Shown here piece by piece: positions 1-61,568 of a DNA stretch of 61,568 nt. The DNA comes from Anaeromonas frigoriresistens (GTDB lineage: Bacteria > Bacillota > Clostridia > Tissierellales > SIT17). Below the pieces are notes generated by a model, which saw only the letters and a list, made by a program, of their open reading frames with translations, was not told the DNA's origin and ran no database searches. Position numbers and translations under genes: made by a program. The stretch covers positions 1-61,568 of the forward strand of contig NZ_WSFT01000042.1 in assembly GCF_016820655.1 (NCBI RefSeq). The letters run 5' to 3'. Every line of letters starts with the position of its first letter. Within the stretch, counting starts at the first letter, position 1.

Positions 1-54
1 TCAGCGCTGATGGTACTTGGTGGGAGACTGCCTGGGAGAGTAGGACGTTGCTGG
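1..54 (+). rRNA. rrf: 5S ribosomal RNA, 3' end only
   Basis: The first ~54 bases match the conserved 3' half of bacterial 5S rRNA: the TGGTACTTGGTGGGAGACTG segment, then GGGAGAGTAGGACG. The 5' part lies outside the window. It is directly followed by a T-run and a strong hairpin, as at the end of an rRNA operon. The exact 3' end is uncertain by a few bases. Confidence 0.93.
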
Positions 55-69
55 TTTTTTTATTTATAA

Positions 70-105
70 AATAATCCCTTTGCAATATTGCAAAGGGATT
101 ATTTT
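70..105 (+). terminator. Rho-independent terminator of the rRNA operon
   Basis: A perfect 16-bp inverted repeat (70-85 with 88-103) around a minimal loop is followed by TTATTTATT. It sits right after the 5S gene, so it most likely ends the rRNA transcript. Confidence 0.85.
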
Positions 106-271
106 ATTTATTAGTAGAAGTCTTATTAATAGAAATTAAGTCATTATATCATAAAGTTGTAACATACTTGTTAAAGTGTAAACGAAATTTAATCTAATAT
201 AATTATAAAGTGTTATATAATTATATGGTGGAATTTTTTGAAATTTAAGAATTATAAGGAATATACATATG

Positions 272-312
272 CTAGGTTACTGAGTAAACCCTAGTAATTG
301 GGGTATTTTTTA
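272..312 (+). promoter_or_regulatory. Possible attenuator in the leader of the LtaS-like gene
   Basis: Two mutually exclusive hairpins can be drawn. CTAGG (272-276) pairs with CCTAG (290-294), or ACCCTAG (288-294) pairs with TTGGGGT (298-304, with G-T wobbles). The second is followed by ATTTTTT, as in an intrinsic terminator. It lies about 80 bp before the LtaS-like start codon and well after the rRNA terminator. The stems are short, so this may be a weak terminator only. No ligand or antiterminator protein site is recognised. The rest of the 61-389 gap shows no other clear signal. Confidence 0.35.
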
Positions 313-389
313 ATTATAGTAAATTGATTTAAATAATAACTGACTAAACATCAAATACTTTAGCTACAGTAATAAAGGAGAAAAATATT

Positions 390-2288
390 ATGTTTAATTT
401 CAAAACTCGATATAATAAAGAAATGAAATCACTATATAAAATAATAAGGGTAATGTTAATTATATCTCTAATAAAAGTATTATTATTGTATAGTTTTACC
501 CATGAAAAAAATATTGTGGTAGCTTTTTTACGGACTGTTCCATGGATTTTATTATTCTATAGTCCATTAATTTTTTTAAAGCAAAAAAAACTAAAGATCT
601 TTAGTTTTTTTATACATGCTTTAGTAGGCATAATACTATTTGTAGACTTAGTATATTATCAATATTATGGATTCCTTCCCTCAGTTACAATGTTACTTTT
701 TGTTGGTAATGTACCTACGGTATGGAAAAGTATATTCTTTATTTTAAGGCCTATATATTTTGCAATGATATTAGATTTGATTCCAATAGGAATACTATTA
801 AACAAAGAATATATAAACTACTCTTTATTTAATAGTAAACATAAAAAGTTATTTAAAATTATAATACCGTTATTAATTATAATTTTGATATTACCTATTA
901 TATATATAAAGGGTAATACCACATATGCTTATAATAATTATGGAATATTTACCTATCATATATATGATGCATATACTCAAATAACCAATAAAGAAGAAGA
1001 TGTTATTGCAGAGGAAGAAATAAATAATGAAGTTGAAAAAATCACCAATAATGATAAAAATGAAGAAGAGCCTCATAAAAAATACGAAGGAATAGCAGAG
1101 GGAAAAAATATTATAGTAGTTCAATTTGAATCTTTACAAAATTTTCTTATTAATGATGAATATAATGGTCAGATACTTACACCAAATTTAAATAAATTTA
1201 TGACTAAAGATAGTATATATTTTAATAATTTTTATCAGCAGGTGGGGCCGGGGAATACTTCAGATGCAGAATTTGTAAGTCATACTTCTTTATATCCCAC
1301 AAATAATTTATCTATATTTAATCATTATAATGAAAATTACTATTATACTTTTCCTAAAATACTTAAAAACAAAGGATACTCAACTTACTCTTTCCATGGT
1401 AATAATGAGGATTTTTGGGGAAGAAATAAGATGTATCCTAAATTAGGAATTGATAATTTTATTAGTTTAGAAGATTTTGATTATGATGAAAAAGAGGATA
1501 TTATAGATTTAGGATTAAATGATATGGATTTTTACAAGCAAACTGTTGGTTATCTTAAAGAAGCACCAAAACCTTTTTATTCTATGGTTATATCAATAAC
1601 AAGTCATCATCCTTATGATATGCCTGAAGAATTAAGGAATATAGAACTTAAAGAAGAACATGAAGGAACAATTTTTGGCAACTATATTCAAAGTATAAAC
1701 TATGCAGATAGGGCCTTTGGTGAATTCATTGAAGGACTAAAAAAAGAAGGATTATATGAAGATTCAATAATAGTAGTATATGGAGATCATGCAGGATTAT
1801 ATCCAGCTAGGGCAGAGAATGAAAAAATAATGACTGAATATCTAGGGAAAGAATATAGGTTTGATGAATTTATGAACATACCTTTAATATTCCATATACC
1901 TGGATTCCAAATGAAAGAAACAAATGAAATAGTAGGAGGAGAAATAGATTTATTTCCCACTATGCTAAATCTAGTAGGAATTAAGGATAATAAAGGAAAA
2001 AGATTTGGTAAGGACTTATTTAATTCGAAAGAAGGTTTTGTGGCTAATCAATACTATGTTCCAATAGGGTCATTTATAGATGATGAAAAAGTATTTGAGA
2101 TGTCTAAGGATGGTATATTTGAAAATAGTAAAGCATGGGATAGAAAGACTAAAGAGCCTATAGATATAGAAGAATGTAGAGAAGGATATGAAAGAGCTAT
2201 ATCAGAATTAAAGGAATCAAAGATTATTTTAGATAATGATTTAATAGATGATATTATAGGAGAGCAAAAGAAAAACCAAGATAATTAA
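390..2288 (+). CDS. LtaS-like lipoteichoic acid synthase (sulfatase-fold membrane protein)
   Basis: The 632-residue protein has several hydrophobic N-terminal segments (roughly residues 15-190), a charged linker, and then an extracellular sulfatase/alkaline phosphatase-fold domain from about residue 245. Motifs seen are QFESLQNF, GPGNTSDAEF, FHGNNEDFWGR, SITSHHPY and YGDHAGLY. In LtaS the threonine of the xGxTSD motif is the catalytic nucleophile; here it is Thr290. Known members transfer glycerol phosphate from phosphatidylglycerol to build lipoteichoic acid or a similar polymer outside the membrane. Length and layout fit the family. ATG start with AAAGGAG about 8 bases upstream. The C-terminal end overlaps a bidirectional terminator. 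A phosphoethanolamine- or phosphoglycerol-transferase role is a possible alternative within the same superfamily. Confidence 0.85.
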   Translation: MFNFKTRYNKEMKSLYKIIRVMLIISLIKVLLLYSFTHEKNIVVAFLRTVPWILLFYSPLIFLKQKKLKIFSFFIHALVGIILFVDLVYYQYYGFLPSVTMLLFVGNVPTVWKSIFFILRPIYFAMILDLIPIGILLNKEYINYSLFNSKHKKLFKIIIPLLIIILILPIIYIKGNTTYAYNNYGIFTYHIYDAYTQITNKEEDVIAEEEINNEVEKITNNDKNEEEPHKKYEGIAEGKNIIVVQFESLQNFLINDEYNGQILTPNLNKFMTKDSIYFNNFYQQVGPGNTSDAEFVSHTSLYPTNNLSIFNHYNENYYYTFPKILKNKGYSTYSFHGNNEDFWGRNKMYPKLGIDNFISLEDFDYDEKEDIIDLGLNDMDFYKQTVGYLKEAPKPFYSMVISITSHHPYDMPEELRNIELKEEHEGTIFGNYIQSINYADRAFGEFIEGLKKEGLYEDSIIVVYGDHAGLYPARAENEKIMTEYLGKEYRFDEFMNIPLIFHIPGFQMKETNEIVGGEIDLFPTMLNLVGIKDNKGKRFGKDLFNSKEGFVANQYYVPIGSFIDDEKVFEMSKDGIFENSKAWDRKTKEPIDIEECREGYERAISELKESKIILDNDLIDDIIGEQKKNQDN

Positions 2289-2302
2289 TTATCTTGGTTT
2301 TC
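2272..2302. terminator. Bidirectional terminator between convergent genes
   Basis: The inverted repeat AAACCAAGATAATT / AATTATCTTGGTTT covers the stop codons of the LtaS-like gene (+) and the next gene (-), with T-rich flanks on both strands. Confidence 0.8.
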
Positions 2303-2779
2303 TATCTTTTCTATACTTTTTACAGTCATGATAGGAACATTGGTTGTATGACCATGGTCCTCATGAGTTTCTTCAAAAGAATCTTTTATAGATCCCGTTA
2401 CTTGTACTTTATCAAAATCTTCTAGACCTTCTGGAATTGATCCATCTTCTGTTTGGGCCAATAGTTCAAAGAACTTTTCTTCTCCATTATCTAAAGTAGC
2501 AGTAACTCCTAGAGAAAAAATATCTTTATATTCTTCTGACCCCTCTAACGATACGAAGTGTAATTCCATTGACAACTCTTTGCCAATATATTCATTGAGG
2601 TTTCTATAAATATCTATTATTTTTAAAGCTGTTTCATCATCGATTTGCTTTGTTATATCTCTTTCTACTGTAGAAGGTGCCATAGCACTGATCACTAAGG
2701 ATAATACTGGTGAAAGAATCATAACTCCTACTATAATTAAAGCTATTATAGTATATTTCTTCTTGTTTGGTCTTCGCAA
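2285..2779 (-). CDS. Hypothetical membrane-anchored protein, possible OB-fold domain
   Basis: This 164-residue protein begins with a basic stretch (RRPNKKK), then one hydrophobic segment (about residues 9-32). The rest is an extracytoplasmic domain that reads as beta-rich (YIGKELSMELHFVS, VTATLDNGEEKFFELL, KVQVTGSIKDSF). The KVQVTGSI pattern recalls OB-fold tRNA_anti-like domains, but this is only a resemblance. A short His-containing stretch (EDHGH) lies near the C-terminus. The start is TTG at 2777-2779, chosen because GGGAGG lies 8 bases upstream. It is convergent with the LtaS-like gene. No function is assigned. Confidence 0.7.
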   Translation of the reverse strand: MRRPNKKKYTIIALIIVGVMILSPVLSLVISAMAPSTVERDITKQIDDETALKIIDIYRNLNEYIGKELSMELHFVSLEGSEEYKDIFSLGVTATLDNGEEKFFELLAQTEDGSIPEGLEDFDKVQVTGSIKDSFEETHEDHGHTTNVPIMTVKSIEKIENQDN

Positions 2780-2885
2780 TATTAAGTCCTCCCTTTAAAA
2801 AACATCTATTATAGTATATCATTTTATATATATATATTCTAGTATAGTAATAGGAATATTATTACCATAAAAAGGAGTGATACTA

Positions 2886-3140
2886 ATGGAAAAAAACAAA
2901 CATGAAGAATTGGAAACATTAGAGCTTCTTCTACATATGTTAAATGAAGAAAATGAGTTTGTTTCAGAAAAAGGAGAAGAAGTTCACTATTTATCATTGA
3001 ATGATTTAGAAGATAATGGGAAAAATTATATATATATAAATACATTCGATGAAAAAGTAGTCTATTTTAATAACAGTGAGGATATAATAGATAAAATAAA
3101 AGATCTTAATTTAGATTTTAAAGAGCAAAAGAAAGGGTAA
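2886..3140 (+). CDS. Small acidic hypothetical protein
   Basis: The product is 84 residues from ATG 2886, preceded by AAAGGAG with an 8-base spacer; a GTG nine bases earlier overlaps this ribosome binding site and is rejected. The sequence is acidic, with EELETLELLLHMLNEENEF near the start, and ends in KEQKKG. It has no membrane segment or known motif. It could be a small DUF1292-like regulator-type protein, but I cannot support that by motif. It stands alone, with about 150 bp of AT-rich DNA on its right containing nothing recognisable. Confidence 0.65.
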   Translation: MEKNKHEELETLELLLHMLNEENEFVSEKGEEVHYLSLNDLEDNGKNYIYINTFDEKVVYFNNSEDIIDKIKDLNLDFKEQKKG

Positions 3141-3289
3141 TAAAAAATTAAAGGGTTTTTAATATTAATATAGAATAATATTAATAAGCTTTATTTACTT
3201 AAATGAAATACGACTAAAACTAATATGAGCATATTAATAATCACTGATTTCTTTAAATTTTAAAAAAATAAAATGGGAGGCAGATAAAA

Positions 3290-3703
3290 ATGGTTAATTT
3301 TATTTGTGGAAAAAAAGGTTCAGGAAAAACTAAGAAGCTCATAAGTATGGCTAATGATGATATTAATAATGTTAATGGAGATATCGTATTTATTGAATCA
3401 AAAAAAAGACATACATTAGATTTAAATCATAAAATAAGGTATATTAGTGCCATGGATTTCAATATCAGGAATATTGAGACTTTCCATGGTTTTTTATGTG
3501 GAATTATAGCTGAAGATTATGATATTGAAAAAATCTATATTGATGGACTCTACAAAATAGTCGAATTAGACTTTTACTTACTAGAAAAACTAATAGATGA
3601 TTTAGAGACTATAGAAAAAGATTATAAAATGGAATTTATTATTTCTATGGAATGTTCAGAAGAGGAAGTCCCAAATAAAATGAAAAAATATTTAATGGCA
3701 TAA
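3290..3703 (+). CDS. Small P-loop ATP-binding protein of unknown role
   Basis: A 137-residue protein that starts directly with a Walker A motif (CGKKGSGKTKKL, residues 6-17). It continues with a Walker B-like hydrophobic strand ending in acid (EKIYIDGLYKI). It is much shorter than PilT- or thymidine kinase-type ATPases but has the same start-with-P-loop layout as thymidine kinases. The zinc-binding cysteines of thymidine kinase are missing, so that function is unlikely. ATG start with GGGAGG upstream. It is a single gene closed by a strong terminator. Confidence 0.7.
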   Translation: MVNFICGKKGSGKTKKLISMANDDINNVNGDIVFIESKKRHTLDLNHKIRYISAMDFNIRNIETFHGFLCGIIAEDYDIEKIYIDGLYKIVELDFYLLEKLIDDLETIEKDYKMEFIISMECSEEEVPNKMKKYLMA

Positions 3704-3737
3704 AAAATAAGTCAAGGACTAGTCCTTGACTTATTTT
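3704..3737 (+). terminator. Strong Rho-independent terminator
   Basis: A perfect 17-bp palindrome (3704-3720 with 3721-3737) ends in TTATTTTAAT right after the stop of the P-loop gene. Confidence 0.85.
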
Positions 3738-3809
3738 AATAGTATATAATATTAAATTGTTATTGTATGATATAATTTTTATAGATAGAATAAAGTAGAG
3801 GTGATATAT

Positions 3810-4325
3810 ATGGATGGAAATAGAAGGAAAAATAATATTATAAGTATTTTAACTAAAAGTACAACTCCGATAAAAGGAGCTGATATTGCTAAAAGATTCG
3901 ATGTCAGTAGACAGGTTATAGTACAAGATATAGCAATATTAAGAGCTCAGGGTAATGATATAATAGCTACCCCTAATGGTTATATGATACTAAGCAATAT
4001 ATCCTCAGGTATAAAGAAAACTATAGTATCTCAACATCAAGGACATGATAATATTGAAGAGGAATTGAATACTATTGTGGACTTAGGAGGAAGAATATTA
4101 GATGTAATAGTAGAACATCCTATATATGGAGAAATAAAAGGCCATTTGATGATTTCATCAAGAAGAGATGTTGAGGAATTTATAAAAAGATTAAATAAAA
4201 ATAATGCAGAGCCATTATCTACACTTACTGATGGTGTTCATATTCATACGATTGAAGTACCAAATGAAGATGTATTTAAAAAGATAAAAGATGAATTAAT
4301 AATAAAAAAATACTTGATTGAATAA
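3810..4325 (+). CDS. niaR: NiaR-family niacin-responsive transcriptional repressor
   Basis: The 171-residue protein has an N-terminal HTH_11-type winged helix (IISILTKSTTPIKGADIAKR then FDVSRQVIVQDIAILR, residues ~8-45). A C-terminal 3H domain follows, with its conserved histidines visible in VEHPIYGEIKGHL and GVHIHTIEV. NiaR (YrxA) proteins bind nicotinic acid and repress NAD-synthesis or niacin-uptake genes. ATG 3810 is preferred over GTG 3801 because AGAGGTGAT lies just before it. A hairpin terminator follows. The next gene encodes a membrane protein, fitting a local regulator-transporter pair. Confidence 0.85.
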   Translation: MDGNRRKNNIISILTKSTTPIKGADIAKRFDVSRQVIVQDIAILRAQGNDIIATPNGYMILSNISSGIKKTIVSQHQGHDNIEEELNTIVDLGGRILDVIVEHPIYGEIKGHLMISSRRDVEEFIKRLNKNNAEPLSTLTDGVHIHTIEVPNEDVFKKIKDELIIKKYLIE

Positions 4326-4349
4326 TAATATCGTGTTATATTTTTAATG

Positions 4350-4373
4350 ATAGGCATTTGCCTATATTTTTTT
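4350..4373 (+). terminator. Terminator after niaR
   Basis: ATAGGCA (4350-4356) pairs with TGCCTAT (4359-4365) and is followed by a run of eight or more T. It would end the niaR transcript, or act as a leader element for the next gene. Confidence 0.7.
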
Positions 4374-4375
4374 TA

Positions 4376-4399
4376 GGACAAGTGACAAGACAGGAGTCT
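4376..4399 (+). promoter_or_regulatory. Candidate NiaR operator
   Basis: GACAAGTGACAAGACAGGAG lies between the niaR terminator and the next start codon. It is rich in the GACA/TGTC-like blocks that I recall from Firmicute NiaR sites. The match is by memory only and no symmetrical consensus was computed. Confidence 0.35.
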
Positions 4400-4423
4400 A
4401 TACAAAATAGATCGGAGGAAAAA

Positions 4424-5446
4424 ATGAAAAAGGAAAATAGTTTCTCTATAAAGGATTATATAATAAAAGTATTAAATGGAATGGCTTTGGGATTATTTTC
4501 ATCCTTAATAATTGGACTTATATTAAAACAGATAGGAACATTACTAAATATTGATATATTAATTAATATGGGACAAATAGCTCAATATATGATGGGGCCT
4601 GCTATAGGAGCAGGGGTAGCTTATAGCATTAATGCTCCAGCATTAGGAATTTTTGCATCTATAATTACTGGTGCTTTAGGAGCAGGAACTGTAAAAATGG
4701 TTGATGCTAGTGCTATTATAACAATAGGTGAGCCAGTAGGAGCTTTAGTAGCTTCGTTAATTGGAGCTGAAATTTCTAAGATAATTAAAGGAAAAACAAA
4801 AGTAGATATTGTTCTAGTACCAGCTTTAACTATACTATTAGGAGGAATGGCCGGTGTATATATAGCTCCTATAGTATCTAGTATAATGACAGGATTAGGA
4901 GAATTGATAAATTTAGCTACAGAACAAGAACCCATACCTATGGGGATATTAGTATCTGTATTAATGGGTGTAATATTAACATTACCAATTAGTAGTGCTG
5001 CATTAGCTATATCCTTAGGTCTATCTGGGTTAGCGGCAGGAGCTGCTACGGTTGGATGTGCTACTCAAATGATAGGCTTTGCAGTAGCTAGTTTTAGAGA
5101 AAATGGTATTGGAGGACTGATTTCCCAAGGATTAGGAACAAGTATGTTACAAATACCCAATATAGTTAAGAATCCTAGAATTTGGATCCCTCCAATTATA
5201 ACATCAGCTATATTAGGTCCTATAGCTACTGTAATATTTAGAATGGAAAACAATAAACTGGGGGCAGGAATGGGCACTAGTGGTCTTGTAGGGCAGTTTG
5301 GAACTTTAGATGTAATGGGTAGAGAAGGATTAGTAGGTATAGTATTATTACATTTTGTATTACCAGCTATCCTTACATTAATAATCTCAGAAATAATGAG
5401 AAGAAAAGGTTGGATTAAAGAAGGAGATATGAAAATAGAAGGTTAA
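4424..5446 (+). CDS. PTS_EIIC_2 / PfoR-family membrane protein, possible niacin-related transporter
   Basis: The 340-residue integral membrane protein is rich in Gly/Ala with about eight to ten hydrophobic segments. Typical stretches are GPAIGAGVAYSINAPALG and GTSGLVGQFGTLDVMGREG. The pattern matches the PTS_EIIC_2 (COG3641, PfoR) family, which resembles PTS IIC proteins but usually lacks partner EIIA/EIIB genes; none is present here. The start is ATG 4424 with CGGAGG upstream. An upstream in-frame TTG (4358) lies in the niaR terminator and is rejected. Its position after niaR suggests that it may be NiaR-controlled and take part in niacin uptake; this is inference. A terminator follows. Confidence 0.7.
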   Translation: MKKENSFSIKDYIIKVLNGMALGLFSSLIIGLILKQIGTLLNIDILINMGQIAQYMMGPAIGAGVAYSINAPALGIFASIITGALGAGTVKMVDASAIITIGEPVGALVASLIGAEISKIIKGKTKVDIVLVPALTILLGGMAGVYIAPIVSSIMTGLGELINLATEQEPIPMGILVSVLMGVILTLPISSAALAISLGLSGLAAGAATVGCATQMIGFAVASFRENGIGGLISQGLGTSMLQIPNIVKNPRIWIPPIITSAILGPIATVIFRMENNKLGAGMGTSGLVGQFGTLDVMGREGLVGIVLLHFVLPAILTLIISEIMRRKGWIKEGDMKIEG

Positions 5447-5469
5447 TAAATTGATTAATGCATAAATGG

Positions 5470-5509
5470 GTAGTATAATGGTATAAACATTATACTACTT
5501 ATTTTTTTT
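5470..5509 (+). terminator. Rho-independent terminator
   Basis: GTAGTATAATG (5470-5480) pairs with CATTATACTAC (5488-5498), followed by TTATTTTTTTT. It overlaps the region just before the ribosome binding site of the next gene. Confidence 0.85.
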
Positions 5510-5525
5510 GAAAGGGGTTGTTATT

Positions 5526-8363
5526 TTGAGAGATAGAACAAAGTTTATACTATTTTTAGTTATAGCTATATTGTTAGTATTATTTAGTTCTTTTACTAGC
5601 ATTGTAGGGTTTATAACAGACTACAAATGGTTTGATGAGCTAGGCTATACAGAAACGTTTCTGACTAAATTATCCACTCAAGTAAAGATCGGAGTACCTT
5701 TATTTATAATTTTATTTGGACTGATATATTTTTATTTTATATCATCTAAGAGAAATTACTATAAAGAAGCAAATATTACACCACCAAAACCGGGAGAAAA
5801 GAGATTTAATATAATACTGGCTGTGATATCTGCATTTATATCATTATTAGTATCATCCATATTTGCTGGAGGACTATGGCTGACAACATTAGAATTTATG
5901 AATGCATCCTCCTTTGGATTAAAAGATCCAATATTCAATAATGATATAGGATTATATGTATTTAAAATACCATTATTTAAAGAAATAATATCTTTAATCT
6001 TATTTTTACTATTTGTACTAATTATAGCAACAGCAGTATTTTATTTATTATTGTTATCTATAAGAAGACCTAATATTGAAAGACCGGAAAACGTATTGGA
6101 TATGAATAGATTTAAAGATAAGAAAAATATAGTAGAATTATTAAACAAGGAGATATTTAAGAAAGCCATATTTAAAATTGGGATATTTGCTTTTTTTGGA
6201 TTCTTACTGATAGCAATTAATTATTATTTAAAGACCTTTGATCTTTTATATTCACCTCGAGGAGTAGCTTATGGTGCAAGTTATACAGATGTAACTGTTA
6301 CTCTATGGGGATATAGAATAATGGCAATATTAGCAATATTATCTGCAATTACTGCTTTAGTAGGTGCATATAAAAGAAATCTTAAAACAGCATTATCAGG
6401 ACCAGCACTACTGGTTGCAGTGGGAATATTAAGTGCAGTAGGAGCAGGTTTAATTCAACAATTTATAGTAGAGCCAGACGAAATTTCAAAGGAAAGGGAG
6501 TTTATTCAATATAATATTGATATGACTCAAGAAGCCTATGGGTTAAATAATATTATCGAGAAGGAATTTCCTGTGGATCAAAAATTAACAAAAGAAGATA
6601 TATTAAATAATGAAGAAACTATAGAGAATATTAGAATAAATGACTATAGACCTTTAAAACAAGTATATAATGAGCTACAGGGTATAAGATATTACTATAA
6701 ATTTAACGATGTAGATACTGACAGATATATGATAGATGGGGAATATACTCAAGTGTTTTTATCTGCTAGAGAAATGGATTCTTCTAAGTTAAAAACAAAG
6801 ACTTGGATAAATGAACATCTTAAATATACCCATGGATATGGATTTGTTTTATCTCCAGTTAACTCAGTAGCCCCTAACGGCCAACCCGAATTATTAGTAA
6901 GGAGTATTCCACCAACTACTGATACTGATTTAAGAGTAGATAGACCAGAAATATATTTTGGTGAGATAACAAATAATTATATAGTGGTAAATACAGATGA
7001 GACAGAGTTTGACTATCCTCAAGGGTCAGATAATGTAGAGGTAAAATATGAAGGTACAGCAGGTGTCCCTCTTAATGGTTTTAATAAAATATTATTTGCC
7101 ATTAGAGAAAGGAATTTAAAAATACTTATATCTGGTAATGTTAATTCAGATAGTAAAATTATAATAAATCGTAATATAGTTGATAGAGTTAATAAAATAG
7201 CTCCATTTTTAGAATATGATAAAGACCCTTATATAGTTTCCAATCAAGAAAATGGGAAATTATACTGGATAATAGATGCATATACTACTACTAATGCATA
7301 TCCATATTCTCAACCATATAGTGAAGAAACAAGTACAAACTATATAAGAAACTCAGTTAAAGTTGTTGTAGATGCTTATAATGGAGAAACAAATTTTTAT
7401 ATCTTTGATGAAGAAGATCCTATGGTAAATACTTATAGCAAGATATTCCCGGATTTATTTAAATCTTCCGATAAGATGCCTGAAGGATTATTTAATCATG
7501 TAAGGTATCCACAGACATTATTTAGTATCCAATCAAAGGTATATGAAATATATCATATGGATAATCCAGTAGTATTCTATAATTCTGAAGATGCATGGAA
7601 TGTGGGTAATGAAATATATATGGGAGAAGAGGTTCCAATTGAACCTAATTATATGATGTTCAAGCTTCCCGATTCAGAAAAAGCAGAATTTCTATTAACC
7701 CTACCATATACTCCAGCTACAAAACCTAATATGAGCAGTTTATTTGTTGCAAGAAATGATGGAGAAGAATATGGTAATCTATATCTCTATAGATTCCCTA
7801 AGGGTATAACGGTAAATGGTCCAATGTTGGTAGAGTCAAAGATAGATCAAGATTCAGATATATCTCCTCAGCTTACTTTATGGAGTCAGGAAGGATCTAA
7901 TGTATTAAGAGGTAATATACTTACAATACCAATAGAGAATTCATTACTATATGTAGAACCAGTATATATTCAAGCATCAAATAAAAATAACATCCCTGAA
8001 ATGAAGAGAGTAATAGTGGCATATAAAAATCAGATAGTAATGGAACAAAACCTAGATACAGCCTTATCTAAGATCTTTGGGCAGTTAAATAGACAGAAGA
8101 ATGAAGATGGGGTAGTTACAGATGTAGAAGATGGAGAAACTTCTAAAAAAATAGAAGGAACCATCCAAAATGCTAACGAAATATTTAAAAAGGCAAAAGA
8201 AGCCTCTCAAAAAGGTGACTGGGCAAAATATGGAGAATATATTGAAGAATTAGAAGGTATATTAAATGAATTAAATAAAGAATTAGATATAGAAACAGAA
8301 GAAACAACAGATGAATTAGAAACTGAAGATACTGAAACAGAAGAAACAACTGAAGAAGAATAA
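5526..8363 (+). CDS. UPF0182 family large membrane protein
   Basis: A 945-residue protein with about seven hydrophobic segments in residues 1-310 (for example FILFLVIAILLVLFSSF). A long extracytoplasmic domain follows, then a very acidic Glu/Thr-rich tail. The family signatures WFDELGYTETFLTKL, RNLKTALSGP and VRYPQTLFSIQSKVYEIYHM identify UPF0182 (COG1615), whose function is unknown. The length is normal for the family. The start chosen is TTG 5526 because AAAGGGG lies 8 bases upstream; an earlier in-frame TTG (5508) overlaps the preceding terminator. It is a single-gene unit with a strong terminator. Confidence 0.88.
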   Translation: MRDRTKFILFLVIAILLVLFSSFTSIVGFITDYKWFDELGYTETFLTKLSTQVKIGVPLFIILFGLIYFYFISSKRNYYKEANITPPKPGEKRFNIILAVISAFISLLVSSIFAGGLWLTTLEFMNASSFGLKDPIFNNDIGLYVFKIPLFKEIISLILFLLFVLIIATAVFYLLLLSIRRPNIERPENVLDMNRFKDKKNIVELLNKEIFKKAIFKIGIFAFFGFLLIAINYYLKTFDLLYSPRGVAYGASYTDVTVTLWGYRIMAILAILSAITALVGAYKRNLKTALSGPALLVAVGILSAVGAGLIQQFIVEPDEISKEREFIQYNIDMTQEAYGLNNIIEKEFPVDQKLTKEDILNNEETIENIRINDYRPLKQVYNELQGIRYYYKFNDVDTDRYMIDGEYTQVFLSAREMDSSKLKTKTWINEHLKYTHGYGFVLSPVNSVAPNGQPELLVRSIPPTTDTDLRVDRPEIYFGEITNNYIVVNTDETEFDYPQGSDNVEVKYEGTAGVPLNGFNKILFAIRERNLKILISGNVNSDSKIIINRNIVDRVNKIAPFLEYDKDPYIVSNQENGKLYWIIDAYTTTNAYPYSQPYSEETSTNYIRNSVKVVVDAYNGETNFYIFDEEDPMVNTYSKIFPDLFKSSDKMPEGLFNHVRYPQTLFSIQSKVYEIYHMDNPVVFYNSEDAWNVGNEIYMGEEVPIEPNYMMFKLPDSEKAEFLLTLPYTPATKPNMSSLFVARNDGEEYGNLYLYRFPKGITVNGPMLVESKIDQDSDISPQLTLWSQEGSNVLRGNILTIPIENSLLYVEPVYIQASNKNNIPEMKRVIVAYKNQIVMEQNLDTALSKIFGQLNRQKNEDGVVTDVEDGETSKKIEGTIQNANEIFKKAKEASQKGDWAKYGEYIEELEGILNELNKELDIETEETTDELETEDTETEETTEEE

Positions 8364-8396
8364 AAATAGGTTCCCTTTAAAGGGAACCTATTTTTT
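8363..8396. terminator. Bidirectional terminator
   Basis: A perfect 16-bp palindrome (8363-8378 with 8379-8394) with A-run and T-run flanks separates the UPF0182 gene from the convergent small gene. Confidence 0.85.
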
Positions 8397-8585
8397 ACTT
8401 AATCTCAGTATTCTAAGGTCTTCTAAACTCATAGAATCTAGAACACGAGATTTCTTTGAAATATCATTTCTTTGTATAATACCTTTTTCAACTAAAACTT
8501 CAATAATACTTGCAATAGCTAAAGTGTTTTTATAATCTACTTCCTTAAGCTCAGATAGTTTACTATATACATCAATCTCATTCAT
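8388..8585 (-). CDS. Small conserved-looking hypothetical protein
   Basis: A 65-residue soluble protein, mostly helical by composition (IDVYSKLSELKEVDYKNTLA then IASIIEVLVEKGIIQR), without known motif. ATG start with AAGGGGG 7 bases upstream. The 3' end runs into the shared terminator stem. It is divergent from the serS leader promoter. Function unknown. Confidence 0.65.
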   Translation of the reverse strand: MNEIDVYSKLSELKEVDYKNTLAIASIIEVLVEKGIIQRNDISKKSRVLDSMSLEDLRILRLSKK

Positions 8586-8664
8586 ATGATAGCCCCCTTA
8601 TAAAAGTATCTATAAGGATTATTGACTGAAGTATAAAAAATATACAATTTTTTAAAAATGTACC

Positions 8665-8693
8665 TTGAAATAAAAAGTTATATATGCTACAAT
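8665..8693 (+). promoter_or_regulatory. Sigma-A-type promoter of the serS leader
   Basis: TTGAAA (8665-8670), a 17-bp spacer and TACAAT (8688-8693). Transcription would begin near 8700, well before the T-box, so the mRNA leader includes an extra ~130-nt domain. Confidence 0.8.
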
Positions 8694-8708
8694 TAACGAT
8701 AATATAAA

Positions 8709-8812
8709 GTAAGACTCAGTCAGATGTATTTCTGATGCGAAGTCGTCTTATCCAGGGACTTTTCAATTCTTTACTCCAGCCTTGAGAGGATGGATTATTA
8801 GAATTGTTAGTC
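8709..8812 (+). ncRNA. Unidentified structured RNA domain upstream of the serS T-box
   Basis: Two stem structures lie side by side. TAAGAC (8710-8715) pairs with GTCTTA (8745-8750) and encloses a TCAGA/TCTGA hairpin. GACT plus CAATTCT (8757-8770) pairs with AGAATTG plus AGTC (8800-8812) and encloses a TCCA-CCT / AGG-TGGA hairpin. The T-box proper starts after this. I do not recognise it as a known riboswitch class. It could be a separate small RNA processed from the leader or a second sensor. Confidence 0.5.
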
Positions 8813-8830
8813 ATCGGAAAAATATATGCA

Positions 8831-9056
8831 TTGAAGAGAAATAGTAAATAATCTAATTTCTAAAGAGAGTCGATGGTTGGTGTAAATCGATGCTATTAGT
8901 TATTGAATCCATCTCTGAGCATTCTACCGAAATAAGGTAGAACCGAGCACCGGTTATAGTGTACCAAGGGGATTATTTATAAATAATCAACTAGGGTGGC
9001 AACGCGGGAATTTAAACCTCTCGTCCCTATTTAAATAGGGACGAGAGGTTTTTTAT
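8831..9056 (+). promoter_or_regulatory. Serine T-box riboswitch controlling serS
   Basis: The classical elements are present: AGAGAG and GGTTGGTGTAAATC in the distal stem I, the specifier loop GAATCCATC, the T-box AGGGTGGCAACGCGGG (8993-9008), and a terminator of 19 bp (9014-9032 with 9033-9051) followed by TTTTTT. The specifier codon reads TCC (8908-8910), serine. The T-box bulge base gives TGGC, complementary to a 3' GCCA end as expected for tRNA-Ser. Uncharged tRNA-Ser should stabilise the antiterminator and switch on serS. Confidence 0.93.
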
Positions 9057-9089
9057 TGTCTAATTAGTATAAAAAAAGGAGTGATAATG

Positions 9090-10367
9090 ATGTTAGATTT
9101 AAAAATGATTAGAAATGATTTAGAGAAAGTAAAAAAAGCTCTAAGTACTAGAAAAGGAAACTTTGATGTAGATTCAGTATATAATCTAGATGAAAGAAGA
9201 AGAGAAATACTACAGATAGTAGAAGAAATGAAAGCTAGGCAAAATAGTGTCTCTAAAGAGATACCTAAGCTGAAAAAAGAAGGTAAAGATATATCTGAAG
9301 TATTAAAAGAGATGAAGGATTTATCAGCAAAAATTAAGGATATAGATGGTGAACTGAAAGAGGTTGAAGAAGAACTAAATAATAGGATATTAGAATTACC
9401 TAATCTTCCAAACCTTAACGTAGTTATAGGTGAAAGTGAAGAAGATAATAAAGAAATAAGAAAAAATTTAGAACCTACAAAGTTTGACTTTGAAGCTAAA
9501 GCTCATTGGGATATTGGTACAGAGCTTGATATACTAGATTTTGAGAGGGCTACTAAAATAGCAGGAGCAAGATTTACTCTATATAAAGGATTAGGAGCTA
9601 GTCTTGAAAGAGCTTTAATAAATTTCATGTTAAATACTCACATCCATGAGGGAGATTATTCTGAAGTAATTCCTCCATTTTTAGTTAATAGAGATAGCAT
9701 GACAGGGACAGGACAACTTCCTAAATTTGAAGAGGATGCATTTAATATTCCATCTAAAGATTTTTTCTTGGCACCTACAGCAGAGGTACCAGTTACTAAT
9801 ATTCACAGAGATGAAATATTAAATGAAGATGAATTACCGATTAAATATACAGCCTATACCCCTTGTTTTAGACAAGAAGCGGGATCAGCTGGAAGAGATA
9901 CTAGGGGACTTATAAGAAATCACCAGTTTAATAAGGTTGAGTTAGTTAAATTTGTAAAGCCTGAGGATTCTTATGAGGAATTAGAAAAACTTACAAGGGA
10001 TGCAGAAAAAATACTTCAACTTCTTAAACTACCTTATAGGGTAGTAGAGCTTTGTACAGGAGATTTAGGATTTTCTTCAGCTAAAACCTATGATCTAGAA
10101 GTATGGATGCCTAGTTATGGAAGATATGTAGAGATATCTTCTTGTAGTAACTTTGAAGATTTCCAAGCAAGAAGAGCTAATATTAGATATAGAAATAATG
10201 ATACAAATAAGCCAGAATTTCTTCATACCTTAAATGGATCTGGTTTAGCTTTGGGAAGAACAACAGCTGCAATACTTGAAAATTACCAACAAGAGGATGG
10301 ATCAGTAATAATTCCTGAAGTATTAAGACCATTTTTAGGTGGAATAGAAAAAATAGAAAAGAAATAG
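9090..10367 (+). CDS. serS: Seryl-tRNA synthetase
   Basis: The 425-residue class II aminoacyl-tRNA synthetase begins [10 protein letters not shown] and has the N-terminal long coiled-coil arm (about residues 30-100, rich in Lys/Glu). The catalytic core contains [19 protein letters not shown], motif 2 [20 protein letters not shown] and motif 3 [18 protein letters not shown]. It charges tRNA-Ser with serine in the cytoplasm. Several in-frame starts exist (GTG 9081, ATG 9087, ATG 9090). ATG 9090 gives the usual family start and the best spacing from AAAGGAG. It is regulated by the upstream T-box and followed by its own terminator. Confidence 0.97.
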
Positions 10368-10374
10368 TCCTATT

Positions 10375-10401
10375 GGAGAGCAGTTTATCTGCTCTCTTTT
10401 T
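10375..10401 (+). terminator. serS terminator (sequence repeated at 12109)
   Basis: GAGAGCAG (10376-10383) pairs with CTGCTCTC (10389-10396), then TTTTT. The same 25-base hairpin and T-run recurs at 12109-12133. Confidence 0.85.
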
Positions 10402-10545
10402 AAATAAAGAATAGAAATAAACTTGTAATATAAACCATCAGGATGTAAAGGATATTTAATCTAATGTAAGATAAATGTATTATATAATAATCAATAACAA
10501 GGATTATTAATGTTTAAAAACAGGATAAATCTTAGGAGGGGTTAG

Positions 10546-12069
10546 GTGAAAAATAAAAGAAAAATTCTGAATATTCTTACTATATTTACTTTAATTTTAA
10601 GTTTAACAGCATGTAACGAGAATATTACAGAAACATTAAAAGGAAATGAACAAAAAGACTATGGAACGTTAATAACAGAGGATTATAATGGAATTGACTT
10701 AGATAAAGTTAATGAATATAATATTGAAGTTGATTTAAATCTAGAAAATAAGACTTATACTGGAAAACAACAGGTAAAATACATAAATAATGAAGATATA
10801 GAGTTAGAAGAAATTTACTTTCATTTATATCCTAACGCTTATAAGGAAAAAGAAACAGCACCAGCCACATTAGGTGATTTTAACTCAATATACCTTAGAG
10901 GTTTTGATCCAGGATATATTGAAATGGAAAATATTAAAGTTAATAAAAAAGAAGTAAAACATATCATATCAGGAGAAGGAAATACTATATTAAAAATAGA
11001 ACTTCCAACAAAAATAAAACCAGGCAAAAAAATAGACATTGAAATGGAATATACAGTAAAAATTCCAGAAGCCAAAGATAGATTTGGATGGGGATATAAG
11101 TCTTTAAACTTTGGAAATTGGTATCCAGTGGTAGCAGTATATGATGATGGATGGAATCTTGACCCTTATTATAAGGTAGGAGATCCATTTTATAGTGATG
11201 TAAGTAATTATAATGTAACAATTAATGCTCCAAAGGAGATAGAAATAGCTTCCTCAGGAAATATAATATCTGAAAAGACTAAAGGAAATAATAAAGTTTG
11301 GAAAATAGAAGCAAAACTTATGAGAGATTTTGCTTGGGTTGGTAGTGAATTTTTCGAAAAGGTAGTAGAGACTCATGATGGTATCGATATAAATCTATAC
11401 TTTCTAAAGGGAATAGATGAAAAAGTAAAAGAGAAAACAATTGAGTATGCAATAAACTCAATGAACCATTTTAATAATACATTTGGAAAATATCCTTACG
11501 GTCAATATAGTATAGTTGAAACTGGTTTTCCTTCTGGAATGGAGTATCCAGGTATAGTTTTTATTGGTGAAAGATATTATGATATTAGTGTATTACATCA
11601 CTTAGAGCATGTTTTAGTTCATGAGACCGCTCATCAGTGGTGGTATGGAGTAGTAGGCAATGATGAGATAGATGAAGCATGGTTAGATGAGTCTCTTGCC
11701 ACCTATTCAGAAGTAGTATATACATCAGAACAGTATGGTGAATCTAGAGGTGAATATTATTATGATACTAATATTAAACAAAAATATGAAAGAGATAAAG
11801 ATACTATAAAGGACGGAAGAATAGTAAAATCTTTAAGTAAGTTTGGTGGATGGGATGATTATTCAGCATTAGCCTATTGGAAAGGAGCTATGATGCTTTA
11901 TGAAATAGAGAAGGAATATGGTAGAGAAAAACTATATGAAATATTACATCACTATTATAAAGAAAATAAATTCAAGAATGCTACCACAGAAGATTTTATA
12001 TCTATAGCAGAAGAAGTAACAGGGGAAGAACTTGATTCTTTTATGGATGAATGGTTATATTCTAAGTAA
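10546..12069 (+). CDS. M1 family (gluzincin) lipoprotein metallopeptidase, copy 1
   Basis: The 507-residue protein has a lipoprotein signal peptide (lipobox LTAC, Cys at residue 23), an N-terminal beta domain, and an M1-like catalytic domain. The zinc motif HETAH (residues 359-363) has the third ligand Glu382 in WLDESLATY. The exopeptidase-like loop reads SGMEYPG in place of GxMEN. It is predicted to cleave peptides at the outer face of the membrane. GTG start with GGAGGGG upstream. It is the first of two tandem paralogues with many identical blocks (for example PKEIEIASSGNI). Substrate unknown. Confidence 0.88.
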   Translation: MKNKRKILNILTIFTLILSLTACNENITETLKGNEQKDYGTLITEDYNGIDLDKVNEYNIEVDLNLENKTYTGKQQVKYINNEDIELEEIYFHLYPNAYKEKETAPATLGDFNSIYLRGFDPGYIEMENIKVNKKEVKHIISGEGNTILKIELPTKIKPGKKIDIEMEYTVKIPEAKDRFGWGYKSLNFGNWYPVVAVYDDGWNLDPYYKVGDPFYSDVSNYNVTINAPKEIEIASSGNIISEKTKGNNKVWKIEAKLMRDFAWVGSEFFEKVVETHDGIDINLYFLKGIDEKVKEKTIEYAINSMNHFNNTFGKYPYGQYSIVETGFPSGMEYPGIVFIGERYYDISVLHHLEHVLVHETAHQWWYGVVGNDEIDEAWLDESLATYSEVVYTSEQYGESRGEYYYDTNIKQKYERDKDTIKDGRIVKSLSKFGGWDDYSALAYWKGAMMLYEIEKEYGREKLYEILHHYYKENKFKNATTEDFISIAEEVTGEELDSFMDEWLYSK

Positions 12070-12107
12070 AATAAGTTATAGAAAAAAGAGATAAAGCATA
12101 CATTTTT

Positions 12108-12134
12108 AGAGAGCAGTTTATCTGCTCTCTTTTA
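12108..12134 (+). terminator. Terminator, same hairpin as after serS
   Basis: AGAGAGCAG (12108-12116) pairs with CTGCTCTCT (12122-12130), followed by TTTATTATT. It ends the first peptidase gene. Confidence 0.85.
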
Positions 12135-12223
12135 TTATTGGTAAAAATATAAGTTGAAGGGTTATTTTCTATTCTATTTTAATATAAAATAGAAGGAGAG
12201 ATAAATATTGGGAGGGATTTTGA

Positions 12224-13753
12224 GTGAGGATAAGAAGAAATATTTTCATCATAATTATTATTCTTCTATTAGCTAGCGGATTAATAGGATGTAAAGAACA
12301 TCCTATCAAACAAATGGTTGAGACTGAGGAAGAAAAAGATTTTGGTACCCTGATAATAGATGATTATAATGATGTAAGCTTAAATGAAATAAATGAATAC
12401 AATATTGAAGTTAGCTTCAATCCAGATGAGAAAACTTATAATGGCAAACAACTAGTTAAGTATATTAATAATGAAGAAATAGATTTAGAAAATATATATT
12501 TTCATATATACCCTAATACTTTTAGACAGAAGGATACAGCTCCCTTTTTATTTGATAGTTTCGAGTCAGCATATCCAGAGGGGTTTAGTCCAGGGTATAT
12601 TGACATAGAGAGCATCAAAATTAGTGGAAAGAAAATTAATTATAAAATATTGGGTAAAGGAAACACTGTACTAAGATTAGATCTTGAAAATAAGTTAGAG
12701 CAAGGAGAAAAAATAGATATTGAAATGCAATATACAGTTAAGCTTCCTTCTGCTCAAGATAGATTTGGTTATGGAGATAAAACTTATAATTTCGGGAATT
12801 GGTATCCAGTAGCGGCAGTATATGATGGTGATGGTTGGAATCTTGATCCATACTATAGTATTGGAGACCCATTTTATAGTGATGTAGGTAATTATAATGT
12901 GACTATTAATGCTCCAAAGGAGATAGAAATAGCTTCCTCAGGAAATATACTATCTGAAAAAGTTAAGGGAGAAAATAAAATTTGGAAAATAGAATCAAAG
13001 CTTATGAGAGACTTTGCTTGGGTTGCTAGTGAATACTTTGAGAAGATAGTAAAAAATCATGATGGAACTACTGTAAAGCTATATTTTTTAGATGATGTAA
13101 AGGATAGTGTAAAAAGGGCTGCTATGGACTATTCTGTAAACTCAATAAAGCATTACAATAATATATATGGAAAATATCCTTATGGTCAGTACAGTGTGGT
13201 TCAGACTAGTTTTCCTAGTGGTATGGAATACCCAGGGATTGTATATATAGGAGATAAATATTATACTGACAGTACTTTAGGAACATTAGAAATTATTATA
13301 ACTCATGAGACAGCTCATCAATGGTGGTATGGGTTAGTTGGAAATAATCAGATAGATGAAGCCTGGTTAGATGAATCTTTAGCAACTTATTCTGAATTTT
13401 TATATGCAACAGAACAATATGATGAAGATACTGCAGAGGACTACTATGAGAGAAGTATAAAGAATAATTATGAATATTCGAAAGATAGTATAGAAGATAA
13501 TACTGTAATAAGATCTTTAGATAAATTTGTTGGATGGGAAGATTATGGTCCTTTAGTATATGCAAAAGGAGCTATGATGATATATGATATTCAAAATCAG
13601 TATGGAAAAGAAACGTTATATAGTATATTACAACAATATTTTGATGAATATAGGTTTAAAAATGCAACTACCTCAGATTTTATTAAAGTGGTAGAAGACG
13701 TAACGGGAAATAATATAGAAGATACTGTAGATAAATGGTTATATGATAATTAG
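12224..13753 (+). CDS. M1 family (gluzincin) lipoprotein metallopeptidase, copy 2
   Basis: A 509-residue paralogue of the preceding gene in the same orientation. The signal peptide ends in a lipobox-like LIGC. The zinc motif is HETAH (residues 361-365) with Glu384 in WLDESLATY, and the SGMEYPG loop is kept. All catalytic residues are intact, so both copies look active. GTG start at 12224 with GGAGGG upstream; the promoter region is separate from copy 1 because a terminator lies between them. The stop is 20 bp before the carboxypeptidase start, so the two may be co-transcribed. Divergence is highest in the N-terminal 60 residues. Confidence 0.88.
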   Translation: MRIRRNIFIIIIILLLASGLIGCKEHPIKQMVETEEEKDFGTLIIDDYNDVSLNEINEYNIEVSFNPDEKTYNGKQLVKYINNEEIDLENIYFHIYPNTFRQKDTAPFLFDSFESAYPEGFSPGYIDIESIKISGKKINYKILGKGNTVLRLDLENKLEQGEKIDIEMQYTVKLPSAQDRFGYGDKTYNFGNWYPVAAVYDGDGWNLDPYYSIGDPFYSDVGNYNVTINAPKEIEIASSGNILSEKVKGENKIWKIESKLMRDFAWVASEYFEKIVKNHDGTTVKLYFLDDVKDSVKRAAMDYSVNSIKHYNNIYGKYPYGQYSVVQTSFPSGMEYPGIVYIGDKYYTDSTLGTLEIIITHETAHQWWYGLVGNNQIDEAWLDESLATYSEFLYATEQYDEDTAEDYYERSIKNNYEYSKDSIEDNTVIRSLDKFVGWEDYGPLVYAKGAMMIYDIQNQYGKETLYSILQQYFDEYRFKNATTSDFIKVVEDVTGNNIEDTVDKWLYDN

Positions 13754-13773
13754 AGTATTGCAAGGGGGATAAA

Positions 13774-14910
13774 ATGAAGAAAACAGTCATACTTACTTTG
13801 ATTTTGATAATATGCTTTAGTTCTTTAGTATGGGGAGAAGATTTTGATGAGGATGTTTTTGGAGTATTATTATCAGATTATGAAACAGGAGAAATACTTT
13901 ATAGTAAAAATACAGATGAAAAGTTAAATATTGCAAGCATAACGAAGCTTATGACTTATCTTATAAGTATGGATGCAATAAGAGAAGGGAAAGTATACTA
14001 CGAAGATATAGTAACAATAGGTGATAACCCACCCAAGGAATGGGGATCTACTTTTTATTTAAAAAAAGGTGAAATGTTCAAGTTTCATACTCTTTTAGAG
14101 GCTATAATGATAGCTTCAGCTAATGATGCCTGTGTAGCTATAGCCGAACATGTAGCTGGTACAGAAAAAGAATTCGTGAAAATGATGAATGATAAAGCTA
14201 GAGAATTGGGATTGGTAAATACTAAATACGTGAATACTAATGGACTCCCAGAAGATGATGGTACAGAAAATATCATGACTATAAGAGAAATAAATGAGTT
14301 ATCCAGTTATATATTAAAAACCTATCCAGAAGTTTTAAAGATAACGGATAAAAGAAGTATTGAAGTATCAACTAGAAACTATAAAGTAAATACTAATCCT
14401 TTGCTAAGGGATATGCCATTGGTAGATGGGCTTAAAACTGGGCATACAGATGGAGCTGGCTATTGTCTAGTATCTACTATCAACATACCCAAAGATGAAG
14501 AAAACGATAAGAATATGAGACTTGTAGGAATAATTATGGGAACAGCTTCAGAAAAGGAAAGAAAAGAAAAAAGTGAAGCTCTATTAAATTATGGTATTGA
14601 TAATTTTAAATCTGAAAAAGTAATAACTAGGGAAGAAGGAATATATGTAAAACTTAATGAAGCTAAGGCTCCTAATATTAAGTTAGTACCAAATAAAGAT
14701 AAATATATAGTAATAAATAAAAAAAACAAAGTGAATACAAAGATTATTTTAAATGGTAATAGAGATTTTCCAGTGAAAAAAGGAGAAAAAATGGGAGTAT
14801 TAGAAGTATATAAAAATGGAGTTAAAAAAGATACAATAGATCTTTTTGCTGATGAAGAAATAAAAAGAGCAAATATTTTTGTTAGATTATATCGATGGTT
14901 AATGAGTTAA
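13774..14910 (+). CDS. D-alanyl-D-alanine carboxypeptidase (S11, penicillin-binding protein)
   Basis: The 378-residue exported protein has a signal peptide (residues ~1-21). The three penicillin-binding motifs are present: SITK (Ser55-Lys58, nucleophile), SAN (115-117) and KTG (221-223). It belongs to the DacA/DacF family, which trims the terminal D-Ala from peptidoglycan stem peptides. A C-terminal beta domain and an amphipathic end (IFVRLYRWLM) fit membrane attachment as in DacA. ATG start with AAGGGGGAT upstream. It lies 20 bp behind the second M1 peptidase. Confidence 0.92.
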   Translation: MKKTVILTLILIICFSSLVWGEDFDEDVFGVLLSDYETGEILYSKNTDEKLNIASITKLMTYLISMDAIREGKVYYEDIVTIGDNPPKEWGSTFYLKKGEMFKFHTLLEAIMIASANDACVAIAEHVAGTEKEFVKMMNDKARELGLVNTKYVNTNGLPEDDGTENIMTIREINELSSYILKTYPEVLKITDKRSIEVSTRNYKVNTNPLLRDMPLVDGLKTGHTDGAGYCLVSTINIPKDEENDKNMRLVGIIMGTASEKERKEKSEALLNYGIDNFKSEKVITREEGIYVKLNEAKAPNIKLVPNKDKYIVINKKNKVNTKIILNGNRDFPVKKGEKMGVLEVYKNGVKKDTIDLFADEEIKRANIFVRLYRWLMS

Positions 14911-14927
14911 ATACATTATTTCACAAG

Positions 14928-14956
14928 TTGACAAAAAAAGTAAAATACTATACAAT
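14928..14956 (+). promoter_or_regulatory. Promoter of tRNA-Arg
   Basis: TTGACA (14928-14933), a 17-bp spacer and TACAAT (14951-14956), about 20 bp before the tRNA 5' end. Confidence 0.85.
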
Positions 14957-14975
14957 AATAAAAGGTTTAATGTAT

Positions 14976-15052
14976 GCTCTCGTAGCTCAGTAGGATAGAG
15001 CAACGCCCTCCTAAGGCGTGTGTCAGGGGTTCGATTCCTCTCGGGAGCACCA
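14976..15052 (+). tRNA. tRNA-Arg (anticodon CCT)
   Basis: A 77-nt cloverleaf with acceptor GCTCTCG / CGGGAGC, D arm TAGCTCAGTAGGATAGAGCA, anticodon stem ACGCC / GGCGT with loop CTCCTAA (anticodon CCT, reads AGG), a normal T arm GGTTCGATTCC, and the CCA end encoded in the DNA. Confidence 0.97.
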
Positions 15053-15089
15053 TTGGTCTTTTCAAAAAATATAATTTAGAATATTATTG

Positions 15090-15118
15090 AGCTCTTTGGG
15101 GGAACCAAAGGGCTTTTA
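15090..15118 (+). terminator. Terminator after tRNA-Arg
   Basis: AGCTCTTTGG (15090-15099) pairs with CCAAAGGGCT (15105-15114, one G-T pair), followed by TTTTA. It lies between the tRNA and tadA. Confidence 0.7.
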
Positions 15119-15139
15119 TAGTGGAATAGGAGAAAATAT

Positions 15140-15592
15140 ATGGATAGATACTTTATGAAAAGAGCTCTTAGGGAAGCTCAAAATGCTTATAATTTAGCAG
15201 AGGTGCCAATAGGATGTATAATAGTTAAGGATAATAAAATAATAGCCTCAGCTCATAACCTTAGAGAAGAATTAAAAGATCCTACTGCTCATGCAGAAAT
15301 AATGGCTATTCAAGATGCAGCAGACTTTCTAGGAGGATGGAGATTATCAGGATGTACTATGTATGTAACAATCGAACCCTGTCCTATGTGTGCTGGAGCT
15401 ATAGTCAACTCTAGAATAGAGAAATTAGTAATAGGAGCTCCTGATTTAAAAGGTGGAGGCTGTGGTTCTATAGTGAATATAGTAGAAAATAATAGATTAA
15501 ATCATCAGGTGGATGTAACTTGGGGAATATTAGAAGAAGAATGTTCTACAATAATGAAGGATTTTTTTAAGAATTTAAGAAAAAGCAAATAA
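15140..15592 (+). CDS. tadA: tRNA-specific adenosine deaminase TadA
   Basis: The 150-residue cytidine/adenosine deaminase has zinc ligands in HAE (His51, catalytic Glu53) and PCPMC (Cys81, Cys84). The N-terminal MKRALREAQNAYNLAEVPIG and the C-terminal FFKNLRKSK are typical of TadA. It converts the wobble adenosine of tRNA-Arg(ACG) to inosine. ATG start with AGGAGA upstream. It is next to, but transcriptionally separated from, a tRNA-Arg of a different anticodon. Confidence 0.95.
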   Translation: MDRYFMKRALREAQNAYNLAEVPIGCIIVKDNKIIASAHNLREELKDPTAHAEIMAIQDAADFLGGWRLSGCTMYVTIEPCPMCAGAIVNSRIEKLVIGAPDLKGGGCGSIVNIVENNRLNHQVDVTWGILEEECSTIMKDFFKNLRKSK

Positions 15593-15712
15593 ATGTACTG
15601 AAATAACAAATATAAATTATTTTTGTATGCAAACCTTTGCCCCTATTGATTTAAATATTAAATATTATATACTTAAAATATCGACATTTTAAATTAGCTA
15701 GGAGAGGATAAA

Positions 15713-16510
15713 ATGAAATATAAAGCTATAATATCTGATTTAGATGGAACGCTTTTAAATAGTAACCATAGAGTAAGTGAATATACAAAAAGTATTGTAA
15801 GAAAAGTTATAGATAGAGGTATACACTTCTTTATTGCCACTGGAAGGCATCATAAAGACATAGACTATATTAGAAATGATTTAAAATTAGATTCTATATT
15901 TATTACATCTAATGGTTGTAGAGTCCATGATTCTAATAAAAACAAATTATTAGGATATGATATTGAGGAGGATATTGTAAAAGGGCTATTAGATTTAAAA
16001 GTAGATGAAAATATTCATAAGAACTTTTATCAGGAAGATAAATGGTTTGTGGAGAAAGAAAATAGATGGTTAGATGAGTTTACTAAGGAATCAAATTTTT
16101 TATATGAAATAGTAGATTTTAATAACTTTGAAAATCTTATTGCAACTAAATTCTTCTTTTTAAGTGAAGATCATGAAAGTTTAGTTAAGCTACAAGACAG
16201 GATAGAAAAGATGTATCCTAATAGACTAAATGTGGCATTTTCTTTAATAAATTGCTTAGAGATAATGCCTAAAGGTATATCTAAAGGCCATGCTATTGAG
16301 AAGGTATTAGAAAAACATAATATTAAACCCCAAGAAGCAATAGCCTTTGGAGATGGATTAAATGATTTAGAAATGTTAAAAACAGTAGGTAAAGGATATA
16401 TAATGGGAAATGCTCATGATAAATTAATCCATGCATTACCTGATCATGATATTATAAAACCTAACACGGAAGAAGGTTTGGCAAAGAAATTAGAAGAATT
16501 ATTTTTATAA
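15713..16510 (+). CDS. Cof-type HAD-IIB family phosphatase
   Basis: The 265-residue soluble protein has HAD motif I ISDLDGTLLN (residues 6-15), motif II ITSNGCRV, and the IIB-type cap followed by motif IV FGDGLNDLEML. These Mg-dependent enzymes dephosphorylate sugar phosphates and similar small metabolites; the substrate cannot be read from the sequence. ATG start with AGGAGAGG upstream. A 28-bp gap to queG suggests co-transcription. Confidence 0.9.
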   Translation: MKYKAIISDLDGTLLNSNHRVSEYTKSIVRKVIDRGIHFFIATGRHHKDIDYIRNDLKLDSIFITSNGCRVHDSNKNKLLGYDIEEDIVKGLLDLKVDENIHKNFYQEDKWFVEKENRWLDEFTKESNFLYEIVDFNNFENLIATKFFFLSEDHESLVKLQDRIEKMYPNRLNVAFSLINCLEIMPKGISKGHAIEKVLEKHNIKPQEAIAFGDGLNDLEMLKTVGKGYIMGNAHDKLIHALPDHDIIKPNTEEGLAKKLEELFL

Positions 16511-16537
16511 GTACAGAATACTAGAGGAATGATTTAA

Positions 16538-17443
16538 ATGAAGGATATACTGATAAAGTACGGTAATAGTATAGGTATAGAAAAAATAGGTATAGCTGAT
16601 ATAGGTCCCTATGAGGACTTAGAAAAGATACTGATAAATAGGGAAAAAAAAGGACATCTTACTGGCTTAGAAGATACAAATATAAAAAGAAGAATTGATC
16701 CAAAAGTATCAATGGAAGATGCAAAGTCAATTATAGTATGCCTATTTCCTTATCATGTAAAACAAGAAAAGAGATCAAATATATCTAACTATACCTATTC
16801 AAAAGATTATCACCTTATTGCACAAAAAAAATTAAATTTAATAGGTGAATATCTTAATAAGCATATAAATGACTTTAAATATCATGCCCATGTTGATACA
16901 GGACCTTTAGTAGATCGATATCTAGGACATAGAGCAGGTTTAGGATTCTATGGAATAAATGCACATCTTATTAATGACGACTATGGAACATATTTTTTTA
17001 TTGGGTATATTCTCAATAATTATCCCTTTGAAGCAGATAATACTATGGATAGGACCTGTTATCAATGTATGAAATGTGTATATTCTTGCCCTGGTAAAAT
17101 TATATTAGGAAATTTCGATATAAATCCATTAAGATGTAAATCCTTTATAACACAGAAAAAAAGAGATATTGATCAGTTAGATAAGGATATTATAAAAAAG
17201 GATAACATAGTATTTGGTTGTGATATATGTCAACAGGTATGTCCCCATAATGATGGAATAGAGATAACCCATATGGAAGAATTTAAAGAGGATTTAGTAT
17301 ATAGATTAGATTATGATGAAATAAAAGAAATGTCCAACAAAGGGTTCAAAAGAAAGTATGGAGATAGAGCCTTTGCCTGGAGAGGAAGAAAAGTTATTAA
17401 AAGAAACTATGAAATAATTCATAATATAAAAACTGAGGATTAG
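16538..17443 (+). CDS. queG: Epoxyqueuosine reductase QueG
   Basis: The 301-residue protein carries two ferredoxin-type [4Fe-4S] motifs, CYQCMKCVYSCPGKI and CDICQQVCPHN. It has the QueG family signatures HVDTGPLVDRYLGHRAGLGFYG and FAWRGRKVIKRN. It catalyses the cobalamin-dependent last step of queuosine synthesis in tRNA. It is somewhat short for the family, which often carries extra C-terminal HEAT-like repeats. ATG start with TAGAGGA upstream. Together with tadA and tRNA-Arg it makes a small tRNA-related cluster, possibly by chance. Confidence 0.9.
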   Translation: MKDILIKYGNSIGIEKIGIADIGPYEDLEKILINREKKGHLTGLEDTNIKRRIDPKVSMEDAKSIIVCLFPYHVKQEKRSNISNYTYSKDYHLIAQKKLNLIGEYLNKHINDFKYHAHVDTGPLVDRYLGHRAGLGFYGINAHLINDDYGTYFFIGYILNNYPFEADNTMDRTCYQCMKCVYSCPGKIILGNFDINPLRCKSFITQKKRDIDQLDKDIIKKDNIVFGCDICQQVCPHNDGIEITHMEEFKEDLVYRLDYDEIKEMSNKGFKRKYGDRAFAWRGRKVIKRNYEIIHNIKTED

Positions 17444-17465
17444 AGCAAAGCTCTAATCCTCTATT
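17435..17465. terminator. Bidirectional terminator
   Basis: GAGGATTAGAG pairs with CTCTAATCCTC across the stop codons of queG (+) and the Rieske/FAD gene (-). Confidence 0.8.
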
Positions 17466-18973
17466 ATTGTTACATCTAATTCTTTTAATGCAGGGCCTTC
17501 AATGATTTTACCATCATAAGAAAATCTAGAGCCATGACAAGGACAATCCCAAGATTTTTCTGCTTTATTCCACTGTAGTTCACAACCTAAATGTGTACAT
17601 GTAGTATCAACAATATAGGTTTTCCCATCAGTATTCCTATAGAACCCTACTCTTTTTCCTTTAAAATCTACTACCTTACCTTCTCCAGTAGTGATTTCAG
17701 TATCATTATCTTCTAAGTTTAATTTTCCTTTTATAAATTCATAACCTACATTTAGATTCTCTTTTATAAAAGTTCCTATACCTCCCTTTATATCAGATCT
17801 AGAAGGATCAAAAACTTCACTATGGGTGCTATATCCTTCTGTAATTATATCTGATAAAATCATGGCTGATGCTGTACTATTAGTCATTCCCCATTTTTTA
17901 AATCCTGTAGCTACATATATACCTTTAGTATTAGAGGTAATATGACCTATGAAGGGAATATCGTCCATAGTCATACAATCTTGAGTTGACCATCTATAGG
18001 GGATATCTTTAATTGTGAAATTATCTTCAGCAAATTGTTTAAGACTATTATAATGCACCTCTGTGCTCTTTCCTTGCCCTGTCTTATGATTTTCTCCTGC
18101 AATTAGTATCATTTGTCCATCTTTATATCTTTGTCTTCTTAAAGACCTTGTAGGGCTTTCAGCATTAATGTACATTCCCTCTGGAAAGTTCTCTTCTGCT
18201 AAAACTCCTATTATGTATGCTCTTTCTGTATATATTCTAGAAAAATATAAACCTTTAAGGTTTTCCATAGGATAATGGGAGGCAATTATAACTTTATTTG
18301 CTTTAACAGTATAGCCATTTTCAATTATAACTTCATTAGGTGTATTTTCTTTTACATCTAATACCTTAGTGTTTTCAAATATATGACTTCCTTCTCCTGG
18401 TATTTCTTTAGCTAACTCTAATAAATATTTTCTTGGATGAAATTGAGCTTGATTTTCAAATCTTACTGCTCCTTTAATAGGAAAAGGTAAATGAGTGTCA
18501 CTAACAAAAGAAGCATCAATTCCTAGTCTAGATGCTGCCTCTACTTCTTTTTTAATTTTTTCTACATAAGAATCATCTTGAGTATAAACATAGGCAGGCA
18601 TAATAGAGAAATCACAATCTATACCTTTTTCTTCTATTATACTTTGAATAAATTCCTTTGCTGATTCATTTGCATCTGCATATTGTCTAGCTTTTTCTTC
18701 TCCCACATTATTTATTAAATTATCGTAGAATAATCCATGTTGAGAAGTTATTTTAGCTGTGGTTTTAGCTGTAGTTCCTTCTAGTATTCTATCTACTTCT
18801 AGAACAGCTACCTTTAAGCCTCTCCTTTTTAAAATAAACCCAGCCGTTATTCCTGCCATTCCTCCTCCTATTATTGCTACATCTACTTCCATATCTTTAT
18901 CTAAAGAAGGATAATTAGTTTTCTCAGTAGAATCTAGCCAATAGGACTCAGGTAAATTATTGAAGTTATTCAT
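17453..18973 (-). CDS. FAD-dependent oxidoreductase with C-terminal Rieske [2Fe-2S] domain
   Basis: The 506-residue protein begins, after a short lead, with the dinucleotide-binding motif VAIIGGGMAGITAGFILKRR of DAO-type flavoproteins. It ends with a Rieske domain showing CTHLGCELQW and CPCHGSRFSYDG, the four cluster ligands. The same fusion occurs in Bacillus YhfW-like proteins; the substrate is unknown. The start is ATG 18971-18973 with AGGAGG upstream; the frame stays open for another 58 codons, but that stretch enters the neighbouring gene. It is divergent from the nitroreductase gene across about 130 bp, so the two may share a redox-responsive control region. Confidence 0.88.
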   Translation of the reverse strand: MNNFNNLPESYWLDSTEKTNYPSLDKDMEVDVAIIGGGMAGITAGFILKRRGLKVAVLEVDRILEGTTAKTTAKITSQHGLFYDNLINNVGEEKARQYADANESAKEFIQSIIEEKGIDCDFSIMPAYVYTQDDSYVEKIKKEVEAASRLGIDASFVSDTHLPFPIKGAVRFENQAQFHPRKYLLELAKEIPGEGSHIFENTKVLDVKENTPNEVIIENGYTVKANKVIIASHYPMENLKGLYFSRIYTERAYIIGVLAEENFPEGMYINAESPTRSLRRQRYKDGQMILIAGENHKTGQGKSTEVHYNSLKQFAEDNFTIKDIPYRWSTQDCMTMDDIPFIGHITSNTKGIYVATGFKKWGMTNSTASAMILSDIITEGYSTHSEVFDPSRSDIKGGIGTFIKENLNVGYEFIKGKLNLEDNDTEITTGEGKVVDFKGKRVGFYRNTDGKTYIVDTTCTHLGCELQWNKAEKSWDCPCHGSRFSYDGKIIEGPALKELDVTIIED

Positions 18974-19106
18974 ATAATTCCTCCTAAATAGTTTTATTAA
19001 TAATAAATATACCCAGGAGGAATTATAAATATTATAAATGTATATTAGTTTTGAAAAATATCTTAAGGGTACTATTAGTATAATAGAAATTTTAAGGAGG
19101 AATATA

Positions 19107-19844
19107 ATGAACGAAACGATCAATCTTATCCATAAGCATAGATCCATAAGAAAATATCAAAATAAACCAATAGAAGAAGATAAATTTAAAGCTATAATAG
19201 AAGCGGGACAGATGTCTCCCTCATCTAGTTTTATACAAGGATATACAATAATTAGAGTAAAGGATAAAGACAATAGAATAAAAATAGCTAAATTAGGAGG
19301 AGATCAACCCTATATAGAACAAGCTCCTGAGTTTCTTGTATTTTGTGGAGATATAAATAGACTTAGTTTAGCCTGTGATATGAACGGAGTTGATATGAAG
19401 GAGGGGTATACTGAGGGACTTTTATTAGCTACAGTGGATACAGCTATAATGGCACAAAATATTATGATAGCAGCAGAATCCTTAGGTATAGGAGGAGTAT
19501 ATATAGGCGGAATAAGAAATAATCCAAAAGAGATATCTAAGATATTAGAACTACCTAAAAATGTTTACCCTATATTTGGAATATGTCTAGGATATCCAGC
19601 TCAAGACCCTATACTAAGGCCAAGACTTCCTTATGAAGTAATATTAAAGGAAGACAGATATAATATTGAAGGGGATAAAGAAAAACTTAAAGAATATGAT
19701 GAAGTTATGAAAGAATACTACATAGAAAGAACAAAGGGAAAGATAAAAAATGGATGGACAGATCAAATATCTAAAAAAATGGGAAATGAATTGCGGCCCC
19801 ATATGAAAGAATTTTTAAAAGAACAAGGATTTGATATGAAATAA
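19107..19844 (+). CDS. NfsA-family NADPH-dependent nitroreductase / FMN reductase
   Basis: The 245-residue flavoenzyme has the FMN-binding start HKHRSIRKYQNKPI (residues 8-21), then EAGQMSPSSSFIQGYTIIRV and the AAESLGIGGVYIGGIRN motif. The C-terminal DQISKKMGNELRPHMKEFL is typical of NfsA/Frp oxygen-insensitive reductases, which reduce nitroaromatics, quinones or flavins. ATG 19107 has AAGGAGG 7 bases upstream; an upstream in-frame ATG lacks one. A short hairpin follows. Confidence 0.9.
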   Translation: MNETINLIHKHRSIRKYQNKPIEEDKFKAIIEAGQMSPSSSFIQGYTIIRVKDKDNRIKIAKLGGDQPYIEQAPEFLVFCGDINRLSLACDMNGVDMKEGYTEGLLLATVDTAIMAQNIMIAAESLGIGGVYIGGIRNNPKEISKILELPKNVYPIFGICLGYPAQDPILRPRLPYEVILKEDRYNIEGDKEKLKEYDEVMKEYYIERTKGKIKNGWTDQISKKMGNELRPHMKEFLKEQGFDMK

Positions 19845-19864
19845 GCAAGGGATATATCCCTTGC
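19845..19864. terminator. Short bidirectional hairpin terminator
   Basis: GCAAGGGA / TCCCTTGC with a TATA loop between convergent genes. The T-run is weak. Confidence 0.5.
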
Positions 19865-19867
19865 CTA

Positions 19868-21178
19868 TCATAATGGATTTCCATTTAATTCTTTTGTTAT
19901 TTCTTCCGATTTTTTTAAAGTTTTAAATGCTTTTTCATAATCATTTAATTTGGAGTATATATCACTTAATTTTTTATATGCAAAAGCTAGATGCTTGGAA
20001 TTACCTCTTTTACTCATCATTTCTATTCCTTTATATATAGATTCCAAAGCTTTGTCACTTTCTCCTAAGTTAAATAATATTAAACCTTCATAAACTTTAC
20101 CTGACCACATAAATACATAGTCAAATTTATGATATACTACATCACTATATTTAGTTTTTATTATTTCTTCTAGAGCTTTTTTGTATTCACCCATCTTATA
20201 ATAACAGATTGCTAAGTCAATATAGTATAAATGTTTTAAATGCTTATTTGAGTCTGGAAAAATTTCTAGTGATTTCTTTAGGTATTCTATGGCCTTTTTA
20301 GGTTCATCAATCTCACAATAATAATTTCCATAATTAAAGATAACTTGTGATAACTTAAATTTATTGTCTGTAAACTCGGCAAATTGCATTGCTTTCTCTA
20401 GATAATATAATACATTTCCATAATCCTCCATCACAATGCCTAAATTTCCTCTCATTCTATAAAACTCTCCAGTATTATAATAAACTCCAGATTCTTTTGA
20501 GATTTCTATAGCTTTATCTACTAATTCATAAGTCTCATTCATTCTTCCTAAAGTGGATAAAACTAATGATTTATTAAATAAATACTCTAAGTGAAAAGTT
20601 ATATCCTCAGTTGTAGATTGTAAATAGATTTCATAAGCTTCATCTAATATCTTTAAAGACTTCTCAAAATCTTGAGTCTGCCAAAAAGGGCCCATTAACT
20701 CTATATAGGCTTTGGCAGCGTTTGAATATAAATTGTTTGCTTTGTATATTTCCACAGCTTCTCTAAGACATTTCTCTCCAATTTCAAATTCATTTAAAGG
20801 GAATTTCCATATACCATTTTTATATAAAATATCTGCATATAATTTGCTTTTTTCATTTATATTATAATCTTGTAAAATTCCATCTAAAATTTCCACAACC
20901 TTTTCTTTTTCATACCTTTTAGCATACTCATCAGCTTTTCTCATCTTTCTTTTGATTTCATCTACTGGTATATCTTCATTTAATGTGTCTTCGTCTAAAA
21001 AATAAGAAATGGGCCTTCCTAGTTTATTAGCAAGATATCTTAAATTCTTCATTGAAGGCATAGCATTGTTATTTTCAATTTGACTTAACATGCTTTTAGT
21101 CATCTCTTCTCCAGCTAACTGAGATTGAGTTAATTTCAATTCTTTTCTTAAGGTTTTAATCTTTTCTCCTGTAGTCAT
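19868..21178 (-). CDS. XRE-family regulator with TPR repeats (RRNPP-like peptide receptor)
   Basis: The 436-residue protein has an N-terminal XRE helix-turn-helix (KIKTLRKELKLTQSQLAGEE then MTKSMLSQIENNNAMPS, residues ~6-45, and YLANKLGRPISYFL). The rest, from about residue 75 to the end, is helical with repeated TPR-like units (AIEYLKKSLEIFP, ALEEIIKTKYS, AFAYKKLSDIYSKLNDYEKA). This layout is that of PlcR/Rgg/PrgX-type receptors that bind short peptides and switch promoter activity. It is divergent from four micro-ORFs and an exporter gene. ATG start with GGAGGTT upstream. Its own promoter contains a half-copy of the operator-like repeat, suggesting autoregulation. The peptide-binding role is inference. 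Confidence 0.85.
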   Translation of the reverse strand: MTTGEKIKTLRKELKLTQSQLAGEEMTKSMLSQIENNNAMPSMKNLRYLANKLGRPISYFLDEDTLNEDIPVDEIKRKMRKADEYAKRYEKEKVVEILDGILQDYNINEKSKLYADILYKNGIWKFPLNEFEIGEKCLREAVEIYKANNLYSNAAKAYIELMGPFWQTQDFEKSLKILDEAYEIYLQSTTEDITFHLEYLFNKSLVLSTLGRMNETYELVDKAIEISKESGVYYNTGEFYRMRGNLGIVMEDYGNVLYYLEKAMQFAEFTDNKFKLSQVIFNYGNYYCEIDEPKKAIEYLKKSLEIFPDSNKHLKHLYYIDLAICYYKMGEYKKALEEIIKTKYSDVVYHKFDYVFMWSGKVYEGLILFNLGESDKALESIYKGIEMMSKRGNSKHLAFAYKKLSDIYSKLNDYEKAFKTLKKSEEITKELNGNPL

Positions 21179-21209
21179 AATCTAACCTCCATAATATATT
21201 TCTAATTAT

Positions 21210-21238
21210 AGTATAGTACAAAAAAATTAAACCTGCAA
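21210..21238 (-). promoter_or_regulatory. Promoter of the XRE-TPR regulator
   Basis: On the minus strand: TTGCAG (21233-21238), a 17-bp spacer and TATACT (21210-21215). The spacer contains AAAAATTAAAC read on the plus strand, a half of the repeated element found at 21254 and 21317. Confidence 0.7.
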
Positions 21239-21253
21239 TAGAAAATCAAAAAA

Positions 21254-21271
21254 AGTTAAATAAAATTAAAC
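21254..21271 (+). repeat. Operator-like repeat, upstream copy
   Basis: AGTTAAATAAAATTAAAC, an imperfect palindrome with GTT/AAC ends. It ends 7 bp before the -35 box of the micro-ORF promoter. It is identical to the copy at 21317-21334; the start-to-start distance is 63 bp. Confidence 0.7.
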
Positions 21272-21278
21272 AAAACTG

Positions 21279-21307
21279 TTGACAAAATTAATTCTCAGGA
21301 ATATACT
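21279..21307 (+). promoter_or_regulatory. Promoter of the micro-ORF / exporter operon
   Basis: TTGACA (21279-21284), a 17-bp spacer and TATACT (21302-21307). It is near consensus and flanked by two identical 18-bp repeats. Confidence 0.85.
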
Positions 21308-21316
21308 TATAGTAGA

Positions 21317-21334
21317 AGTTAAATAAAATTAAAC
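21317..21334 (+). repeat. Operator-like repeat, downstream copy
   Basis: A second exact copy of AGTTAAATAAAATTAAAC, starting near the expected transcription start. A protein bound here would block initiation, and cooperation with the upstream copy is possible because they sit about six helical turns apart. Confidence 0.7.
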
Positions 21335-21355
21335 TTAAGTACTGGAGGGAAAGTA

Positions 21356-21454
21356 ATGAAGAAATATAGTAGAAAAGATAATAAAGTTTTAAAAGACAGT
21401 AAAAAGCCTAAAGAAACCCTTGACATAATAATTGATAGAATGATGATTTATTAA
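21356..21454 (+). CDS. Micro-ORF 1, putative signalling peptide precursor (32 aa)
   Basis: ATG with GGAGGG at good spacing. The 32-residue product is strongly basic at the N-terminus (MKKYSRKDNK) and ends LDIIIDRMMIY. It has no classical signal peptide. The N-terminus resembles micro-ORF 4 and the C-terminus resembles the other three. It is the first gene behind the consensus promoter divergent from the XRE-TPR regulator. The role as a regulator ligand is inferred from position and family resemblance among the four peptides. Alternatives are a small regulator of the exporter or a leader peptide. Confidence 0.7.
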   Translation: MKKYSRKDNKVLKDSKKPKETLDIIIDRMMIY

Positions 21455-21473
21455 TAAGAAGCAGAAAATAAGT

Positions 21474-21491
21474 TAAATTAAATTTAATTTA
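21474..21491. repeat. Perfect 18-bp palindrome before micro-ORF 2
   Basis: TAAATTAAATTTAATTTA is a perfect palindrome in the gap between micro-ORFs 1 and 2. Its TTAAAT/ATTTAA core resembles the operator-like repeats, so it may be an extra binding site. Confidence 0.5.
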
Positions 21492-21508
21492 GATCAGGAG
21501 ATTATATT

Positions 21509-21595
21509 ATGATGATCGATAGAAACGACAATGAAGATAAATATAACCTAAAAGATAACGTAGACACAATATTGAACTTATTAAAAGTATATTAG
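21509..21595 (+). CDS. Micro-ORF 2, putative signalling peptide precursor (28 aa)
   Basis: ATG 21509 with CAGGAG 8 bases upstream (a second ATG follows at once). The 28-residue product is hydrophilic at the N-terminus (MMIDRNDNEDKYNLKDN) and ends VDTILNLLKVY. The middle KYNLKDNVDTI aligns with SYNPKNNISII of micro-ORF 3. No signal peptide is visible. It is the second of four peptide genes in a row, each with its own ribosome binding site. Confidence 0.7.
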   Translation: MMIDRNDNEDKYNLKDNVDTILNLLKVY

Positions 21596-21611
21596 TATTT
21601 AAATAAAAGCT

Positions 21612-21627
21612 GAATTAAATTTAATTC
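21612..21627. repeat. Perfect 16-bp palindrome before micro-ORF 3
   Basis: GAATTAAATTTAATTC shares the core ATTAAATTTAAT with the palindrome at 21474-21491 and sits at the matching place before the next micro-ORF. Confidence 0.5.
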
Positions 21628-21648
21628 CATAGAATAGGAGGTTATATA

Positions 21649-21735
21649 ATGAGAGATTATAACAAGTTTATAAAAAGGTCATATAACCCAAAAAATAATA
21701 TTAGCATAATATTAGAAGAGATAAGAATATATTAA
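21649..21735 (+). CDS. Micro-ORF 3, putative signalling peptide precursor (28 aa)
   Basis: ATG 21649 with AGGAGG 7 bases upstream. The 28-residue product begins MRDYNKFIKRSYNPKNN and ends ISIILEEIRIY. The last 11 residues fit a shared pattern: hydrophobic, D/S, x, I, I/L, D/N/E, x, hydrophobic, M/K/R, I/V, Y. No signal peptide. Third of four tandem peptide genes. Confidence 0.7.
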   Translation: MRDYNKFIKRSYNPKNNISIILEEIRIY

Positions 21736-21784
21736 TTTAGTCTTTAACTACAAATAAATGTACTAGGTAAAAGGAGGAATTTCA

Positions 21785-21886
21785 GTGAAAAAGTATAATA
21801 AGAAAGATAATAAAAGAATTAAAGATATTAATAAGGATATTGAAACTATAGATATAAGTCTTATGAAAATAAGAACACATTATTAA
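21785..21886 (+). CDS. Micro-ORF 4, putative signalling peptide precursor (33 aa)
   Basis: GTG 21785 with AAGGAGG 7 bases upstream. The 33-residue product begins MKKYNKKDNKRIKD, nearly the same as micro-ORF 1. It ends IDISLMKIRTHY, which fits the shared C-terminal pattern with one extra residue. Its stop lies 26 bp before the MFS exporter start, so the two are probably on one mRNA. Confidence 0.7.
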   Translation: MKKYNKKDNKRIKDINKDIETIDISLMKIRTHY

Positions 21887-21912
21887 ATAAATTATAATTA
21901 GGAGGGAGATTT

Positions 21913-23241
21913 ATGGAAAATATGAATGAAAAGATTGATGGAAAGGATAATGGAGATCCTAAGGAAAATATAAATATTATATTATACCTGGCAGGGAAAA
22001 TAGTATCTCTGCTGGGTACCCATATATATACCTTTGCAATATCACTATATATATTAAGGACTACTGGTTCCGGACTCTCGTTTGCCCTCAGTGTATTATT
22101 GGGAATGGTACCTAGAGTATTATTGAGTCCAGTAGCAGGATCCTTAGCTGATAAAAGAGATAGAAAGAAAATGGTTGTAGGGTTAGATATATTGAGTGGT
22201 ATTATAGTATTAGGGCTAGTAGTTATATCATCTATTTATGGTTTGAGATTAATATTTATTTATGCTACAACCTTGTTTCTAGCGGTAGTTAATACCTTCT
22301 TTGATGTATCTATAGGAGCAGCTATACCAAACCTAGTTTCTGATAAAAATTTAGTTAAAATTAATTCTTATACCCAAGCTTCTACATCTTTGGCGGCTAT
22401 AATGGGACCTGTTTTAGGAGGTCTAATATATGGATTAGTTCCTATAAAACTTTTCTTAATTATTAATGGCATATCCTTTTTGATATCAGGATTTTCAGAA
22501 TCTTTTATAAACTTTAAATATAATATGAGAGATAGTAAAGAAAAAGAAGAATTAGCTGCAGAACTAGCTACAGAATCACCAATTCAAGTAGATGAAAAAG
22601 GTATTAAAGCTTTATTAAAGGATATCAAGGAAGGTTTAGATTTTATAAAAGAATTAAAACCAATTTATGCTCTTATGAAATTTGCATTATTATACAATCT
22701 TTTAATAAATGCTACCTTAGCTGTTATTATGCCTTTTATAATAAATGATACTTTGAAAATGTCCTCAACTCAATTTGGTGTTATTGAAGGGTCATTTTCT
22801 GTAGGAGTTTTAATAACATCTATAGTTATTGGTAAACTTCCTGAAAGAGAAAAAAATCTTAAAATATTAGTGATAGGAACAGTAATAATGGGATTAATGG
22901 TTGCTTTTATTGGAATACCTGCAATAGGAAGTCTACAAAATTTAAACACGAGCATACACTTCATATACTTTATTTTAGTAATGATAATATTCTCAGCATG
23001 CATGATATTTGTAAATATCCCTATATCAGTTGCCATGCAAAGAATGACTCCCGATAAAATGATGGGAAGAGTAATGGGAACTATGGGAACATTAGCTGGT
23101 GGGATTGCTCCATTAGGAATAATAGTATCAGGTTTACTCTTAGATGTGTTACCACCATTTATTATACCTATAATATCGGGAATTTTAATTATTATAGCAG
23201 CATTAGTTATGAGTAGGGATAAAAATTTAAGAGATTTTTAA
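21913..23241 (+). CDS. MFS family efflux transporter
   Basis: The 442-residue protein has about twelve membrane segments. The MFS signature between segments 2 and 3 reads AGSLADKRDRKKMVVGLDIL, and a second RVMGTMGTLAGGIAP-type loop follows in the C-terminal half. It looks like the macrolide/enterobactin-exporter branch (MFS_3-like). ATG start with GGAGGGAG upstream. It follows four micro-ORFs and is followed after 15 bp by a kinase-like gene. It may export the peptides or a small toxic molecule; the sequence does not decide. Confidence 0.85.
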   Translation: MENMNEKIDGKDNGDPKENINIILYLAGKIVSLLGTHIYTFAISLYILRTTGSGLSFALSVLLGMVPRVLLSPVAGSLADKRDRKKMVVGLDILSGIIVLGLVVISSIYGLRLIFIYATTLFLAVVNTFFDVSIGAAIPNLVSDKNLVKINSYTQASTSLAAIMGPVLGGLIYGLVPIKLFLIINGISFLISGFSESFINFKYNMRDSKEKEELAAELATESPIQVDEKGIKALLKDIKEGLDFIKELKPIYALMKFALLYNLLINATLAVIMPFIINDTLKMSSTQFGVIEGSFSVGVLITSIVIGKLPEREKNLKILVIGTVIMGLMVAFIGIPAIGSLQNLNTSIHFIYFILVMIIFSACMIFVNIPISVAMQRMTPDKMMGRVMGTMGTLAGGIAPLGIIVSGLLLDVLPPFIIPIISGILIIIAALVMSRDKNLRDF

Positions 23242-23256
23242 AAAGAGGTGATATAT

Positions 23257-24243
23257 TTGGATAAAAATATAAGAGAAAAATTTAATGAGGAGATACTTGG
23301 TTTAATTGCAAAAAGGTATGGAGTTTCATTAAAAGAACTAGATAACATAGGGGGCTTTGAGAATTTTGTTTATGAATTTAATAGAAAAGATAAAGATTAT
23401 ATATTAAGAATATCTCATAGTAAAAGAAGAAGTATGAATATGATTGAAGGAGAAGTGGATTGGCTTAATTATTTATATAATAATGGTTTATCTGTTTCTC
23501 CTGCAATATCATCAAAAGAAGGAAATTTTGTTGAGAGAGTTCAAAGTAAGGATGTGGATTTTCTAGGTGTAGTATTTGAGAAAGCTGAAGGCAGACATGT
23601 GGAATATAAGGATTTAAAGCCTGAAATATTCATTGAATGGGGTAAAGTAATAGGAAAAATTCACAGATTAACAAAATATTATATACCAAAAAAATCAGAC
23701 ATTAAAAGATTCAATTGGCTAGATGATTATAGAGAAGTAGAGAGTTATATACCTAAGAATCAACCTATTATAAAAGAAAAATATAGAAATATAGTAAAAT
23801 ATATAAATGAACTTCCCAAAGATAGAGATAGCTATGGTCTTATTCATACGGATGCTCATAGTGGGAATTTCTTTGTCAAGGATAATAAAATCACACTTTT
23901 TGATTTTGATGACTCCTGTTATAAATGGTTTATAAGTGATATAGCTATACCATTATTCTATTATGGAATGTATGAAAATGTTGGCTTTGATAATATTGAA
24001 AAATCAAAGGAATTTATACATTATTTCTTAGAAGGGTATGACAAGGAAAATAACTTAGACAGTAAATGGTTGAAAGAAATTCCTGTATTTTTAAAGCTTC
24101 GAGAAATTGTACTCTACTCTGTAATATATAGGAGCTTAGATGTGAATAATTTACAGGGATCAGCTAAGAGATTTATGGATAAGAGAAGTGAAAGAATAGA
24201 AAATGATATACGGTTTTTAAATATAGATTTTACAAAAATATAG
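23257..24243 (+). CDS. APH-fold phosphotransferase (aminoglycoside/homoserine kinase-like)
   Basis: The 328-residue protein has the catalytic loop YGLIHTDAHSGNFFV (HxDxxxxN, catalytic Asp in HTDAH) and the metal-binding LFDFDD (DFD) of the APH/choline kinase fold. The N-lobe carries the NFVYEF and YILRIS elements. The substrate is unknown; family members phosphorylate antibiotics, homoserine, choline or other small alcohols. The start is TTG 23257, chosen because AGAGGTG lies just upstream; a GTG nine bases earlier is an alternative. It is the last gene of the micro-ORF/MFS unit. Confidence 0.82.
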   Translation: MDKNIREKFNEEILGLIAKRYGVSLKELDNIGGFENFVYEFNRKDKDYILRISHSKRRSMNMIEGEVDWLNYLYNNGLSVSPAISSKEGNFVERVQSKDVDFLGVVFEKAEGRHVEYKDLKPEIFIEWGKVIGKIHRLTKYYIPKKSDIKRFNWLDDYREVESYIPKNQPIIKEKYRNIVKYINELPKDRDSYGLIHTDAHSGNFFVKDNKITLFDFDDSCYKWFISDIAIPLFYYGMYENVGFDNIEKSKEFIHYFLEGYDKENNLDSKWLKEIPVFLKLREIVLYSVIYRSLDVNNLQGSAKRFMDKRSERIENDIRFLNIDFTKI

Positions 24244-24252
24244 GTAGAGGAA

Positions 24253-24837
24253 TTAGTTTCTCCACCAATAAGATATTCTATTATTATGTATTTTATAGTC
24301 TATACCCTTATCTTCAAGTATAGATATAAGTTCTTCATTCATTTTTTTAGTTATAGTATTATATTCATTTATATATAGATTAGATTCACGAATGAAAGCG
24401 TCCTTATCTTCTTTATTCAACACTATTGATGCACTTAATGTAGAGGAAATTATAGATTTAGAAGTATTTAAATATTGTATAGTTAGCCTTTTATAATCTC
24501 TCAATTCTTTTGGGGGATTTTTTTGTGATATATATACAATAATATTCTCTATATCCTTTTGATAGATCTTTAAATTATCTATATATTCTTTGTTGCTTGT
24601 ATATACCCCTCCTTGAATGTTTTCCCTTCTATATTCCATATACCTTCTAATGTCTTTAAGTTTATATTCTGCATCATCAATGAAATCAGCTATATTCTTA
24701 TGTCTATAAGCGAGAATAGGTACTTTTGATGATATATTATTAGGATTAACTATAAAAATAATCCATATAAATATAAGGATAGACAGAATTAGGATAGATA
24801 TTATTCTTATTTTATCAATATTATTATAACTTTTCAT
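24253..24837 (-). CDS. Hypothetical membrane-anchored protein
   Basis: The 194-residue protein has one N-terminal membrane segment (IISILILSILIFIWIIFIV, residues ~12-30). A long, mostly helical, charged outer domain follows, ending in SYWWRN. No known motif. ATG start with AAGGAGA upstream. It is convergent with the APH-like gene, with only 9 bp between stops and no clear terminator in between. Function unknown. Confidence 0.7.
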   Translation of the reverse strand: MKSYNNIDKIRIISILILSILIFIWIIFIVNPNNISSKVPILAYRHKNIADFIDDAEYKLKDIRRYMEYRRENIQGGVYTSNKEYIDNLKIYQKDIENIIVYISQKNPPKELRDYKRLTIQYLNTSKSIISSTLSASIVLNKEDKDAFIRESNLYINEYNTITKKMNEELISILEDKGIDYKIHNNRISYWWRN

Positions 24838-24931
24838 ATATAGTATCTCCTTATTAAAATTCCATTGTTTATAATATAGTTATACAATATATATAGAAAA
24901 TCCTTTTTAAATATAAAATTTTTAAAAAAGT

Positions 24932-24980
24932 TATAAGGAATAAGGGTCAAGTGATTTGCACTCAACCCTTATTCCTTATA
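24932..24980 (-). terminator. Terminator of the LysM gene
   Basis: A 16-bp inverted repeat (24932-24947 with 24965-24980) covers the stop codon of the LysM gene. On the minus strand it is followed by AACTTTTTT. Confidence 0.75.
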
Positions 24981-25340
24981 GGGAACACATATCTGTTGAC
25001 CCACATAAATTAAATTGGGATTTATAAAAGGATTTCTTTGGATAATTTTATCTAAACTAATACCATAAGCTTTAGCTATCTTGTATAAAGTATCTCCATC
25101 CTGAACAGTATAAAATTCTCCATCAGTGCAAGGTAAAAGTGAAGGAACTGGTACACAAACTTCTTGGCCTATTTTTAATCTTTCAGGATTAATCTCAGGA
25201 TTTAATTCTTTCAATTCATCAATAGTAGTATTAAATAACCTACTTAGTTTATAGAATGTATCTGTGGGAGCTATAACATACTTATCTGTACCCATGGGAC
25301 AAACCTTTATATTTTGATTATTATAATCTGTTATATTCAT
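24969..25340 (-). CDS. Protein with two LysM domains
   Basis: The 123-residue protein consists of a short N-terminus and two LysM repeats. The first is YVIAPTDTFYKLSRLFNTTI to GQEVCVPVP and the second YTVQDGDTLYKIAKAYGISL to GQQICVPYKE. LysM domains bind N-acetylglucosamine-containing glycans such as peptidoglycan. No signal peptide is visible, so it may be a spore-coat or mother-cell protein, as for several signal-less LysM proteins of spore formers. The start ATG 25340 has GGAGGTG upstream; the 22 codons before it are rejected. Confidence 0.88.
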   Translation of the reverse strand: MNITDYNNQNIKVCPMGTDKYVIAPTDTFYKLSRLFNTTIDELKELNPEINPERLKIGQEVCVPVPSLLPCTDGEFYTVQDGDTLYKIAKAYGISLDKIIQRNPFINPNLIYVGQQICVPYKE

Positions 25341-25480
25341 GTATTCACCTCCGTAAAATACCCTAATATATAATATTAAATTCTTGGAGTTAATGTTCAC
25401 TTCCATTAAGGATATAATAAAGTTAATTTAAAACAATAAATTTACTTTTCAGTCAAGAGTTAAAGGAAAAGTTACCTTAT

Positions 25481-25509
25481 CTATATAATTTATAAAATAA
25501 ATTATATAG
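25481..25509. repeat. Perfect 13-bp inverted repeat overlapping a ribosome binding site
   Basis: CTATATAATTTAT (25481-25493) and ATAAATTATATAG (25497-25509), with a 3-nt spacer, end inside a strong AGGAGGTG. The ATG that follows opens a reading frame of only two codons (ATGAAGTAG). It may be an operator or a translation-control hairpin for a gene that is now broken. Confidence 0.5.
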
Positions 25510-25576
25510 GAGGTGATTAAAATGAAGTAGTTATTTAAATTGTTGGTGTTACGATACTGCCAGAAGGGGTGAAAAT

Positions 25577-26100
25577 ATGAGAATAGATACTTATGGTGAA
25601 TATAAGGAATGGGACTTTTCTAGTAGGAGAATATAGAAAAGTTTGCTACAATTTTTGAAAACATCACTCATATTCAAAAGAAGAATATTACTGTTGAAAT
25701 TTCAACATCTCATATGAATACCTATATCTACTGTAATGAAGAAGGTTTATATAATTCTATGCATTGTGTTAGTTGGTGGACTCCTTTTATAGGATATGGA
25801 TTAACTGGATTTACTCATTGGAAAAATATAACTTTTGAATATTCCTATAAAATCGTAGATGAAAAACCTAGATTTGTATCTGTAGATAATGTTGTATCAT
25901 ATTTTACTGGATTAAACATAGCGGTATCGTGGAATCAAATAGCAAAATCCACAAACTTCATAAAAAAGTATAATGAAAAGGATACAATAGTTATAGATAT
26001 AGCTGGATATTATGAATTAGGAACTAGTATTAATGGTTTTTCCCTAGGAGCAACCAAAAATGATAAATGGGAAACTGTAGTATTTACTTTAGTTCCATAA
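25577..26100 (+). pseudogene. Frameshifted gene for an unknown protein
   Basis: ATG 25577 has AAGGGG upstream, and the product (MRIDTYGEYKEWDFSSRR...) stops at 25636. An overlapping frame opens at 25627 and runs to 26100 through ENIEKFATIFENITHI and CVSWWTPFIGYGLTGF, ending WETVVFTLVP. The in-frame ATG at 25714 has no ribosome binding site. One base extra or two missing near 25625-25636 would join the two parts into about 174 residues. The C-terminal part looks beta-rich. It may be a true pseudogene, a programmed shift or a sequencing error. Confidence 0.6.
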
Positions 26101-26130
26101 AAAGAAAACTCCCTAGGGAGTTTTCTTTTT
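26100..26130 (+). terminator. Rho-independent terminator
   Basis: A perfect palindrome of 15 bp per arm (26100-26114 with 26115-26129) ends in TTTTCTTTTT after the broken gene. Confidence 0.85.
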
Positions 26131-26162
26131 ATGGATAAAAAAGTGAAAAAACTGGAAAAAAG

Positions 26163-26191
26163 TTGACTGAAAATTCCATTAAGTGTATTAT
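26163..26191 (+). promoter_or_regulatory. Promoter of the GGDEF gene
   Basis: TTGACT (26163-26168), a 17-bp spacer and TATTAT (26186-26191), about 50 bp before the start codon. Confidence 0.7.
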
Positions 26192-26238
26192 AGGACTATA
26201 GGCCTAATTATAATTAAAGAAGAGGGAGGGGAGATGCG

Positions 26239-27114
26239 ATGATAAAAGAAGCTCTCTCAAAGGAAGATAGTATTGTTATTATATTTGATGAAGAAGGTAA
26301 CCTAGAATATTCTAGTATAGATACTGATAATTTCAAAAATATTATAGGTGATAAAGATAAGATAAAAAAAGAGCTTATAGATGATAGAATAGTGGTATTA
26401 AAAGATTATATCGTAAAGATTGAAGTATTAGATTTAGGATTTAAAAAGCATTTTATAGCTAGCCTATACTATATATCTTCTAAAGAAAATAACAATTTAT
26501 TAAGTTTAGCCTATACTGATAAATATACTGGATTATATAATAGAAATCTATGGTACAAAATCGAGGAAACTATCATGAATCCTCTTCAGTCTGATAAGTA
26601 TTGTATGATTGTGATAGACATTGATAGTCTAAATAAAATAAATGATATAAAAGGGTCCTCCCAAGGAGATAAAGTAATACAAGATATTGCTATAGCTATA
26701 AAAGAAACCACTGGAGTTTCAGATATAGCAATAAGATACGGAGGGGATGAATTTATAATCATTTTGACAAACAGTGATGAGCATAAAGCTATATATATAT
26801 TAAATACCATAAGGGATAAGATAAAAAGTATCGAATATATGGATATAGATATAAGTGGGGGAGTATCTTATAGTCAAGGAAATGACAGTTTTAAGGAGCT
26901 ATTTATTAAATCTAATAAAAATATGATTTCAGAAAAAGACTATAAGAAAAACCAAATCATATCTAAGTTAGATGATTACAATTTAATTAAATTTCATTTA
27001 ATGAATATTTTAGATATATCAGAAAATGCTATTGAAAACAAAGATATACAGAATAATATAGAACAAGAGATAAATACCATATTATCATTGATATATAAAA
27101 AGATGTATAAATAG
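26239..27114 (+). CDS. GGDEF-domain diguanylate cyclase
   Basis: The 291-residue soluble protein has a short N-terminal sensory-type region (residues 1-85, PAS-like in length) and a GGDEF domain (about 90-230). Visible motifs are YTDKYTGLYNRNLW, VIDIDSLNKIND and the intact active site YGGDEF (168-172). It should make cyclic di-GMP. The inhibitory I-site (RxxD before the active site) reads GVSD, so product inhibition at that site is probably lost. A helical C-terminal extension of ~55 residues follows. ATG start with GAGGGAGGGG upstream. Confidence 0.88.
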   Translation: MIKEALSKEDSIVIIFDEEGNLEYSSIDTDNFKNIIGDKDKIKKELIDDRIVVLKDYIVKIEVLDLGFKKHFIASLYYISSKENNNLLSLAYTDKYTGLYNRNLWYKIEETIMNPLQSDKYCMIVIDIDSLNKINDIKGSSQGDKVIQDIAIAIKETTGVSDIAIRYGGDEFIIILTNSDEHKAIYILNTIRDKIKSIEYMDIDISGGVSYSQGNDSFKELFIKSNKNMISEKDYKKNQIISKLDDYNLIKFHLMNILDISENAIENKDIQNNIEQEINTILSLIYKKMYK

Positions 27115-27116
27115 AA

Positions 27117-27154
27117 AATAAGGATAACCTTTCTCAAAGGTTATCCTTATTTTG
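27117..27154 (+). terminator. Rho-independent terminator
   Basis: A perfect 16-bp stem (27117-27132 with 27136-27151) followed by TTT, after the GGDEF gene. Confidence 0.8.
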
Positions 27155-27294
27155 GTTAACCAAATAAAAAAAGAAAAACCAAAACAATAGAAGTTAAACC
27201 AATTAATATTATAATTTTGGGTAAAAGATGATTATGAGAATGTTGGAATAAAAATTGCATCCATATATATTTAAAATATAAGGAGGTATAGGAA

Positions 27295-28599
27295 ATGAAA
27301 AAATTTATTAGCATTTTACTTATTACAATCATGATTTTAAGTATGACTTCATTTGGTTTCTCTGACAATGAAAAAGGATCTTTAGTAATAATAGGGGGAG
27401 CATTAGATCCTGAGAATGAGGCTATCTACAACAAGATGATAGAATTAGCAGGAGATAAGAATGATATTAAAATTGCAATAATACCTGCAGCAAGTAGTAC
27501 TCCTTCTAAAAGTGGAGGATTATATAAAGGTGACTTCGTAGACTTATATAATGTACCAAAGGAAAATGTTAAAGTATTTCCTATAGCAATAAATGATGAT
27601 AGTTCTACAGAGGATATAGATGAGTCTACTTGGGATAAAAACGGATTTAATGAAGAATTAGCCCAAGAAATGTTAAATTATGATCTAGTATTTTTTACTG
27701 GTGGGAATCAATTAGACATAGTAAAAGTTTTAGTACAGGAAGATGGTACAGATGGACCGGTATTGGAATCAATAAAAGAAATATATGATAATGGAGGAGT
27801 TTTAGCTGGAAGTAGTGCAGGAGCGGCTATAATGACAGATCCTATGATTGGAGCAGGTTCAAGCTTTGGAGCTTTAACTCAAGGTACTACTGATACAGAT
27901 AATTACGATGACCCTGATGATAATAGAGTATTTCTAACTAAAGGATTAGGATTCTTAGAAAACTCTATAACTGATCAACACTTTTTAGCTAGAGGAAGAT
28001 TTGGCAGACTTATCACAGCTCTGATTGATAGAGAAATAAATATGGGATATGGAATTGATGAAAATACTGCTTTAGTTCTGACTGGAGACGAGTTGGAGGT
28101 CATTGGTGAGTCAGGAGTTATGATTATAGATACTGCTGGAGCTACTTATAAAAACTATGGATCTCGTTTATCTGCCAATGATATAAGATTACATTATCTT
28201 GAAACTGGAGATAAATATAATAAAAAGACTCAAGAATTTACTATCAATTCTGATAAAGAGACTACTTTAGGTTATGAGTATTACTCAGGAAATGAATTAA
28301 ACACCAATATTTTTGGAGAAAATAGTGTCATACCAACTATTACTAAGGATTTAGTTGATAATACAGAAAAAGAATCAATGGGGTTATCATTTGATACAGA
28401 TGGAAATGGAGTAAAATTGATATTTAATCAAAAAGAAGATACACAAGGTTATTGGGGAAAAATTGATGGGAGAGAGTCTTATGCTGCTACTAATGTATAT
28501 TTAGATATTCTTCCTATAAAAGTTCAGATAAAAGAAATGAAGCCTCCAAAGGAAGCCAAGGAAAAGAAAATAGAAAAAACCAATAATAAAGTTAAATAA
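27295..28599 (+). CDS. Secreted cyanophycinase-like serine peptidase (S51)
   Basis: The 434-residue protein has a signal peptide (residues ~1-23, ending SFGFS). The S51 peptidase domain shows LVIIGGALDPE, FFTGGNQLDIV, the nucleophile elbow AGSSAGAAIM and TDQHFLARGRFGRLI. Cyanophycinases cut the storage polymer multi-L-arginyl-poly-L-aspartate into dipeptides. With an export signal it would act on polymer in the surroundings, like CphE-type enzymes. About 130 extra C-terminal residues follow, with a Lys/Glu-rich end. ATG start with AGGAGG upstream. msrB follows after 18 bp. Confidence 0.88.
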   Translation: MKKFISILLITIMILSMTSFGFSDNEKGSLVIIGGALDPENEAIYNKMIELAGDKNDIKIAIIPAASSTPSKSGGLYKGDFVDLYNVPKENVKVFPIAINDDSSTEDIDESTWDKNGFNEELAQEMLNYDLVFFTGGNQLDIVKVLVQEDGTDGPVLESIKEIYDNGGVLAGSSAGAAIMTDPMIGAGSSFGALTQGTTDTDNYDDPDDNRVFLTKGLGFLENSITDQHFLARGRFGRLITALIDREINMGYGIDENTALVLTGDELEVIGESGVMIIDTAGATYKNYGSRLSANDIRLHYLETGDKYNKKTQEFTINSDKETTLGYEYYSGNELNTNIFGENSVIPTITKDLVDNTEKESMGLSFDTDGNGVKLIFNQKEDTQGYWGKIDGRESYAATNVYLDILPIKVQIKEMKPPKEAKEKKIEKTNNKVK

Positions 28600-28617
28600 T
28601 TAATAAAGGATGATTAA

Positions 28618-29067
28618 ATGAATAAGAAATACACAAAACCAACTAAAGAAGAAATTAAAAAGAAGTTAACTAAGGAGCAGTATAGGGTCACTCAGGAAAA
28701 TGGTACAGAAAGACCCTTCGAAAATGAATACTTTGAGCATAAAGAAGAAGGAATATATGTTGATGTGGTAACTGGGGAGCCTTTATTTACTTCTAAGGAT
28801 AAGTATGACTCAGGATGTGGCTGGCCAAGTTTTACTAACCCTATTACTAGTGAGTCAGTAGATGAAAAAAAGGATTTAAGTCATGGAATGGTTAGAAAAG
28901 AAATAAGAAGCAAAACTGGTGATTCTCATTTAGGCCATGTGTTTCCTGATGGACCTAAGGATAGAGGTGGTCTTAGATACTGCATAAATAGTGCTGCTCT
29001 TAAGTTTATACCAGTGAAAGATTTAGAAAAAGAAGGTTACGAAGAGTACAAAAAAATATTTGAATAA
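28618..29067 (+). CDS. msrB: Peptide-methionine (R)-S-oxide reductase MsrB
   Basis: The 149-residue protein has the family motifs [23 protein letters not shown] and the catalytic cysteine in [11 protein letters not shown]. The two CxxC zinc-binding pairs seen in many MsrB proteins are absent (GEPLFTS stands in place of the first), as in the zinc-free branch. It repairs oxidised methionine. ATG start with AAGGATG upstream, weak. Probably co-transcribed with the cyanophycinase. Confidence 0.95.
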
Positions 29068-29068
29068 A

Positions 29069-29100
29069 AATAAAGCCCTGCAATATTGCAGGGCTTTATT
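29069..29100. terminator. Bidirectional terminator
   Basis: A perfect 15-bp inverted repeat (29069-29083 with 29086-29100) overlaps the recQ stop and follows msrB, with T-rich flanks on both strands. Confidence 0.85.
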
Positions 29101-31231
29101 TTGCATAATTCTTTTTATATATAACACATTTTATATCATAATAGCTAATGTTAGCAGGTAAAATTTCTTTAATTGGCTTTAAAAACTCAGAACCTACTTC
29201 ATCCATAGCTTCTAATACTTGTTTTTCTACATCGGCCTGAACTACACTATCCCAATTAATACTCAAACCCTCTTCTTCACATTTAACAAAATGGGTTAAT
29301 ATAGTATCCTTTTTTACATCTCTAATCTTAGCTATTTCTTCGATACTGTTACCTTCTTTATATAGATTGTAACTTGCAATATGAGTTTTTACTTTAGGTT
29401 CTATAGATTTTTTGGTTATACTTGAAGCTAACTCTGAAATAGGCTTAGCATCATTTTCATCTATATATCTATTTATTAAATCCATAAATATAACTCCATA
29501 AGTTTGATACTTTTTATCTCCTACACCTTTAATATTTAGAAAATGTTCTTTATTACTAGGTAAAATAGAAGCCATTTCTTTCAAAGAAGTATCTGGAAAT
29601 ATTACATAAGGTGGAATGTTTTTTTCTAAAGCTAGATTTCTTCTTAGAGACTTTAATTCTTCAAATAAATCCTTATAGTAATTATCAGAACTTGAAGTGT
29701 TTTCTTTAAATATGTCAACTGCCATATATACTTTTTCATTACCCTTTAATACTTTTTTTGAAGTAGGAGTCAGTCTAACTACAGGGAACTTACTCTCTGT
29801 TAGCGATAAATATCCTTGGGATATCAACATTGCAATAATATTTTTTATGTCTTTCTCAGTATAATTATCCATTAGTCCGTAGGTGGATAAATTATCCAAG
29901 TTAAAGTTCAATACCTTTTTGTTTTTTGACCCATTTAATACTTGAGCAACAACTGTGGTACCAAATTTTTCATTCATTCGATATACACAGGATAATATTT
30001 TTTGAGCTTCTATCGTTACATCTTTAAGCTCTCTTTCTATAGTACAATTACTACAATTATCACATTTATCTATTACATCAACCTCACCAAAATATTCTAA
30101 TATCTTACCCCTTAAACAATCATGACTATAGCAATAGTCCACTAAATATTGGAGGTTTTTATAGGCTATTGAAGCTCTTTCAGGATTAACATGACTTTCT
30201 CCTATAAGAAACTTCTGTTTCACAACATCTTGAGGAGAGAATAATAGTATACATTCACTATCTTCCCCATCTCTACCAGCTCTTCCGGCCTCTTGATAGT
30301 AGGCTTCCATGCTTTGAGGAATATTATAATGAATTACATATCTAACATTTGATTTATCTATCCCCATACCAAAGGCATTTGTTGCAACCATTATAGGAGA
30401 TTCATCATATATGAATGAATGTTGAGCCTTTTCTCTATCTTCTTTGTTCATTCCACCATGATAGATACTTGCATGGTACCTCTTATCATTTAAAAAACTA
30501 CCTAAAGACTCTACTTCTTTTCTAGTAGAACAGTATATTATTCCTGATTCATCATTTCTTTTCTTTATATAATTAAGTATAAATGATCTCTTATCTATAT
30601 TATTTTCTACTTTAAAGAATAGATTTTCTCTGTCAAATCCTGTTATTACCTCTTTAGGCTCTTGAAGATTTAGAAGATCCTTTATATCTTCTATTATTTC
30701 TTCGGTGGCAGTTGCTGTATATGCGCCTATAACCGGTCTAGTCTCTAGATTGCTTATGAATTTGGGAATTTCTCTATAACTAGGTCTGAAATCATGACCC
30801 CATTTACTGATACAGTGAGATTCATCAATTGCGATAAATGGGATATCAATATTTTTAATTAAATTTATGAATCCTTGATGATTAAGTCTTTCTGGAGCTA
30901 TATATATAAGTTCATATTTATCCTCTTTAATATTTTGCAGTCTTTCATTGAGCTGAAGAGATGTTAAAGTACTATTAATGTAAGTGGCAGATATCCCCAC
31001 TTCTGTTAATGCATCCACTTGATCCTTCATAAGAGATATTAAAGGAGATATAACTAATGTGGTTCCTTTAGTAACTAAAGATGGTATTTGATAGCATAAA
31101 GATTTACCACCACTTGTAGGCATAATACCTAAAACATCATTGCCATCAATAACTCCTTGGATCAATTCTTCTTGTCCTCTTCTAAAACTATCGTAGCCGA
31201 AATATTCTTTTAATACATTATTTATATTCAT
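29096..31231 (-). CDS. recQ: ATP-dependent DNA helicase RecQ
   Basis: The 711-residue helicase has Walker A MPTSGGKSLCYQ (residues 37-48) and Walker B region AIDESHCISKWGHDFRPSY. The motif VI region reads YYQEAGRAGRDGEDSECIL. A zinc-binding RQC domain (CDNCSNC) follows, then the winged helix, an HRDC domain (about residues 510-590) and a C-terminal helix-turn-helix extension (SIEEIAKIRDVKKDTIL). It unwinds DNA in repair and replication restart. ATG start with GGAGGA upstream. Confidence 0.95.
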   Translation of the reverse strand: MNINNVLKEYFGYDSFRRGQEELIQGVIDGNDVLGIMPTSGGKSLCYQIPSLVTKGTTLVISPLISLMKDQVDALTEVGISATYINSTLTSLQLNERLQNIKEDKYELIYIAPERLNHQGFINLIKNIDIPFIAIDESHCISKWGHDFRPSYREIPKFISNLETRPVIGAYTATATEEIIEDIKDLLNLQEPKEVITGFDRENLFFKVENNIDKRSFILNYIKKRNDESGIIYCSTRKEVESLGSFLNDKRYHASIYHGGMNKEDREKAQHSFIYDESPIMVATNAFGMGIDKSNVRYVIHYNIPQSMEAYYQEAGRAGRDGEDSECILLFSPQDVVKQKFLIGESHVNPERASIAYKNLQYLVDYCYSHDCLRGKILEYFGEVDVIDKCDNCSNCTIERELKDVTIEAQKILSCVYRMNEKFGTTVVAQVLNGSKNKKVLNFNLDNLSTYGLMDNYTEKDIKNIIAMLISQGYLSLTESKFPVVRLTPTSKKVLKGNEKVYMAVDIFKENTSSSDNYYKDLFEELKSLRRNLALEKNIPPYVIFPDTSLKEMASILPSNKEHFLNIKGVGDKKYQTYGVIFMDLINRYIDENDAKPISELASSITKKSIEPKVKTHIASYNLYKEGNSIEEIAKIRDVKKDTILTHFVKCEEEGLSINWDSVVQADVEKQVLEAMDEVGSEFLKPIKEILPANISYYDIKCVIYKKNYAK

Positions 31232-31369
31232 AAATATCCTCCAATCTCTATGAATATTGTATATTTTTATTAGAATTATTTCAATCCATATACAATTTTA
31301 AGAGGTATTTTACCTTCATTTTTGGCAAATACTAATTGGATAATATCTTAAAGAAAAGGAAGATTATTT

Positions 31370-32455
31370 ATGGATGTAGGAATAATTGGTGCTGGATTAT
31401 CAGGGTTATGCTGTGCTATAACCTTAGAAAAACATGGAATAAATCCAATAGTTTATGAAAGTAGAGAAGAAGTTTGTGATAGATTTATTAATTGTGAAAT
31501 TTTCATGCATGTACAAACTCATCCCATAAAGGATGTATTTAAATTTTTTTCGGAAGAACTGGATATATTTCTTCAACCTATATCTAAATTAGATGAATTA
31601 GTCATACACTCTCCTAATAATAAATCTAAATTAACTGGAGATATTGGTTTTTCATCGGTGAGGGGAAGACATAATTTAGCTCTATCAAAACAGCTAGAGA
31701 AACAATATAAAGGAAAGATTATATTTAATTCTAAATATAGCTATGAGGAGATACAAGAAAGACATACCCATATTATAGTTGCCCCGGGAGATGGGAAGTA
31801 TAGTGAGAAGCTAAACAATTATACTACAGATTTAACAGTTTCTCTTAAAGGGGCCATAGTAGAAGGCAATTTTAATAAAAATACTACAGTAGCTTGGTTA
31901 AATAATGATTTTGCACCGAAAGGGTATGGATATTTTATACCTTTATCTGATGATAAAGCAAATATAGTATTAGCTTATCCAGAGTATGACGAAAATAAAG
32001 AATTAAATATGGATGAATTATGGAATGTATTTATTAAGAGAGCTAGAAAAGATCTTAATCAGTCCTTAAAGAAAATAGATGGTTTTCAGATAAGAAACTA
32101 TTATTTAGGAAAATGTATTAAACCAAGGGTAGGTAATACTTTTTTTGTAGGAAACTGTTTTGGTATAATGCCTTTTTTAGGCTTTGGCCAATTCACTTCT
32201 ATACTTACAGGAGTGTATGCAGCTTATGATATATTAGGTATAGGAAACTATGAAAAACTAGTAAAGGACTTAGAGAAAAGCTATAAAAACTCACTAGTTC
32301 TTAGACGGGGATTAGAAAAATTAGATAATAAAAAATTAGATACCCTTGTTAATTCAATAGATGGAAAAGTAGGAAAAATTATATTTAACAATAAAATAGA
32401 TTATCTATCTGTTTTTTCAAATATATTAAAACCAATCATAGATGAAAGAGGATAA
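31370..32455 (+). CDS. FAD-dependent oxidoreductase, geranylgeranyl-reductase-like
   Basis: The 361-residue protein starts with the dinucleotide-binding motif VGIIGAGLSGLCCAITLEKH (residues 3-22). It has the second flavin motif VGNCFGIMPFLGFGQFTSIL near residue 265, the layout of the FixC/geranylgeranyl reductase-like flavoproteins. No membrane segment. The substrate is unknown. ATG start with AAAGGAAG upstream. It is alone between recQ (divergent) and the rhomboid gene. Confidence 0.78.
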   Translation: MDVGIIGAGLSGLCCAITLEKHGINPIVYESREEVCDRFINCEIFMHVQTHPIKDVFKFFSEELDIFLQPISKLDELVIHSPNNKSKLTGDIGFSSVRGRHNLALSKQLEKQYKGKIIFNSKYSYEEIQERHTHIIVAPGDGKYSEKLNNYTTDLTVSLKGAIVEGNFNKNTTVAWLNNDFAPKGYGYFIPLSDDKANIVLAYPEYDENKELNMDELWNVFIKRARKDLNQSLKKIDGFQIRNYYLGKCIKPRVGNTFFVGNCFGIMPFLGFGQFTSILTGVYAAYDILGIGNYEKLVKDLEKSYKNSLVLRRGLEKLDNKKLDTLVNSIDGKVGKIIFNNKIDYLSVFSNILKPIIDERG

Positions 32456-32663
32456 GTAGTTGACTATTTTATCCTCCGATTCTTTTGATTTTTTAAAGAT
32501 AATAAATATAACATACATAAAAATAAAATTATATTCAATTAGAGTATCCCTATATGGGTAAAAGTTTAATGATTTATTAAAATAGTCTAGTTATAATGTA
32601 AAGGAAAATAGTTAATAAATATAGAATATATAGTATAAGAATTTTAAGGATAAGGATGATTTC

Positions 32664-33257
32664 ATGGATAGATTAGGAAGAATACATTATAATGCACCAG
32701 TTACTTTAACCTTTACATTTTCAGCCTTAGGAGTATTGTTACTAAAAGAAGTATATGGAGATATATTTGTAAGATATCTTTTTACTAATTTTAGGACATC
32801 TTTAAGTGATCCTATGCAGTATGTAAGACTATTTAGCTATATATTAGGTCATGCAAATTGGCAGCATTTTTCTAGTAATTTTCTAATAATACTCTTATTA
32901 GGACCAATGATTGAAGAAAAATATGGTTCAAATGAACTTATAAAAATGATATTAATTACGGCTTTGATAACAGGAGTGATAAACACATTACTTTTTGATA
33001 CAGGTCTTATAGGTGCCAGTGGAATAGTTTTTATGATGATCTTATTGAGTTCCTTTGCTAATGTAAGGGCAGGTCATATACCCCTTACTTTAATAATTGT
33101 GGGAGCAATATTTATAGGTAAAGAATTAGTTGATGCAGTAACTGTAAAGGATAGTATATCTCAAATGGCTCATATAGTAGGGGGGATATCTGGAGCAGTA
33201 CTAGGTAATGCAACAATTAATAAAGGAAGAAAAAATGTTAAAAATCATAAAGTATAG
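32664..33257 (+). CDS. Rhomboid-family intramembrane serine protease
   Basis: The 197-residue protein has about six membrane segments. The rhomboid elements are GHANWQHFSSN (residues 62-72), the nucleophile motif GASG (Ser119) and the general base His170 in AHIVGG. It would cleave membrane-spanning substrates within the bilayer; the substrate is unknown. ATG start with AAGGATAAGG upstream. Confidence 0.88.
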   Translation: MDRLGRIHYNAPVTLTFTFSALGVLLLKEVYGDIFVRYLFTNFRTSLSDPMQYVRLFSYILGHANWQHFSSNFLIILLLGPMIEEKYGSNELIKMILITALITGVINTLLFDTGLIGASGIVFMMILLSSFANVRAGHIPLTLIIVGAIFIGKELVDAVTVKDSISQMAHIVGGISGAVLGNATINKGRKNVKNHKV

Positions 33258-33418
33258 TAATAAAGTCATAGAATATTAATATATATTAAAGTTAATTTAT
33301 ATAATAATTTATGATACTATAATAGTAACAATATTCTGAAAACGGACAAAGTATTTTAGAGAGGAGGTAAGTACCTATCTAATTTTTAATCTTTTATTAA
33401 AAGGAAGGGGAAGATTTA

Positions 33419-34666
33419 ATGAAAAAAGTATTATCACTATTCTTATGTTTATCTTTACTACTATCCTTTATCCCATTACAATCTAATACAGTCCATGCAC
33501 AGCCTGATGACTTTAATACAGCTAGATATGGAGATGTAATTGACATAGGTACTAAGCTTAGAAATCTACAACAGAATGAAGATTTTATAGAGGAAGCTAG
33601 AGAGAAAATAAAAAAGAACTCAAAAGAAATCAATTTTGCTGAAATGGAAGCTTTAGTATCACAAAATAATGATAGTTACTTTACATATGATGGAGGAACT
33701 AAATATTTTTTAAATAGGGATTTAGACTTTAAGACCTTTACTCTAAGAAGTGAAGGTAAACATGTAGAAATTTGGGTGGCTAATGATTTATCTTATGGTC
33801 ATGGAGAGAAGCCTGAAGATATAGTAACTCAAGAGCAAGTTGATAAATTAGCTAATGTATTTGATGAGACTATTTATCCTAAAGATACAGACTTCTTTGG
33901 AACTCCTAATTTCCATGATGGAAGTAATTCTCCATTACCAGAAATGGTTGGGCTACCTGAGGGATACTATAATTCTGAAAATGGAAAAATAATTATGTTA
34001 GTAGATAACATTATTGATGAATCATATAATGACCCATCTTATCCATTCTTTGTATCAGGATTTTACTGGGGTACATTAGAAAGTTATATAGATAGAAATA
34101 TTATTACAATAGATACAAATAGTATGGAAACGAGATTAGAAGAAACCTATTTTAGAACAGTAGCTCACGAGTTCCAACATTTAATTCATGATGATAATGA
34201 TCCAATGGAAGAAGCATGGATTAATGAGGGAATGTCTGATTTTGCAGAATATCTTTGTTTTGGAACTCACCCTATGGGCCATGTGAATTTCTTCTTAGAT
34301 AATTCAGAAAATTCATTAGTAGATTGGGATGAACATTATAATGTTGAGAGGGGACCAGAGAATTTAGCTGATTATGGGCAAGCCTATTTGTTACAACTAT
34401 ACTTAAAAGATCATTATGGTCAAGGTTTTATTAGAGCATTAGCAAAGGATAAGGATTATGGAATAGAGAGTGTTAATAAGATGTTAGAAGGATTTAATAC
34501 TGGGATAGATTTTGAAGAGCTATTTAGAAGATTTACCATAGCAGCAGCTATTGATAATGAAGAGCCAGGAGATGGAGTATATAATTTTGATAGCATTGAT
34601 TTAAATGTTAATTTTGAACAAGATATAGAATATGATAAACATGGATATTCTAATTTAGGCTTTTGA
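33419..34666 (+). CDS. Secreted zinc metallopeptidase (HEFQH motif)
   Basis: The 415-residue protein has a signal peptide ending near VHAQ (residue ~26). Its catalytic core contains AHEFQHLIHDDND (HExxH at 250-254) and AWINEGMSDFAEYL (Glu270 is the likely third ligand). This resembles the M30/M6-like secreted peptidases of Firmicutes. No other domain is recognised. ATG start with GGAAGGGG upstream. It is closed by a strong terminator. Confidence 0.82.
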   Translation: MKKVLSLFLCLSLLLSFIPLQSNTVHAQPDDFNTARYGDVIDIGTKLRNLQQNEDFIEEAREKIKKNSKEINFAEMEALVSQNNDSYFTYDGGTKYFLNRDLDFKTFTLRSEGKHVEIWVANDLSYGHGEKPEDIVTQEQVDKLANVFDETIYPKDTDFFGTPNFHDGSNSPLPEMVGLPEGYYNSENGKIIMLVDNIIDESYNDPSYPFFVSGFYWGTLESYIDRNIITIDTNSMETRLEETYFRTVAHEFQHLIHDDNDPMEEAWINEGMSDFAEYLCFGTHPMGHVNFFLDNSENSLVDWDEHYNVERGPENLADYGQAYLLQLYLKDHYGQGFIRALAKDKDYGIESVNKMLEGFNTGIDFEELFRRFTIAAAIDNEEPGDGVYNFDSIDLNVNFEQDIEYDKHGYSNLGF

Positions 34667-34680
34667 AGAAAATTATAACG

Positions 34681-34716
34681 ATAATAAAAGACGCCTTTAA
34701 AGGCGTCTTTTATTAT
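34681..34716 (+). terminator. Rho-independent terminator
   Basis: A perfect palindrome with 18 bp per arm (34681-34698 with 34699-34716). The 3' arm contains TCTTTTATTAT. Confidence 0.85.
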
Positions 34717-34780
34717 AGATTAATAGGTGATATACTTTGGTATAATAAACATAGGAGAGTTTAATTTGGAGGTGAATATA

Positions 34781-36397
34781 TTGATATATATTTTTGGGCA
34801 TAAAAATCCGGATACAGATTCAGTTATGTCAGCCATAGCTTTATCTAAACTGAAGAATCAACTTAGATTAAATACTACTCCCTTTATCTTAGGGGAGATA
34901 AATAAAGAAACAGAATTTATACTAGAGTATTTTAATATAGAAAAGCCTAGAGTTTTAGACAATGTAAAAACACAAATAAAAGATTTGAATTATGATGAAG
35001 TCCCTTCTATATCAACATCACAAACAATTCTTAAAGGTTACAGAATGATGGATAGTAAAGATATAAGAACCTTATCGATACTAGATGAGAAAGGTAGATT
35101 GTCTGGAATAGTGACAATGAAGGATATAGCAATGTCTTCTATAAAGGGAGACTTTTATTATCTTAAAACAGATTTTAAAAGTATAATAGAGGATTTAGGA
35201 GGAAAGATTTTGACTGGAGAAGATAGAGAAGTAAAAGGAAGGATATCAGTCATATCTTATTATCCTGATACAATAAAAGAAGAAAAAATATTAAATGAAA
35301 ACAGTATTGTAATAGTAGGGGATAGATACGATGTTATAGAATATTCTATAGATATTGGAGTGGAACTTATAATAATTAGTGGGGGTAGAAAACTTCCATC
35401 TAAATATATAAATAAAGCAAAGGATAAGAATATATCAATAATAACAGTAGAAACCGACACCTATACTACATCAAAATTAATAAATCAGTGCAATTATATA
35501 ACATCAATTATGAGAAATGAAGATATAATAAAATTCCATGAAGAAGATTATTTAGATGACGTAAGGGAGATTATGGCTACAAATAGACATTCTAATTATC
35601 CAGTAGTAGGAGATGAAAATAGGTTTCTTGGATTTATAGGTAGGAGACATATATTAAATCCTAATAGAAAGAATGTTATATTAGTTGATCATAATGAATA
35701 TGGTCAAAGTATAAATGGACTCGAGGAAGCAAATATATTAGAAATAGTAGATCACCATAAAATTGGAGATATATCTACCAACACACCTATAAGCTTTAGA
35801 AATACTCCTGTAGGGAGTACTTGCACTATTGTATTTAATATGTTCAATGAGTTTAATGTAGATTTAGATATAAAAACCGCAGGTATTCTTATTTCTGGTA
35901 TTATATCAGATACTTTATATCTTAAATCTCCCACAACCACTGAAATAGACAAAAGAGCTGTAAAGGAATTAAATAAAATACTAAATATGGATATAGATAA
36001 ATATGCTATGAATATGTTTAAAGAAGGAACTTCCTTAGAAGGACAGAGTATAGAGGATATAGTATTTAAAGATTTTAAGGACTTTAATCTCTATGGAAAT
36101 AAAGTAGGAGTAGGGCAAGTGTTTACTTTGGATATTGATAAGATATTCAGCAGGAAAGATGAATTCTTAGAATTTATTAGTACTATACATAATAATAGGG
36201 GATATTCTCTTACCTTAATATTGATAACAGATATTTTAAAGGAAGGGTCATATCTACTATATAGTAGTGACATAAACAATCTTATATCTACTGCTTTTGA
36301 GGTATCAAAAGAACAAGGGGTATTTGTAGAAGGCATAGTATCTAGAAAAAAACAAATTATTCCTAGGATAATAGAGGCAATAAATATATTGGGATAA
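34781..36397 (+). CDS. Manganese-dependent inorganic pyrophosphatase with CBS and DRTGG domains
   Basis: The 538-residue DHH-family enzyme has IFGHKNPDTDSVMSAIALSK at the N-terminus (Mn-binding His and Asp) and later DHHKIGD, FRNTPVGSTCTIV and a DHHA2 C-terminal domain. Inserted between are two CBS repeats with a DRTGG-like domain between them (about residues 65-300), which bind nucleotides and control activity in clostridial family II pyrophosphatases. It hydrolyses pyrophosphate. The start is TTG 34781 with GGAGGTG 6 bases upstream; the longer reading is rejected. Confidence 0.9.
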   Translation: MIYIFGHKNPDTDSVMSAIALSKLKNQLRLNTTPFILGEINKETEFILEYFNIEKPRVLDNVKTQIKDLNYDEVPSISTSQTILKGYRMMDSKDIRTLSILDEKGRLSGIVTMKDIAMSSIKGDFYYLKTDFKSIIEDLGGKILTGEDREVKGRISVISYYPDTIKEEKILNENSIVIVGDRYDVIEYSIDIGVELIIISGGRKLPSKYINKAKDKNISIITVETDTYTTSKLINQCNYITSIMRNEDIIKFHEEDYLDDVREIMATNRHSNYPVVGDENRFLGFIGRRHILNPNRKNVILVDHNEYGQSINGLEEANILEIVDHHKIGDISTNTPISFRNTPVGSTCTIVFNMFNEFNVDLDIKTAGILISGIISDTLYLKSPTTTEIDKRAVKELNKILNMDIDKYAMNMFKEGTSLEGQSIEDIVFKDFKDFNLYGNKVGVGQVFTLDIDKIFSRKDEFLEFISTIHNNRGYSLTLILITDILKEGSYLLYSSDINNLISTAFEVSKEQGVFVEGIVSRKKQIIPRIIEAINILG

Positions 36398-36441
36398 TAA
36401 GGGTATAAAAAATAAGATTTTAAATTATAGGAGATGAATTT

Positions 36442-37329
36442 ATGTATAAAAAAGGATTATTAATATACAATGGAAATGCTGGGCAAACAGAATCTAATGA
36501 GAAGCTAAGTGAAGTTGTAGGAATCCTTAGTGAAGGCATAGATGAGCTTACACTTATTAAAACAAAAAATCCTGGGGATGCAGAAGAAATTACTAAAGAA
36601 AAGGGAGAAGAGTATGAAATAGTAATGTTTCTAGGGGGAGATGGTACAGTACATGAAGGAATAAATGGAATTGCCCATTTACAAAACCCTCCTATTGTAG
36701 GAATAATTCCTGGAGGCACTTGTAATGATTTTGCTAGAGGATTAAATGTACCATTAAAACTAAGTCAATCACCAAAAGCTATATTAAAGGGAAAAACTAA
36801 AGAAGTAGATATAGGAAAAGTAAATGATAGGTATTTTACTAATTTTACAGGAGTAGGTCTAATCACAGAGATATCAGAAAATGTGAATCCTACCACTAAA
36901 AATATTATGGGAAGAATAAGCTATTATAGTAGTACCATAAGAAGCATGGGAGAAAATGACAATTTTAAATTTACATTAAAGACTGAAAATGAAAAAATTG
37001 AAGATGAAGCAGGAATGGTTATTATAGTAAATGGAAACCATGTAGGAAGTATAAAAGTTCCGAATAAATCTATATCTATGAACGATGGATTATTTGATAT
37101 ATTTATTGTATATAATGCAGGGATTTCCTTATTAGTTAAATATTTAACTCAAAAGGATACATTTGAAGATAAAGTATCTGAAGAGGAGATAAAACATTTA
37201 CAAGCTAGAAAAATTTCCTTGAGAACAGAAGAAAATATGAGCACAGATACAGATGGGGAGGTATATTTACAAACACCTTTAGAGATTGAAGTCAAAAAGA
37301 AAAAACTGAAATTTATAGTAGGAGAATAA
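36442..37329 (+). CDS. Diacylglycerol/lipid kinase family protein (YegS/BmrU type)
   Basis: The 295-residue protein has the catalytic signature MFLGGDGTVHEGINGI (residues ~65-80), preceded by the N-terminal LLIYNGNAG motif. PGGTCNDFARGL follows, typical of this lipid kinase family. It phosphorylates diacylglycerol or a related lipid at the membrane face. ATG start with TAGGAGATG upstream, 44 bp behind the pyrophosphatase gene, so possibly one operon. Confidence 0.9.
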   Translation: MYKKGLLIYNGNAGQTESNEKLSEVVGILSEGIDELTLIKTKNPGDAEEITKEKGEEYEIVMFLGGDGTVHEGINGIAHLQNPPIVGIIPGGTCNDFARGLNVPLKLSQSPKAILKGKTKEVDIGKVNDRYFTNFTGVGLITEISENVNPTTKNIMGRISYYSSTIRSMGENDNFKFTLKTENEKIEDEAGMVIIVNGNHVGSIKVPNKSISMNDGLFDIFIVYNAGISLLVKYLTQKDTFEDKVSEEEIKHLQARKISLRTEENMSTDTDGEVYLQTPLEIEVKKKKLKFIVGE

Positions 37330-37422
37330 TCAATATATTTAGTATATTGAAAGTTGTTATAAAGATTTCATAAGTATATAATAGATATATGAGTTTAAGA
37401 AATAGAAAAAGAGAGGTATTAT

Positions 37423-38589
37423 ATGTCTGAAGAGAATATTACGCGATTAAATATAGATGATAAAGAAATAATTCTTATTGGAACAGCTCATGTATCTAAA
37501 AGAAGTGCAGAGCAAGTAAAAGAGATAATAGAAAGAGAAAATCCAGATACAGTATGTATAGAGTTAGATGCTCAGAGATATAAATCTGTTACTGAAGGAC
37601 AAAAGTGGAAGGATATGGACATAATATCTGTAATAAAACAAAAGAAAGCTACATTACTTTTGGTAAATCTGATGATGTCATCATTCCAAAAGAGGATGGC
37701 AAAGCAATTTGGTATAAATCCTGGACAAGAGATGGTTCAGGCAATAAATTCAGCTAAGGATATAGATGCGGAGATCGTATTAGCAGATAGAGATATTCAA
37801 ATTACTTTCCAAAGGATCTGGAGAGGAATCGGCTTATGGGGAAAAATGAAATTAATGACAGAGCTTGTTTATAGTATGTTCACTGATGAGGAAATTTCTG
37901 AAGAAGAATTGGAAAAATTAAAATCTGAGGATATTCTCTCTTCTATGTTAAATGAATTAAAGGATTCTTTTCCTAAATTGAAGAATGCATTAATAGATGA
38001 GAGAGATAAATATCTTTCCCATAAAATTAAAAACGCTCCGGGTGAAAAAATAGTTGCAGTATTAGGAGCAGGACATGTATCGGGGATTAAAGAAGAAATA
38101 CATAAAGAACAAGATATAAAGAAACTATCAACTATACCTCCTAAATCTAAAGTAGGTAAGTCAGTTCAATGGGTTATACCAGCTATTATAATAGCTATAA
38201 TACTTTTTACATTTTATAACAATAGAGGAATGGCTCTAGATCAAATGGTTGGATGGATACTTTGGAATGGATCCCTGTCAGCGTTAGGAGCTGTAATAGC
38301 TTTCGCTCATCCATTATCTATAGCTACGGCATTTTTAGTTGCTCCTATAAGTTCACTAAATCCATTATTGGCTGCTGGTTGGTTTGTAGGATTAGTAGAA
38401 ACTTTTATGAAAAAACCTAGGGTACAGGATTTTGAGAATTTATCTGACGATATAAACAGTTTAAAAGGTTTTTGGAGAAATAAAATTACCCATATTCTTC
38501 TAGTAGTTGTATTAGCTAATATAGGTAGTGTAGTAGGTACTATGATTGGTGGAGCAGAGGTTATTAGAATATTTTTAGATTTATTTTAA
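37423..38589 (+). CDS. TraB/PrgY-family membrane protein
   Basis: The 388-residue protein has an N-terminal TraB domain with LIGTAHVSKRSAEQVKEII, CIELDAQRY and a late GAGHVSGIKEEI motif. C-terminal membrane segments follow from about residue 245. Enterococcal PrgY/TraB shut down self-induction by the own peptide pheromone, but the family is widespread and most members have unknown roles. ATG start with GAGAGG upstream. Followed by a terminator. Confidence 0.85.
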   Translation: MSEENITRLNIDDKEIILIGTAHVSKRSAEQVKEIIERENPDTVCIELDAQRYKSVTEGQKWKDMDIISVIKQKKATLLLVNLMMSSFQKRMAKQFGINPGQEMVQAINSAKDIDAEIVLADRDIQITFQRIWRGIGLWGKMKLMTELVYSMFTDEEISEEELEKLKSEDILSSMLNELKDSFPKLKNALIDERDKYLSHKIKNAPGEKIVAVLGAGHVSGIKEEIHKEQDIKKLSTIPPKSKVGKSVQWVIPAIIIAIILFTFYNNRGMALDQMVGWILWNGSLSALGAVIAFAHPLSIATAFLVAPISSLNPLLAAGWFVGLVETFMKKPRVQDFENLSDDINSLKGFWRNKITHILLVVVLANIGSVVGTMIGGAEVIRIFLDLF

Positions 38590-38624
38590 TTAGATTTATA
38601 AAAAATGATATATTAATGAAATTA

Positions 38625-38656
38625 GAGGAACCCTAATATAAAAGGGTTCTTTTTTA
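38625..38656 (+). terminator. Rho-independent terminator
   Basis: GAGGAACCCT (38625-38634) pairs with AGGGTTCTTT, followed by a T-run, after the TraB-like gene. Confidence 0.8.
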
Positions 38657-38678
38657 TATGTGTAAAATCCAATAAATT

Positions 38679-38722
38679 ACATTATCCCCATATAAATAAC
38701 ATTTATATGGGGATAATGTTTT
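38679..38722 (+). terminator. Second long hairpin, possible terminator
   Basis: A perfect 19-bp stem (38679-38697 with 38701-38719) with a 3-nt loop, followed by TTTTG. It lies just behind the previous terminator and before the nucleoside transporter gene. It could be a back-up terminator or a leader element of the transporter. Confidence 0.6.
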
Positions 38723-38798
38723 GTTATAATCTTTAAAGTAACTAAAAATACAAGAAAAACGTTATCATCTTATACTTATATTAGAAGGGAAGATATAA

Positions 38799-40019
38799 AT
38801 GGAAAAAATAATTAGTTTTGTAGGGATTATTGTTTTACTTTTCATTGCTTTTTTAATCTCTGAAAACAAAAAGAAAATAAATTGGAGGTTAGTTGCTATA
38901 GGAATAAGTATGCAGCTAGTATTTGCATTACTAATATTAAAGTTTCCTCCAGGACAAAAAGCTTTTATTATAGCCAGTGATTTAATAACTAAGGTATTAG
39001 ATTTTACTAAGGAAGGTACAGTATTTTTATTTGGTGATTTAATGAACACTGAGAGCTTTGGGTATATATTTGCGTTGCAGGTATTGCCTACAATAATATT
39101 CTTCTCATCATTAATGACAATACTTTACCATATAGGAGTAATGCAATTAATAGTATCAGTATTAGCTAAAATAATGCTTAAGCTATTAGGAACTAGTGGA
39201 GCAGAATCACTATCTGCTGCTGCTAATATATTTGTAGGTCAAACAGAGGCTCCATTAGTTGTTAAGCCATATATAAAGACAATGACTAAATCTGAGTTAT
39301 TAACTGTTATGACCGGAGGAATGGCTACCGTTGCTGGTGGAGTTATGGCAGGATATGTATCTATGGGAGTAGATGCAGGACACTTAATTGCTGCAAGTAT
39401 AATGTCAGCCCCAGCCAGTTTAATTATAGCTAAAATAATAGTACCAGAGACAGAAACACCAGTTACTAAAGGAAAAGTTGATGTTGAATTAGAGGAATTA
39501 GATGCAAATGTTATTGATGCAGCAGCAAGGGGAGCAGGAGAAGGTCTAAGTCTAGCATTAAATGTTGCTGCTATGCTATTAGCCTTTATAGCTATTACGG
39601 CTCTATTTAATAGTTTATTAGGTGGTATAGGTTCATTAATAGGATTAGATTTTCTATCCTTAGAATGGGTACTAGGTAAACTATTTGCACCATTAGCATT
39701 TATAATGGGGGTACCTATGGGAGATATAACACAAGCAGCTAATTTACTCGGACAAAAAATAGTCATAAATGAATTCTTCGCTTATGCGAACCTTTCTACA
39801 TTAATAAATGAGGGAGCATTATCAGAGAGAACTATTACAATATTAACTTATGCTTTATGTGGATTTGCTAACTTCAGTTCTATCGGTATCCAAATAGGTG
39901 GTATTGGAGGTTTAGCTCCAGAAAGACGTAGTGATGTAGCTAGACTAGGAATTAAAGCTCTTATTGGAGGATCATTAGCTGCCTTTATGACAGCAACTAT
40001 AGCAGGAATATTAATATAA
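38799..40019 (+). CDS. CNT-family nucleoside transporter (NupC)
   Basis: The 406-residue integral membrane protein has the concentrative nucleoside transporter signatures FVGQTEAPLVVKPYI, GGMATVAGGVMAGYVSMG, an AARGAGEGLSLALNVAAMLLAF segment and CGFANFSSIGIQIGGIG. It takes up nucleosides with protons or sodium. ATG start with AAGGGAAG upstream. A REP-like element and terminator follow. It may work with pyrimidine salvage, but it is not near the pyr operon. Confidence 0.92.
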   Translation: MEKIISFVGIIVLLFIAFLISENKKKINWRLVAIGISMQLVFALLILKFPPGQKAFIIASDLITKVLDFTKEGTVFLFGDLMNTESFGYIFALQVLPTIIFFSSLMTILYHIGVMQLIVSVLAKIMLKLLGTSGAESLSAAANIFVGQTEAPLVVKPYIKTMTKSELLTVMTGGMATVAGGVMAGYVSMGVDAGHLIAASIMSAPASLIIAKIIVPETETPVTKGKVDVELEELDANVIDAAARGAGEGLSLALNVAAMLLAFIAITALFNSLLGGIGSLIGLDFLSLEWVLGKLFAPLAFIMGVPMGDITQAANLLGQKIVINEFFAYANLSTLINEGALSERTITILTYALCGFANFSSIGIQIGGIGGLAPERRSDVARLGIKALIGGSLAAFMTATIAGILI

Positions 40020-40029
40020 TAGACATAAT

Positions 40030-40158
40030 AAAAAACTGGGTATCCCATGACTAAGCTTTGGAAAGTGTCACTCTGAGCTCGTCGAAGAGTCTTAAAAGAT
40101 AAGATCCTTCGACGAGCTCAGAGTGACATAAAGCATCTTGGTATTTATCCAGTTTTTT
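40030..40158. terminator. Bidirectional terminator ends around a REP-like insert
   Basis: AAAAAACTGG (40030-40039) pairs with CCAGTTTTTT (40149-40158) between convergent genes. The long REP-like hairpin lies in the loop, as if inserted into the terminator. Confidence 0.65.
40067..40127. repeat. REP-like long inverted repeat
   Basis: Arms 40067-40087 and 40107-40127 are perfectly complementary over 21 bp. The motif CTTCGACGAGCTCAGAGTGA recurs as CTTCGACAAGCTCAGAGTGA at 54471-54491. GC content is higher than in the surroundings. It resembles mobile palindromic (REP/MITE-type) elements. Confidence 0.75.
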
Positions 40159-42517
40159 ATATTTTAGTTTTTAATACTCTTAATGAATTCAGTACTGCCA
40201 GTAATGCTACGCCCACATCAGCAAATACTGCTGCCCACATAGAAGCTAATCCTATAGCTCCTAAGGCTAAAACAAACACTTTTATACCTAATGCAAAGAT
40301 AATATTTTGATAAACTATTTTTCTAGTTCTTTTAGCTATTTTTATAGCATCTACTAATTTCTTTGGTTCATCTGTCATTAATACCACATCGGCAGCCTCT
40401 ATCGCTGCATCTGAGCCTAAACCACCCATTGCAATACCGATATCAGCTCTAGCTAATACTGGAGCATCATTTATTCCATCTCCTACAAATACTAATTTAC
40501 CTTTATTTCTTTTTTGCCTATCTAAAGCTTCTAGTTTTTCTACCTTACCATCGGGAAGTAAATCTGCATATACTTCATCTAATCCTAGTTTATTTCCAAT
40601 TCTTTCACCAATAGATTTATTGTCACCGGTTAGCATTACTGTCTTATTTATACCTAATGATTTAAGAGCTTTTAATGTGTCTTTAGAATCTTCCTTAATC
40701 TCATCTGATATTATTATATGACCCATATACTTATGATCTACCGCTACATAAATAATTGTACCGATAGTATCTGATTCTTTTACTGATAAATTATATTTAT
40801 CCATTAACTTCTTATTTCCAATTAGAATTTCTTTATTTTCATACTTCACACTTATACCATGACCGGATATTTCATTATAATTGGATATTTTATTTTTATC
40901 TATATCTTTTTCATAGGCCCATAGTATAGCTTCAGCTATAGGGTGAGTGGAGAAAACTTCACCGTATGCAGCATACTCTAATATATCTTTCTCTGTATGA
41001 TTTTCCTCGGGGATAATTTCAGTTACTTTAAATACACCCTTAGTCAGAGTTCCTGTTTTATCAAACACAGCTATATCTACATCATTTAATGCTTCAAGAT
41101 AATTTCCACCCTTAACCAATATTCCATTTCTTGAGGCTGATCCTATACCTCCAAAAAATCCTAGAGGAATAGATACAACTAAAGCACAAGGACAAGATAT
41201 AACTAAGAATATTAATCCTCTATATAGCCAGTCAGTAAATGATGCCCCGGGCAATAATAGGGGAGGGAGTATGGCTAGAGCTAAAGCAGAAAATACTACT
41301 ACAGGAGTATAATATCTTGAGAACTTAGTTATAAATTGCTCTGTGGGAGCCTTTTTACTGCTGGCATTTTCAACTAAATCTAGAACTTTAGCCACTGTGG
41401 ATTCACCAAATGACTTAGTAACTTCTATAATTAGTACACCATTTTTATTTATAAATCCTGCTAAAACTTCTTTATCCTTTTTAACAGACCTAGGAACAGA
41501 TTCTCCAGTTAGAGCAGAAGTATCTACCATAGATTCTCCCTCCAATACAATACCATCTAGAGGAATCTTTTCTCCTGGTTTAACTAATATTCTATCCCCA
41601 ATATTTACTTCTTCTGGAGATACCTTTTCACTATCATTATCTACTACTAGGTTTGCATAATCAGGACGGATATCCATAAGGGACTTTATTGAGTTTCTAG
41701 ATTTATTTACCGCTATATCTTGGAACATTTCTCCTACTTCATAAAATAGCATAACAGCTACAGCCTCTGGAAACTCCCTTATAGCAAAGGCACCTAATGT
41801 AGCAATCGACATCAAGAAGTTTTCATCAAACACTTGTCCTCTGGATATGTTTTTAAGGGATTTTAATAATACATCCCCTCCTATAAGTATATAACTCAGT
41901 ATAAATAATCCTAATTCCATAGAGAAAGCAAAGTCACCAATTATTGCTATGAAAAATATAAGAATTCCTATTGATAATTTCCATAATTTCTTTTTACCTA
42001 TAGTATCTATTATTCTATGATCATTTTTTACCTGTGTATCTACAGGCTTAGTACCCTCTTCTTCTACTATGACTTCTACTCCAGGTTCTAGTTTGTTTAC
42101 TATAGCAATAGATTCATCCAACACTTCTTTAACTTTATTCTTATTATTAATCTCTATTTCAAGTTTTCCATTAGAGAAGTTGATATTAGCACTATCTACA
42201 TACTCTAGTTCATTTATTTTTCTTTCTATTTTTGCACCACAGTTAGTACATACAACCCCTTTTAAAATAAGTTTTCTTTTTATATTTTCATTTTTATTTA
42301 CTACTACCACATGGGGTTCATGCTTATTTACTATTTTCTTTATATTATAAATAACTTCAGTAATACTATTATCCTCTGTTTCTACTTTTAAAGTCTTAGT
42401 TACAAAATTAAGTGTAGCCATCTTTACTTTATCTAGATTTATTATTTCATTTTCTATCTTACCAGCACAGCTAGCACAGTCTAATCCTTCTAATATTAAT
42501 TCTGCTTTATTTCTCAC
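40157..42517 (-). CDS. Heavy-metal P1B-type ATPase (Cd/Zn/Pb efflux type)
   Basis: The 786-residue transporter has two N-terminal heavy-metal-associated domains (GLDCASCAGKIE and GVVCTNCGAKIE) and about eight membrane segments. It has the TGES phosphatase loop (DTSALTGESVPR), the metal-site CPC motif in SCPCALVVSIPLG, the phosphorylated Asp in DKTGTLTKG and GDGINDAPVLARADIG. The CPC-SCPC context and downstream sensor fit Zn/Cd/Pb efflux of the CadA/ZntA group. GTG start with AAAGGGGGA upstream. It is cotranscribed after an ArsR-type sensor gene. Confidence 0.93.
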   Translation of the reverse strand: MRNKAELILEGLDCASCAGKIENEIINLDKVKMATLNFVTKTLKVETEDNSITEVIYNIKKIVNKHEPHVVVVNKNENIKRKLILKGVVCTNCGAKIERKINELEYVDSANINFSNGKLEIEINNKNKVKEVLDESIAIVNKLEPGVEVIVEEEGTKPVDTQVKNDHRIIDTIGKKKLWKLSIGILIFFIAIIGDFAFSMELGLFILSYILIGGDVLLKSLKNISRGQVFDENFLMSIATLGAFAIREFPEAVAVMLFYEVGEMFQDIAVNKSRNSIKSLMDIRPDYANLVVDNDSEKVSPEEVNIGDRILVKPGEKIPLDGIVLEGESMVDTSALTGESVPRSVKKDKEVLAGFINKNGVLIIEVTKSFGESTVAKVLDLVENASSKKAPTEQFITKFSRYYTPVVVFSALALAILPPLLLPGASFTDWLYRGLIFLVISCPCALVVSIPLGFFGGIGSASRNGILVKGGNYLEALNDVDIAVFDKTGTLTKGVFKVTEIIPEENHTEKDILEYAAYGEVFSTHPIAEAILWAYEKDIDKNKISNYNEISGHGISVKYENKEILIGNKKLMDKYNLSVKESDTIGTIIYVAVDHKYMGHIIISDEIKEDSKDTLKALKSLGINKTVMLTGDNKSIGERIGNKLGLDEVYADLLPDGKVEKLEALDRQKRNKGKLVFVGDGINDAPVLARADIGIAMGGLGSDAAIEAADVVLMTDEPKKLVDAIKIAKRTRKIVYQNIIFALGIKVFVLALGAIGLASMWAAVFADVGVALLAVLNSLRVLKTKI

Positions 42518-42539
42518 TGCTAGTCCCCCTTTCGCTAAA

Positions 42540-42902
42540 TTATTTTTTATGACAAATATGAGTAAATCCTTGATTTAAAATTTCAGATATATGATCATCA
42601 TCTAAGGAGTAGTAAACTACTCTTCCTTCTCTTCTGTATTTTACTACACCATGATTTTTTAATGTTCTTAATTGATGGGATATGGCTGATTGGCTCATGT
42701 TTAATAGTTCAGCTATATCACAAACACACATCTCTGATTGTAAGAGAGCATAGATTATTTTAATTCTAGTTGAGTCTCCAAAAACCTTAAAGAAATCTGC
42801 TAAATCAAATAAGCATTCATCCTTTGGAAGGTTAGTCTTTGCCTCACTTATAATATTTTCATGTACTTCATTACAGTTACAAACTTCAATTTCCTTAGCC
42901 AT
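42540..42902 (-). CDS. ArsR/SmtB-family metal-sensing repressor (CadC/CzrA-like)
   Basis: The 120-residue winged-helix protein has an N-terminal Cys pair (EVCNC), a CVC motif (EMCVCDIAELLNMSQSAISH, the alpha-3 metal site and recognition helix) and C-terminal FTHICHKK. These match CadC-type Cd/Pb/Zn sensors. ATG 42902 with AAGGGGA upstream; the longer reading lacks a ribosome binding site. It precedes the efflux ATPase by ~20 bp on the same strand, and an operator-like palindrome covers its promoter start. Confidence 0.92.
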   Translation of the reverse strand: MAKEIEVCNCNEVHENIISEAKTNLPKDECLFDLADFFKVFGDSTRIKIIYALLQSEMCVCDIAELLNMSQSAISHQLRTLKNHGVVKYRREGRVVYYSLDDDHISEILNQGFTHICHKK

Positions 42903-42930
42903 AAAATCTCCCCTTAATATATTATATGAA

Positions 42931-42952
42931 TATATGAGCAATTGTTCATATA
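42931..42952. promoter_or_regulatory. Operator of the ArsR-type repressor
   Basis: TATATGAGCAA / TTGTTCATATA is an 11-bp inverted repeat with one mismatch, the typical form of ArsR/SmtB operators. It lies just downstream of the -10 box of the minus-strand promoter. Confidence 0.8.
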
Positions 42953-42954
42953 TA

Positions 42955-42983
42955 ATTATATACCACTTTAAAATATATTTCAA
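42955..42983 (-). promoter_or_regulatory. Promoter of the metal sensor/efflux operon
   Basis: On the minus strand: TTGAAA (42978-42983), a 17-bp spacer and TATAAT (42955-42960). Transcription would start in the operator. Confidence 0.8.
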
Positions 42984-43033
42984 TGGATAATATTAATATA
43001 CTTCTTATGTTAAAATAGAGGAAGGTGATTAAT

Positions 43034-45370
43034 ATGAATAATATAAAGATATCCATAAGAAATTTAGTAGAATTTATTCTTCGATCAGGAGATATAGTAT
43101 CTGGTTATGTAGGAAGAAATAGAGCAGTGGAAGGTACTAGAATACATAGTATGATACAAAAAGAAATGGATGATAACTATACTCCAGAGGTGACATTAAA
43201 GACTGATGTTCATTTTGATGATTTAACTGTAACGGTACAGGGAAGAGCCGATGGAATAATAGAAGAAGATGACAATATAATAATAGATGAGATAAAATCT
43301 ACCACTAGACCTCTAGAGAAAATAGATGAGGATTTTAATCCTCTACACTGGGCTCAGGCAAAATGTTATGGGTATATTTATTGTATTCAAAATGATTTAG
43401 CAGAAATAGATATTCAGCTCACCTATTATCAAATAGATACAGAGGAAATAAAACGATTAATCAAGACTTATAAGTTAGAAGAGCTTACAGAGTTCTTTAA
43501 TGATTTAATGGATAGATACTATATATGGGCTAACTTTACGAGAAAATGGATGAACACTCGGGATATCTCCATAAAAGAATTAGAATTTCCCTTTGGTAGT
43601 TATAGAAAAGGGCAAAGGAGATTAGCCGTAGGAGTGTATAGAACAATAGATGAAAATAAAAAAATATTTGCAGAGGCCCCCACTGGGATAGGTAAGACCA
43701 TATCAACAGTATTTCCCTCCGTGAAAGCTATAGGAGAGAATAAAGGAGAAAAGATATTTTATCTTACAGCTAAGACTATCACTAGAAGTGTAGCCCAAGA
43801 TACCTTTAAAATATTAAAGGATACTGGACTTAGGTTTAAAACAGTGACACTAACTGCAAAGGATAAAATTTGTTTTTGTAAAGAATCCTCATGTAATCCA
43901 GAAGAATGTGAATATGCCAAGGGACATTTTGATAGAGTAAATGATTCAATGTATGAATTGCTTAATAATGAGGATATGATTACAAGGGAAGTAATAGAAG
44001 AATATGCTAAGAAGTATACTGTATGTCCCTTTGAGTTTTCCTTAGATTTATCCCTCTGGGCGGATGCCATAATATGTGACTATAATTATGTATTTGATCC
44101 TAGGGCACAATTAAAGAGATTTTTCTTAGATGCAGAAAAAAAATATCTATTTTTAATAGATGAAGCCCATAACCTAGTGGATAGATCTAGAGAGATGTTT
44201 TCAGCGGTACTACATAAGGATATACTTTTAGCTTTAAGAAGAGTGTTTAAGGAGAAGGATCCCAGAATAGCTAAGGCACTATCTAAGATTAATTCCTTCA
44301 TGCTAAAAGTCAAAAAGGAATGTAATGATGAAGGCTACCATATACAAAAGGGAGAACCAGAGGATATATACTATCCTTTAAAGAAGTTTGTAAAGGAAGC
44401 TGATGAATGGTTACAAGAGCATCAAAAGGAAGAAGGGCATCAAGAATTACTAGAACTATACTTTGAAGTATTAGCATTTTTAAGAGTAGCAGAGGATTAT
44501 GATGAACGTTATGTGACCTATGTAGAAACTAATGGGAATAATGTAAGTATCAAGCTATTTTGTTTAGATCCATCTTATTTACTATCTAAGACATTAGAAC
44601 AGGGAAAAGCATCAATATTTTTCTCTGCCACATTAAGTCCCCTAGAATATTACAAGGATATATTAGGAGGAAAGAAAGAGGATAATACTATGTCTCTTAC
44701 ATCCCCTTTTGATAAAGATAATCTAATGCTAATGGTGGCAGATAGAGTGTCTACTAAATATAGAAATAGAGAGTTTAGCTATGAAAGTATAGCAGATATA
44801 GTCTACTCTACAGTGAAGAATAAAAAGGGAAACTATATGGTATTCTTTCCTTCATATAAATATATGAACGATGTATATGAGACATTTATAGATAAATATC
44901 CTGAGGTAAGGACAATGATACAAGAGATAGGTATGTCCGAGGAAGAGCGAGAGGATTTCCTATATTCCTTTAAAGAAAATCCAGAAGAAACCCTAGTAAC
45001 CTTTGCAGTAATGGGAGGAATATATTCAGAGGGTATAGACTTAAAAGGAGATAGACTATCAGGAGCAATAGTGGTAGGAGTAGGGCTACCAATGGTATGT
45101 CTAGAGAGAAATATCATAAGGGACTATTTCAATGAAAAGAACAATTTAGGCTATGAATATTCCTATATGTATCCAGGAATGAACAAAGTCCTACAAGCAG
45201 CAGGAAGAGTAATTCGTACAGAAAAAGATAAAGGGGTAGTATGCCTAATAGACGAAAGATTCTCCTACAGTGGCTATAAAAAGATATTTCCAGCCCATTT
45301 GAGGAGTAATGTAAAGATAAGAAGAATCGATGATATGAATAGAATATTAGATTTATTTTGGAAGGAATAA
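43034..45370 (+). CDS. DinG/XPD-like Fe-S helicase with N-terminal PD-(D/E)XK nuclease domain
   Basis: The 778-residue protein begins with a PD-(D/E)XK nuclease-type region (residues ~20-150; GRADGII and IIDEIKSTT supply the Asp and ExK). A superfamily 2 helicase of the XPD/DinG group follows: Walker A APTGIGKTIST, the Fe-S cysteines in CFCKESSCNPEECEYAKGH, DEAH in LIDEAHNLVDRS, and QAAGRVIRTEKDKG. It probably processes forked or displaced DNA. ATG 43034 is preferred over GTG 43025 because GAAGGTGAT lies just before it. Standalone gene. Confidence 0.88.
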   Translation: MNNIKISIRNLVEFILRSGDIVSGYVGRNRAVEGTRIHSMIQKEMDDNYTPEVTLKTDVHFDDLTVTVQGRADGIIEEDDNIIIDEIKSTTRPLEKIDEDFNPLHWAQAKCYGYIYCIQNDLAEIDIQLTYYQIDTEEIKRLIKTYKLEELTEFFNDLMDRYYIWANFTRKWMNTRDISIKELEFPFGSYRKGQRRLAVGVYRTIDENKKIFAEAPTGIGKTISTVFPSVKAIGENKGEKIFYLTAKTITRSVAQDTFKILKDTGLRFKTVTLTAKDKICFCKESSCNPEECEYAKGHFDRVNDSMYELLNNEDMITREVIEEYAKKYTVCPFEFSLDLSLWADAIICDYNYVFDPRAQLKRFFLDAEKKYLFLIDEAHNLVDRSREMFSAVLHKDILLALRRVFKEKDPRIAKALSKINSFMLKVKKECNDEGYHIQKGEPEDIYYPLKKFVKEADEWLQEHQKEEGHQELLELYFEVLAFLRVAEDYDERYVTYVETNGNNVSIKLFCLDPSYLLSKTLEQGKASIFFSATLSPLEYYKDILGGKKEDNTMSLTSPFDKDNLMLMVADRVSTKYRNREFSYESIADIVYSTVKNKKGNYMVFFPSYKYMNDVYETFIDKYPEVRTMIQEIGMSEEEREDFLYSFKENPEETLVTFAVMGGIYSEGIDLKGDRLSGAIVVGVGLPMVCLERNIIRDYFNEKNNLGYEYSYMYPGMNKVLQAAGRVIRTEKDKGVVCLIDERFSYSGYKKIFPAHLRSNVKIRRIDDMNRILDLFWKE

Positions 45371-45451
45371 TCCATCTTGAAGGAGACTTTGGGGTGGATT
45401 ATATTTATATGGGTAAAAATGCCTATTTAAGTAAAAATATTTATTTTTATA

Positions 45452-45480
45452 TTGACAAAATATTCACATAAATATATAAT
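45452..45480 (+). promoter_or_regulatory. Consensus promoter of the secreted-protein gene
   Basis: TTGACA (45452-45457), a 17-bp spacer and TATAAT (45475-45480), giving a leader of about 180 nt. Confidence 0.85.
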
Positions 45481-45579
45481 CAATACTAACAAAAGAAAAT
45501 ATTGGAAAATATACATAAACTAGTTATGATTTAATGGACAAGCTAGTCACCATATATATAAGAGTTATATATTATTAAG

Positions 45580-45643
45580 ATATCAAAATATAAATTTTTA
45601 TTTAGTAAGCCGGCGACTAAAGAGTAAATTTTATATTTGATAT
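45580..45643 (+). promoter_or_regulatory. Long imperfect hairpin in the 5' leader
   Basis: The segment 45580-45606 pairs with 45616-45643 around the loop AAGCCGGCG, with TTTAGT/ACTAAA next to the loop. The mRNA continues with AAAAAA and the ribosome binding site, so this is not a terminator. It may protect the mRNA or sense a ligand; no known class fits. The loop holds the GC-rich GCCGGC. Confidence 0.55.
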
Positions 45644-45666
45644 AAAAAAATAAAAGGAGGAAAAAG

Positions 45667-46578
45667 ATGAAAAGGTTAAAAAGTATATTTTTAGCTGTAA
45701 CTTTAATTATAAGTATTTTTAGTGGTAATCTTATAGTATATGCAGAAGTTGATAATACAAAGGGTCCAGAGAATCATAAGAATTCGTATAGTATTAATGA
45801 ATATGAAATGTTAAAAAATATGACTTTTGAGAAAGGAACAATTGACATCGAAGATAATAATGAAATACCTGATACTACAGAAGTATCAAAAAATCGAGAT
45901 AATAAAAAAATGGAAAAAGAAATGAAAGAGTTGTCAAAAAAATTATCAAAAGAAGATTTAATCAAAGAGTATAAAGACAAAATTTATTCTTTGAAGGAAT
46001 GGAAAGTAAAAGAATTAAAGTCAGTTGGATACACAGACAAACAAATTGATGCAATTAAAAATTTTGATGGTAGCGAAGAAATGATGATTGCAGCAGCTAC
46101 AACAGTAGATGTAAACATTGGTCTTAGAAACATTAATTCTAGTTACCAAGGTACAACAGTTGATGTAATTGCTGATTTCAATAGCCAAGGGATACAATCC
46201 AATTGGTTTATGGATATTTTTGCAGTAACATGGTCATCACCATTAACAGTAGTATCTAATACTGGTACTGTTAGGTATGTAAACTCAAATGGGAATAGTA
46301 AATACTATACACATACCCCTGTACCGGCTGATTCACTCTATGCAAGACAAATGAAATTTTATAAGTATAAAGATGAAGGATATCCAGCATATTATGTACA
46401 TAGTGGTTCAATGATAATAAAACTAAAATCTAATACTAAAGTATACGATATAGCTGCTTATGCTGCATATGGATATAATTCAATTAGTGTCAATCCTTAT
46501 GTTTCAGTTAAGGGAGATGTAGGTTTATCTTTCTCCACTGGAGTTAGTAATGTTGGATGGGATTATACTTCAAATTAA
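45667..46578 (+). CDS. Secreted protein of unknown function
   Basis: The 303-residue protein has a signal peptide (residues ~1-26, ending VYAEV). A charged, helical pro-region follows (about 35-140, with MEKEMKELSKKLSKEDLIKE and YTDKQIDAIKNFDGSEEMM), then a beta-rich C-terminal domain (about 145-303) of YxxxxP/Gly/Ser-rich strands. The pro-region plus domain layout suggests a processed exoprotein such as a bacteriocin-like or cell-surface factor, but no family is recognised. ATG start with AAAGGAGG upstream. It has a consensus promoter and a structured leader of its own. Confidence 0.75.
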   Translation: MKRLKSIFLAVTLIISIFSGNLIVYAEVDNTKGPENHKNSYSINEYEMLKNMTFEKGTIDIEDNNEIPDTTEVSKNRDNKKMEKEMKELSKKLSKEDLIKEYKDKIYSLKEWKVKELKSVGYTDKQIDAIKNFDGSEEMMIAAATTVDVNIGLRNINSSYQGTTVDVIADFNSQGIQSNWFMDIFAVTWSSPLTVVSNTGTVRYVNSNGNSKYYTHTPVPADSLYARQMKFYKYKDEGYPAYYVHSGSMIIKLKSNTKVYDIAAYAAYGYNSISVNPYVSVKGDVGLSFSTGVSNVGWDYTSN

Positions 46579-46609
46579 TATTTTAGGCTATTACTAATTA
46601 AATTTTATA

Positions 46610-46654
46610 AAAGCGTTGGATGCATGATAAAAAATGTATTCCAACACTTTTATA
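46610..46654 (+). terminator. Probable terminator
   Basis: AAAGCGTTGGA (46610-46620) pairs with TCCAACACTTT (46640-46650, one mismatch), followed by TATATG. It follows the secreted-protein gene. Confidence 0.6.
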
Positions 46655-46682
46655 TGTAAATGTATTTAAAAGAGTAATAATA

Positions 46683-46731
46683 AAATATCCAAGATGATAG
46701 TTATTTGTAATAGCTGTTATCTTGGATATTT
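46683..46731. other. Long hairpin of 23 bp in an intergenic region
   Basis: Positions 46683-46705 pair with 46709-46731, with three G-T pairs and a 3-nt loop. No T-run follows on the plus strand; the minus strand has a T-rich flank but no minus-strand gene is near. It may be a decayed mobile element or a small RNA hairpin. The rest of 46579-46927 has nothing recognisable. Confidence 0.5.
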
Positions 46732-46927
46732 GAATAAGTAATGAAATTCTATTTAAAGTTATTAGAAAATTATATTTATGGTTTTAATGATATAAATACC
46801 TAAGTATTTTATTTTAAAAAATTTACTTTTTAAAATTGATTAAAGTAATAGTAATTTGATATTTAAGTATAATTATTTTATGACTAGAATTAGTAATAAA
46901 AACTAATTTTAAGGAGTGTTAGTTAAG

Positions 46928-47116
46928 ATGAAATTTATAGCATATGTAATTATTGGTTTTATTATTTTTATTATTGTAAATTTTTTATCTATTAATATAG
47001 GAAGTATAATTGGTGTGGGTTCTTATGAGTCTGGGATAGTTGTATCTGCAATCTCATTTCTCTGTTCAATAGTTGTTATATGCACATTGGTAATTATAGA
47101 TGCCATTAAGAAATAG
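46928..47116 (+). CDS. Small two-segment membrane protein
   Basis: The 62-residue protein is almost entirely two hydrophobic segments (IAYVIIGFIIFIIVNFL and GIVVSAISFLCSIVVICTLV) and ends in DAIKK. ATG 46928 lies 11 bases after AAGGAG, slightly long; an upstream GTG overlaps the ribosome binding site. No family recognised. It lies between two secreted-protein genes in an accessory-looking stretch. Confidence 0.55.
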   Translation: MKFIAYVIIGFIIFIIVNFLSINIGSIIGVGSYESGIVVSAISFLCSIVVICTLVIIDAIKK

Positions 47117-47762
47117 TATTAATGAACATATAAAGTAAAGAATTAAATGAATATGAATAGTATATTGGGACAAAAGTCATATATTTTGTTAATTTTAACA
47201 TAGATTTGAAATTTATAATCAAAAGATCATTATAGATGTTTTCTATTAGTTCAACTTAATTATACAATCAAGCTTATTTTTTACGTAATAATGATGTCAA
47301 TTAAATTTTTCAAAAAAACTATTGTAACGAATGGCAAGCAATGATATGATATGTTCAACAAATAAAAAGTAATTAAATTTACCTGTGATTTAAATGTACT
47401 AAGTGAAATTTAATAGGAGGTGATTAAAGTATGATTTGACTTTACAAAAGTTCTTTTACTCTACAAAAGCTGAAATTTTTTTAAATTGAACTTTAAAGTG
47501 AGATAAAAAATATTAAAACAAAGTATCAATAAATCATATAAAAACATTTGTCACTCTATAAATCCGTAGATGTAATAATAAAGTGACTATATCTCACCTA
47601 GAATGATTTAAGAAAATAGGGGGAAAAGAATCATCCTTCGCTAATTATTCTATAAGTATATTTTAGCACTAGGATATCTCGAATGAAAATTGTATTTTTA
47701 AAAAAATAATATGAATAGAGCATCTAAAAAAGTAACTCTAAACATATTATACGAGGGGAGAA
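47117..47762 (+). other. Long AT-rich intergenic region with gene remnant and possible RNA structure
   Basis: A very strong AGGAGGTGATTAAAGT ribosome binding site (near 47416) is followed by ATGATTTGA, a two-codon frame, suggesting a decayed gene. Further on, GTGAGATA (47498-47505) pairs with TATCTCAC (47590-47597) and encloses GTCACT (47550-47555) pairing with AGTGAC (47582-47587), a possible branched leader structure for the protease mRNA. No longer open frame is credible. Confidence 0.4.
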
Positions 47763-49811
47763 ATGAAAGTGAAAAAGACAATTGTAATTTTATTAAGTAT
47801 CATATTAGTACTAGGCTCTTTCTCATCAAGTTTCGCTAGTACTATACCAAAAACAGATAAAGAAAAGCAGATGAAAATAATTGAAAAATGGGAAATGAAA
47901 AACAAAAAGAAACAAGAAAAGTTATCCATAAAGTGGGACAACCAAAAAGGCGTTCCGAGTTTTATTCGAGGTAAATTATCAGAAAATTCTGTGAATGACA
48001 CTAAAGACATCCAAGCTTTCTTGAAGTCAAATAAAGATGTATTCAAACTAAAGTCTAATGAATTTAAAGTAAAAGATACTGTTACTGATAAGCTTGGTAT
48101 GAAACATTACAGGACTCAATACATTGTTGATACTATTCCTGTATATGGAGCTGAAATGATGGTTCATGTTGACGAAAATGGAAGTGTTTACGCATTAAAT
48201 GGTGAAGTTGAACCAAGTATAGAAGCAAAAAAGTTTAAGAACTCCGTTAAACTTTCAAAAAATGATGCTTTAAAAGCTGCTGAAAAGGCAATTGATGTTC
48301 AACTTAAGCCATACGTAGATTCCAAAGAATTAACTGAAGAAAGTATAAACGAAGATAGATATTCGAGTGAGCCTATCGCTGAGTTATATTTGTATCCAGT
48401 GAAAAAACAATGGAAACCTGTATACATCGTTAAACTCTCTTTTATAAATCCTTATCCAGCTTACTGGCATATATATATAGATGCTAAGACTGGTAAAATT
48501 ATTAAGAAAAACAATGAATTGAGATATGATGAACCTACAATAGGTTCAGGCGTGGGGGTTAATGGACAAACAAAATCCCTTAACACTTATTTATCAAATG
48601 GTAATTACTACTTATATGACACTACCAAAGCTATGAATAACCAAATCAGAACTTATACATCTAACAATGGAACTTATTTACCAGGAAATTACATGACTGA
48701 TACAAACAATAACTTCAATGCATCAGATCAAGCTGCCGGTGTAGATGCCCATTACTATGCAGGACTTACTTATGACTATTTCTATAATAATCATAATAGA
48801 AATAGTTTTGATGGCAATGGGGCTACTATAGCTTCAACAGTACATTATCAATCAAACTATAATAACGCTTTCTGGAATGGGTCACAGATGGTATATGGAG
48901 ATGGAGACGGAAGAACATTTATCGAATTGAGTGGAGCATTAGATATAGTTGCTCACGAGATTACACATGCTGTTACTACCTATAGTGCAGACTTGGCGTA
49001 TCACAATCAATCAGGTGCATTAAATGAATCATTCTCAGATGTATTTGCTATAATAGTTGAGGGAGATACAAATGATTGGTTATTAGGAGAAGATGTATAT
49101 ACTCCAGGAATTTATGGAGATGCTTTAAGAAGTATGTCAAATCCAGAACAATATAATCAACCAGCTCATATGGATGATTATTATCACTCACCAGATACTA
49201 AAGATGGTGACTGGGGTGGAGTTCATACTAACAGTGGTATACCTAATAAAGCCTTCTATCATGTAGCATCAGATATAGGATTTGAAAAAAGTGGAGATAT
49301 ATATTATAAAGCTCTTACACAATACTTAACATCAACTTCAGATTTTGAAGATGCAAGAGTAGCACTAGAACAAAGTGCTATTGACTTATATGGATCAGGA
49401 TCAGAACTACAAGCAATAAAAAATGGTTTTGATTTGGTAGGTATCGGAACATCTGGTGGAGGTTCCGATGATACTTATGAACCAAACGACACGATGAATG
49501 AAGCTAAAGGTTCTTTAGATAATGGAACAACTTACCAATCATATATTTCAACAACATCAGACGTAGACTGGTTTTTCATAAACAAGTCAAACACAGGGAA
49601 TTTAAACATTACTTTAAATAACTTGCCAGGAGACTATGATCTGTATCTATATAACTCAGATGGAAATCAATTAGATTATTCGTATAATGGTGGGACTAGC
49701 AGTGAATCCATATCTTACTATAGTGGTTCAGGAACATACTATATTAAAATAGTAGGATATAATGGAGCTCACAGTACATCAACTCCATATAATTTAACTG
49801 CAACCTACTAA
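47763..49811 (+). CDS. Thermolysin-family (M4) secreted neutral protease with PPC domain
   Basis: The 682-residue preproenzyme has a signal peptide (1-~25), a propeptide with FTP and PepSY-type domains (about 60-250), and the M4 catalytic domain. The catalytic domain shows AGVDAHYYAGLTYDYF, HEITH (398-402, zinc ligands and catalytic Glu), ALNESFSD (Glu422, third ligand) and the GGVHTNSGIPNKAFY region with the catalytic His. A C-terminal PPC domain (DDTYEPNDTMNEA to the end) follows, usually cleaved or used for substrate binding. It degrades extracellular protein. ATG start with GAGGGGAG upstream. Confidence 0.95.
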   Translation: MKVKKTIVILLSIILVLGSFSSSFASTIPKTDKEKQMKIIEKWEMKNKKKQEKLSIKWDNQKGVPSFIRGKLSENSVNDTKDIQAFLKSNKDVFKLKSNEFKVKDTVTDKLGMKHYRTQYIVDTIPVYGAEMMVHVDENGSVYALNGEVEPSIEAKKFKNSVKLSKNDALKAAEKAIDVQLKPYVDSKELTEESINEDRYSSEPIAELYLYPVKKQWKPVYIVKLSFINPYPAYWHIYIDAKTGKIIKKNNELRYDEPTIGSGVGVNGQTKSLNTYLSNGNYYLYDTTKAMNNQIRTYTSNNGTYLPGNYMTDTNNNFNASDQAAGVDAHYYAGLTYDYFYNNHNRNSFDGNGATIASTVHYQSNYNNAFWNGSQMVYGDGDGRTFIELSGALDIVAHEITHAVTTYSADLAYHNQSGALNESFSDVFAIIVEGDTNDWLLGEDVYTPGIYGDALRSMSNPEQYNQPAHMDDYYHSPDTKDGDWGGVHTNSGIPNKAFYHVASDIGFEKSGDIYYKALTQYLTSTSDFEDARVALEQSAIDLYGSGSELQAIKNGFDLVGIGTSGGGSDDTYEPNDTMNEAKGSLDNGTTYQSYISTTSDVDWFFINKSNTGNLNITLNNLPGDYDLYLYNSDGNQLDYSYNGGTSSESISYYSGSGTYYIKIVGYNGAHSTSTPYNLTATY

Positions 49812-49860
49812 AACAATAAAATAAATTTAATCATATAAAAAAGGCGGACTAGAAACTAAA

Positions 49861-50047
49861 GTGCACCCCAAAAGTTAGACAAAAAATCTAATTTTTGGAG
49901 GTGTATTTTTTTATGAAGTATAACTTAGATGATAAAAAGAAATATATTGAATTAATAGAGTTAGGAAAATATTCTTTAAGGTCAGCCGCTCTTGAATGTA
50001 TCTATTGGGTTAGTATCTATTATTTGTGGCATAGGAATTTTTGCTAA
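49861..50047 (+). mobile_element. IS3-family insertion sequence remnant
   Basis: GTGCACCCCAAAAGTTAGAC looks like the terminal inverted repeat of an IS3/IS150-type element. After AATTTTTGGAGGTG and an ATG at 49913 comes the start of an OrfA-like transposase helix-turn-helix protein (MKYNLDDKKKYIELIELGKY, then SLRSAALE). The similarity ends after about 28 residues and the frame stops at 50047. No OrfB and no right end are visible, so only the left end is left. Confidence 0.65.
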
Positions 50048-50259
50048 TAATAAGCCCTTATATAAATTAAGTCTTGGCTTTAATATAGTATTTCTTATTT
50101 ATTGGTAGTGTAAATAGTTTATTTATACTATTAAATGACATTTATATGACTGCTATAATTTTTCATATAATATATGAGGATAAAGTATATAATTTAGAAA
50201 TGAAAAAAGTTTCAGGATATTCATTTCTTTTCATAGAGGGAAATATTAATCTAACATAG
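49995..50259 (+). pseudogene. Fragments of a broken membrane protein gene
   Basis: One frame (49995-50108) encodes a hydrophobic stretch, IGLVSIICGIGIFANN then KPLYKLSLGFNIVFLIYW. A second frame (from 50110 to 50259) encodes NSLFILLNDIYMTAIIF and ends FLFIEGNINLT. They read like pieces of one membrane protein separated by a frameshift and cut by the IS remnant on the left. Neither has a start with a ribosome binding site. Confidence 0.5.
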
Positions 50260-50264
50260 ACAAA

Positions 50265-50328
50265 GGACAATCAAAACAGTATGAACGACATTTTATGTTA
50301 GTTATACCTCTAAGAATGTCGTTTGTCC
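50265..50328. repeat. Inverted repeat, possible mobile-element remnant
   Basis: GGACAA/TTGTCC and AACGACATT/AATGTCGTT pair at 50265-50270, 50284-50292, 50315-50323 and 50323-50328. It lies in a decayed region next to an IS3 remnant. Confidence 0.4.
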
Positions 50329-50435
50329 ATTTGAATTGAAAATTATAATTTCATGAGTTAAAGAAATATGGTCATATAAATATTATGATACAATATAGTT
50401 AATTAGAATATATTACCATATAAAAGGTGATTTAT

Positions 50436-50658
50436 ATGAAAAGTTGAAGGATATAGAATATACTATGTTGAAAGTGATAGCAAAGGATATGTAGGAGATA
50501 AAGATACTATAGATGTTTATACCTTTGAAGCAAAGGTGTTTTCTACTATTATAGCTATTAAGCAGTTAGGTTATTATACTTTAGGGGAGTTATTATATGA
50601 GCAAAACATAGATGGTAAGAATCTATATGAAGTTATACTGGAGAAATATAAAAATTAA
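50436..50658 (+). pseudogene. Small gene with frameshift in its start run of A
   Basis: ATG 50436 follows AAAAGGTGAT, but the frame stops after three codons (ATGAAAAGTTGA). With one A fewer the frame reads MKVEGYRIYYVESDSKG and continues to the stop at 50656-50658, ending YEVILEKYKN, about 73 residues. The A-run suggests a slippage mutation, a phase-variable switch or a sequencing error. Function unknown. Confidence 0.5.
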
Positions 50659-50672
50659 AGATATTAATCTAA

Positions 50673-50702
50673 AAGTCCCTATCTAAACCAGATAGGGACC
50701 TT
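50673..50702. terminator. Bidirectional terminator
   Basis: GTCCCTATCT (50675-50684) pairs with AGATAGGGAC (50690-50699) between convergent transcription units. Confidence 0.7.
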
Positions 50703-50720
50703 ATATAGAAAATACTATAC

Positions 50721-51572
50721 TTATTTATTAAAATAATCTCTATTCTCTATAAAAAAGAATGAATCGAAATTCCCTAGTTCAAACCCCTCTTCATGGATAT
50801 AAATCAGATTATTCCTATAGGTCATAGAACTACCTACCATTTCTTTTTTCATTATTATATTATTTTTCATATCATCAAATAGAAGAATTATATTAAATAA
50901 TTTTTTGTTTTTACTAAACAGTCCATTTTTAGAATAAGCTGTTATATAGACTTGATTGTCAGTAGAATTATCTATCCTGTAATTAAATCTTCTGCTTTCT
51001 TCTAGTTTACCTTCCTTTTTGATAAAATGTATTAGCTCATTATTAGTAAATTCTATTCCTGTATTGTCATCATCATATTTCCATAGACCTAATAAAGCAT
51101 CTTTTATAGGTAATTCTTTTCTATTTTCTTTTATTAATTTTGATTTTTTTCTGTTCTTATCCATGTTTTCCTTAGATTCTATACTTTCATATAGACTTTC
51201 TATACTAGTGTCCAGCTTATACCATTTATCTTCATAGAGCATTTTGTCACCTATAAAAGAAATTGATTTAAGGTCTTTATCATTATTATATTTAGATTCT
51301 ATCTTATAGGCTGTACCTTGGAAATCATCCTGTGTAAGGGAAGAAGTATCTAGACTTTCCCCTTCTAGAGATTTTAATTTAGATATAAACCCTTCTATAT
51401 CACTATCTTTAACTTCTTTATAATATACGTCCTTATAAATGACTATTGTATTTAATTCTTCAAAAAATCCTCTTTTGATAACGCCTTGAGATGTATCAGT
51501 ATCATCACATCCTGATAGAAATATTAAGATAATTAGCATAAGTACTGCATATATTTTTTTTGTTTTAAACAT
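50721..51572 (-). CDS. Hypothetical lipoprotein
   Basis: The 283-residue protein has a lipoprotein signal peptide (YAVLMLIILIFLSGC, Cys at about residue 22). Then comes an acidic-basic outer domain; the second half (about 155-283) begins LLGLWKYDDDNTGIEF, a pattern common in lipocalin-like domains of unknown proteins. The ATG at 51572 has GGAGG 6 bases upstream; the ATG at 51578 touches the ribosome binding site. Its divergent neighbour is the pyr operon. Confidence 0.75.
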   Translation of the reverse strand: MFKTKKIYAVLMLIILIFLSGCDDTDTSQGVIKRGFFEELNTIVIYKDVYYKEVKDSDIEGFISKLKSLEGESLDTSSLTQDDFQGTAYKIESKYNNDKDLKSISFIGDKMLYEDKWYKLDTSIESLYESIESKENMDKNRKKSKLIKENRKELPIKDALLGLWKYDDDNTGIEFTNNELIHFIKKEGKLEESRRFNYRIDNSTDNQVYITAYSKNGLFSKNKKLFNIILLFDDMKNNIIMKKEMVGSSMTYRNNLIYIHEEGFELGNFDSFFFIENRDYFNK

Positions 51573-51648
51573 ATTCATCCTCCAATGGATTAGATATTAC
51601 TACCAAGTATATTATATCAAAGACAAATATATTAACAATATAAACCCA

Positions 51649-51677
51649 TTGACAAAGTAGAAAAATAATAGTAAACT
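51649..51677 (+). promoter_or_regulatory. Promoter of the pyr operon
   Basis: TTGACA (51649-51654), a 17-bp spacer and TAAACT (51672-51677). The leader to pyrB is about 190 nt. Confidence 0.8.
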
Positions 51678-51706
51678 TAGTTCAAGTGTAAAGGTATCTT
51701 TAAACT

Positions 51707-51720
51707 GATCCAGAGAGGTC
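51707..51720 (+). promoter_or_regulatory. PyrR-binding loop of the pyr attenuator
   Basis: GATCCAGAGAGGTC matches the PyrR-binding loop consensus (TCCAGAGAGG). In this family of leaders, UMP-bound PyrR stabilises the anti-antiterminator and favours the terminator downstream. Confidence 0.85.
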
Positions 51721-51777
51721 AGGAAGGTAGACGTATAAGGATGAGTGTATAATTTTGCGGAATTACTATGCTTATTT

Positions 51778-51811
51778 ACCTTCTTAAAGATTTCTTTAAG
51801 AAGGTTTTTTT
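51778..51811 (+). terminator. pyr leader attenuator terminator
   Basis: CCTTCTTAAAGA (51779-51790) pairs with TCTTTAAGAAGG (51793-51804), followed by TTTTTTT, 60 bp before the pyrB start. Confidence 0.9.
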
Positions 51812-51839
51812 ATGCCTAGATACCTAACACCTTTAAAAT

Positions 51840-51853
51840 AGTCCAGAGAGGCT
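51840..51853 (+). promoter_or_regulatory. Second PyrR-like loop next to the pyrB ribosome binding site
   Basis: AGTCCAGAGAGGCT is an almost ideal PyrR loop placed after the terminator. CCTTT (51830-51834) can pair with AAAGG (51856-51860) of the pyrB ribosome binding site, so PyrR binding could also hide the ribosome binding site. Confidence 0.75.
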
Positions 51854-51870
51854 AAAAAGGAGGAATATAA

Positions 51871-52794
51871 ATGTTAAAAGGACGACATCTTATTGAACCA
51901 AGGGATTTTTCATTAGAGGAACTAGACCAAATATTTTCTCTATCAGAAGAAATTATTAAAGATCAACAAGCCTATTTAGATGTATGCAAAGGTAAATTAT
52001 TAGCATCTCTATTCTATGAACCATCTACAAGAACTAGGTTTAGTTTTGAAGCTGCTATGCTGAGGCTAGGAGGGCAAGTGATAGGGTTTTCTGAAGCTAA
52101 TTCTTCTTCAGTATCAAAGGGAGAAAGTATAGGAGATACTATTAAAACCGTCGGTTGCTATGCTGATATAGCCGTAATGAGACACCCTAAAGAGGGGGCA
52201 CCATTACTTGCATCAAAGAAATCATATATCCCTGTTATAAATGCTGGGGATGGAGGTCATCAACATCCTACCCAAACTCTTACAGATTTACTAACTATAA
52301 AAATTCTTAAAAAAGACTTATCAAATCATACTATTGGACTATGCGGAGACCTCAAATTCGGAAGAACAGTCCATTCTCTAGTAAAAGCAATGAAAAGATA
52401 TCTAAATATCAATTTTGTATTTATCTCACCTGAAGAGCTACAGATTCCCGATTATATTAAAGATGAATTAGAAGAAAATCAATACTATGAAACTGCCAGT
52501 CTAGATGAAGTCATAGATAAGCTAGATATACTTTATATGACCAGAGTACAAAAAGAAAGGTTCTTTAATGAAGAAGATTATCTAAGACTAAAGGATAGCT
52601 ATATCTTAACTAATGATAAATTAAGTGCAGCAAAAGAGGATCTTATAATAATGCATCCCCTACCAAGGGTAAATGAAATATCAGTAGAGGTAGATGAAGA
52701 TCCTAGAGCTGTATATTTTCAGCAAGCCAAATTTGGGATGTTTGTTAGGATGGCTTTAATAATGAAATTATTGGGGGTAGATAAGAATGCTTAA
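51871..52794 (+). CDS. pyrB: Aspartate carbamoyltransferase catalytic subunit
   Basis: The 307-residue enzyme has the carbamoyl phosphate site [13 protein letters not shown] (residues ~48-60) and the aspartate-side [10 protein letters not shown] and [10 protein letters not shown] motifs. It makes carbamoyl aspartate, the first committed step of pyrimidine synthesis, in the cytoplasm. It is paired with the regulatory chain PyrI, whose start overlaps its 3' end by 8 bases. ATG start with AAAGGAGG upstream, under PyrR-type leader control. Confidence 0.97.
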
Positions 52795-53209
52795 AATAGA
52801 CAGTATTAATAAAGGTATAGTAATTGATCATATCAAGGCTAATTGTGGATATAAGATTTTCAAAGAGCTAGGACTTCATAAGGTAGACTATAGAGTAGCT
52901 CTTATAAGAAATGTTCCCTCCAAGAAATTAGAAAGAAAAGACCTTATTAAAATAGAGAATAAAATAGATTTAGATTTGAATATTCTTGGGATAATGGATC
53001 CGGGGATAACTGTAAATATAGTAGAGGGAGAAGATATAAAAGAAAAAATTAAGCTTTCTTTACCTAAAAGAGTTAATGGAATATTAAATTGTAAAAATCC
53101 TAGATGTGTAACAACAGTAGAGGATATTCAAGATATAGAGTTTATTCTTGTGGATAAAGAAAAGAAAGAATATAAATGTGAGTATTGTGACACTAAAACA
53201 TCCCTATAG
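52787..53209 (+). CDS. pyrI: Aspartate carbamoyltransferase regulatory subunit
   Basis: The 140-residue protein has an N-terminal nucleotide-binding domain beginning [15 protein letters not shown]. The C-terminal zinc domain has four cysteines ([12 protein letters not shown] and CEYCDTK). In enterobacteria this subunit gives CTP/ATP control to PyrB. Its presence in a Gram-positive pyr operon is known for clostridia but not for Bacillus. ATG start overlaps the pyrB stop, showing translational coupling. Confidence 0.95.
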
Positions 53210-53219
53210 AGGTGATATT

Positions 53220-54368
53220 GTGGATTATATAATAAAAAACATTAAAATTGTGGATAAAAGAAAAACCCTTAAAGGAGACCTGTGGATAAAAGATGGGATT
53301 ATAAAAAAGATATCTAATCACATAGATGCTGGGGATAAAAGTGTAATTAATGGCAAGGGATTAACTCTTATGCCTTCATTCATTGATTTACATGTCCATT
53401 TAAGAGATCCAGGATATTTGTATAAAGAAGATCTATATACAGGGCAAAGGGCTGCCTTAAAGGGTGGATTTACACATATTTGTGCCATGGCAAATACTAA
53501 TCCAGTCTGTGACAACAAAAAAACCATGGAATATATTCTTAATAAACATAAGAAGAACAACCATTGTAATCTCACTCAGATTTCTTCAATAACTAAAGGG
53601 CTACAAGGAAAAGAATTAATAGACTTAGAAGAGATGCTAAAATACACTAAATTATTTTCTGATGATGGTGTAAATGTTGATAATGAAGAGTTATTTGAAG
53701 AAGTACTAAAGCTTTCTAAAGAGATGTACTTTACTATCTTAACCCATTGTGAGCCAGAGGCAGAGGTGATTAAAAGGGACTTAGAATTACTAGAGAATAC
53801 AGAAGGAAATCTCCATATATGTCATATAAGTCTAAAGAAAAGTTTAAATTTAATAAAAAAATATAAGGATAAGGGGATAAATTTCACTTGTGAAGTAACA
53901 CCCCATCATCTATTTCATTGGAATGATAAATATAGAGTGAATCCTTCCTTTGGCAAAAAAGAAGATGTGAATGCAATGATAAAAGGGATAAAGGAAGGAT
54001 ATATTGATATAATTGCCACAGATCATGCTCCCCATAGTGAAGAGGATAAACTAAAGGGCTCCCCTGGAATATCAGGGATAGAGGTAGCATTTTCTAAAGT
54101 CTATACAGTATTCAAGGAAAATAATATTTCACTAAACAAATTGAGTGAGATGATGTCTTACAATCCTTCTAGAATATTAGAATTAGAAGAAGCGCTAGTA
54201 GAAGAAGGTAAAAGAGCGGATTTAGTATTAGTAGATTTAAATCAAAGCTACTCAGTTGATTCATCTACTTTTATATCTAAGGGAAAAAATACACCCTTCA
54301 ATGGCAGGAGAGTATGGGGCAAAGTGATGATGACCATAAGAGATGGAGAGATAGTGTATAAGGATTAG
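53220..54368 (+). CDS. pyrC: Dihydroorotase (class I)
   Basis: The 382-residue amidohydrolase has the metal motif DLHVHLRDPG, the later ligands THCEPEAE and HICHISLKKS, and the catalytic Asp in TDHAPHSEEDK. It closes carbamoyl aspartate to dihydroorotate. It is shorter than the ~420-residue usual length of class I enzymes, mainly by compact loops. The start is GTG 53220 with GAGGTGAT upstream; longer readings run into pyrI. Confidence 0.95.
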   Translation: MDYIIKNIKIVDKRKTLKGDLWIKDGIIKKISNHIDAGDKSVINGKGLTLMPSFIDLHVHLRDPGYLYKEDLYTGQRAALKGGFTHICAMANTNPVCDNKKTMEYILNKHKKNNHCNLTQISSITKGLQGKELIDLEEMLKYTKLFSDDGVNVDNEELFEEVLKLSKEMYFTILTHCEPEAEVIKRDLELLENTEGNLHICHISLKKSLNLIKKYKDKGINFTCEVTPHHLFHWNDKYRVNPSFGKKEDVNAMIKGIKEGYIDIIATDHAPHSEEDKLKGSPGISGIEVAFSKVYTVFKENNISLNKLSEMMSYNPSRILELEEALVEEGKRADLVLVDLNQSYSVDSSTFISKGKNTPFNGRRVWGKVMMTIRDGEIVYKD

Positions 54369-54397
54369 TCAGTCATCCTCAAGGGAGCAAGAGCCAA

Positions 54398-54499
54398 AGA
54401 CTCTTCGACAGGTTCACAGGGACAACATGGTATGTCATCCTGAACGTAGTGAAGGATCTTGTCTTTAAGACTCTTCGACAAGCTCAGAGTGACAACATG
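54398..54499. repeat. REP-like repeats inside the pyr operon
   Basis: Two direct copies of AGACTCTTCGACARGYTCA-type sequence (54398-54429 and 54468-54499, both ending GACAACATG) flank an inverted GTCATCCTGAACGTAGTGAA-type element (54434-54459). They are related to the hairpin at 40067-40127. They lie in the pyrC-pyrF gap, so the operon mRNA carries them. Confidence 0.7.
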
Positions 54500-54526
54500 C
54501 CAATTTAAAAAGGGAGTGTGATTATA

Positions 54527-55384
54527 GTGATTATAGATCGTTTATATAGAGAAGCAGTAGAGAAAAGTCCTATATGTGTGGGATTAGACACTAAGTTAGA
54601 GTATTTACCCAAATATCTATTAGAATCGGATAAAAGTATAGAAGAGAAAATATTTGAATTTAATAAACAAATAATAGATAATACCTTTGATTTAGTAGCC
54701 TGCTATAAGGTACAAATTGCTTTTTATGAAAGCTTGGGATTAGAAGGATTAAAAGCTTATTCAAGAACATTAAAGTATATAAAGGAAAAAGGAAAAATTT
54801 CTATAGCTGATATTAAAAGGGGAGATATATCTTCTACGGCCGAAGCCTACGGTAAAGCCCATTTTCAAGGGGATTTTGAGGCGGATTTTATAACAATAAA
54901 TCCTTATATGGGAATAGATTCAGTAAGTCCTTACTTTGAATATATGGATAATGAAGAAAAAGGAATATTCATGCTTATAAGAACATCTAATAAAGGCTCA
55001 GAAGATTTTCAAGAACTTTTGATAGAAGATAAACCAGTGTTTATGAAGGTGGCAGAGAAAGCAAATAAATGGGGTAAAAGCTTTATAGGAAAAGAAGGAT
55101 TTAGTTCCTTAGGGGGAGTGGTAGGATTAACTTACCCTGAAGAGTTCTTACAAATTAAGAATAATAACCCTAATACCTTTTTTTTAATCCCTGGGTATGG
55201 TGCTCAAGGGGGTAAGGGAGAGGATATAAAAGAAATATTCAAGGATGGCATCTGTGGAGTAATAAATTCCTCAAGAGGAATTATTACAGCTCATAAGGGA
55301 AAAACAGAAGATAAAAGCTTTGTAAATTTCATAAGACAAAATACCCTAAATATGAAGGAGGACATTGAAAATTGGCAAAGATAA
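54527..55384 (+). CDS. pyrF: Orotidine 5'-phosphate decarboxylase
   Basis: The 285-residue enzyme belongs to the long (type 2) PyrF group. It has ICVGLDTKLEYLPKYL at the start, the catalytic IADIKRGDISSTAEAY, and PGYGAQGGKGEDIKE and VINSSRGIITAHK at the phosphate site. It makes UMP from OMP. GTG 54527 is chosen (AGGGAG 10 bases upstream); GTG 54518 is too close to the ribosome binding site. Its 3' end overlaps pyrK by 13 bases. Confidence 0.95.
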   Translation: MIIDRLYREAVEKSPICVGLDTKLEYLPKYLLESDKSIEEKIFEFNKQIIDNTFDLVACYKVQIAFYESLGLEGLKAYSRTLKYIKEKGKISIADIKRGDISSTAEAYGKAHFQGDFEADFITINPYMGIDSVSPYFEYMDNEEKGIFMLIRTSNKGSEDFQELLIEDKPVFMKVAEKANKWGKSFIGKEGFSSLGGVVGLTYPEEFLQIKNNNPNTFFLIPGYGAQGGKGEDIKEIFKDGICGVINSSRGIITAHKGKTEDKSFVNFIRQNTLNMKEDIENWQR

Positions 55385-56070
55385 TATGCAATGAAAAATT
55401 ATCTGAAGATATGTTCCTTATCACTATAGAAGGAGATTTTCCTGGAGAAATGGGACAGTTTTATATGATAAGAGGTTGGGAAGATTATCCATTATTATCG
55501 AGACCTCTAAGTATCCATGAAATAAATGATGGAAGCATAAGTTTTATATATAAGGTCTTAGGGGAAGGAACTTTAAGGCTTAGTAAATTGCAAAAGGATG
55601 ATAATATTACTCTCCATGGGCCCTATGGTAATGGGTTCCCTAAAGCAGAAGGTAGAGTAGCCTTGGTAGGAGGTGGAATGGGAATAGCTCCTCTGTTATA
55701 TACAGCTAAGAAACTCCATAAAACAGTTGATATTTTAGATATATATATGGGATTTAGAGATGAAGCTCTATTAGTAGATAAATATAAACAATATGCTGAT
55801 GAGTCCTATATTAGCATAGGATCTAACATTACTGACCAATTAGATATAAGTAAGTATGATTATATTCTCACCTGTGGCCCAGAACCAATGATAAAAAGGA
55901 TAGTAGAGATGAAAGAGGATAATCACACAAAGATATATGTATCTATGGAGAAACATATGGCTTGTGGAATAGGAGCTTGTCTTGTATGTAGTTGTGAGAG
56001 TAAAAATGGAATGACTAGAGTATGTAAGGATGGTCCAGTATATTTAGGGGAGGAGATTTTCTATGAGTAA
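55372..56070 (+). CDS. pyrK: Dihydroorotate dehydrogenase electron-transfer subunit
   Basis: The 232-residue protein has an FAD/NAD-binding region ([11 protein letters not shown], then [12 protein letters not shown]) and a C-terminal [2Fe-2S] site, [13 protein letters not shown] with a fourth Cys in [10 protein letters not shown]. It passes electrons from PyrD to NAD. TTG start with AAGGAGG upstream; it overlaps pyrF and pyrD at its ends, so the genes are translationally coupled. Confidence 0.95.
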
Positions 56071-56965
56071 TACCAAGGTAAATTTCGGATCAGTAGAATT
56101 TAAAAACCCAGTTATAACGGCCTCAGGAACCTTTGGATTTGGAAGAGAATATAATGAAATTTTTGATATAAGCTCTTTAGGAGGAATATCAACTAAAGGA
56201 CTTACATTAAATAAAAGAAAAGGGAATAAGGGCATGAGGGTATGGGAAACTCCTTCTGGAATGATGAATAGTGTAGGATTAGAAAATCCAGGAGTAGAGG
56301 ACTTTATAAATAAAGAGGTGCCATTTTTGCAAGATCTAAATACAAATATAATTGCAAATATAGGAGGCTCTACCTTAGATGAATATATAGAGGCAGTTGA
56401 GAGAATATCAAAAGAAAAAGTAGATATGATTGAACTGAATATATCCTGTCCAAATGTAAAAGAAGGTGGTATGGCCTTCGGAATAAAGACTGATACTGCT
56501 AGGAATATAGTAAGAGAAATCAGAAAGGTGACCAACCTACCATTGATTATAAAACTATCTCCTAATGCAGAGGATATAGTAGCTATTGCAAAGGCTTGTG
56601 AAGAAGAGGGAGCAGATGGCATATCTTTAGTAAATACCTTTAAAGGGTTAGCAATAGACATAGATAAAAGAAGACCAGTATTTGATAATGTATATGCAGG
56701 ATTATCAGGACCAGCTATAAAACCTATGGCTCTACGAATGGTGAATGAAGTCTACAAACAAGTATCGATTCCTATCATGGGAATGGGAGGAATAATGAAT
56801 TGGAAAGATGCCATAGAGTTTATGATGGCAGGTTCTACATGTATTCAAGTAGGTACAGCTAATTTTATAAATCCAAAAGTATCCCTAGAAATAGTTAAAG
56901 GAATAGAAAATTTTATGGATAGAGAGAATATTAAATCTTTAGAAGAAATTATAGGAATAATATAA
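56063..56965 (+). CDS. pyrD: Dihydroorotate dehydrogenase, catalytic subunit (class 1B)
   Basis: The 300-residue flavoprotein has [13 protein letters not shown] at the substrate site, the catalytic cysteine in [16 protein letters not shown] (replacing Ser of class 2) and [18 protein letters not shown] at the FMN site. With PyrK it oxidises dihydroorotate with NAD, as is usual in anaerobes. ATG start with GGGGAGGAG upstream. Confidence 0.95.
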
Positions 56966-56978
56966 GGAGGAATAGATA

Positions 56979-57545
56979 ATGAAAAGTATTATTGATATAT
57001 TAAAAGACACAGAAGCTTTATTAGAGGGACACTTTCTTTTATCATCTGGAAAGCATAGTAAGGAGTATGTGCAATGTGCTAAAGTATTAAGTCATCCTCA
57101 ATACGCAGAACAAGTATTAAATCCTGTAGTAGATAAAGTAAAGAGTTTAGATATAGATATATTAGTTGGTCCTGCCATGGGAGGAATAATTGTAGCCTAT
57201 GAAATGGGAAGGCAATTAGAAAAACAAGCTATATTTACAGAAAGAAAAGATAATGAAATGACTTTAAGGAGAGGTTTTCAAATAGAAAAGGGACAACGAG
57301 TACTTATCACCGAGGATGTGGTAACCACGGGAAAATCTACTATGGAAACTAAGAAAGTAATAGAAAGTCTTGGAGGAATTGTAATAGGGGTAGCCTCTAT
57401 AGTTGACAGAACTGGAGGAAAATCAGAATTAGATATACCTTTATATAGTGCCATAAGTCTTCAAATAGATACCTATGATAATGAAAATTGTCCTATGTGT
57501 AAAGAGGGTAAAGAAGCAGTTAAGCCAGGAAGTAGAAAATTATAA
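56979..57545 (+). CDS. pyrE: Orotate phosphoribosyltransferase
   Basis: The 188-residue enzyme has HFLLSSGKHSKEYVQCAKVL at the orotate site and the PRPP loop VLITEDVVTTGKSTMETKKV. A C-terminal CPMCKEGKEAVKPGSRKL tail is common in this clostridial branch. It joins orotate to PRPP. ATG start with AAGGAGG upstream. Last gene of the operon. Confidence 0.95.
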   Translation: MKSIIDILKDTEALLEGHFLLSSGKHSKEYVQCAKVLSHPQYAEQVLNPVVDKVKSLDIDILVGPAMGGIIVAYEMGRQLEKQAIFTERKDNEMTLRRGFQIEKGQRVLITEDVVTTGKSTMETKKVIESLGGIVIGVASIVDRTGGKSELDIPLYSAISLQIDTYDNENCPMCKEGKEAVKPGSRKL

Positions 57546-57553
57546 AAATAAAA

Positions 57554-57580
57554 AGGAAGGGTAATTCAATTACCCTTCCT
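57554..57580. terminator. Bidirectional terminator after the pyr operon
   Basis: AGGAAGGGTAATT (57554-57566) pairs with AATTACCCTTCCT (57568-57580), over the stop of the convergent YitT gene. Confidence 0.8.
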
Positions 57581-58439
57581 AAAATACTGGTTTATTAAAT
57601 CCACTACCGTGTATCTCTGCCGTATCCATAACTGTCATAAATGCATCTGGATCAATATCTGATACTACGTTTTTAACTACTGCTAATTGTCTAGTAGAAA
57701 TAACACAATATATTACCTTTTGTTTTCTACGGGAATATCCTCCTTCACCTTCTAAGAAAGTGATACCTCTTTGAACTTTTTCCATTAATGCTGAGGAAAG
57801 CTCTTCAGAGTGATCAGTCACAATTAGTACAAGTTTTTTGGTATCTAAACCAATCATTATCTTATTCATTACCACAGTAGAAATAAACATACTTATCAAG
57901 GTATATATTGCTAATGTATAATCATTTATAGTAGCACCTATCAATACTATGATTACATTCATAACGAATAAAATAGTAGATATACCAATCTCGAATCTTT
58001 TCTTAATAATAACCGATACTATATCCGTACCTCCAGTAGAAGCTCTGACTCTGAATATAAGTCCTGAAGCAAAGCCCAAAAAAATACCGCCGTAGATAGA
58101 AGAAGCTAAAATATCTTTAATCCAAATTCTTTCACTGAGAGCTCCAGTAAGAACAAGAAAAAATGATAATGAAACCATTCCTACTATACTTACAAAAGCA
58201 AATCTCCTATCTATCTCTTTAATACCAAATATAAATATAGGTATATTTAATAATAATACAAAAATCCCTGTTGGTAATTTTGTTAGGTATTGAAGTATGA
58301 TTGCAAGTCCTGATACTCCTCCTGCTAAAAGATTATGAGGAATAATAAAAGCATTTATACCCACTGCCATTATAAATGTTCCGATCAATATTATAATAGA
58401 ACTCTTTAACCACTCAACCTTAAGTAACATCTTAGCCAC
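57579..58439 (-). CDS. YitT family membrane protein (DUF161/DUF2179)
   Basis: The 286-residue protein has five to six membrane segments (GTFIMAVGINAFIIPHNLLA, then GGVSGLAIIL). The C-terminal cytoplasmic DUF2179 domain begins KLVLIVTDHSEELSSALM and includes REITFLEGEGGYSRR-like GITFLEGEGGYSRRKQKVIY. Function is unknown; some relatives are linked to ion or metabolite transport. GTG 58439 is chosen since AGGAGG lies 8 bases upstream; GTG 58448 overlaps that site. Confidence 0.88.
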   Translation of the reverse strand: MAKMLLKVEWLKSSIIILIGTFIMAVGINAFIIPHNLLAGGVSGLAIILQYLTKLPTGIFVLLLNIPIFIFGIKEIDRRFAFVSIVGMVSLSFFLVLTGALSERIWIKDILASSIYGGIFLGFASGLIFRVRASTGGTDIVSVIIKKRFEIGISTILFVMNVIIVLIGATINDYTLAIYTLISMFISTVVMNKIMIGLDTKKLVLIVTDHSEELSSALMEKVQRGITFLEGEGGYSRRKQKVIYCVISTRQLAVVKNVVSDIDPDAFMTVMDTAEIHGSGFNKPVF

Positions 58440-58536
58440 CTTATCCACCTCCTAAATTAATTCACTCATACTATAATAAAGGAAAAGATATTATAATACA
58501 ATAGAATTAACACAAATCTAATATGGTAGAATATTC

Positions 58537-59847
58537 TTAATTAAACAACAAATCATTCTCATCTTCCCCAGTTAGTCTAGCTAATTTTTCAATCTTGTTA
58601 TTTATATATTGTTTATCTAAATTTTCTAACTCTGTCTTATTAAAACCTCTTACTAGATATTTCGCAAATCTCCATATTTTTTTATCTATTTTAATATTAC
58701 TTTCAACTAGTAAACATAAGCCTTCTATTAATGCACTAAGAATAGATGCATCCCCATCTCCATAATATCTTATTTGATAAAATGAAAGGTATAATAACTC
58801 ATCAAAATCTGAATATTTCATAGTCAATCTTAATATATCATCCTTATCATGATAATATGTTGTATCAATGTATGATAGGGAAATATGAGATAAAATAAGG
58901 CTAAGTCTTTTTATACAATGAACAGTAGTATTTGGATCATTTATACCAGGGGATATGGCTCTTAAAGCCACTTCAACTAGTTTTTGGATACCAAACTCTA
59001 TATCTTGAACCATGGACTGATGTCTTCCTATAGTGACTTGATTAATTATGGAGTCAGTATCTTCCATAGCTTTATTAGTATAAACTGTAAGGATATGACT
59101 TCCTTTTAAAATGAATTCTCCAATTTTCTTCTCCATTTTTATAGATATATTCAATTCATTGGCTATTCTTACTAAGGATTGAGAGTCAATTAATTGGATA
59201 TATCCTGTAGTTGGAGCTAATACTTGTATTTTTATATTTCCATCATTCATTTTATGTAATTTTTCATATCTAATACTTTCATCATTAATTACTTCTGCAT
59301 CTAATTTTTTAATTAAAGCAATTGATTCTTGAGATATATTATATATTAATTTATTCACTTGCATATAAGTAGCTACATGATGAATAAAAAGAATAAAAGA
59401 TGCTACAGAAAATATGGAGATAATAACCCCCATTAATCCAGAAAGCACTAAACCATTTTCTTTATTTTCATTAAGGAATAGAAGACTAATAATAAGATAA
59501 ATGAAAGTTCCAATAAAAATTCCAAGAATTCTTAAAGTAGCTTTTTTATTCAGAAAATCCTGTAGAGTTCGAGGAGAATATTGGGATGAATATGTACTTA
59601 ATACTACCATTATTGTAGAAAATGAAACGGTCATCATAGTTATAGTAGCTGCAGCTAAGGCAGAAAGTATAGTTTTAGCCAAATCAAAATCAGTTAATAA
59701 TATATCTGGTATATAGATTTGTATTAGTTCAGAAGGAAAAGTATCTATTAAAATAATAAGTAGAGAGAATATAAAAGCTATGATTCCATATAATACCGGT
59801 ATAAACCATATTTTAGATTTAAGTTTAAGTATCCATCTATTTATCAT
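58537..59847 (-). CDS. DUF2254 family membrane protein
   Basis: The 436-residue protein has four N-terminal membrane segments (about residues 15-165) with TMMTVSFSTIMVVLSTYSSQ and YSPRTLQDFL, the DUF2254 signature. A cytoplasmic part follows with VLAPTTGYIQLID, DIEFGIQKLVEVALRAISPG and NDPNTTVHC. Function unknown. ATG 59847 with GGAGGT upstream. A terminator hairpin in its own leader suggests attenuation control. Confidence 0.88.
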   Translation of the reverse strand: MINRWILKLKSKIWFIPVLYGIIAFIFSLLIILIDTFPSELIQIYIPDILLTDFDLAKTILSALAAATITMMTVSFSTIMVVLSTYSSQYSPRTLQDFLNKKATLRILGIFIGTFIYLIISLLFLNENKENGLVLSGLMGVIISIFSVASFILFIHHVATYMQVNKLIYNISQESIALIKKLDAEVINDESIRYEKLHKMNDGNIKIQVLAPTTGYIQLIDSQSLVRIANELNISIKMEKKIGEFILKGSHILTVYTNKAMEDTDSIINQVTIGRHQSMVQDIEFGIQKLVEVALRAISPGINDPNTTVHCIKRLSLILSHISLSYIDTTYYHDKDDILRLTMKYSDFDELLYLSFYQIRYYGDGDASILSALIEGLCLLVESNIKIDKKIWRFAKYLVRGFNKTELENLDKQYINNKIEKLARLTGEDENDLLFN

Positions 59848-59879
59848 ATGTACCTCCAAAATTAAATTTAGAATAGAAA

Positions 59880-59915
59880 AAGAGAGTAGGTCTATGGGGG
59901 AGTTCCTACTCTCTT
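59880..59915 (-). terminator. Terminator hairpin in the leader of the DUF2254 gene
   Basis: AAGAGAGTAGG pairs with CCTACTCTCTT (59880-59890 with 59905-59915). On the minus strand it is followed by TTTTTCTATTCT and then the DUF2254 ribosome binding site. A likely minus-strand promoter (TATACT read from 59952-59957 region) lies upstream, so the hairpin sits inside the leader of one gene. Riboregulated attenuation is possible. Confidence 0.6.
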
Positions 59916-60094
59916 TCTACCATTAAAGGGGCTTTGCATGGGGTTATTAATAGTATACCCGTTGTAAAAAAAATAAAACAAAAAACAAAAAAATAAATTT
60001 TTAGAAAAATTAGAATTTTAATCTGTAAATCCATTTACTACATTAGAAAAATATGTTAAAATTTAATTAAGTATTAAAGGAAAAGGTGGGAAAT

Positions 60095-61423
60095 ATGGAA
60101 GAGTATATTACTAGAGGTCAAAATTTAAAAGTTTTAAGAAAGAAATTAGGATTAAAGCAATATGAGATTACTGGTGGAGAGATCACTAGAAATTTAATAA
60201 GTCTTATTGAACATGATAAAACACCACTACATGAAGGAGTAGCTAGGTTAATATCAGAAAATATAAACAAAATTTCAGATGAAAGAAATATGGATATAGT
60301 TGTCTTTCCAGAGGATTTAATGAATCCTGTTCGTTTAAAGGCAAAAAGCTTAGCAGATGAATATATTTCAAAACTTAAAATATATCTAGAAGATCCAGAA
60401 AAAGAGATAGATAAAAAACTACTTGAAGATATGGAGTTCTTCTTACAAAACTGGAATCTACCAGATAAAAAATCAAAAGCCTATGAGATGTTAGGGGATA
60501 TATATGAAAAAAGAAATGATTTTGAGAAGATGTATATTTACCTAACAAAGGCATTGGAGAATTACTTTTTAAAACCTTACAATAAAGATATTAACAAACT
60601 TATATTAAAGTTGTCTTTTGCATGTATGCACACAAAAAGATACGAAGAATCAATAAACCTTACTAATTTAGCCCTATCTTATGAGGATACAGTGGAAAAA
60701 TACGGGAGTAAAGTATATTATAATAGATCTGTAATATTTAATAGAATGAAAAATTATGATAAAGCATTAGTGGATTTGGAAAAGTGTAGAGTACTACTAA
60801 CATCAAAAAACAAGTTAGACGAAGATGAGAAAGTTAGACTTAAAAGGTTAATAATAGTAGAAGGAAATTGTTATAAAAATAAAAAAGAGTATTTAAAAGC
60901 TATAGAAGTTTATCAAAAAATGTATAACATGACCGAGGAAATTCAATCTGTAGGTGAAAAATGTGCTGCTACAATGAATATTGCTGAGACGTATGAAATT
61001 ATGGATAATAAAGAAAAGGTACGAGAATATATATTAAAATCGGAAGAATTATTAGATGAAATTGCAGAAGATAGCTTTTATAAAACTCGAATATATCAAG
61101 ATTTAGCAGAAAGATATAAATATTTAAAAGATGAAGAGAAAACTAAGCATTACTATGAGAGAGCATTAAATAATTTTGATCCTAAAAAAGAAAAAGAGGG
61201 AATAAACAATTTATTGTTAGACTTTATTAATTTCTATAGAGAAACTAATAGCACTGAAGATATTAGTACTTTAATTAGTAATATTGAAGAAATGGTAGAA
61301 CATATAAATGTAGATTTAAATATTAGGCTATTACTTAATTATTTATTATTTAATATAGAAAATAATAGAGTAGTAGATAGTATGAATATAATCAACAAGT
61401 TATTAAATAAGGGGGAAAATTAA
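60095..61423 (+). CDS. XRE-family regulator with TPR repeats (RRNPP-like), second copy type
   Basis: The 442-residue protein has an N-terminal XRE domain (LKVLRKKLGLKQYEITGGEI then TRNLISLIEHDKTPLHEG, residues ~8-45). A helical TPR array fills the rest (KAYEMLGDIYEKRNDFEKMY, SINLTNLALSYED, ALVDLEKCRVLL, AIEVYQKMYNMTEE, KTRIYQDLAERYKYL). The layout is the same as that of the regulator at 19868-21178, but the sequences are clearly different. The start ATG 60095 has AAAGGTGGG upstream. A promoter-like TTTACT, 17 bp, TAAAAT precedes it. A peptide precursor gene follows after 1 nt. Role as its receptor is inferred. Confidence 0.85.
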   Translation: MEEYITRGQNLKVLRKKLGLKQYEITGGEITRNLISLIEHDKTPLHEGVARLISENINKISDERNMDIVVFPEDLMNPVRLKAKSLADEYISKLKIYLEDPEKEIDKKLLEDMEFFLQNWNLPDKKSKAYEMLGDIYEKRNDFEKMYIYLTKALENYFLKPYNKDINKLILKLSFACMHTKRYEESINLTNLALSYEDTVEKYGSKVYYNRSVIFNRMKNYDKALVDLEKCRVLLTSKNKLDEDEKVRLKRLIIVEGNCYKNKKEYLKAIEVYQKMYNMTEEIQSVGEKCAATMNIAETYEIMDNKEKVREYILKSEELLDEIAEDSFYKTRIYQDLAERYKYLKDEEKTKHYYERALNNFDPKKEKEGINNLLLDFINFYRETNSTEDISTLISNIEEMVEHINVDLNIRLLLNYLLFNIENNRVVDSMNIINKLLNKGEN

Positions 61424-61424
61424 A

Positions 61425-61568
61425 GTGTTTACTAAAAAAGGTTTCTTAGTAGTATTGGTGTTATTTTTGTCTATTGGGTTTTTAGTTAACTTAACACACC
61501 GTATTGAAGTAGCAGAAGTGATTCCACCATTAGAAACACGAGGATTAGAAGTAGCAGAAGTGATTCCA
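61425..61568 (+). CDS. Exported peptide precursor with in-frame repeats (cut by window end)
   Basis: GTG 61425 lies 1 nt after the regulator stop and 9 bases after GGGGG. The visible 48 residues start MFTKKGFLVVLVLFLSIGFL, a signal-peptide-like stretch. They continue NLTHRIEVAEVIPPLETRG and begin a second copy, LEVAEVIP, with a period of 14 residues. The reading frame is still open at the end of the window. Layout (receptor, then a secreted precursor) matches RRNPP quorum-sensing cassettes, in which the mature peptide comes from the repeated C-terminus. The repeat number is unknown. Confidence 0.75.
   Translation, partial: MFTKKGFLVVLVLFLSIGFLVNLTHRIEVAEVIPPLETRGLEVAEVIP
61506..61568 (+). 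repeat. Tandem repeat encoding EVAEVIP
   Basis: The 21-bp stretch at 61506-61526 recurs without change at 61548-61568, a period of 42 bp (14 codons). It may continue beyond the window. Confidence 0.8.

Follow-up and report, generated by a model that had tools for sequence, protein, structure and literature searches.

Four tandem micro-ORFs, evidently paralogues copied as a cassette, form the first cistrons of an exporter operon that faces an XRE-TPR regulator in Anaeromonas frigoriresistens, in a stretch of 61,568 nucleotides analysed as a whole (the window). The encoded micropeptides may be intracellular feedback ligands of this regulator, which is RRNPP-like and probably a repressor, added to an exporter switch; taken over all the evidence, this reading falls somewhat short of an even chance. 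The locus comprises the following features:

19868..21178, minus strand: XRE-TPR regulator of 436 aa (HTH and TPR repeats; Pfam HTH_19/HTH_3 and TPR_12)
20069..20085: site identical to the operator, within the coding sequence of the regulator
21216..21232: weak operator-like site (11/14) near the regulator's own start
21255..21271: operator O1, GTTAAATAAAATTAAAC, just 5' of the -35 element; 14/14 match to GTTWAATNNNATTWAAC
21279..21307, plus strand: promoter TTGACA-17-TATACT, between O1 and O2; 11/12 consensus match
21318..21334: operator O2, GTTAAATAAAATTAAAC, between the -10 element and ORF1
21356..21454, plus strand: micro-ORF 1, MKKYSRKDNKVLKDSKKPKETLDIIIDRMMIY, 32 aa
21472..21488: operator-like site ahead of ORF2 (13/14), part of the duplicated cassette
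21509..21595, plus strand: micro-ORF 2, MMIDRNDNEDKYNLKDNVDTILNLLKVY, 28 aa
21609..21625: degenerate operator-like site ahead of ORF3 (11/14), also supported by cassette homology
21649..21735, plus strand: micro-ORF 3, MRDYNKFIKRSYNPKNNISIILEEIRIY, 28 aa
21785..21886, plus strand: micro-ORF 4, MKKYNKKDNKRIKDINKDIETIDISLMKIRTHY, GTG start, 33 aa
21913..23241, plus strand: MFS exporter gene; nearest NCBIfam model TIGR00900 (H+ antiporter), below cut-off; distantly Mef-like
23248..24243, plus strand: APH-fold kinase (APH/choline kinase superfamily), accessory

The divergent regulator gene, the MFS gene and the kinase gene are present as a preceding sequence-only reading had described them, and its four micro-ORFs of 32, 28, 28 and 33 codons were confirmed, each with a final Tyr and its own ribosome site of the GGAG/GAGG type, in keeping with the small neighbouring gene of 10-100 aa that marks an RRNPP quorum-sensing pair. 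Such a set is beyond chance: when frames of 25-40 codons preceded by GGAG/GAGG were counted in 5000 sequences generated from the 734-bp regulator-to-exporter gap by a first-order Markov model, at least one frame appeared in 78/5000 and at least two in 0/5000, against an observed four, all Tyr-ended. The same count over the whole window yields 8 frames on the plus strand (the four micro-ORFs and 4 others, none of them Tyr-ended) and 3 on the minus strand. A structured leader RNA was considered and rejected, with 0 terminator-like sites in 21150-21950 and folding of the transcript 21308-21930 no better than 20 shuffles (z 0.06); the single match to RNA families, SIB_RNA, was sub-threshold (E 0.42) and is taken as chance.

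The common C-terminal pattern to which the sequence-only reading had drawn attention is also real, and reflects paralogy, both in a six-row alignment and in the DNA homology of a cassette consisting of an operator-like site, a ribosome site and an ORF. DNA alignments of the ORF2 and ORF3 cassettes with each other and with those of the congeners G001 and G003, upstream site included, score 56-88, whereas shuffles average 23-26 (sd about 4), and ORF2 and ORF3 are the window copies closest to the single orthologue in G001 and G003. Despite high divergence, frame, ribosome site and final Tyr are retained in six of the six ORFs. The dN/dS of ORF1 versus ORF4 is 0.11 (pS 0.74, pN 0.28), with pS among the window's four ORFs at 0.5-0.8, and in a substitution-only neutral simulation all four frames were kept in 0.0009 of runs at 69% identity, 0.00015 at 60-64% and 0.0048 at 75%. 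However, ORF3 gives a dN/dS of 1.5 against G003 and 1.1 against G001, and both of the two differences between the G001 and G003 micro-ORFs are nonsynonymous. Thus, there are signs of coding constraint, though not in every comparison.

The near-consensus promoter claimed earlier holds in its 11/12 match, but promoter-like sites number 8 versus 7.3 +/- 2.8 in shuffles; since this count is not above expectation, the support for the promoter lies in its position between two conserved operators. Similar promoters, read by eye, lie between the operators in G001, G003 and G011. At least two copies of the 17-bp palindrome are found at 24/27 regulator loci, and a pair spaced 60-64 or 54-55 bp apart at 22/27. 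Exact sites in the window's genome are confined to this locus, and sites with at most one mismatch occur at 18 places (10 with a reversed-pattern control) with no other close pair; hence, the target of the regulator seems to be this operon. The weak site at 21216..21232 makes autoregulation of the regulator possible.

The regulator contains an HTH_19/HTH_3 domain at residues 4-61 and TPR matches up to residue 429, and with its 436 aa it has the layout of an RRNPP receptor (250-500 aa, HTH at the N-terminus, TPR repeats at the C-terminus). Its AlphaFold2 model has a mean pLDDT of 92.6. A search of the PDB with its profile (A3) recovered PlcR (2qfc, E 1.2e-13, 3-276), ComR (6hu8, E 1.3e-12, 2-275), Rap105 (8rte, E 7.7e-11) and the 'Transcriptional regulator' 5jub (E 9.8e-14), which we take to be ComR as well, with a designed TPR protein in the top row (E 9.7e-17). 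In fold comparison Rap (4gyo, Z 24.3) and NprR (5dbk, Z 22.8) stood beside the best match LGN (4wnd, Z 25.2), which is tied with Rap; given this tie and the designed protein, TPR similarity alone does not single out the RRNPP group. The list of 12 NCBIfam families at E <= 0.001 does not include the Rgg-type model TIGR01716, which is informative only if the library contains that model. Taken together, the sequence profile and the compatible predicted fold support the earlier view of the protein as RRNPP-like. Across 16 regulators, 3 with micro-ORFs and 13 without, 42 TPR positions (21 of them in A helices) are conserved, and this conservation irrespective of micro-ORFs suggests another, common ligand such as a drug. 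In TPR helix 4A the three congeners with micro-ORFs have changed E196 to H and I197 to L (residue 196 is E in 18, H in 3 and K in 1 of 22 rows), whereas L091 retains E; the switch is confined to a single lineage and hence provides no test.

Of the three other genomes of the genus that were compared, G001 and G003 keep the regulator (63% identical) and the exporter, with one micro-ORF orthologue each; the kinase gene was not observed beside the MFS gene in either. In a census of 27 regulator loci, 23 have the regulator facing a homologous MFS gene, micro-ORFs occur in 4, and 20 of the 23 regulator-MFS pairs are without them. The regulator-exporter pair is older than the micro-ORFs. The expectation that relatives with regulator and exporter would keep the micro-ORFs was therefore borne out within the genus (2/2) but not outside it (0/20 MFS pairs). 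Left out of the census were L074 and L075 (duplicates of G011 and G041), L167, L168 and L170 (identical in their N-termini to L076, L080 and L086), the sister clade L067, L088 and L176-L181, L090, the short HTH-region matches L092-L134, and other low-scoring matches; L172 stops at its contig end, so that its target is not readable. Frames of 27 aa in L167 (= L076) and 19 aa in L174, both overlapping the exporter start by >20 bases, were not counted as micro-ORFs, nor were frames on the regulator's strand. Close relatives are present (L082/L083 and L076/L080), so the census loci are not independent, and some genomes were covered by both the class and the family search. A mobile origin was considered and rejected: the regulator has no match among plasmids at E <= 1e-20 or among phages at E <= 1e-10, and three relatives on viral contigs match over the HTH region only.

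The profile of the micropeptides matched 3 of 249 genomes of the order at E <= 0.005 and none of the other 246. At the looser cut-off of E <= 5 it reached 60 genomes, with matches outside the genus weak throughout (best E 0.0126). One of the four loci with micro-ORFs, L091 of Oceanirhabdus, falls inside the MFS-linked clade but apart from the genus of the window; its first cistrons are two tandem micro-ORFs that differ from each other, and it has no exporter and just one operator at 13/14 and one at 11. Over 24 codons these micro-ORFs show 13 nucleotide changes, 9 of them at third positions, and 2 amino acid changes, and one has the C-terminal end HIIRIYGM. The motif [ILMV][RK][IV]Y occurs in the last 10 residues of 41 of the 6144 ORFs of 25-60 aa in the fetched loci, 22 being copies of the genus family and 1 from L091; picked after the data were seen, it is suggestive only. 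In the sister clade (support 1.0 in a midpoint-rooted tree) small ORFs with signal-like N-termini adjoin 6/8 regulators, with a repeated segment in three, and no operator site of at least 12/14 was found at L176-L181.

To the ORFs, their paralogy, the signs of coding constraint, the operator architecture and the receptor-type protein, all obtained by computation, the preferred reading adds a feedback loop. The RRNPP-like regulator, local and probably a repressor, as O2 overlaps the expected start site, would hold a single promoter via a pair of palindromic operators, O1 preceding the -35 element and O2 following the -10 element, with about six helical turns between them; the usual output of the switch is the MFS exporter. 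In one genus a small coding cassette would have taken the first-cistron position in the operon, and the lineage of the window would have amplified it to four diverged copies. Upon firing of the promoter the micropeptides would be made and not exported, and their hydrophobic, Tyr-ended C-termini might bind the TPR groove and shift the state of the regulator in one direction or the other, as ComS, which lacks a Sec signal, does with ComR in Streptococcus mutans. The recurrence of tandem micro-ORFs in L091 and the signal-like small ORFs of the sister clade favour this reading; the few operators at L091 count against it. The 20 of 23 regulator-MFS pairs without an ORF and the 42 TPR positions conserved either way argue against a simple receptor-ligand relationship. 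Furthermore, if the mature signal were C-terminal the two halves should contrast clearly, so that the slight difference seen (identity 0.39 in the C-terminal versus 0.36 in the N-terminal half; 0.43 in the last 11 columns) also counts against feedback ligands. A more elaborate version, quite doubtful in our estimate, is a private intracellular code in which the four diverged, non-exported micropeptides would be graded or combinatorial ligands of their own operon's TPR regulator, possibly imitating the N-terminal tail of the exporter, with a like arrangement arising independently in Oceanirhabdus; the regulator would then read the state of its own output.

Several other explanations compete with intracellular feedback. 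The ORFs come first in an operon for a distantly Mef-like exporter and a kinase of the APH fold, and could be leaders whose translation governs ribosome traffic or detects drugs acting on the ribosome, in the style of Mef/Msr and Erm, the peptide being irrelevant in trans; a leader peptide 5' of mef is indeed described in PMC4335068. Yet the lack of terminator-like sites and of a stable transcript fold noted above, the four-fold repetition of ORFs of 28-33 codons, unlike the 8-residue MefL, and protein-level constraint in most comparisons render this rather unlikely. Functionless partial duplications of the operator and the 5' end of the exporter gene, now decaying, would account for the cassette structure, the variable copy number (0, 1, 4), the missing ORFs in most MFS pairs and the nonsynonymous differences between G001 and G003, and could draw on possibly MFS-derived sequence. 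Such decay appears improbable given that frame, ribosome site and Tyr persist in six ORFs at the pS values of the window's four, that neutral retention is at most 0.0009 at 60-69% identity, and that ORF1 and ORF4 show so low a dN/dS.

Operon-encoded small transporter subunits such as AcrZ, KdpF and SgrT provide a precedent for micropeptides that would bind the adjacently encoded MFS protein, or the N-terminal region of it, and modulate how it assembles or works. The N-terminus of the window's MFS protein (..DPKENINIILYL..) resembles ORF1, ORF2 and ORF3 (1, 14 and 3 of 1000 shuffles reach the score), and at the DNA level the 5' end of the MFS gene resembles ORF1 and ORF4 (1/300 and 0/300 shuffles). 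However, the protein likeness is absent for ORF4 (349/1000) and for the G003 micropeptide with its own MFS protein (627/1000), ORF3 gives nothing at the DNA level (251/300), an unrelated control (the G001 cassette versus the regulator 5' end) also reaches 0/300, the micropeptide profile scores the window MFS protein at E 1.5 only, and the comparisons were many. An origin of the micro-ORFs in the 5' sequence of the exporter gene is suggested with the window's own MFS gene, not repeated in G003 and weak in profile score. L091, which has micro-ORFs and no MFS gene, also speaks against transporter modulation, itself improbable. Least probable, and in our view very unlikely, is an exported set, in which the MFS protein would secrete the peptides to serve as pheromones or, together, as a leaderless bacteriocin of several peptides comparable to aureocin A70. 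Four tandem small ORFs ahead of an exporter fit this picture, as do oligopeptide-binding proteins for import (three SBP_bac_5 matches over cut-off in the window's genome), a family also present in 11/14 control genomes. Against it, the five peptides scored from the genus showed no Sec-type hydrophobic segment (their best hydropathy over 15 residues is -0.38 to 0.33) and are strongly hydrophilic (charge -2 to +5), the exporter occurs without peptides in most pairs, and the usual substrates of such MFS proteins are small molecules.

If the micropeptides do bind the regulator, an exporter switch already in place would here have gained peptide feedback inside the cell, not quorum sensing, and its ligands would then have multiplied to four different ones. 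The sister regulators, judging from their small ORFs, appear to use secreted pheromones. With members of one regulator family carrying 0, 1, 2 or 4 micro-ORFs, the route by which peptide signalling evolves out of intracellular control, or into it, would become directly testable. The pair of conserved 17-bp operators provides a further handle, on an exporter switch common to Clostridia and Paenibacillus; no description of this switch, or of the locus type combining regulator, micro-ORFs and exporter, was found among the open-access papers searched.

Comparable arrangements are known from several systems. Leader-peptide attenuation of mef/msr(D) likewise has a small ORF 5' of a Mef-type MFS gene, but its stem-loops and terminator, described with the 8-residue MefL in PMC4335068, are not seen at the window locus. 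The Rgg-type ComR-ComS pair of Streptococcus shares a cytosolic HTH-TPR regulator with a small peptide gene, and ComR is among the profile matches; PMC6211226 describes ComS of S. mutans as acting inside the cell without export or import. It differs in its one ComS against four micropeptides here, where the operon includes an exporter, the regulator is probably a repressor and binding is only proposed. The sequence-only reading had held several different peptides without classical signals to be undescribed, a claim weakened by passages of PMC10075063, which state SHP and PrgQ as exceptions without a Sec signal, and of PMC9765709, which describe loci with several similar propeptides ('chatterers') in RRNPP(A) quorum sensing. 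The chatterers resemble the present locus in having several similar small peptide genes next to one TPR receptor, but the micropeptides here have no stretch resembling a Sec signal and have diverged much further from one another; where those passages call Rap peptides different, the mature forms differ at one position (PMC9765709). Finally, the sister-clade regulators L067 and L176-L180 are homologous to that of the window and are likewise faced by a small ORF, but one with a hydrophobic N-terminal stretch.

The window is an entire 61.6-kb contig of a 3.23-Mb genome in 53 contigs. Between its divergent regulator gene, which codes for a 436-aa protein with HTH and TPR regions, and its exporter gene sit four plus-strand ORFs of 32, 28, 28 and 33 codons (ORF1-ORF4), each with a ribosome site and a final Tyr. 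The sequence-only reading had described four tandem micro-ORFs with their own ribosome sites, and this description is borne out: among 5000 Markov versions of the 734-bp gap, 78 contained at least one qualifying frame (GGAG or GAGG, 3-11 bases, a start and 25-40 codons) and none contained two. The exporter is an MFS protein. Its nearest model is TIGR00900 and it distantly resembles Mef macrolide pumps, with no match reaching a curated cut-off. The third cistron encodes an APH-fold kinase; no such gene follows the MFS gene in the congeneric genomes G001 or G003, placing it outside the core module.

The core module itself is older than the micro-ORFs. Regulator searches covered, among others, a named-genome scan, a class sample in which 10 of 391 genomes matched at E <= 1e-40, the family of G376, with matches in 8 of 22, and a phylum sample, where the 3 matching genomes of 378 (E <= 1e-60) include that of the window; with repeats removed, they yielded 27 distinct regulator loci. 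At 23 of these, the first gene to reach 150 codons encodes a relative of the window's MFS protein, with identities of 29-100% and E <= 2e-57. In the exporter's place L066 of G020 carries an alpha/beta-hydrolase gene (Abhydrolase_1), L173 a gene named ABC-transporter-like from its sequence, and L091 micro-ORFs followed by a response-regulator gene; L172 runs into its contig end. Two or more copies of the operator-like site GTTWAATNNNATTWAAC, counted at 12 or more of 14 fixed letters, occur in 24 of the 27 gaps; in 200 Markov gaps per locus this was seen no more than 4 times. L077, L084 and L091 have a single copy. The pair is spaced by 60-64 bp in 18 of the 24 loci, by 54-55 bp in four (the Paenibacillus loci L087 and L089, and also L182 and L183) and otherwise in L172 and L173. 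The XRE-TPR/exporter switch marked by this pair ranges from Clostridia to Paenibacillus. Its representative in the window is:

Window, 21255-21334: operator pair O1 and O2, two 17-bp palindromes

O1 lies immediately before the -35 and O2 immediately after the -10 element, a placement which suggests that the regulator represses this promoter. The exact palindrome is present at three places in the whole genome, all within this locus. Tolerating one mismatch raises the genome-wide number to 18 (4 at the locus and 14 elsewhere) versus 10 for a reversed-pattern control, and no second close pair is among them. The exact scan of G001 and G003 gave no match and missed even their own operators, which match at only 13/14, and hence is silent on other targets in these genomes. 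One of the three exact places (20069-20085) is within the regulator gene, where it could be a roadblock or a chance occurrence.

Conservation of the micro-ORFs was studied in a genus sample of four genomes. G001 and G003 possess the regulator (63% identical), one micro-ORF and the MFS gene, arranged as in the window amid different flanking genes; their micropeptide reads MKIYVMNND[YH]KY[SN]PKDNKDIILEMLRIY. In the third congener, G002 (L063 98-2291), the MFS gene lies directly behind a nitroreductase gene, which in the window flanks the regulator; no close regulator was found in this genome (best E 1.8e-7), and the nitroreductase-MFS gap contains no micro-ORF and no operator (best 10/14). Run against 249 genomes of the order, a profile of the six peptides recovered four, one and one copies in the window's genome, G001 and G003, and nothing in the remaining 246. 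The ORF2, ORF3, G001 and G003 cassettes can be aligned, ribosome site and ORF included, from the upstream operator-like site as far as the stop (DNA alignment scores 56-88 versus shuffle means of 23-26, sd about 4), indicating that the copied unit comprises all three elements; further operator-like copies downstream of the pair accompany the cassettes in all three genomes. ORF1 and ORF4 are mutually nearest protein relatives. The DNA of ORF4 matches ORF1 at a score reached by 6 of 300 shuffles, and that of ORF1 also matches the G003 cassette at a score reached by none of 300.

The ORF1/ORF4 pair displays pS 0.74, pN 0.28 and dN/dS 0.11, and dN/dS is 0.32-0.62, where defined, in other window or window-congener pairs, except for ORF3 against G003 (1.5) and G001 (1.1); the G001 and G003 micro-ORFs differ by two nonsynonymous and zero synonymous changes. 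Pooled over ten non-independent pairs, the differences at codon positions 1, 2 and 3 number 91, 97 and 135. The proposed paralogy of the micropeptides is upheld by the aligned cassettes; constraint shows in most pairs, but not in the comparisons of ORF3 with G003 and G001 or of G001 with G003. In a neutral simulation (star phylogeny, substitutions only) the fraction of runs that kept all four frames fell from 0.0048 at 75% identity to 0.0009 at 69% and 0.00015 at 60-64%; the real pairs are about 52-71% identical, from the codon-position counts. Taken together, there is real but not overwhelming evidence that the micro-ORFs encode translated peptides under selection.

The expectation that such frames would adjoin the regulator in relatives holds in part: gap micro-ORFs with a ribosome site were found at four of the 27 loci, namely those of the three congeners and L091 of Oceanirhabdus seepicola, and not at the other 23.

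L091, 3423-3724, minus strand: two tandem paralogous micro-ORFs of 44 and 45 aa, facing the regulator, where relatives carry the exporter

These went unmatched when the window-family profile was run over the loci retrieved by then (limit E 20). Over 24 codons the two differ at 3, 1 and 9 sites of positions 1, 2 and 3, with 2 amino acid changes; they share a common middle and have different C-termini (HIIRIYGM and ILFLINRSLM), the former resembling the IRIY/LRIY ends of the window's genus. The L091 operators are just one at 13 matches and one at 11. In the FastTree phylogeny L091 falls within the MFS-linked clade, where it clusters with L077 and L174 at a distance from the window's genus, whose neighbor, G011, is devoid of a micro-ORF. 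By these sequence relationships the micro-ORFs appear as an add-on to an older regulator module, with more than one origin.

The AlphaFold2 model of the regulator (mean pLDDT 92.6, 22-sequence alignment) matched LGN, Rap, NprR and PlcR in fold searches, and a profile search of PDB sequences placed a designed TPR protein on top, followed by ComR, PlcR and Rap105 among others. The TPR fold by itself is no proof of peptide binding. More telling is the sister clade of TPR regulators, whose split from the MFS-linked clade has support 1.0 in the midpoint-rooted tree: beside six of its eight regulators (L067 and L176-L180) lies a small ORF, 135 aa long in L176, whose N-terminus was judged by eye to be hydrophobic and signal-like, and none was found beside L181 and L088. 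Three of these ORFs bear repeats:

Repeat-bearing small ORFs with signal-like N-termini (regulator set to the minus strand)
L177, 2995-3174
L178, 2921-3151
L179, 2989-3273

The L177 ORF has two copies of SASVEFPDGPDS, and examples across the three include ASVEFPDGPDS, ADFEYPPYK and LAYIELPGPIVDG, each twice. Repeated segments are likewise seen in described multi-pheromone propeptides, and these ORFs are likely to encode secreted propeptides of this kind. Of the MFS-linked clade, three regulators with and 13 without micro-ORFs were compared and share 42 conserved TPR positions; given this conservation irrespective of micro-ORFs, an additional clade-wide ligand is likely, perhaps the exported drug. 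At residues 196-197 in TPR helix 4A, E196 is present in 18 of 22 aligned relatives, and H at position 196 is found only in the three micro-ORF-bearing congeners.

The most economical interpretation would be a ComRS-like internal feedback, in which derepression of the promoter produces micropeptides that bind the TPR groove of the regulator and stabilize its on (or off) state, with the four diverged copies potentially forming a graded or combinatorial ligand set. The micro-ORFs might instead be leader cistrons, for which no terminator or structure was found, or encode small proteins binding the transporter. Their being mere relics is disfavored by the retention of four frames, unlike the neutral simulation, and export of the peptides because no hydrophobic segment was found in them.

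With respect to known systems, the claim that the peptide set is unusual and undescribed is weakened, since each single element has precedent: the RRNPP signature is stated with SHP/PrgQ as an exception to Sec export (PMC10075063), both receptors lacking a propeptide and loci carrying several similar ones are on record (PMC9765709), and multiple pheromones inside one propeptide are described (PMC11343458). The open-access literature searched showed no case in which peptide genes that are tandem, operator-linked and apparently non-secreted are combined with an exporter switch. The export signal of canonical RRNPP quorum-sensing pairs was looked for in the window's micropeptides and not found, which places the system outside those pairs. 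The feedback proposed here would rather resemble ComRS, where ComS acts through ComR without processing, export or import (PMC6211226).
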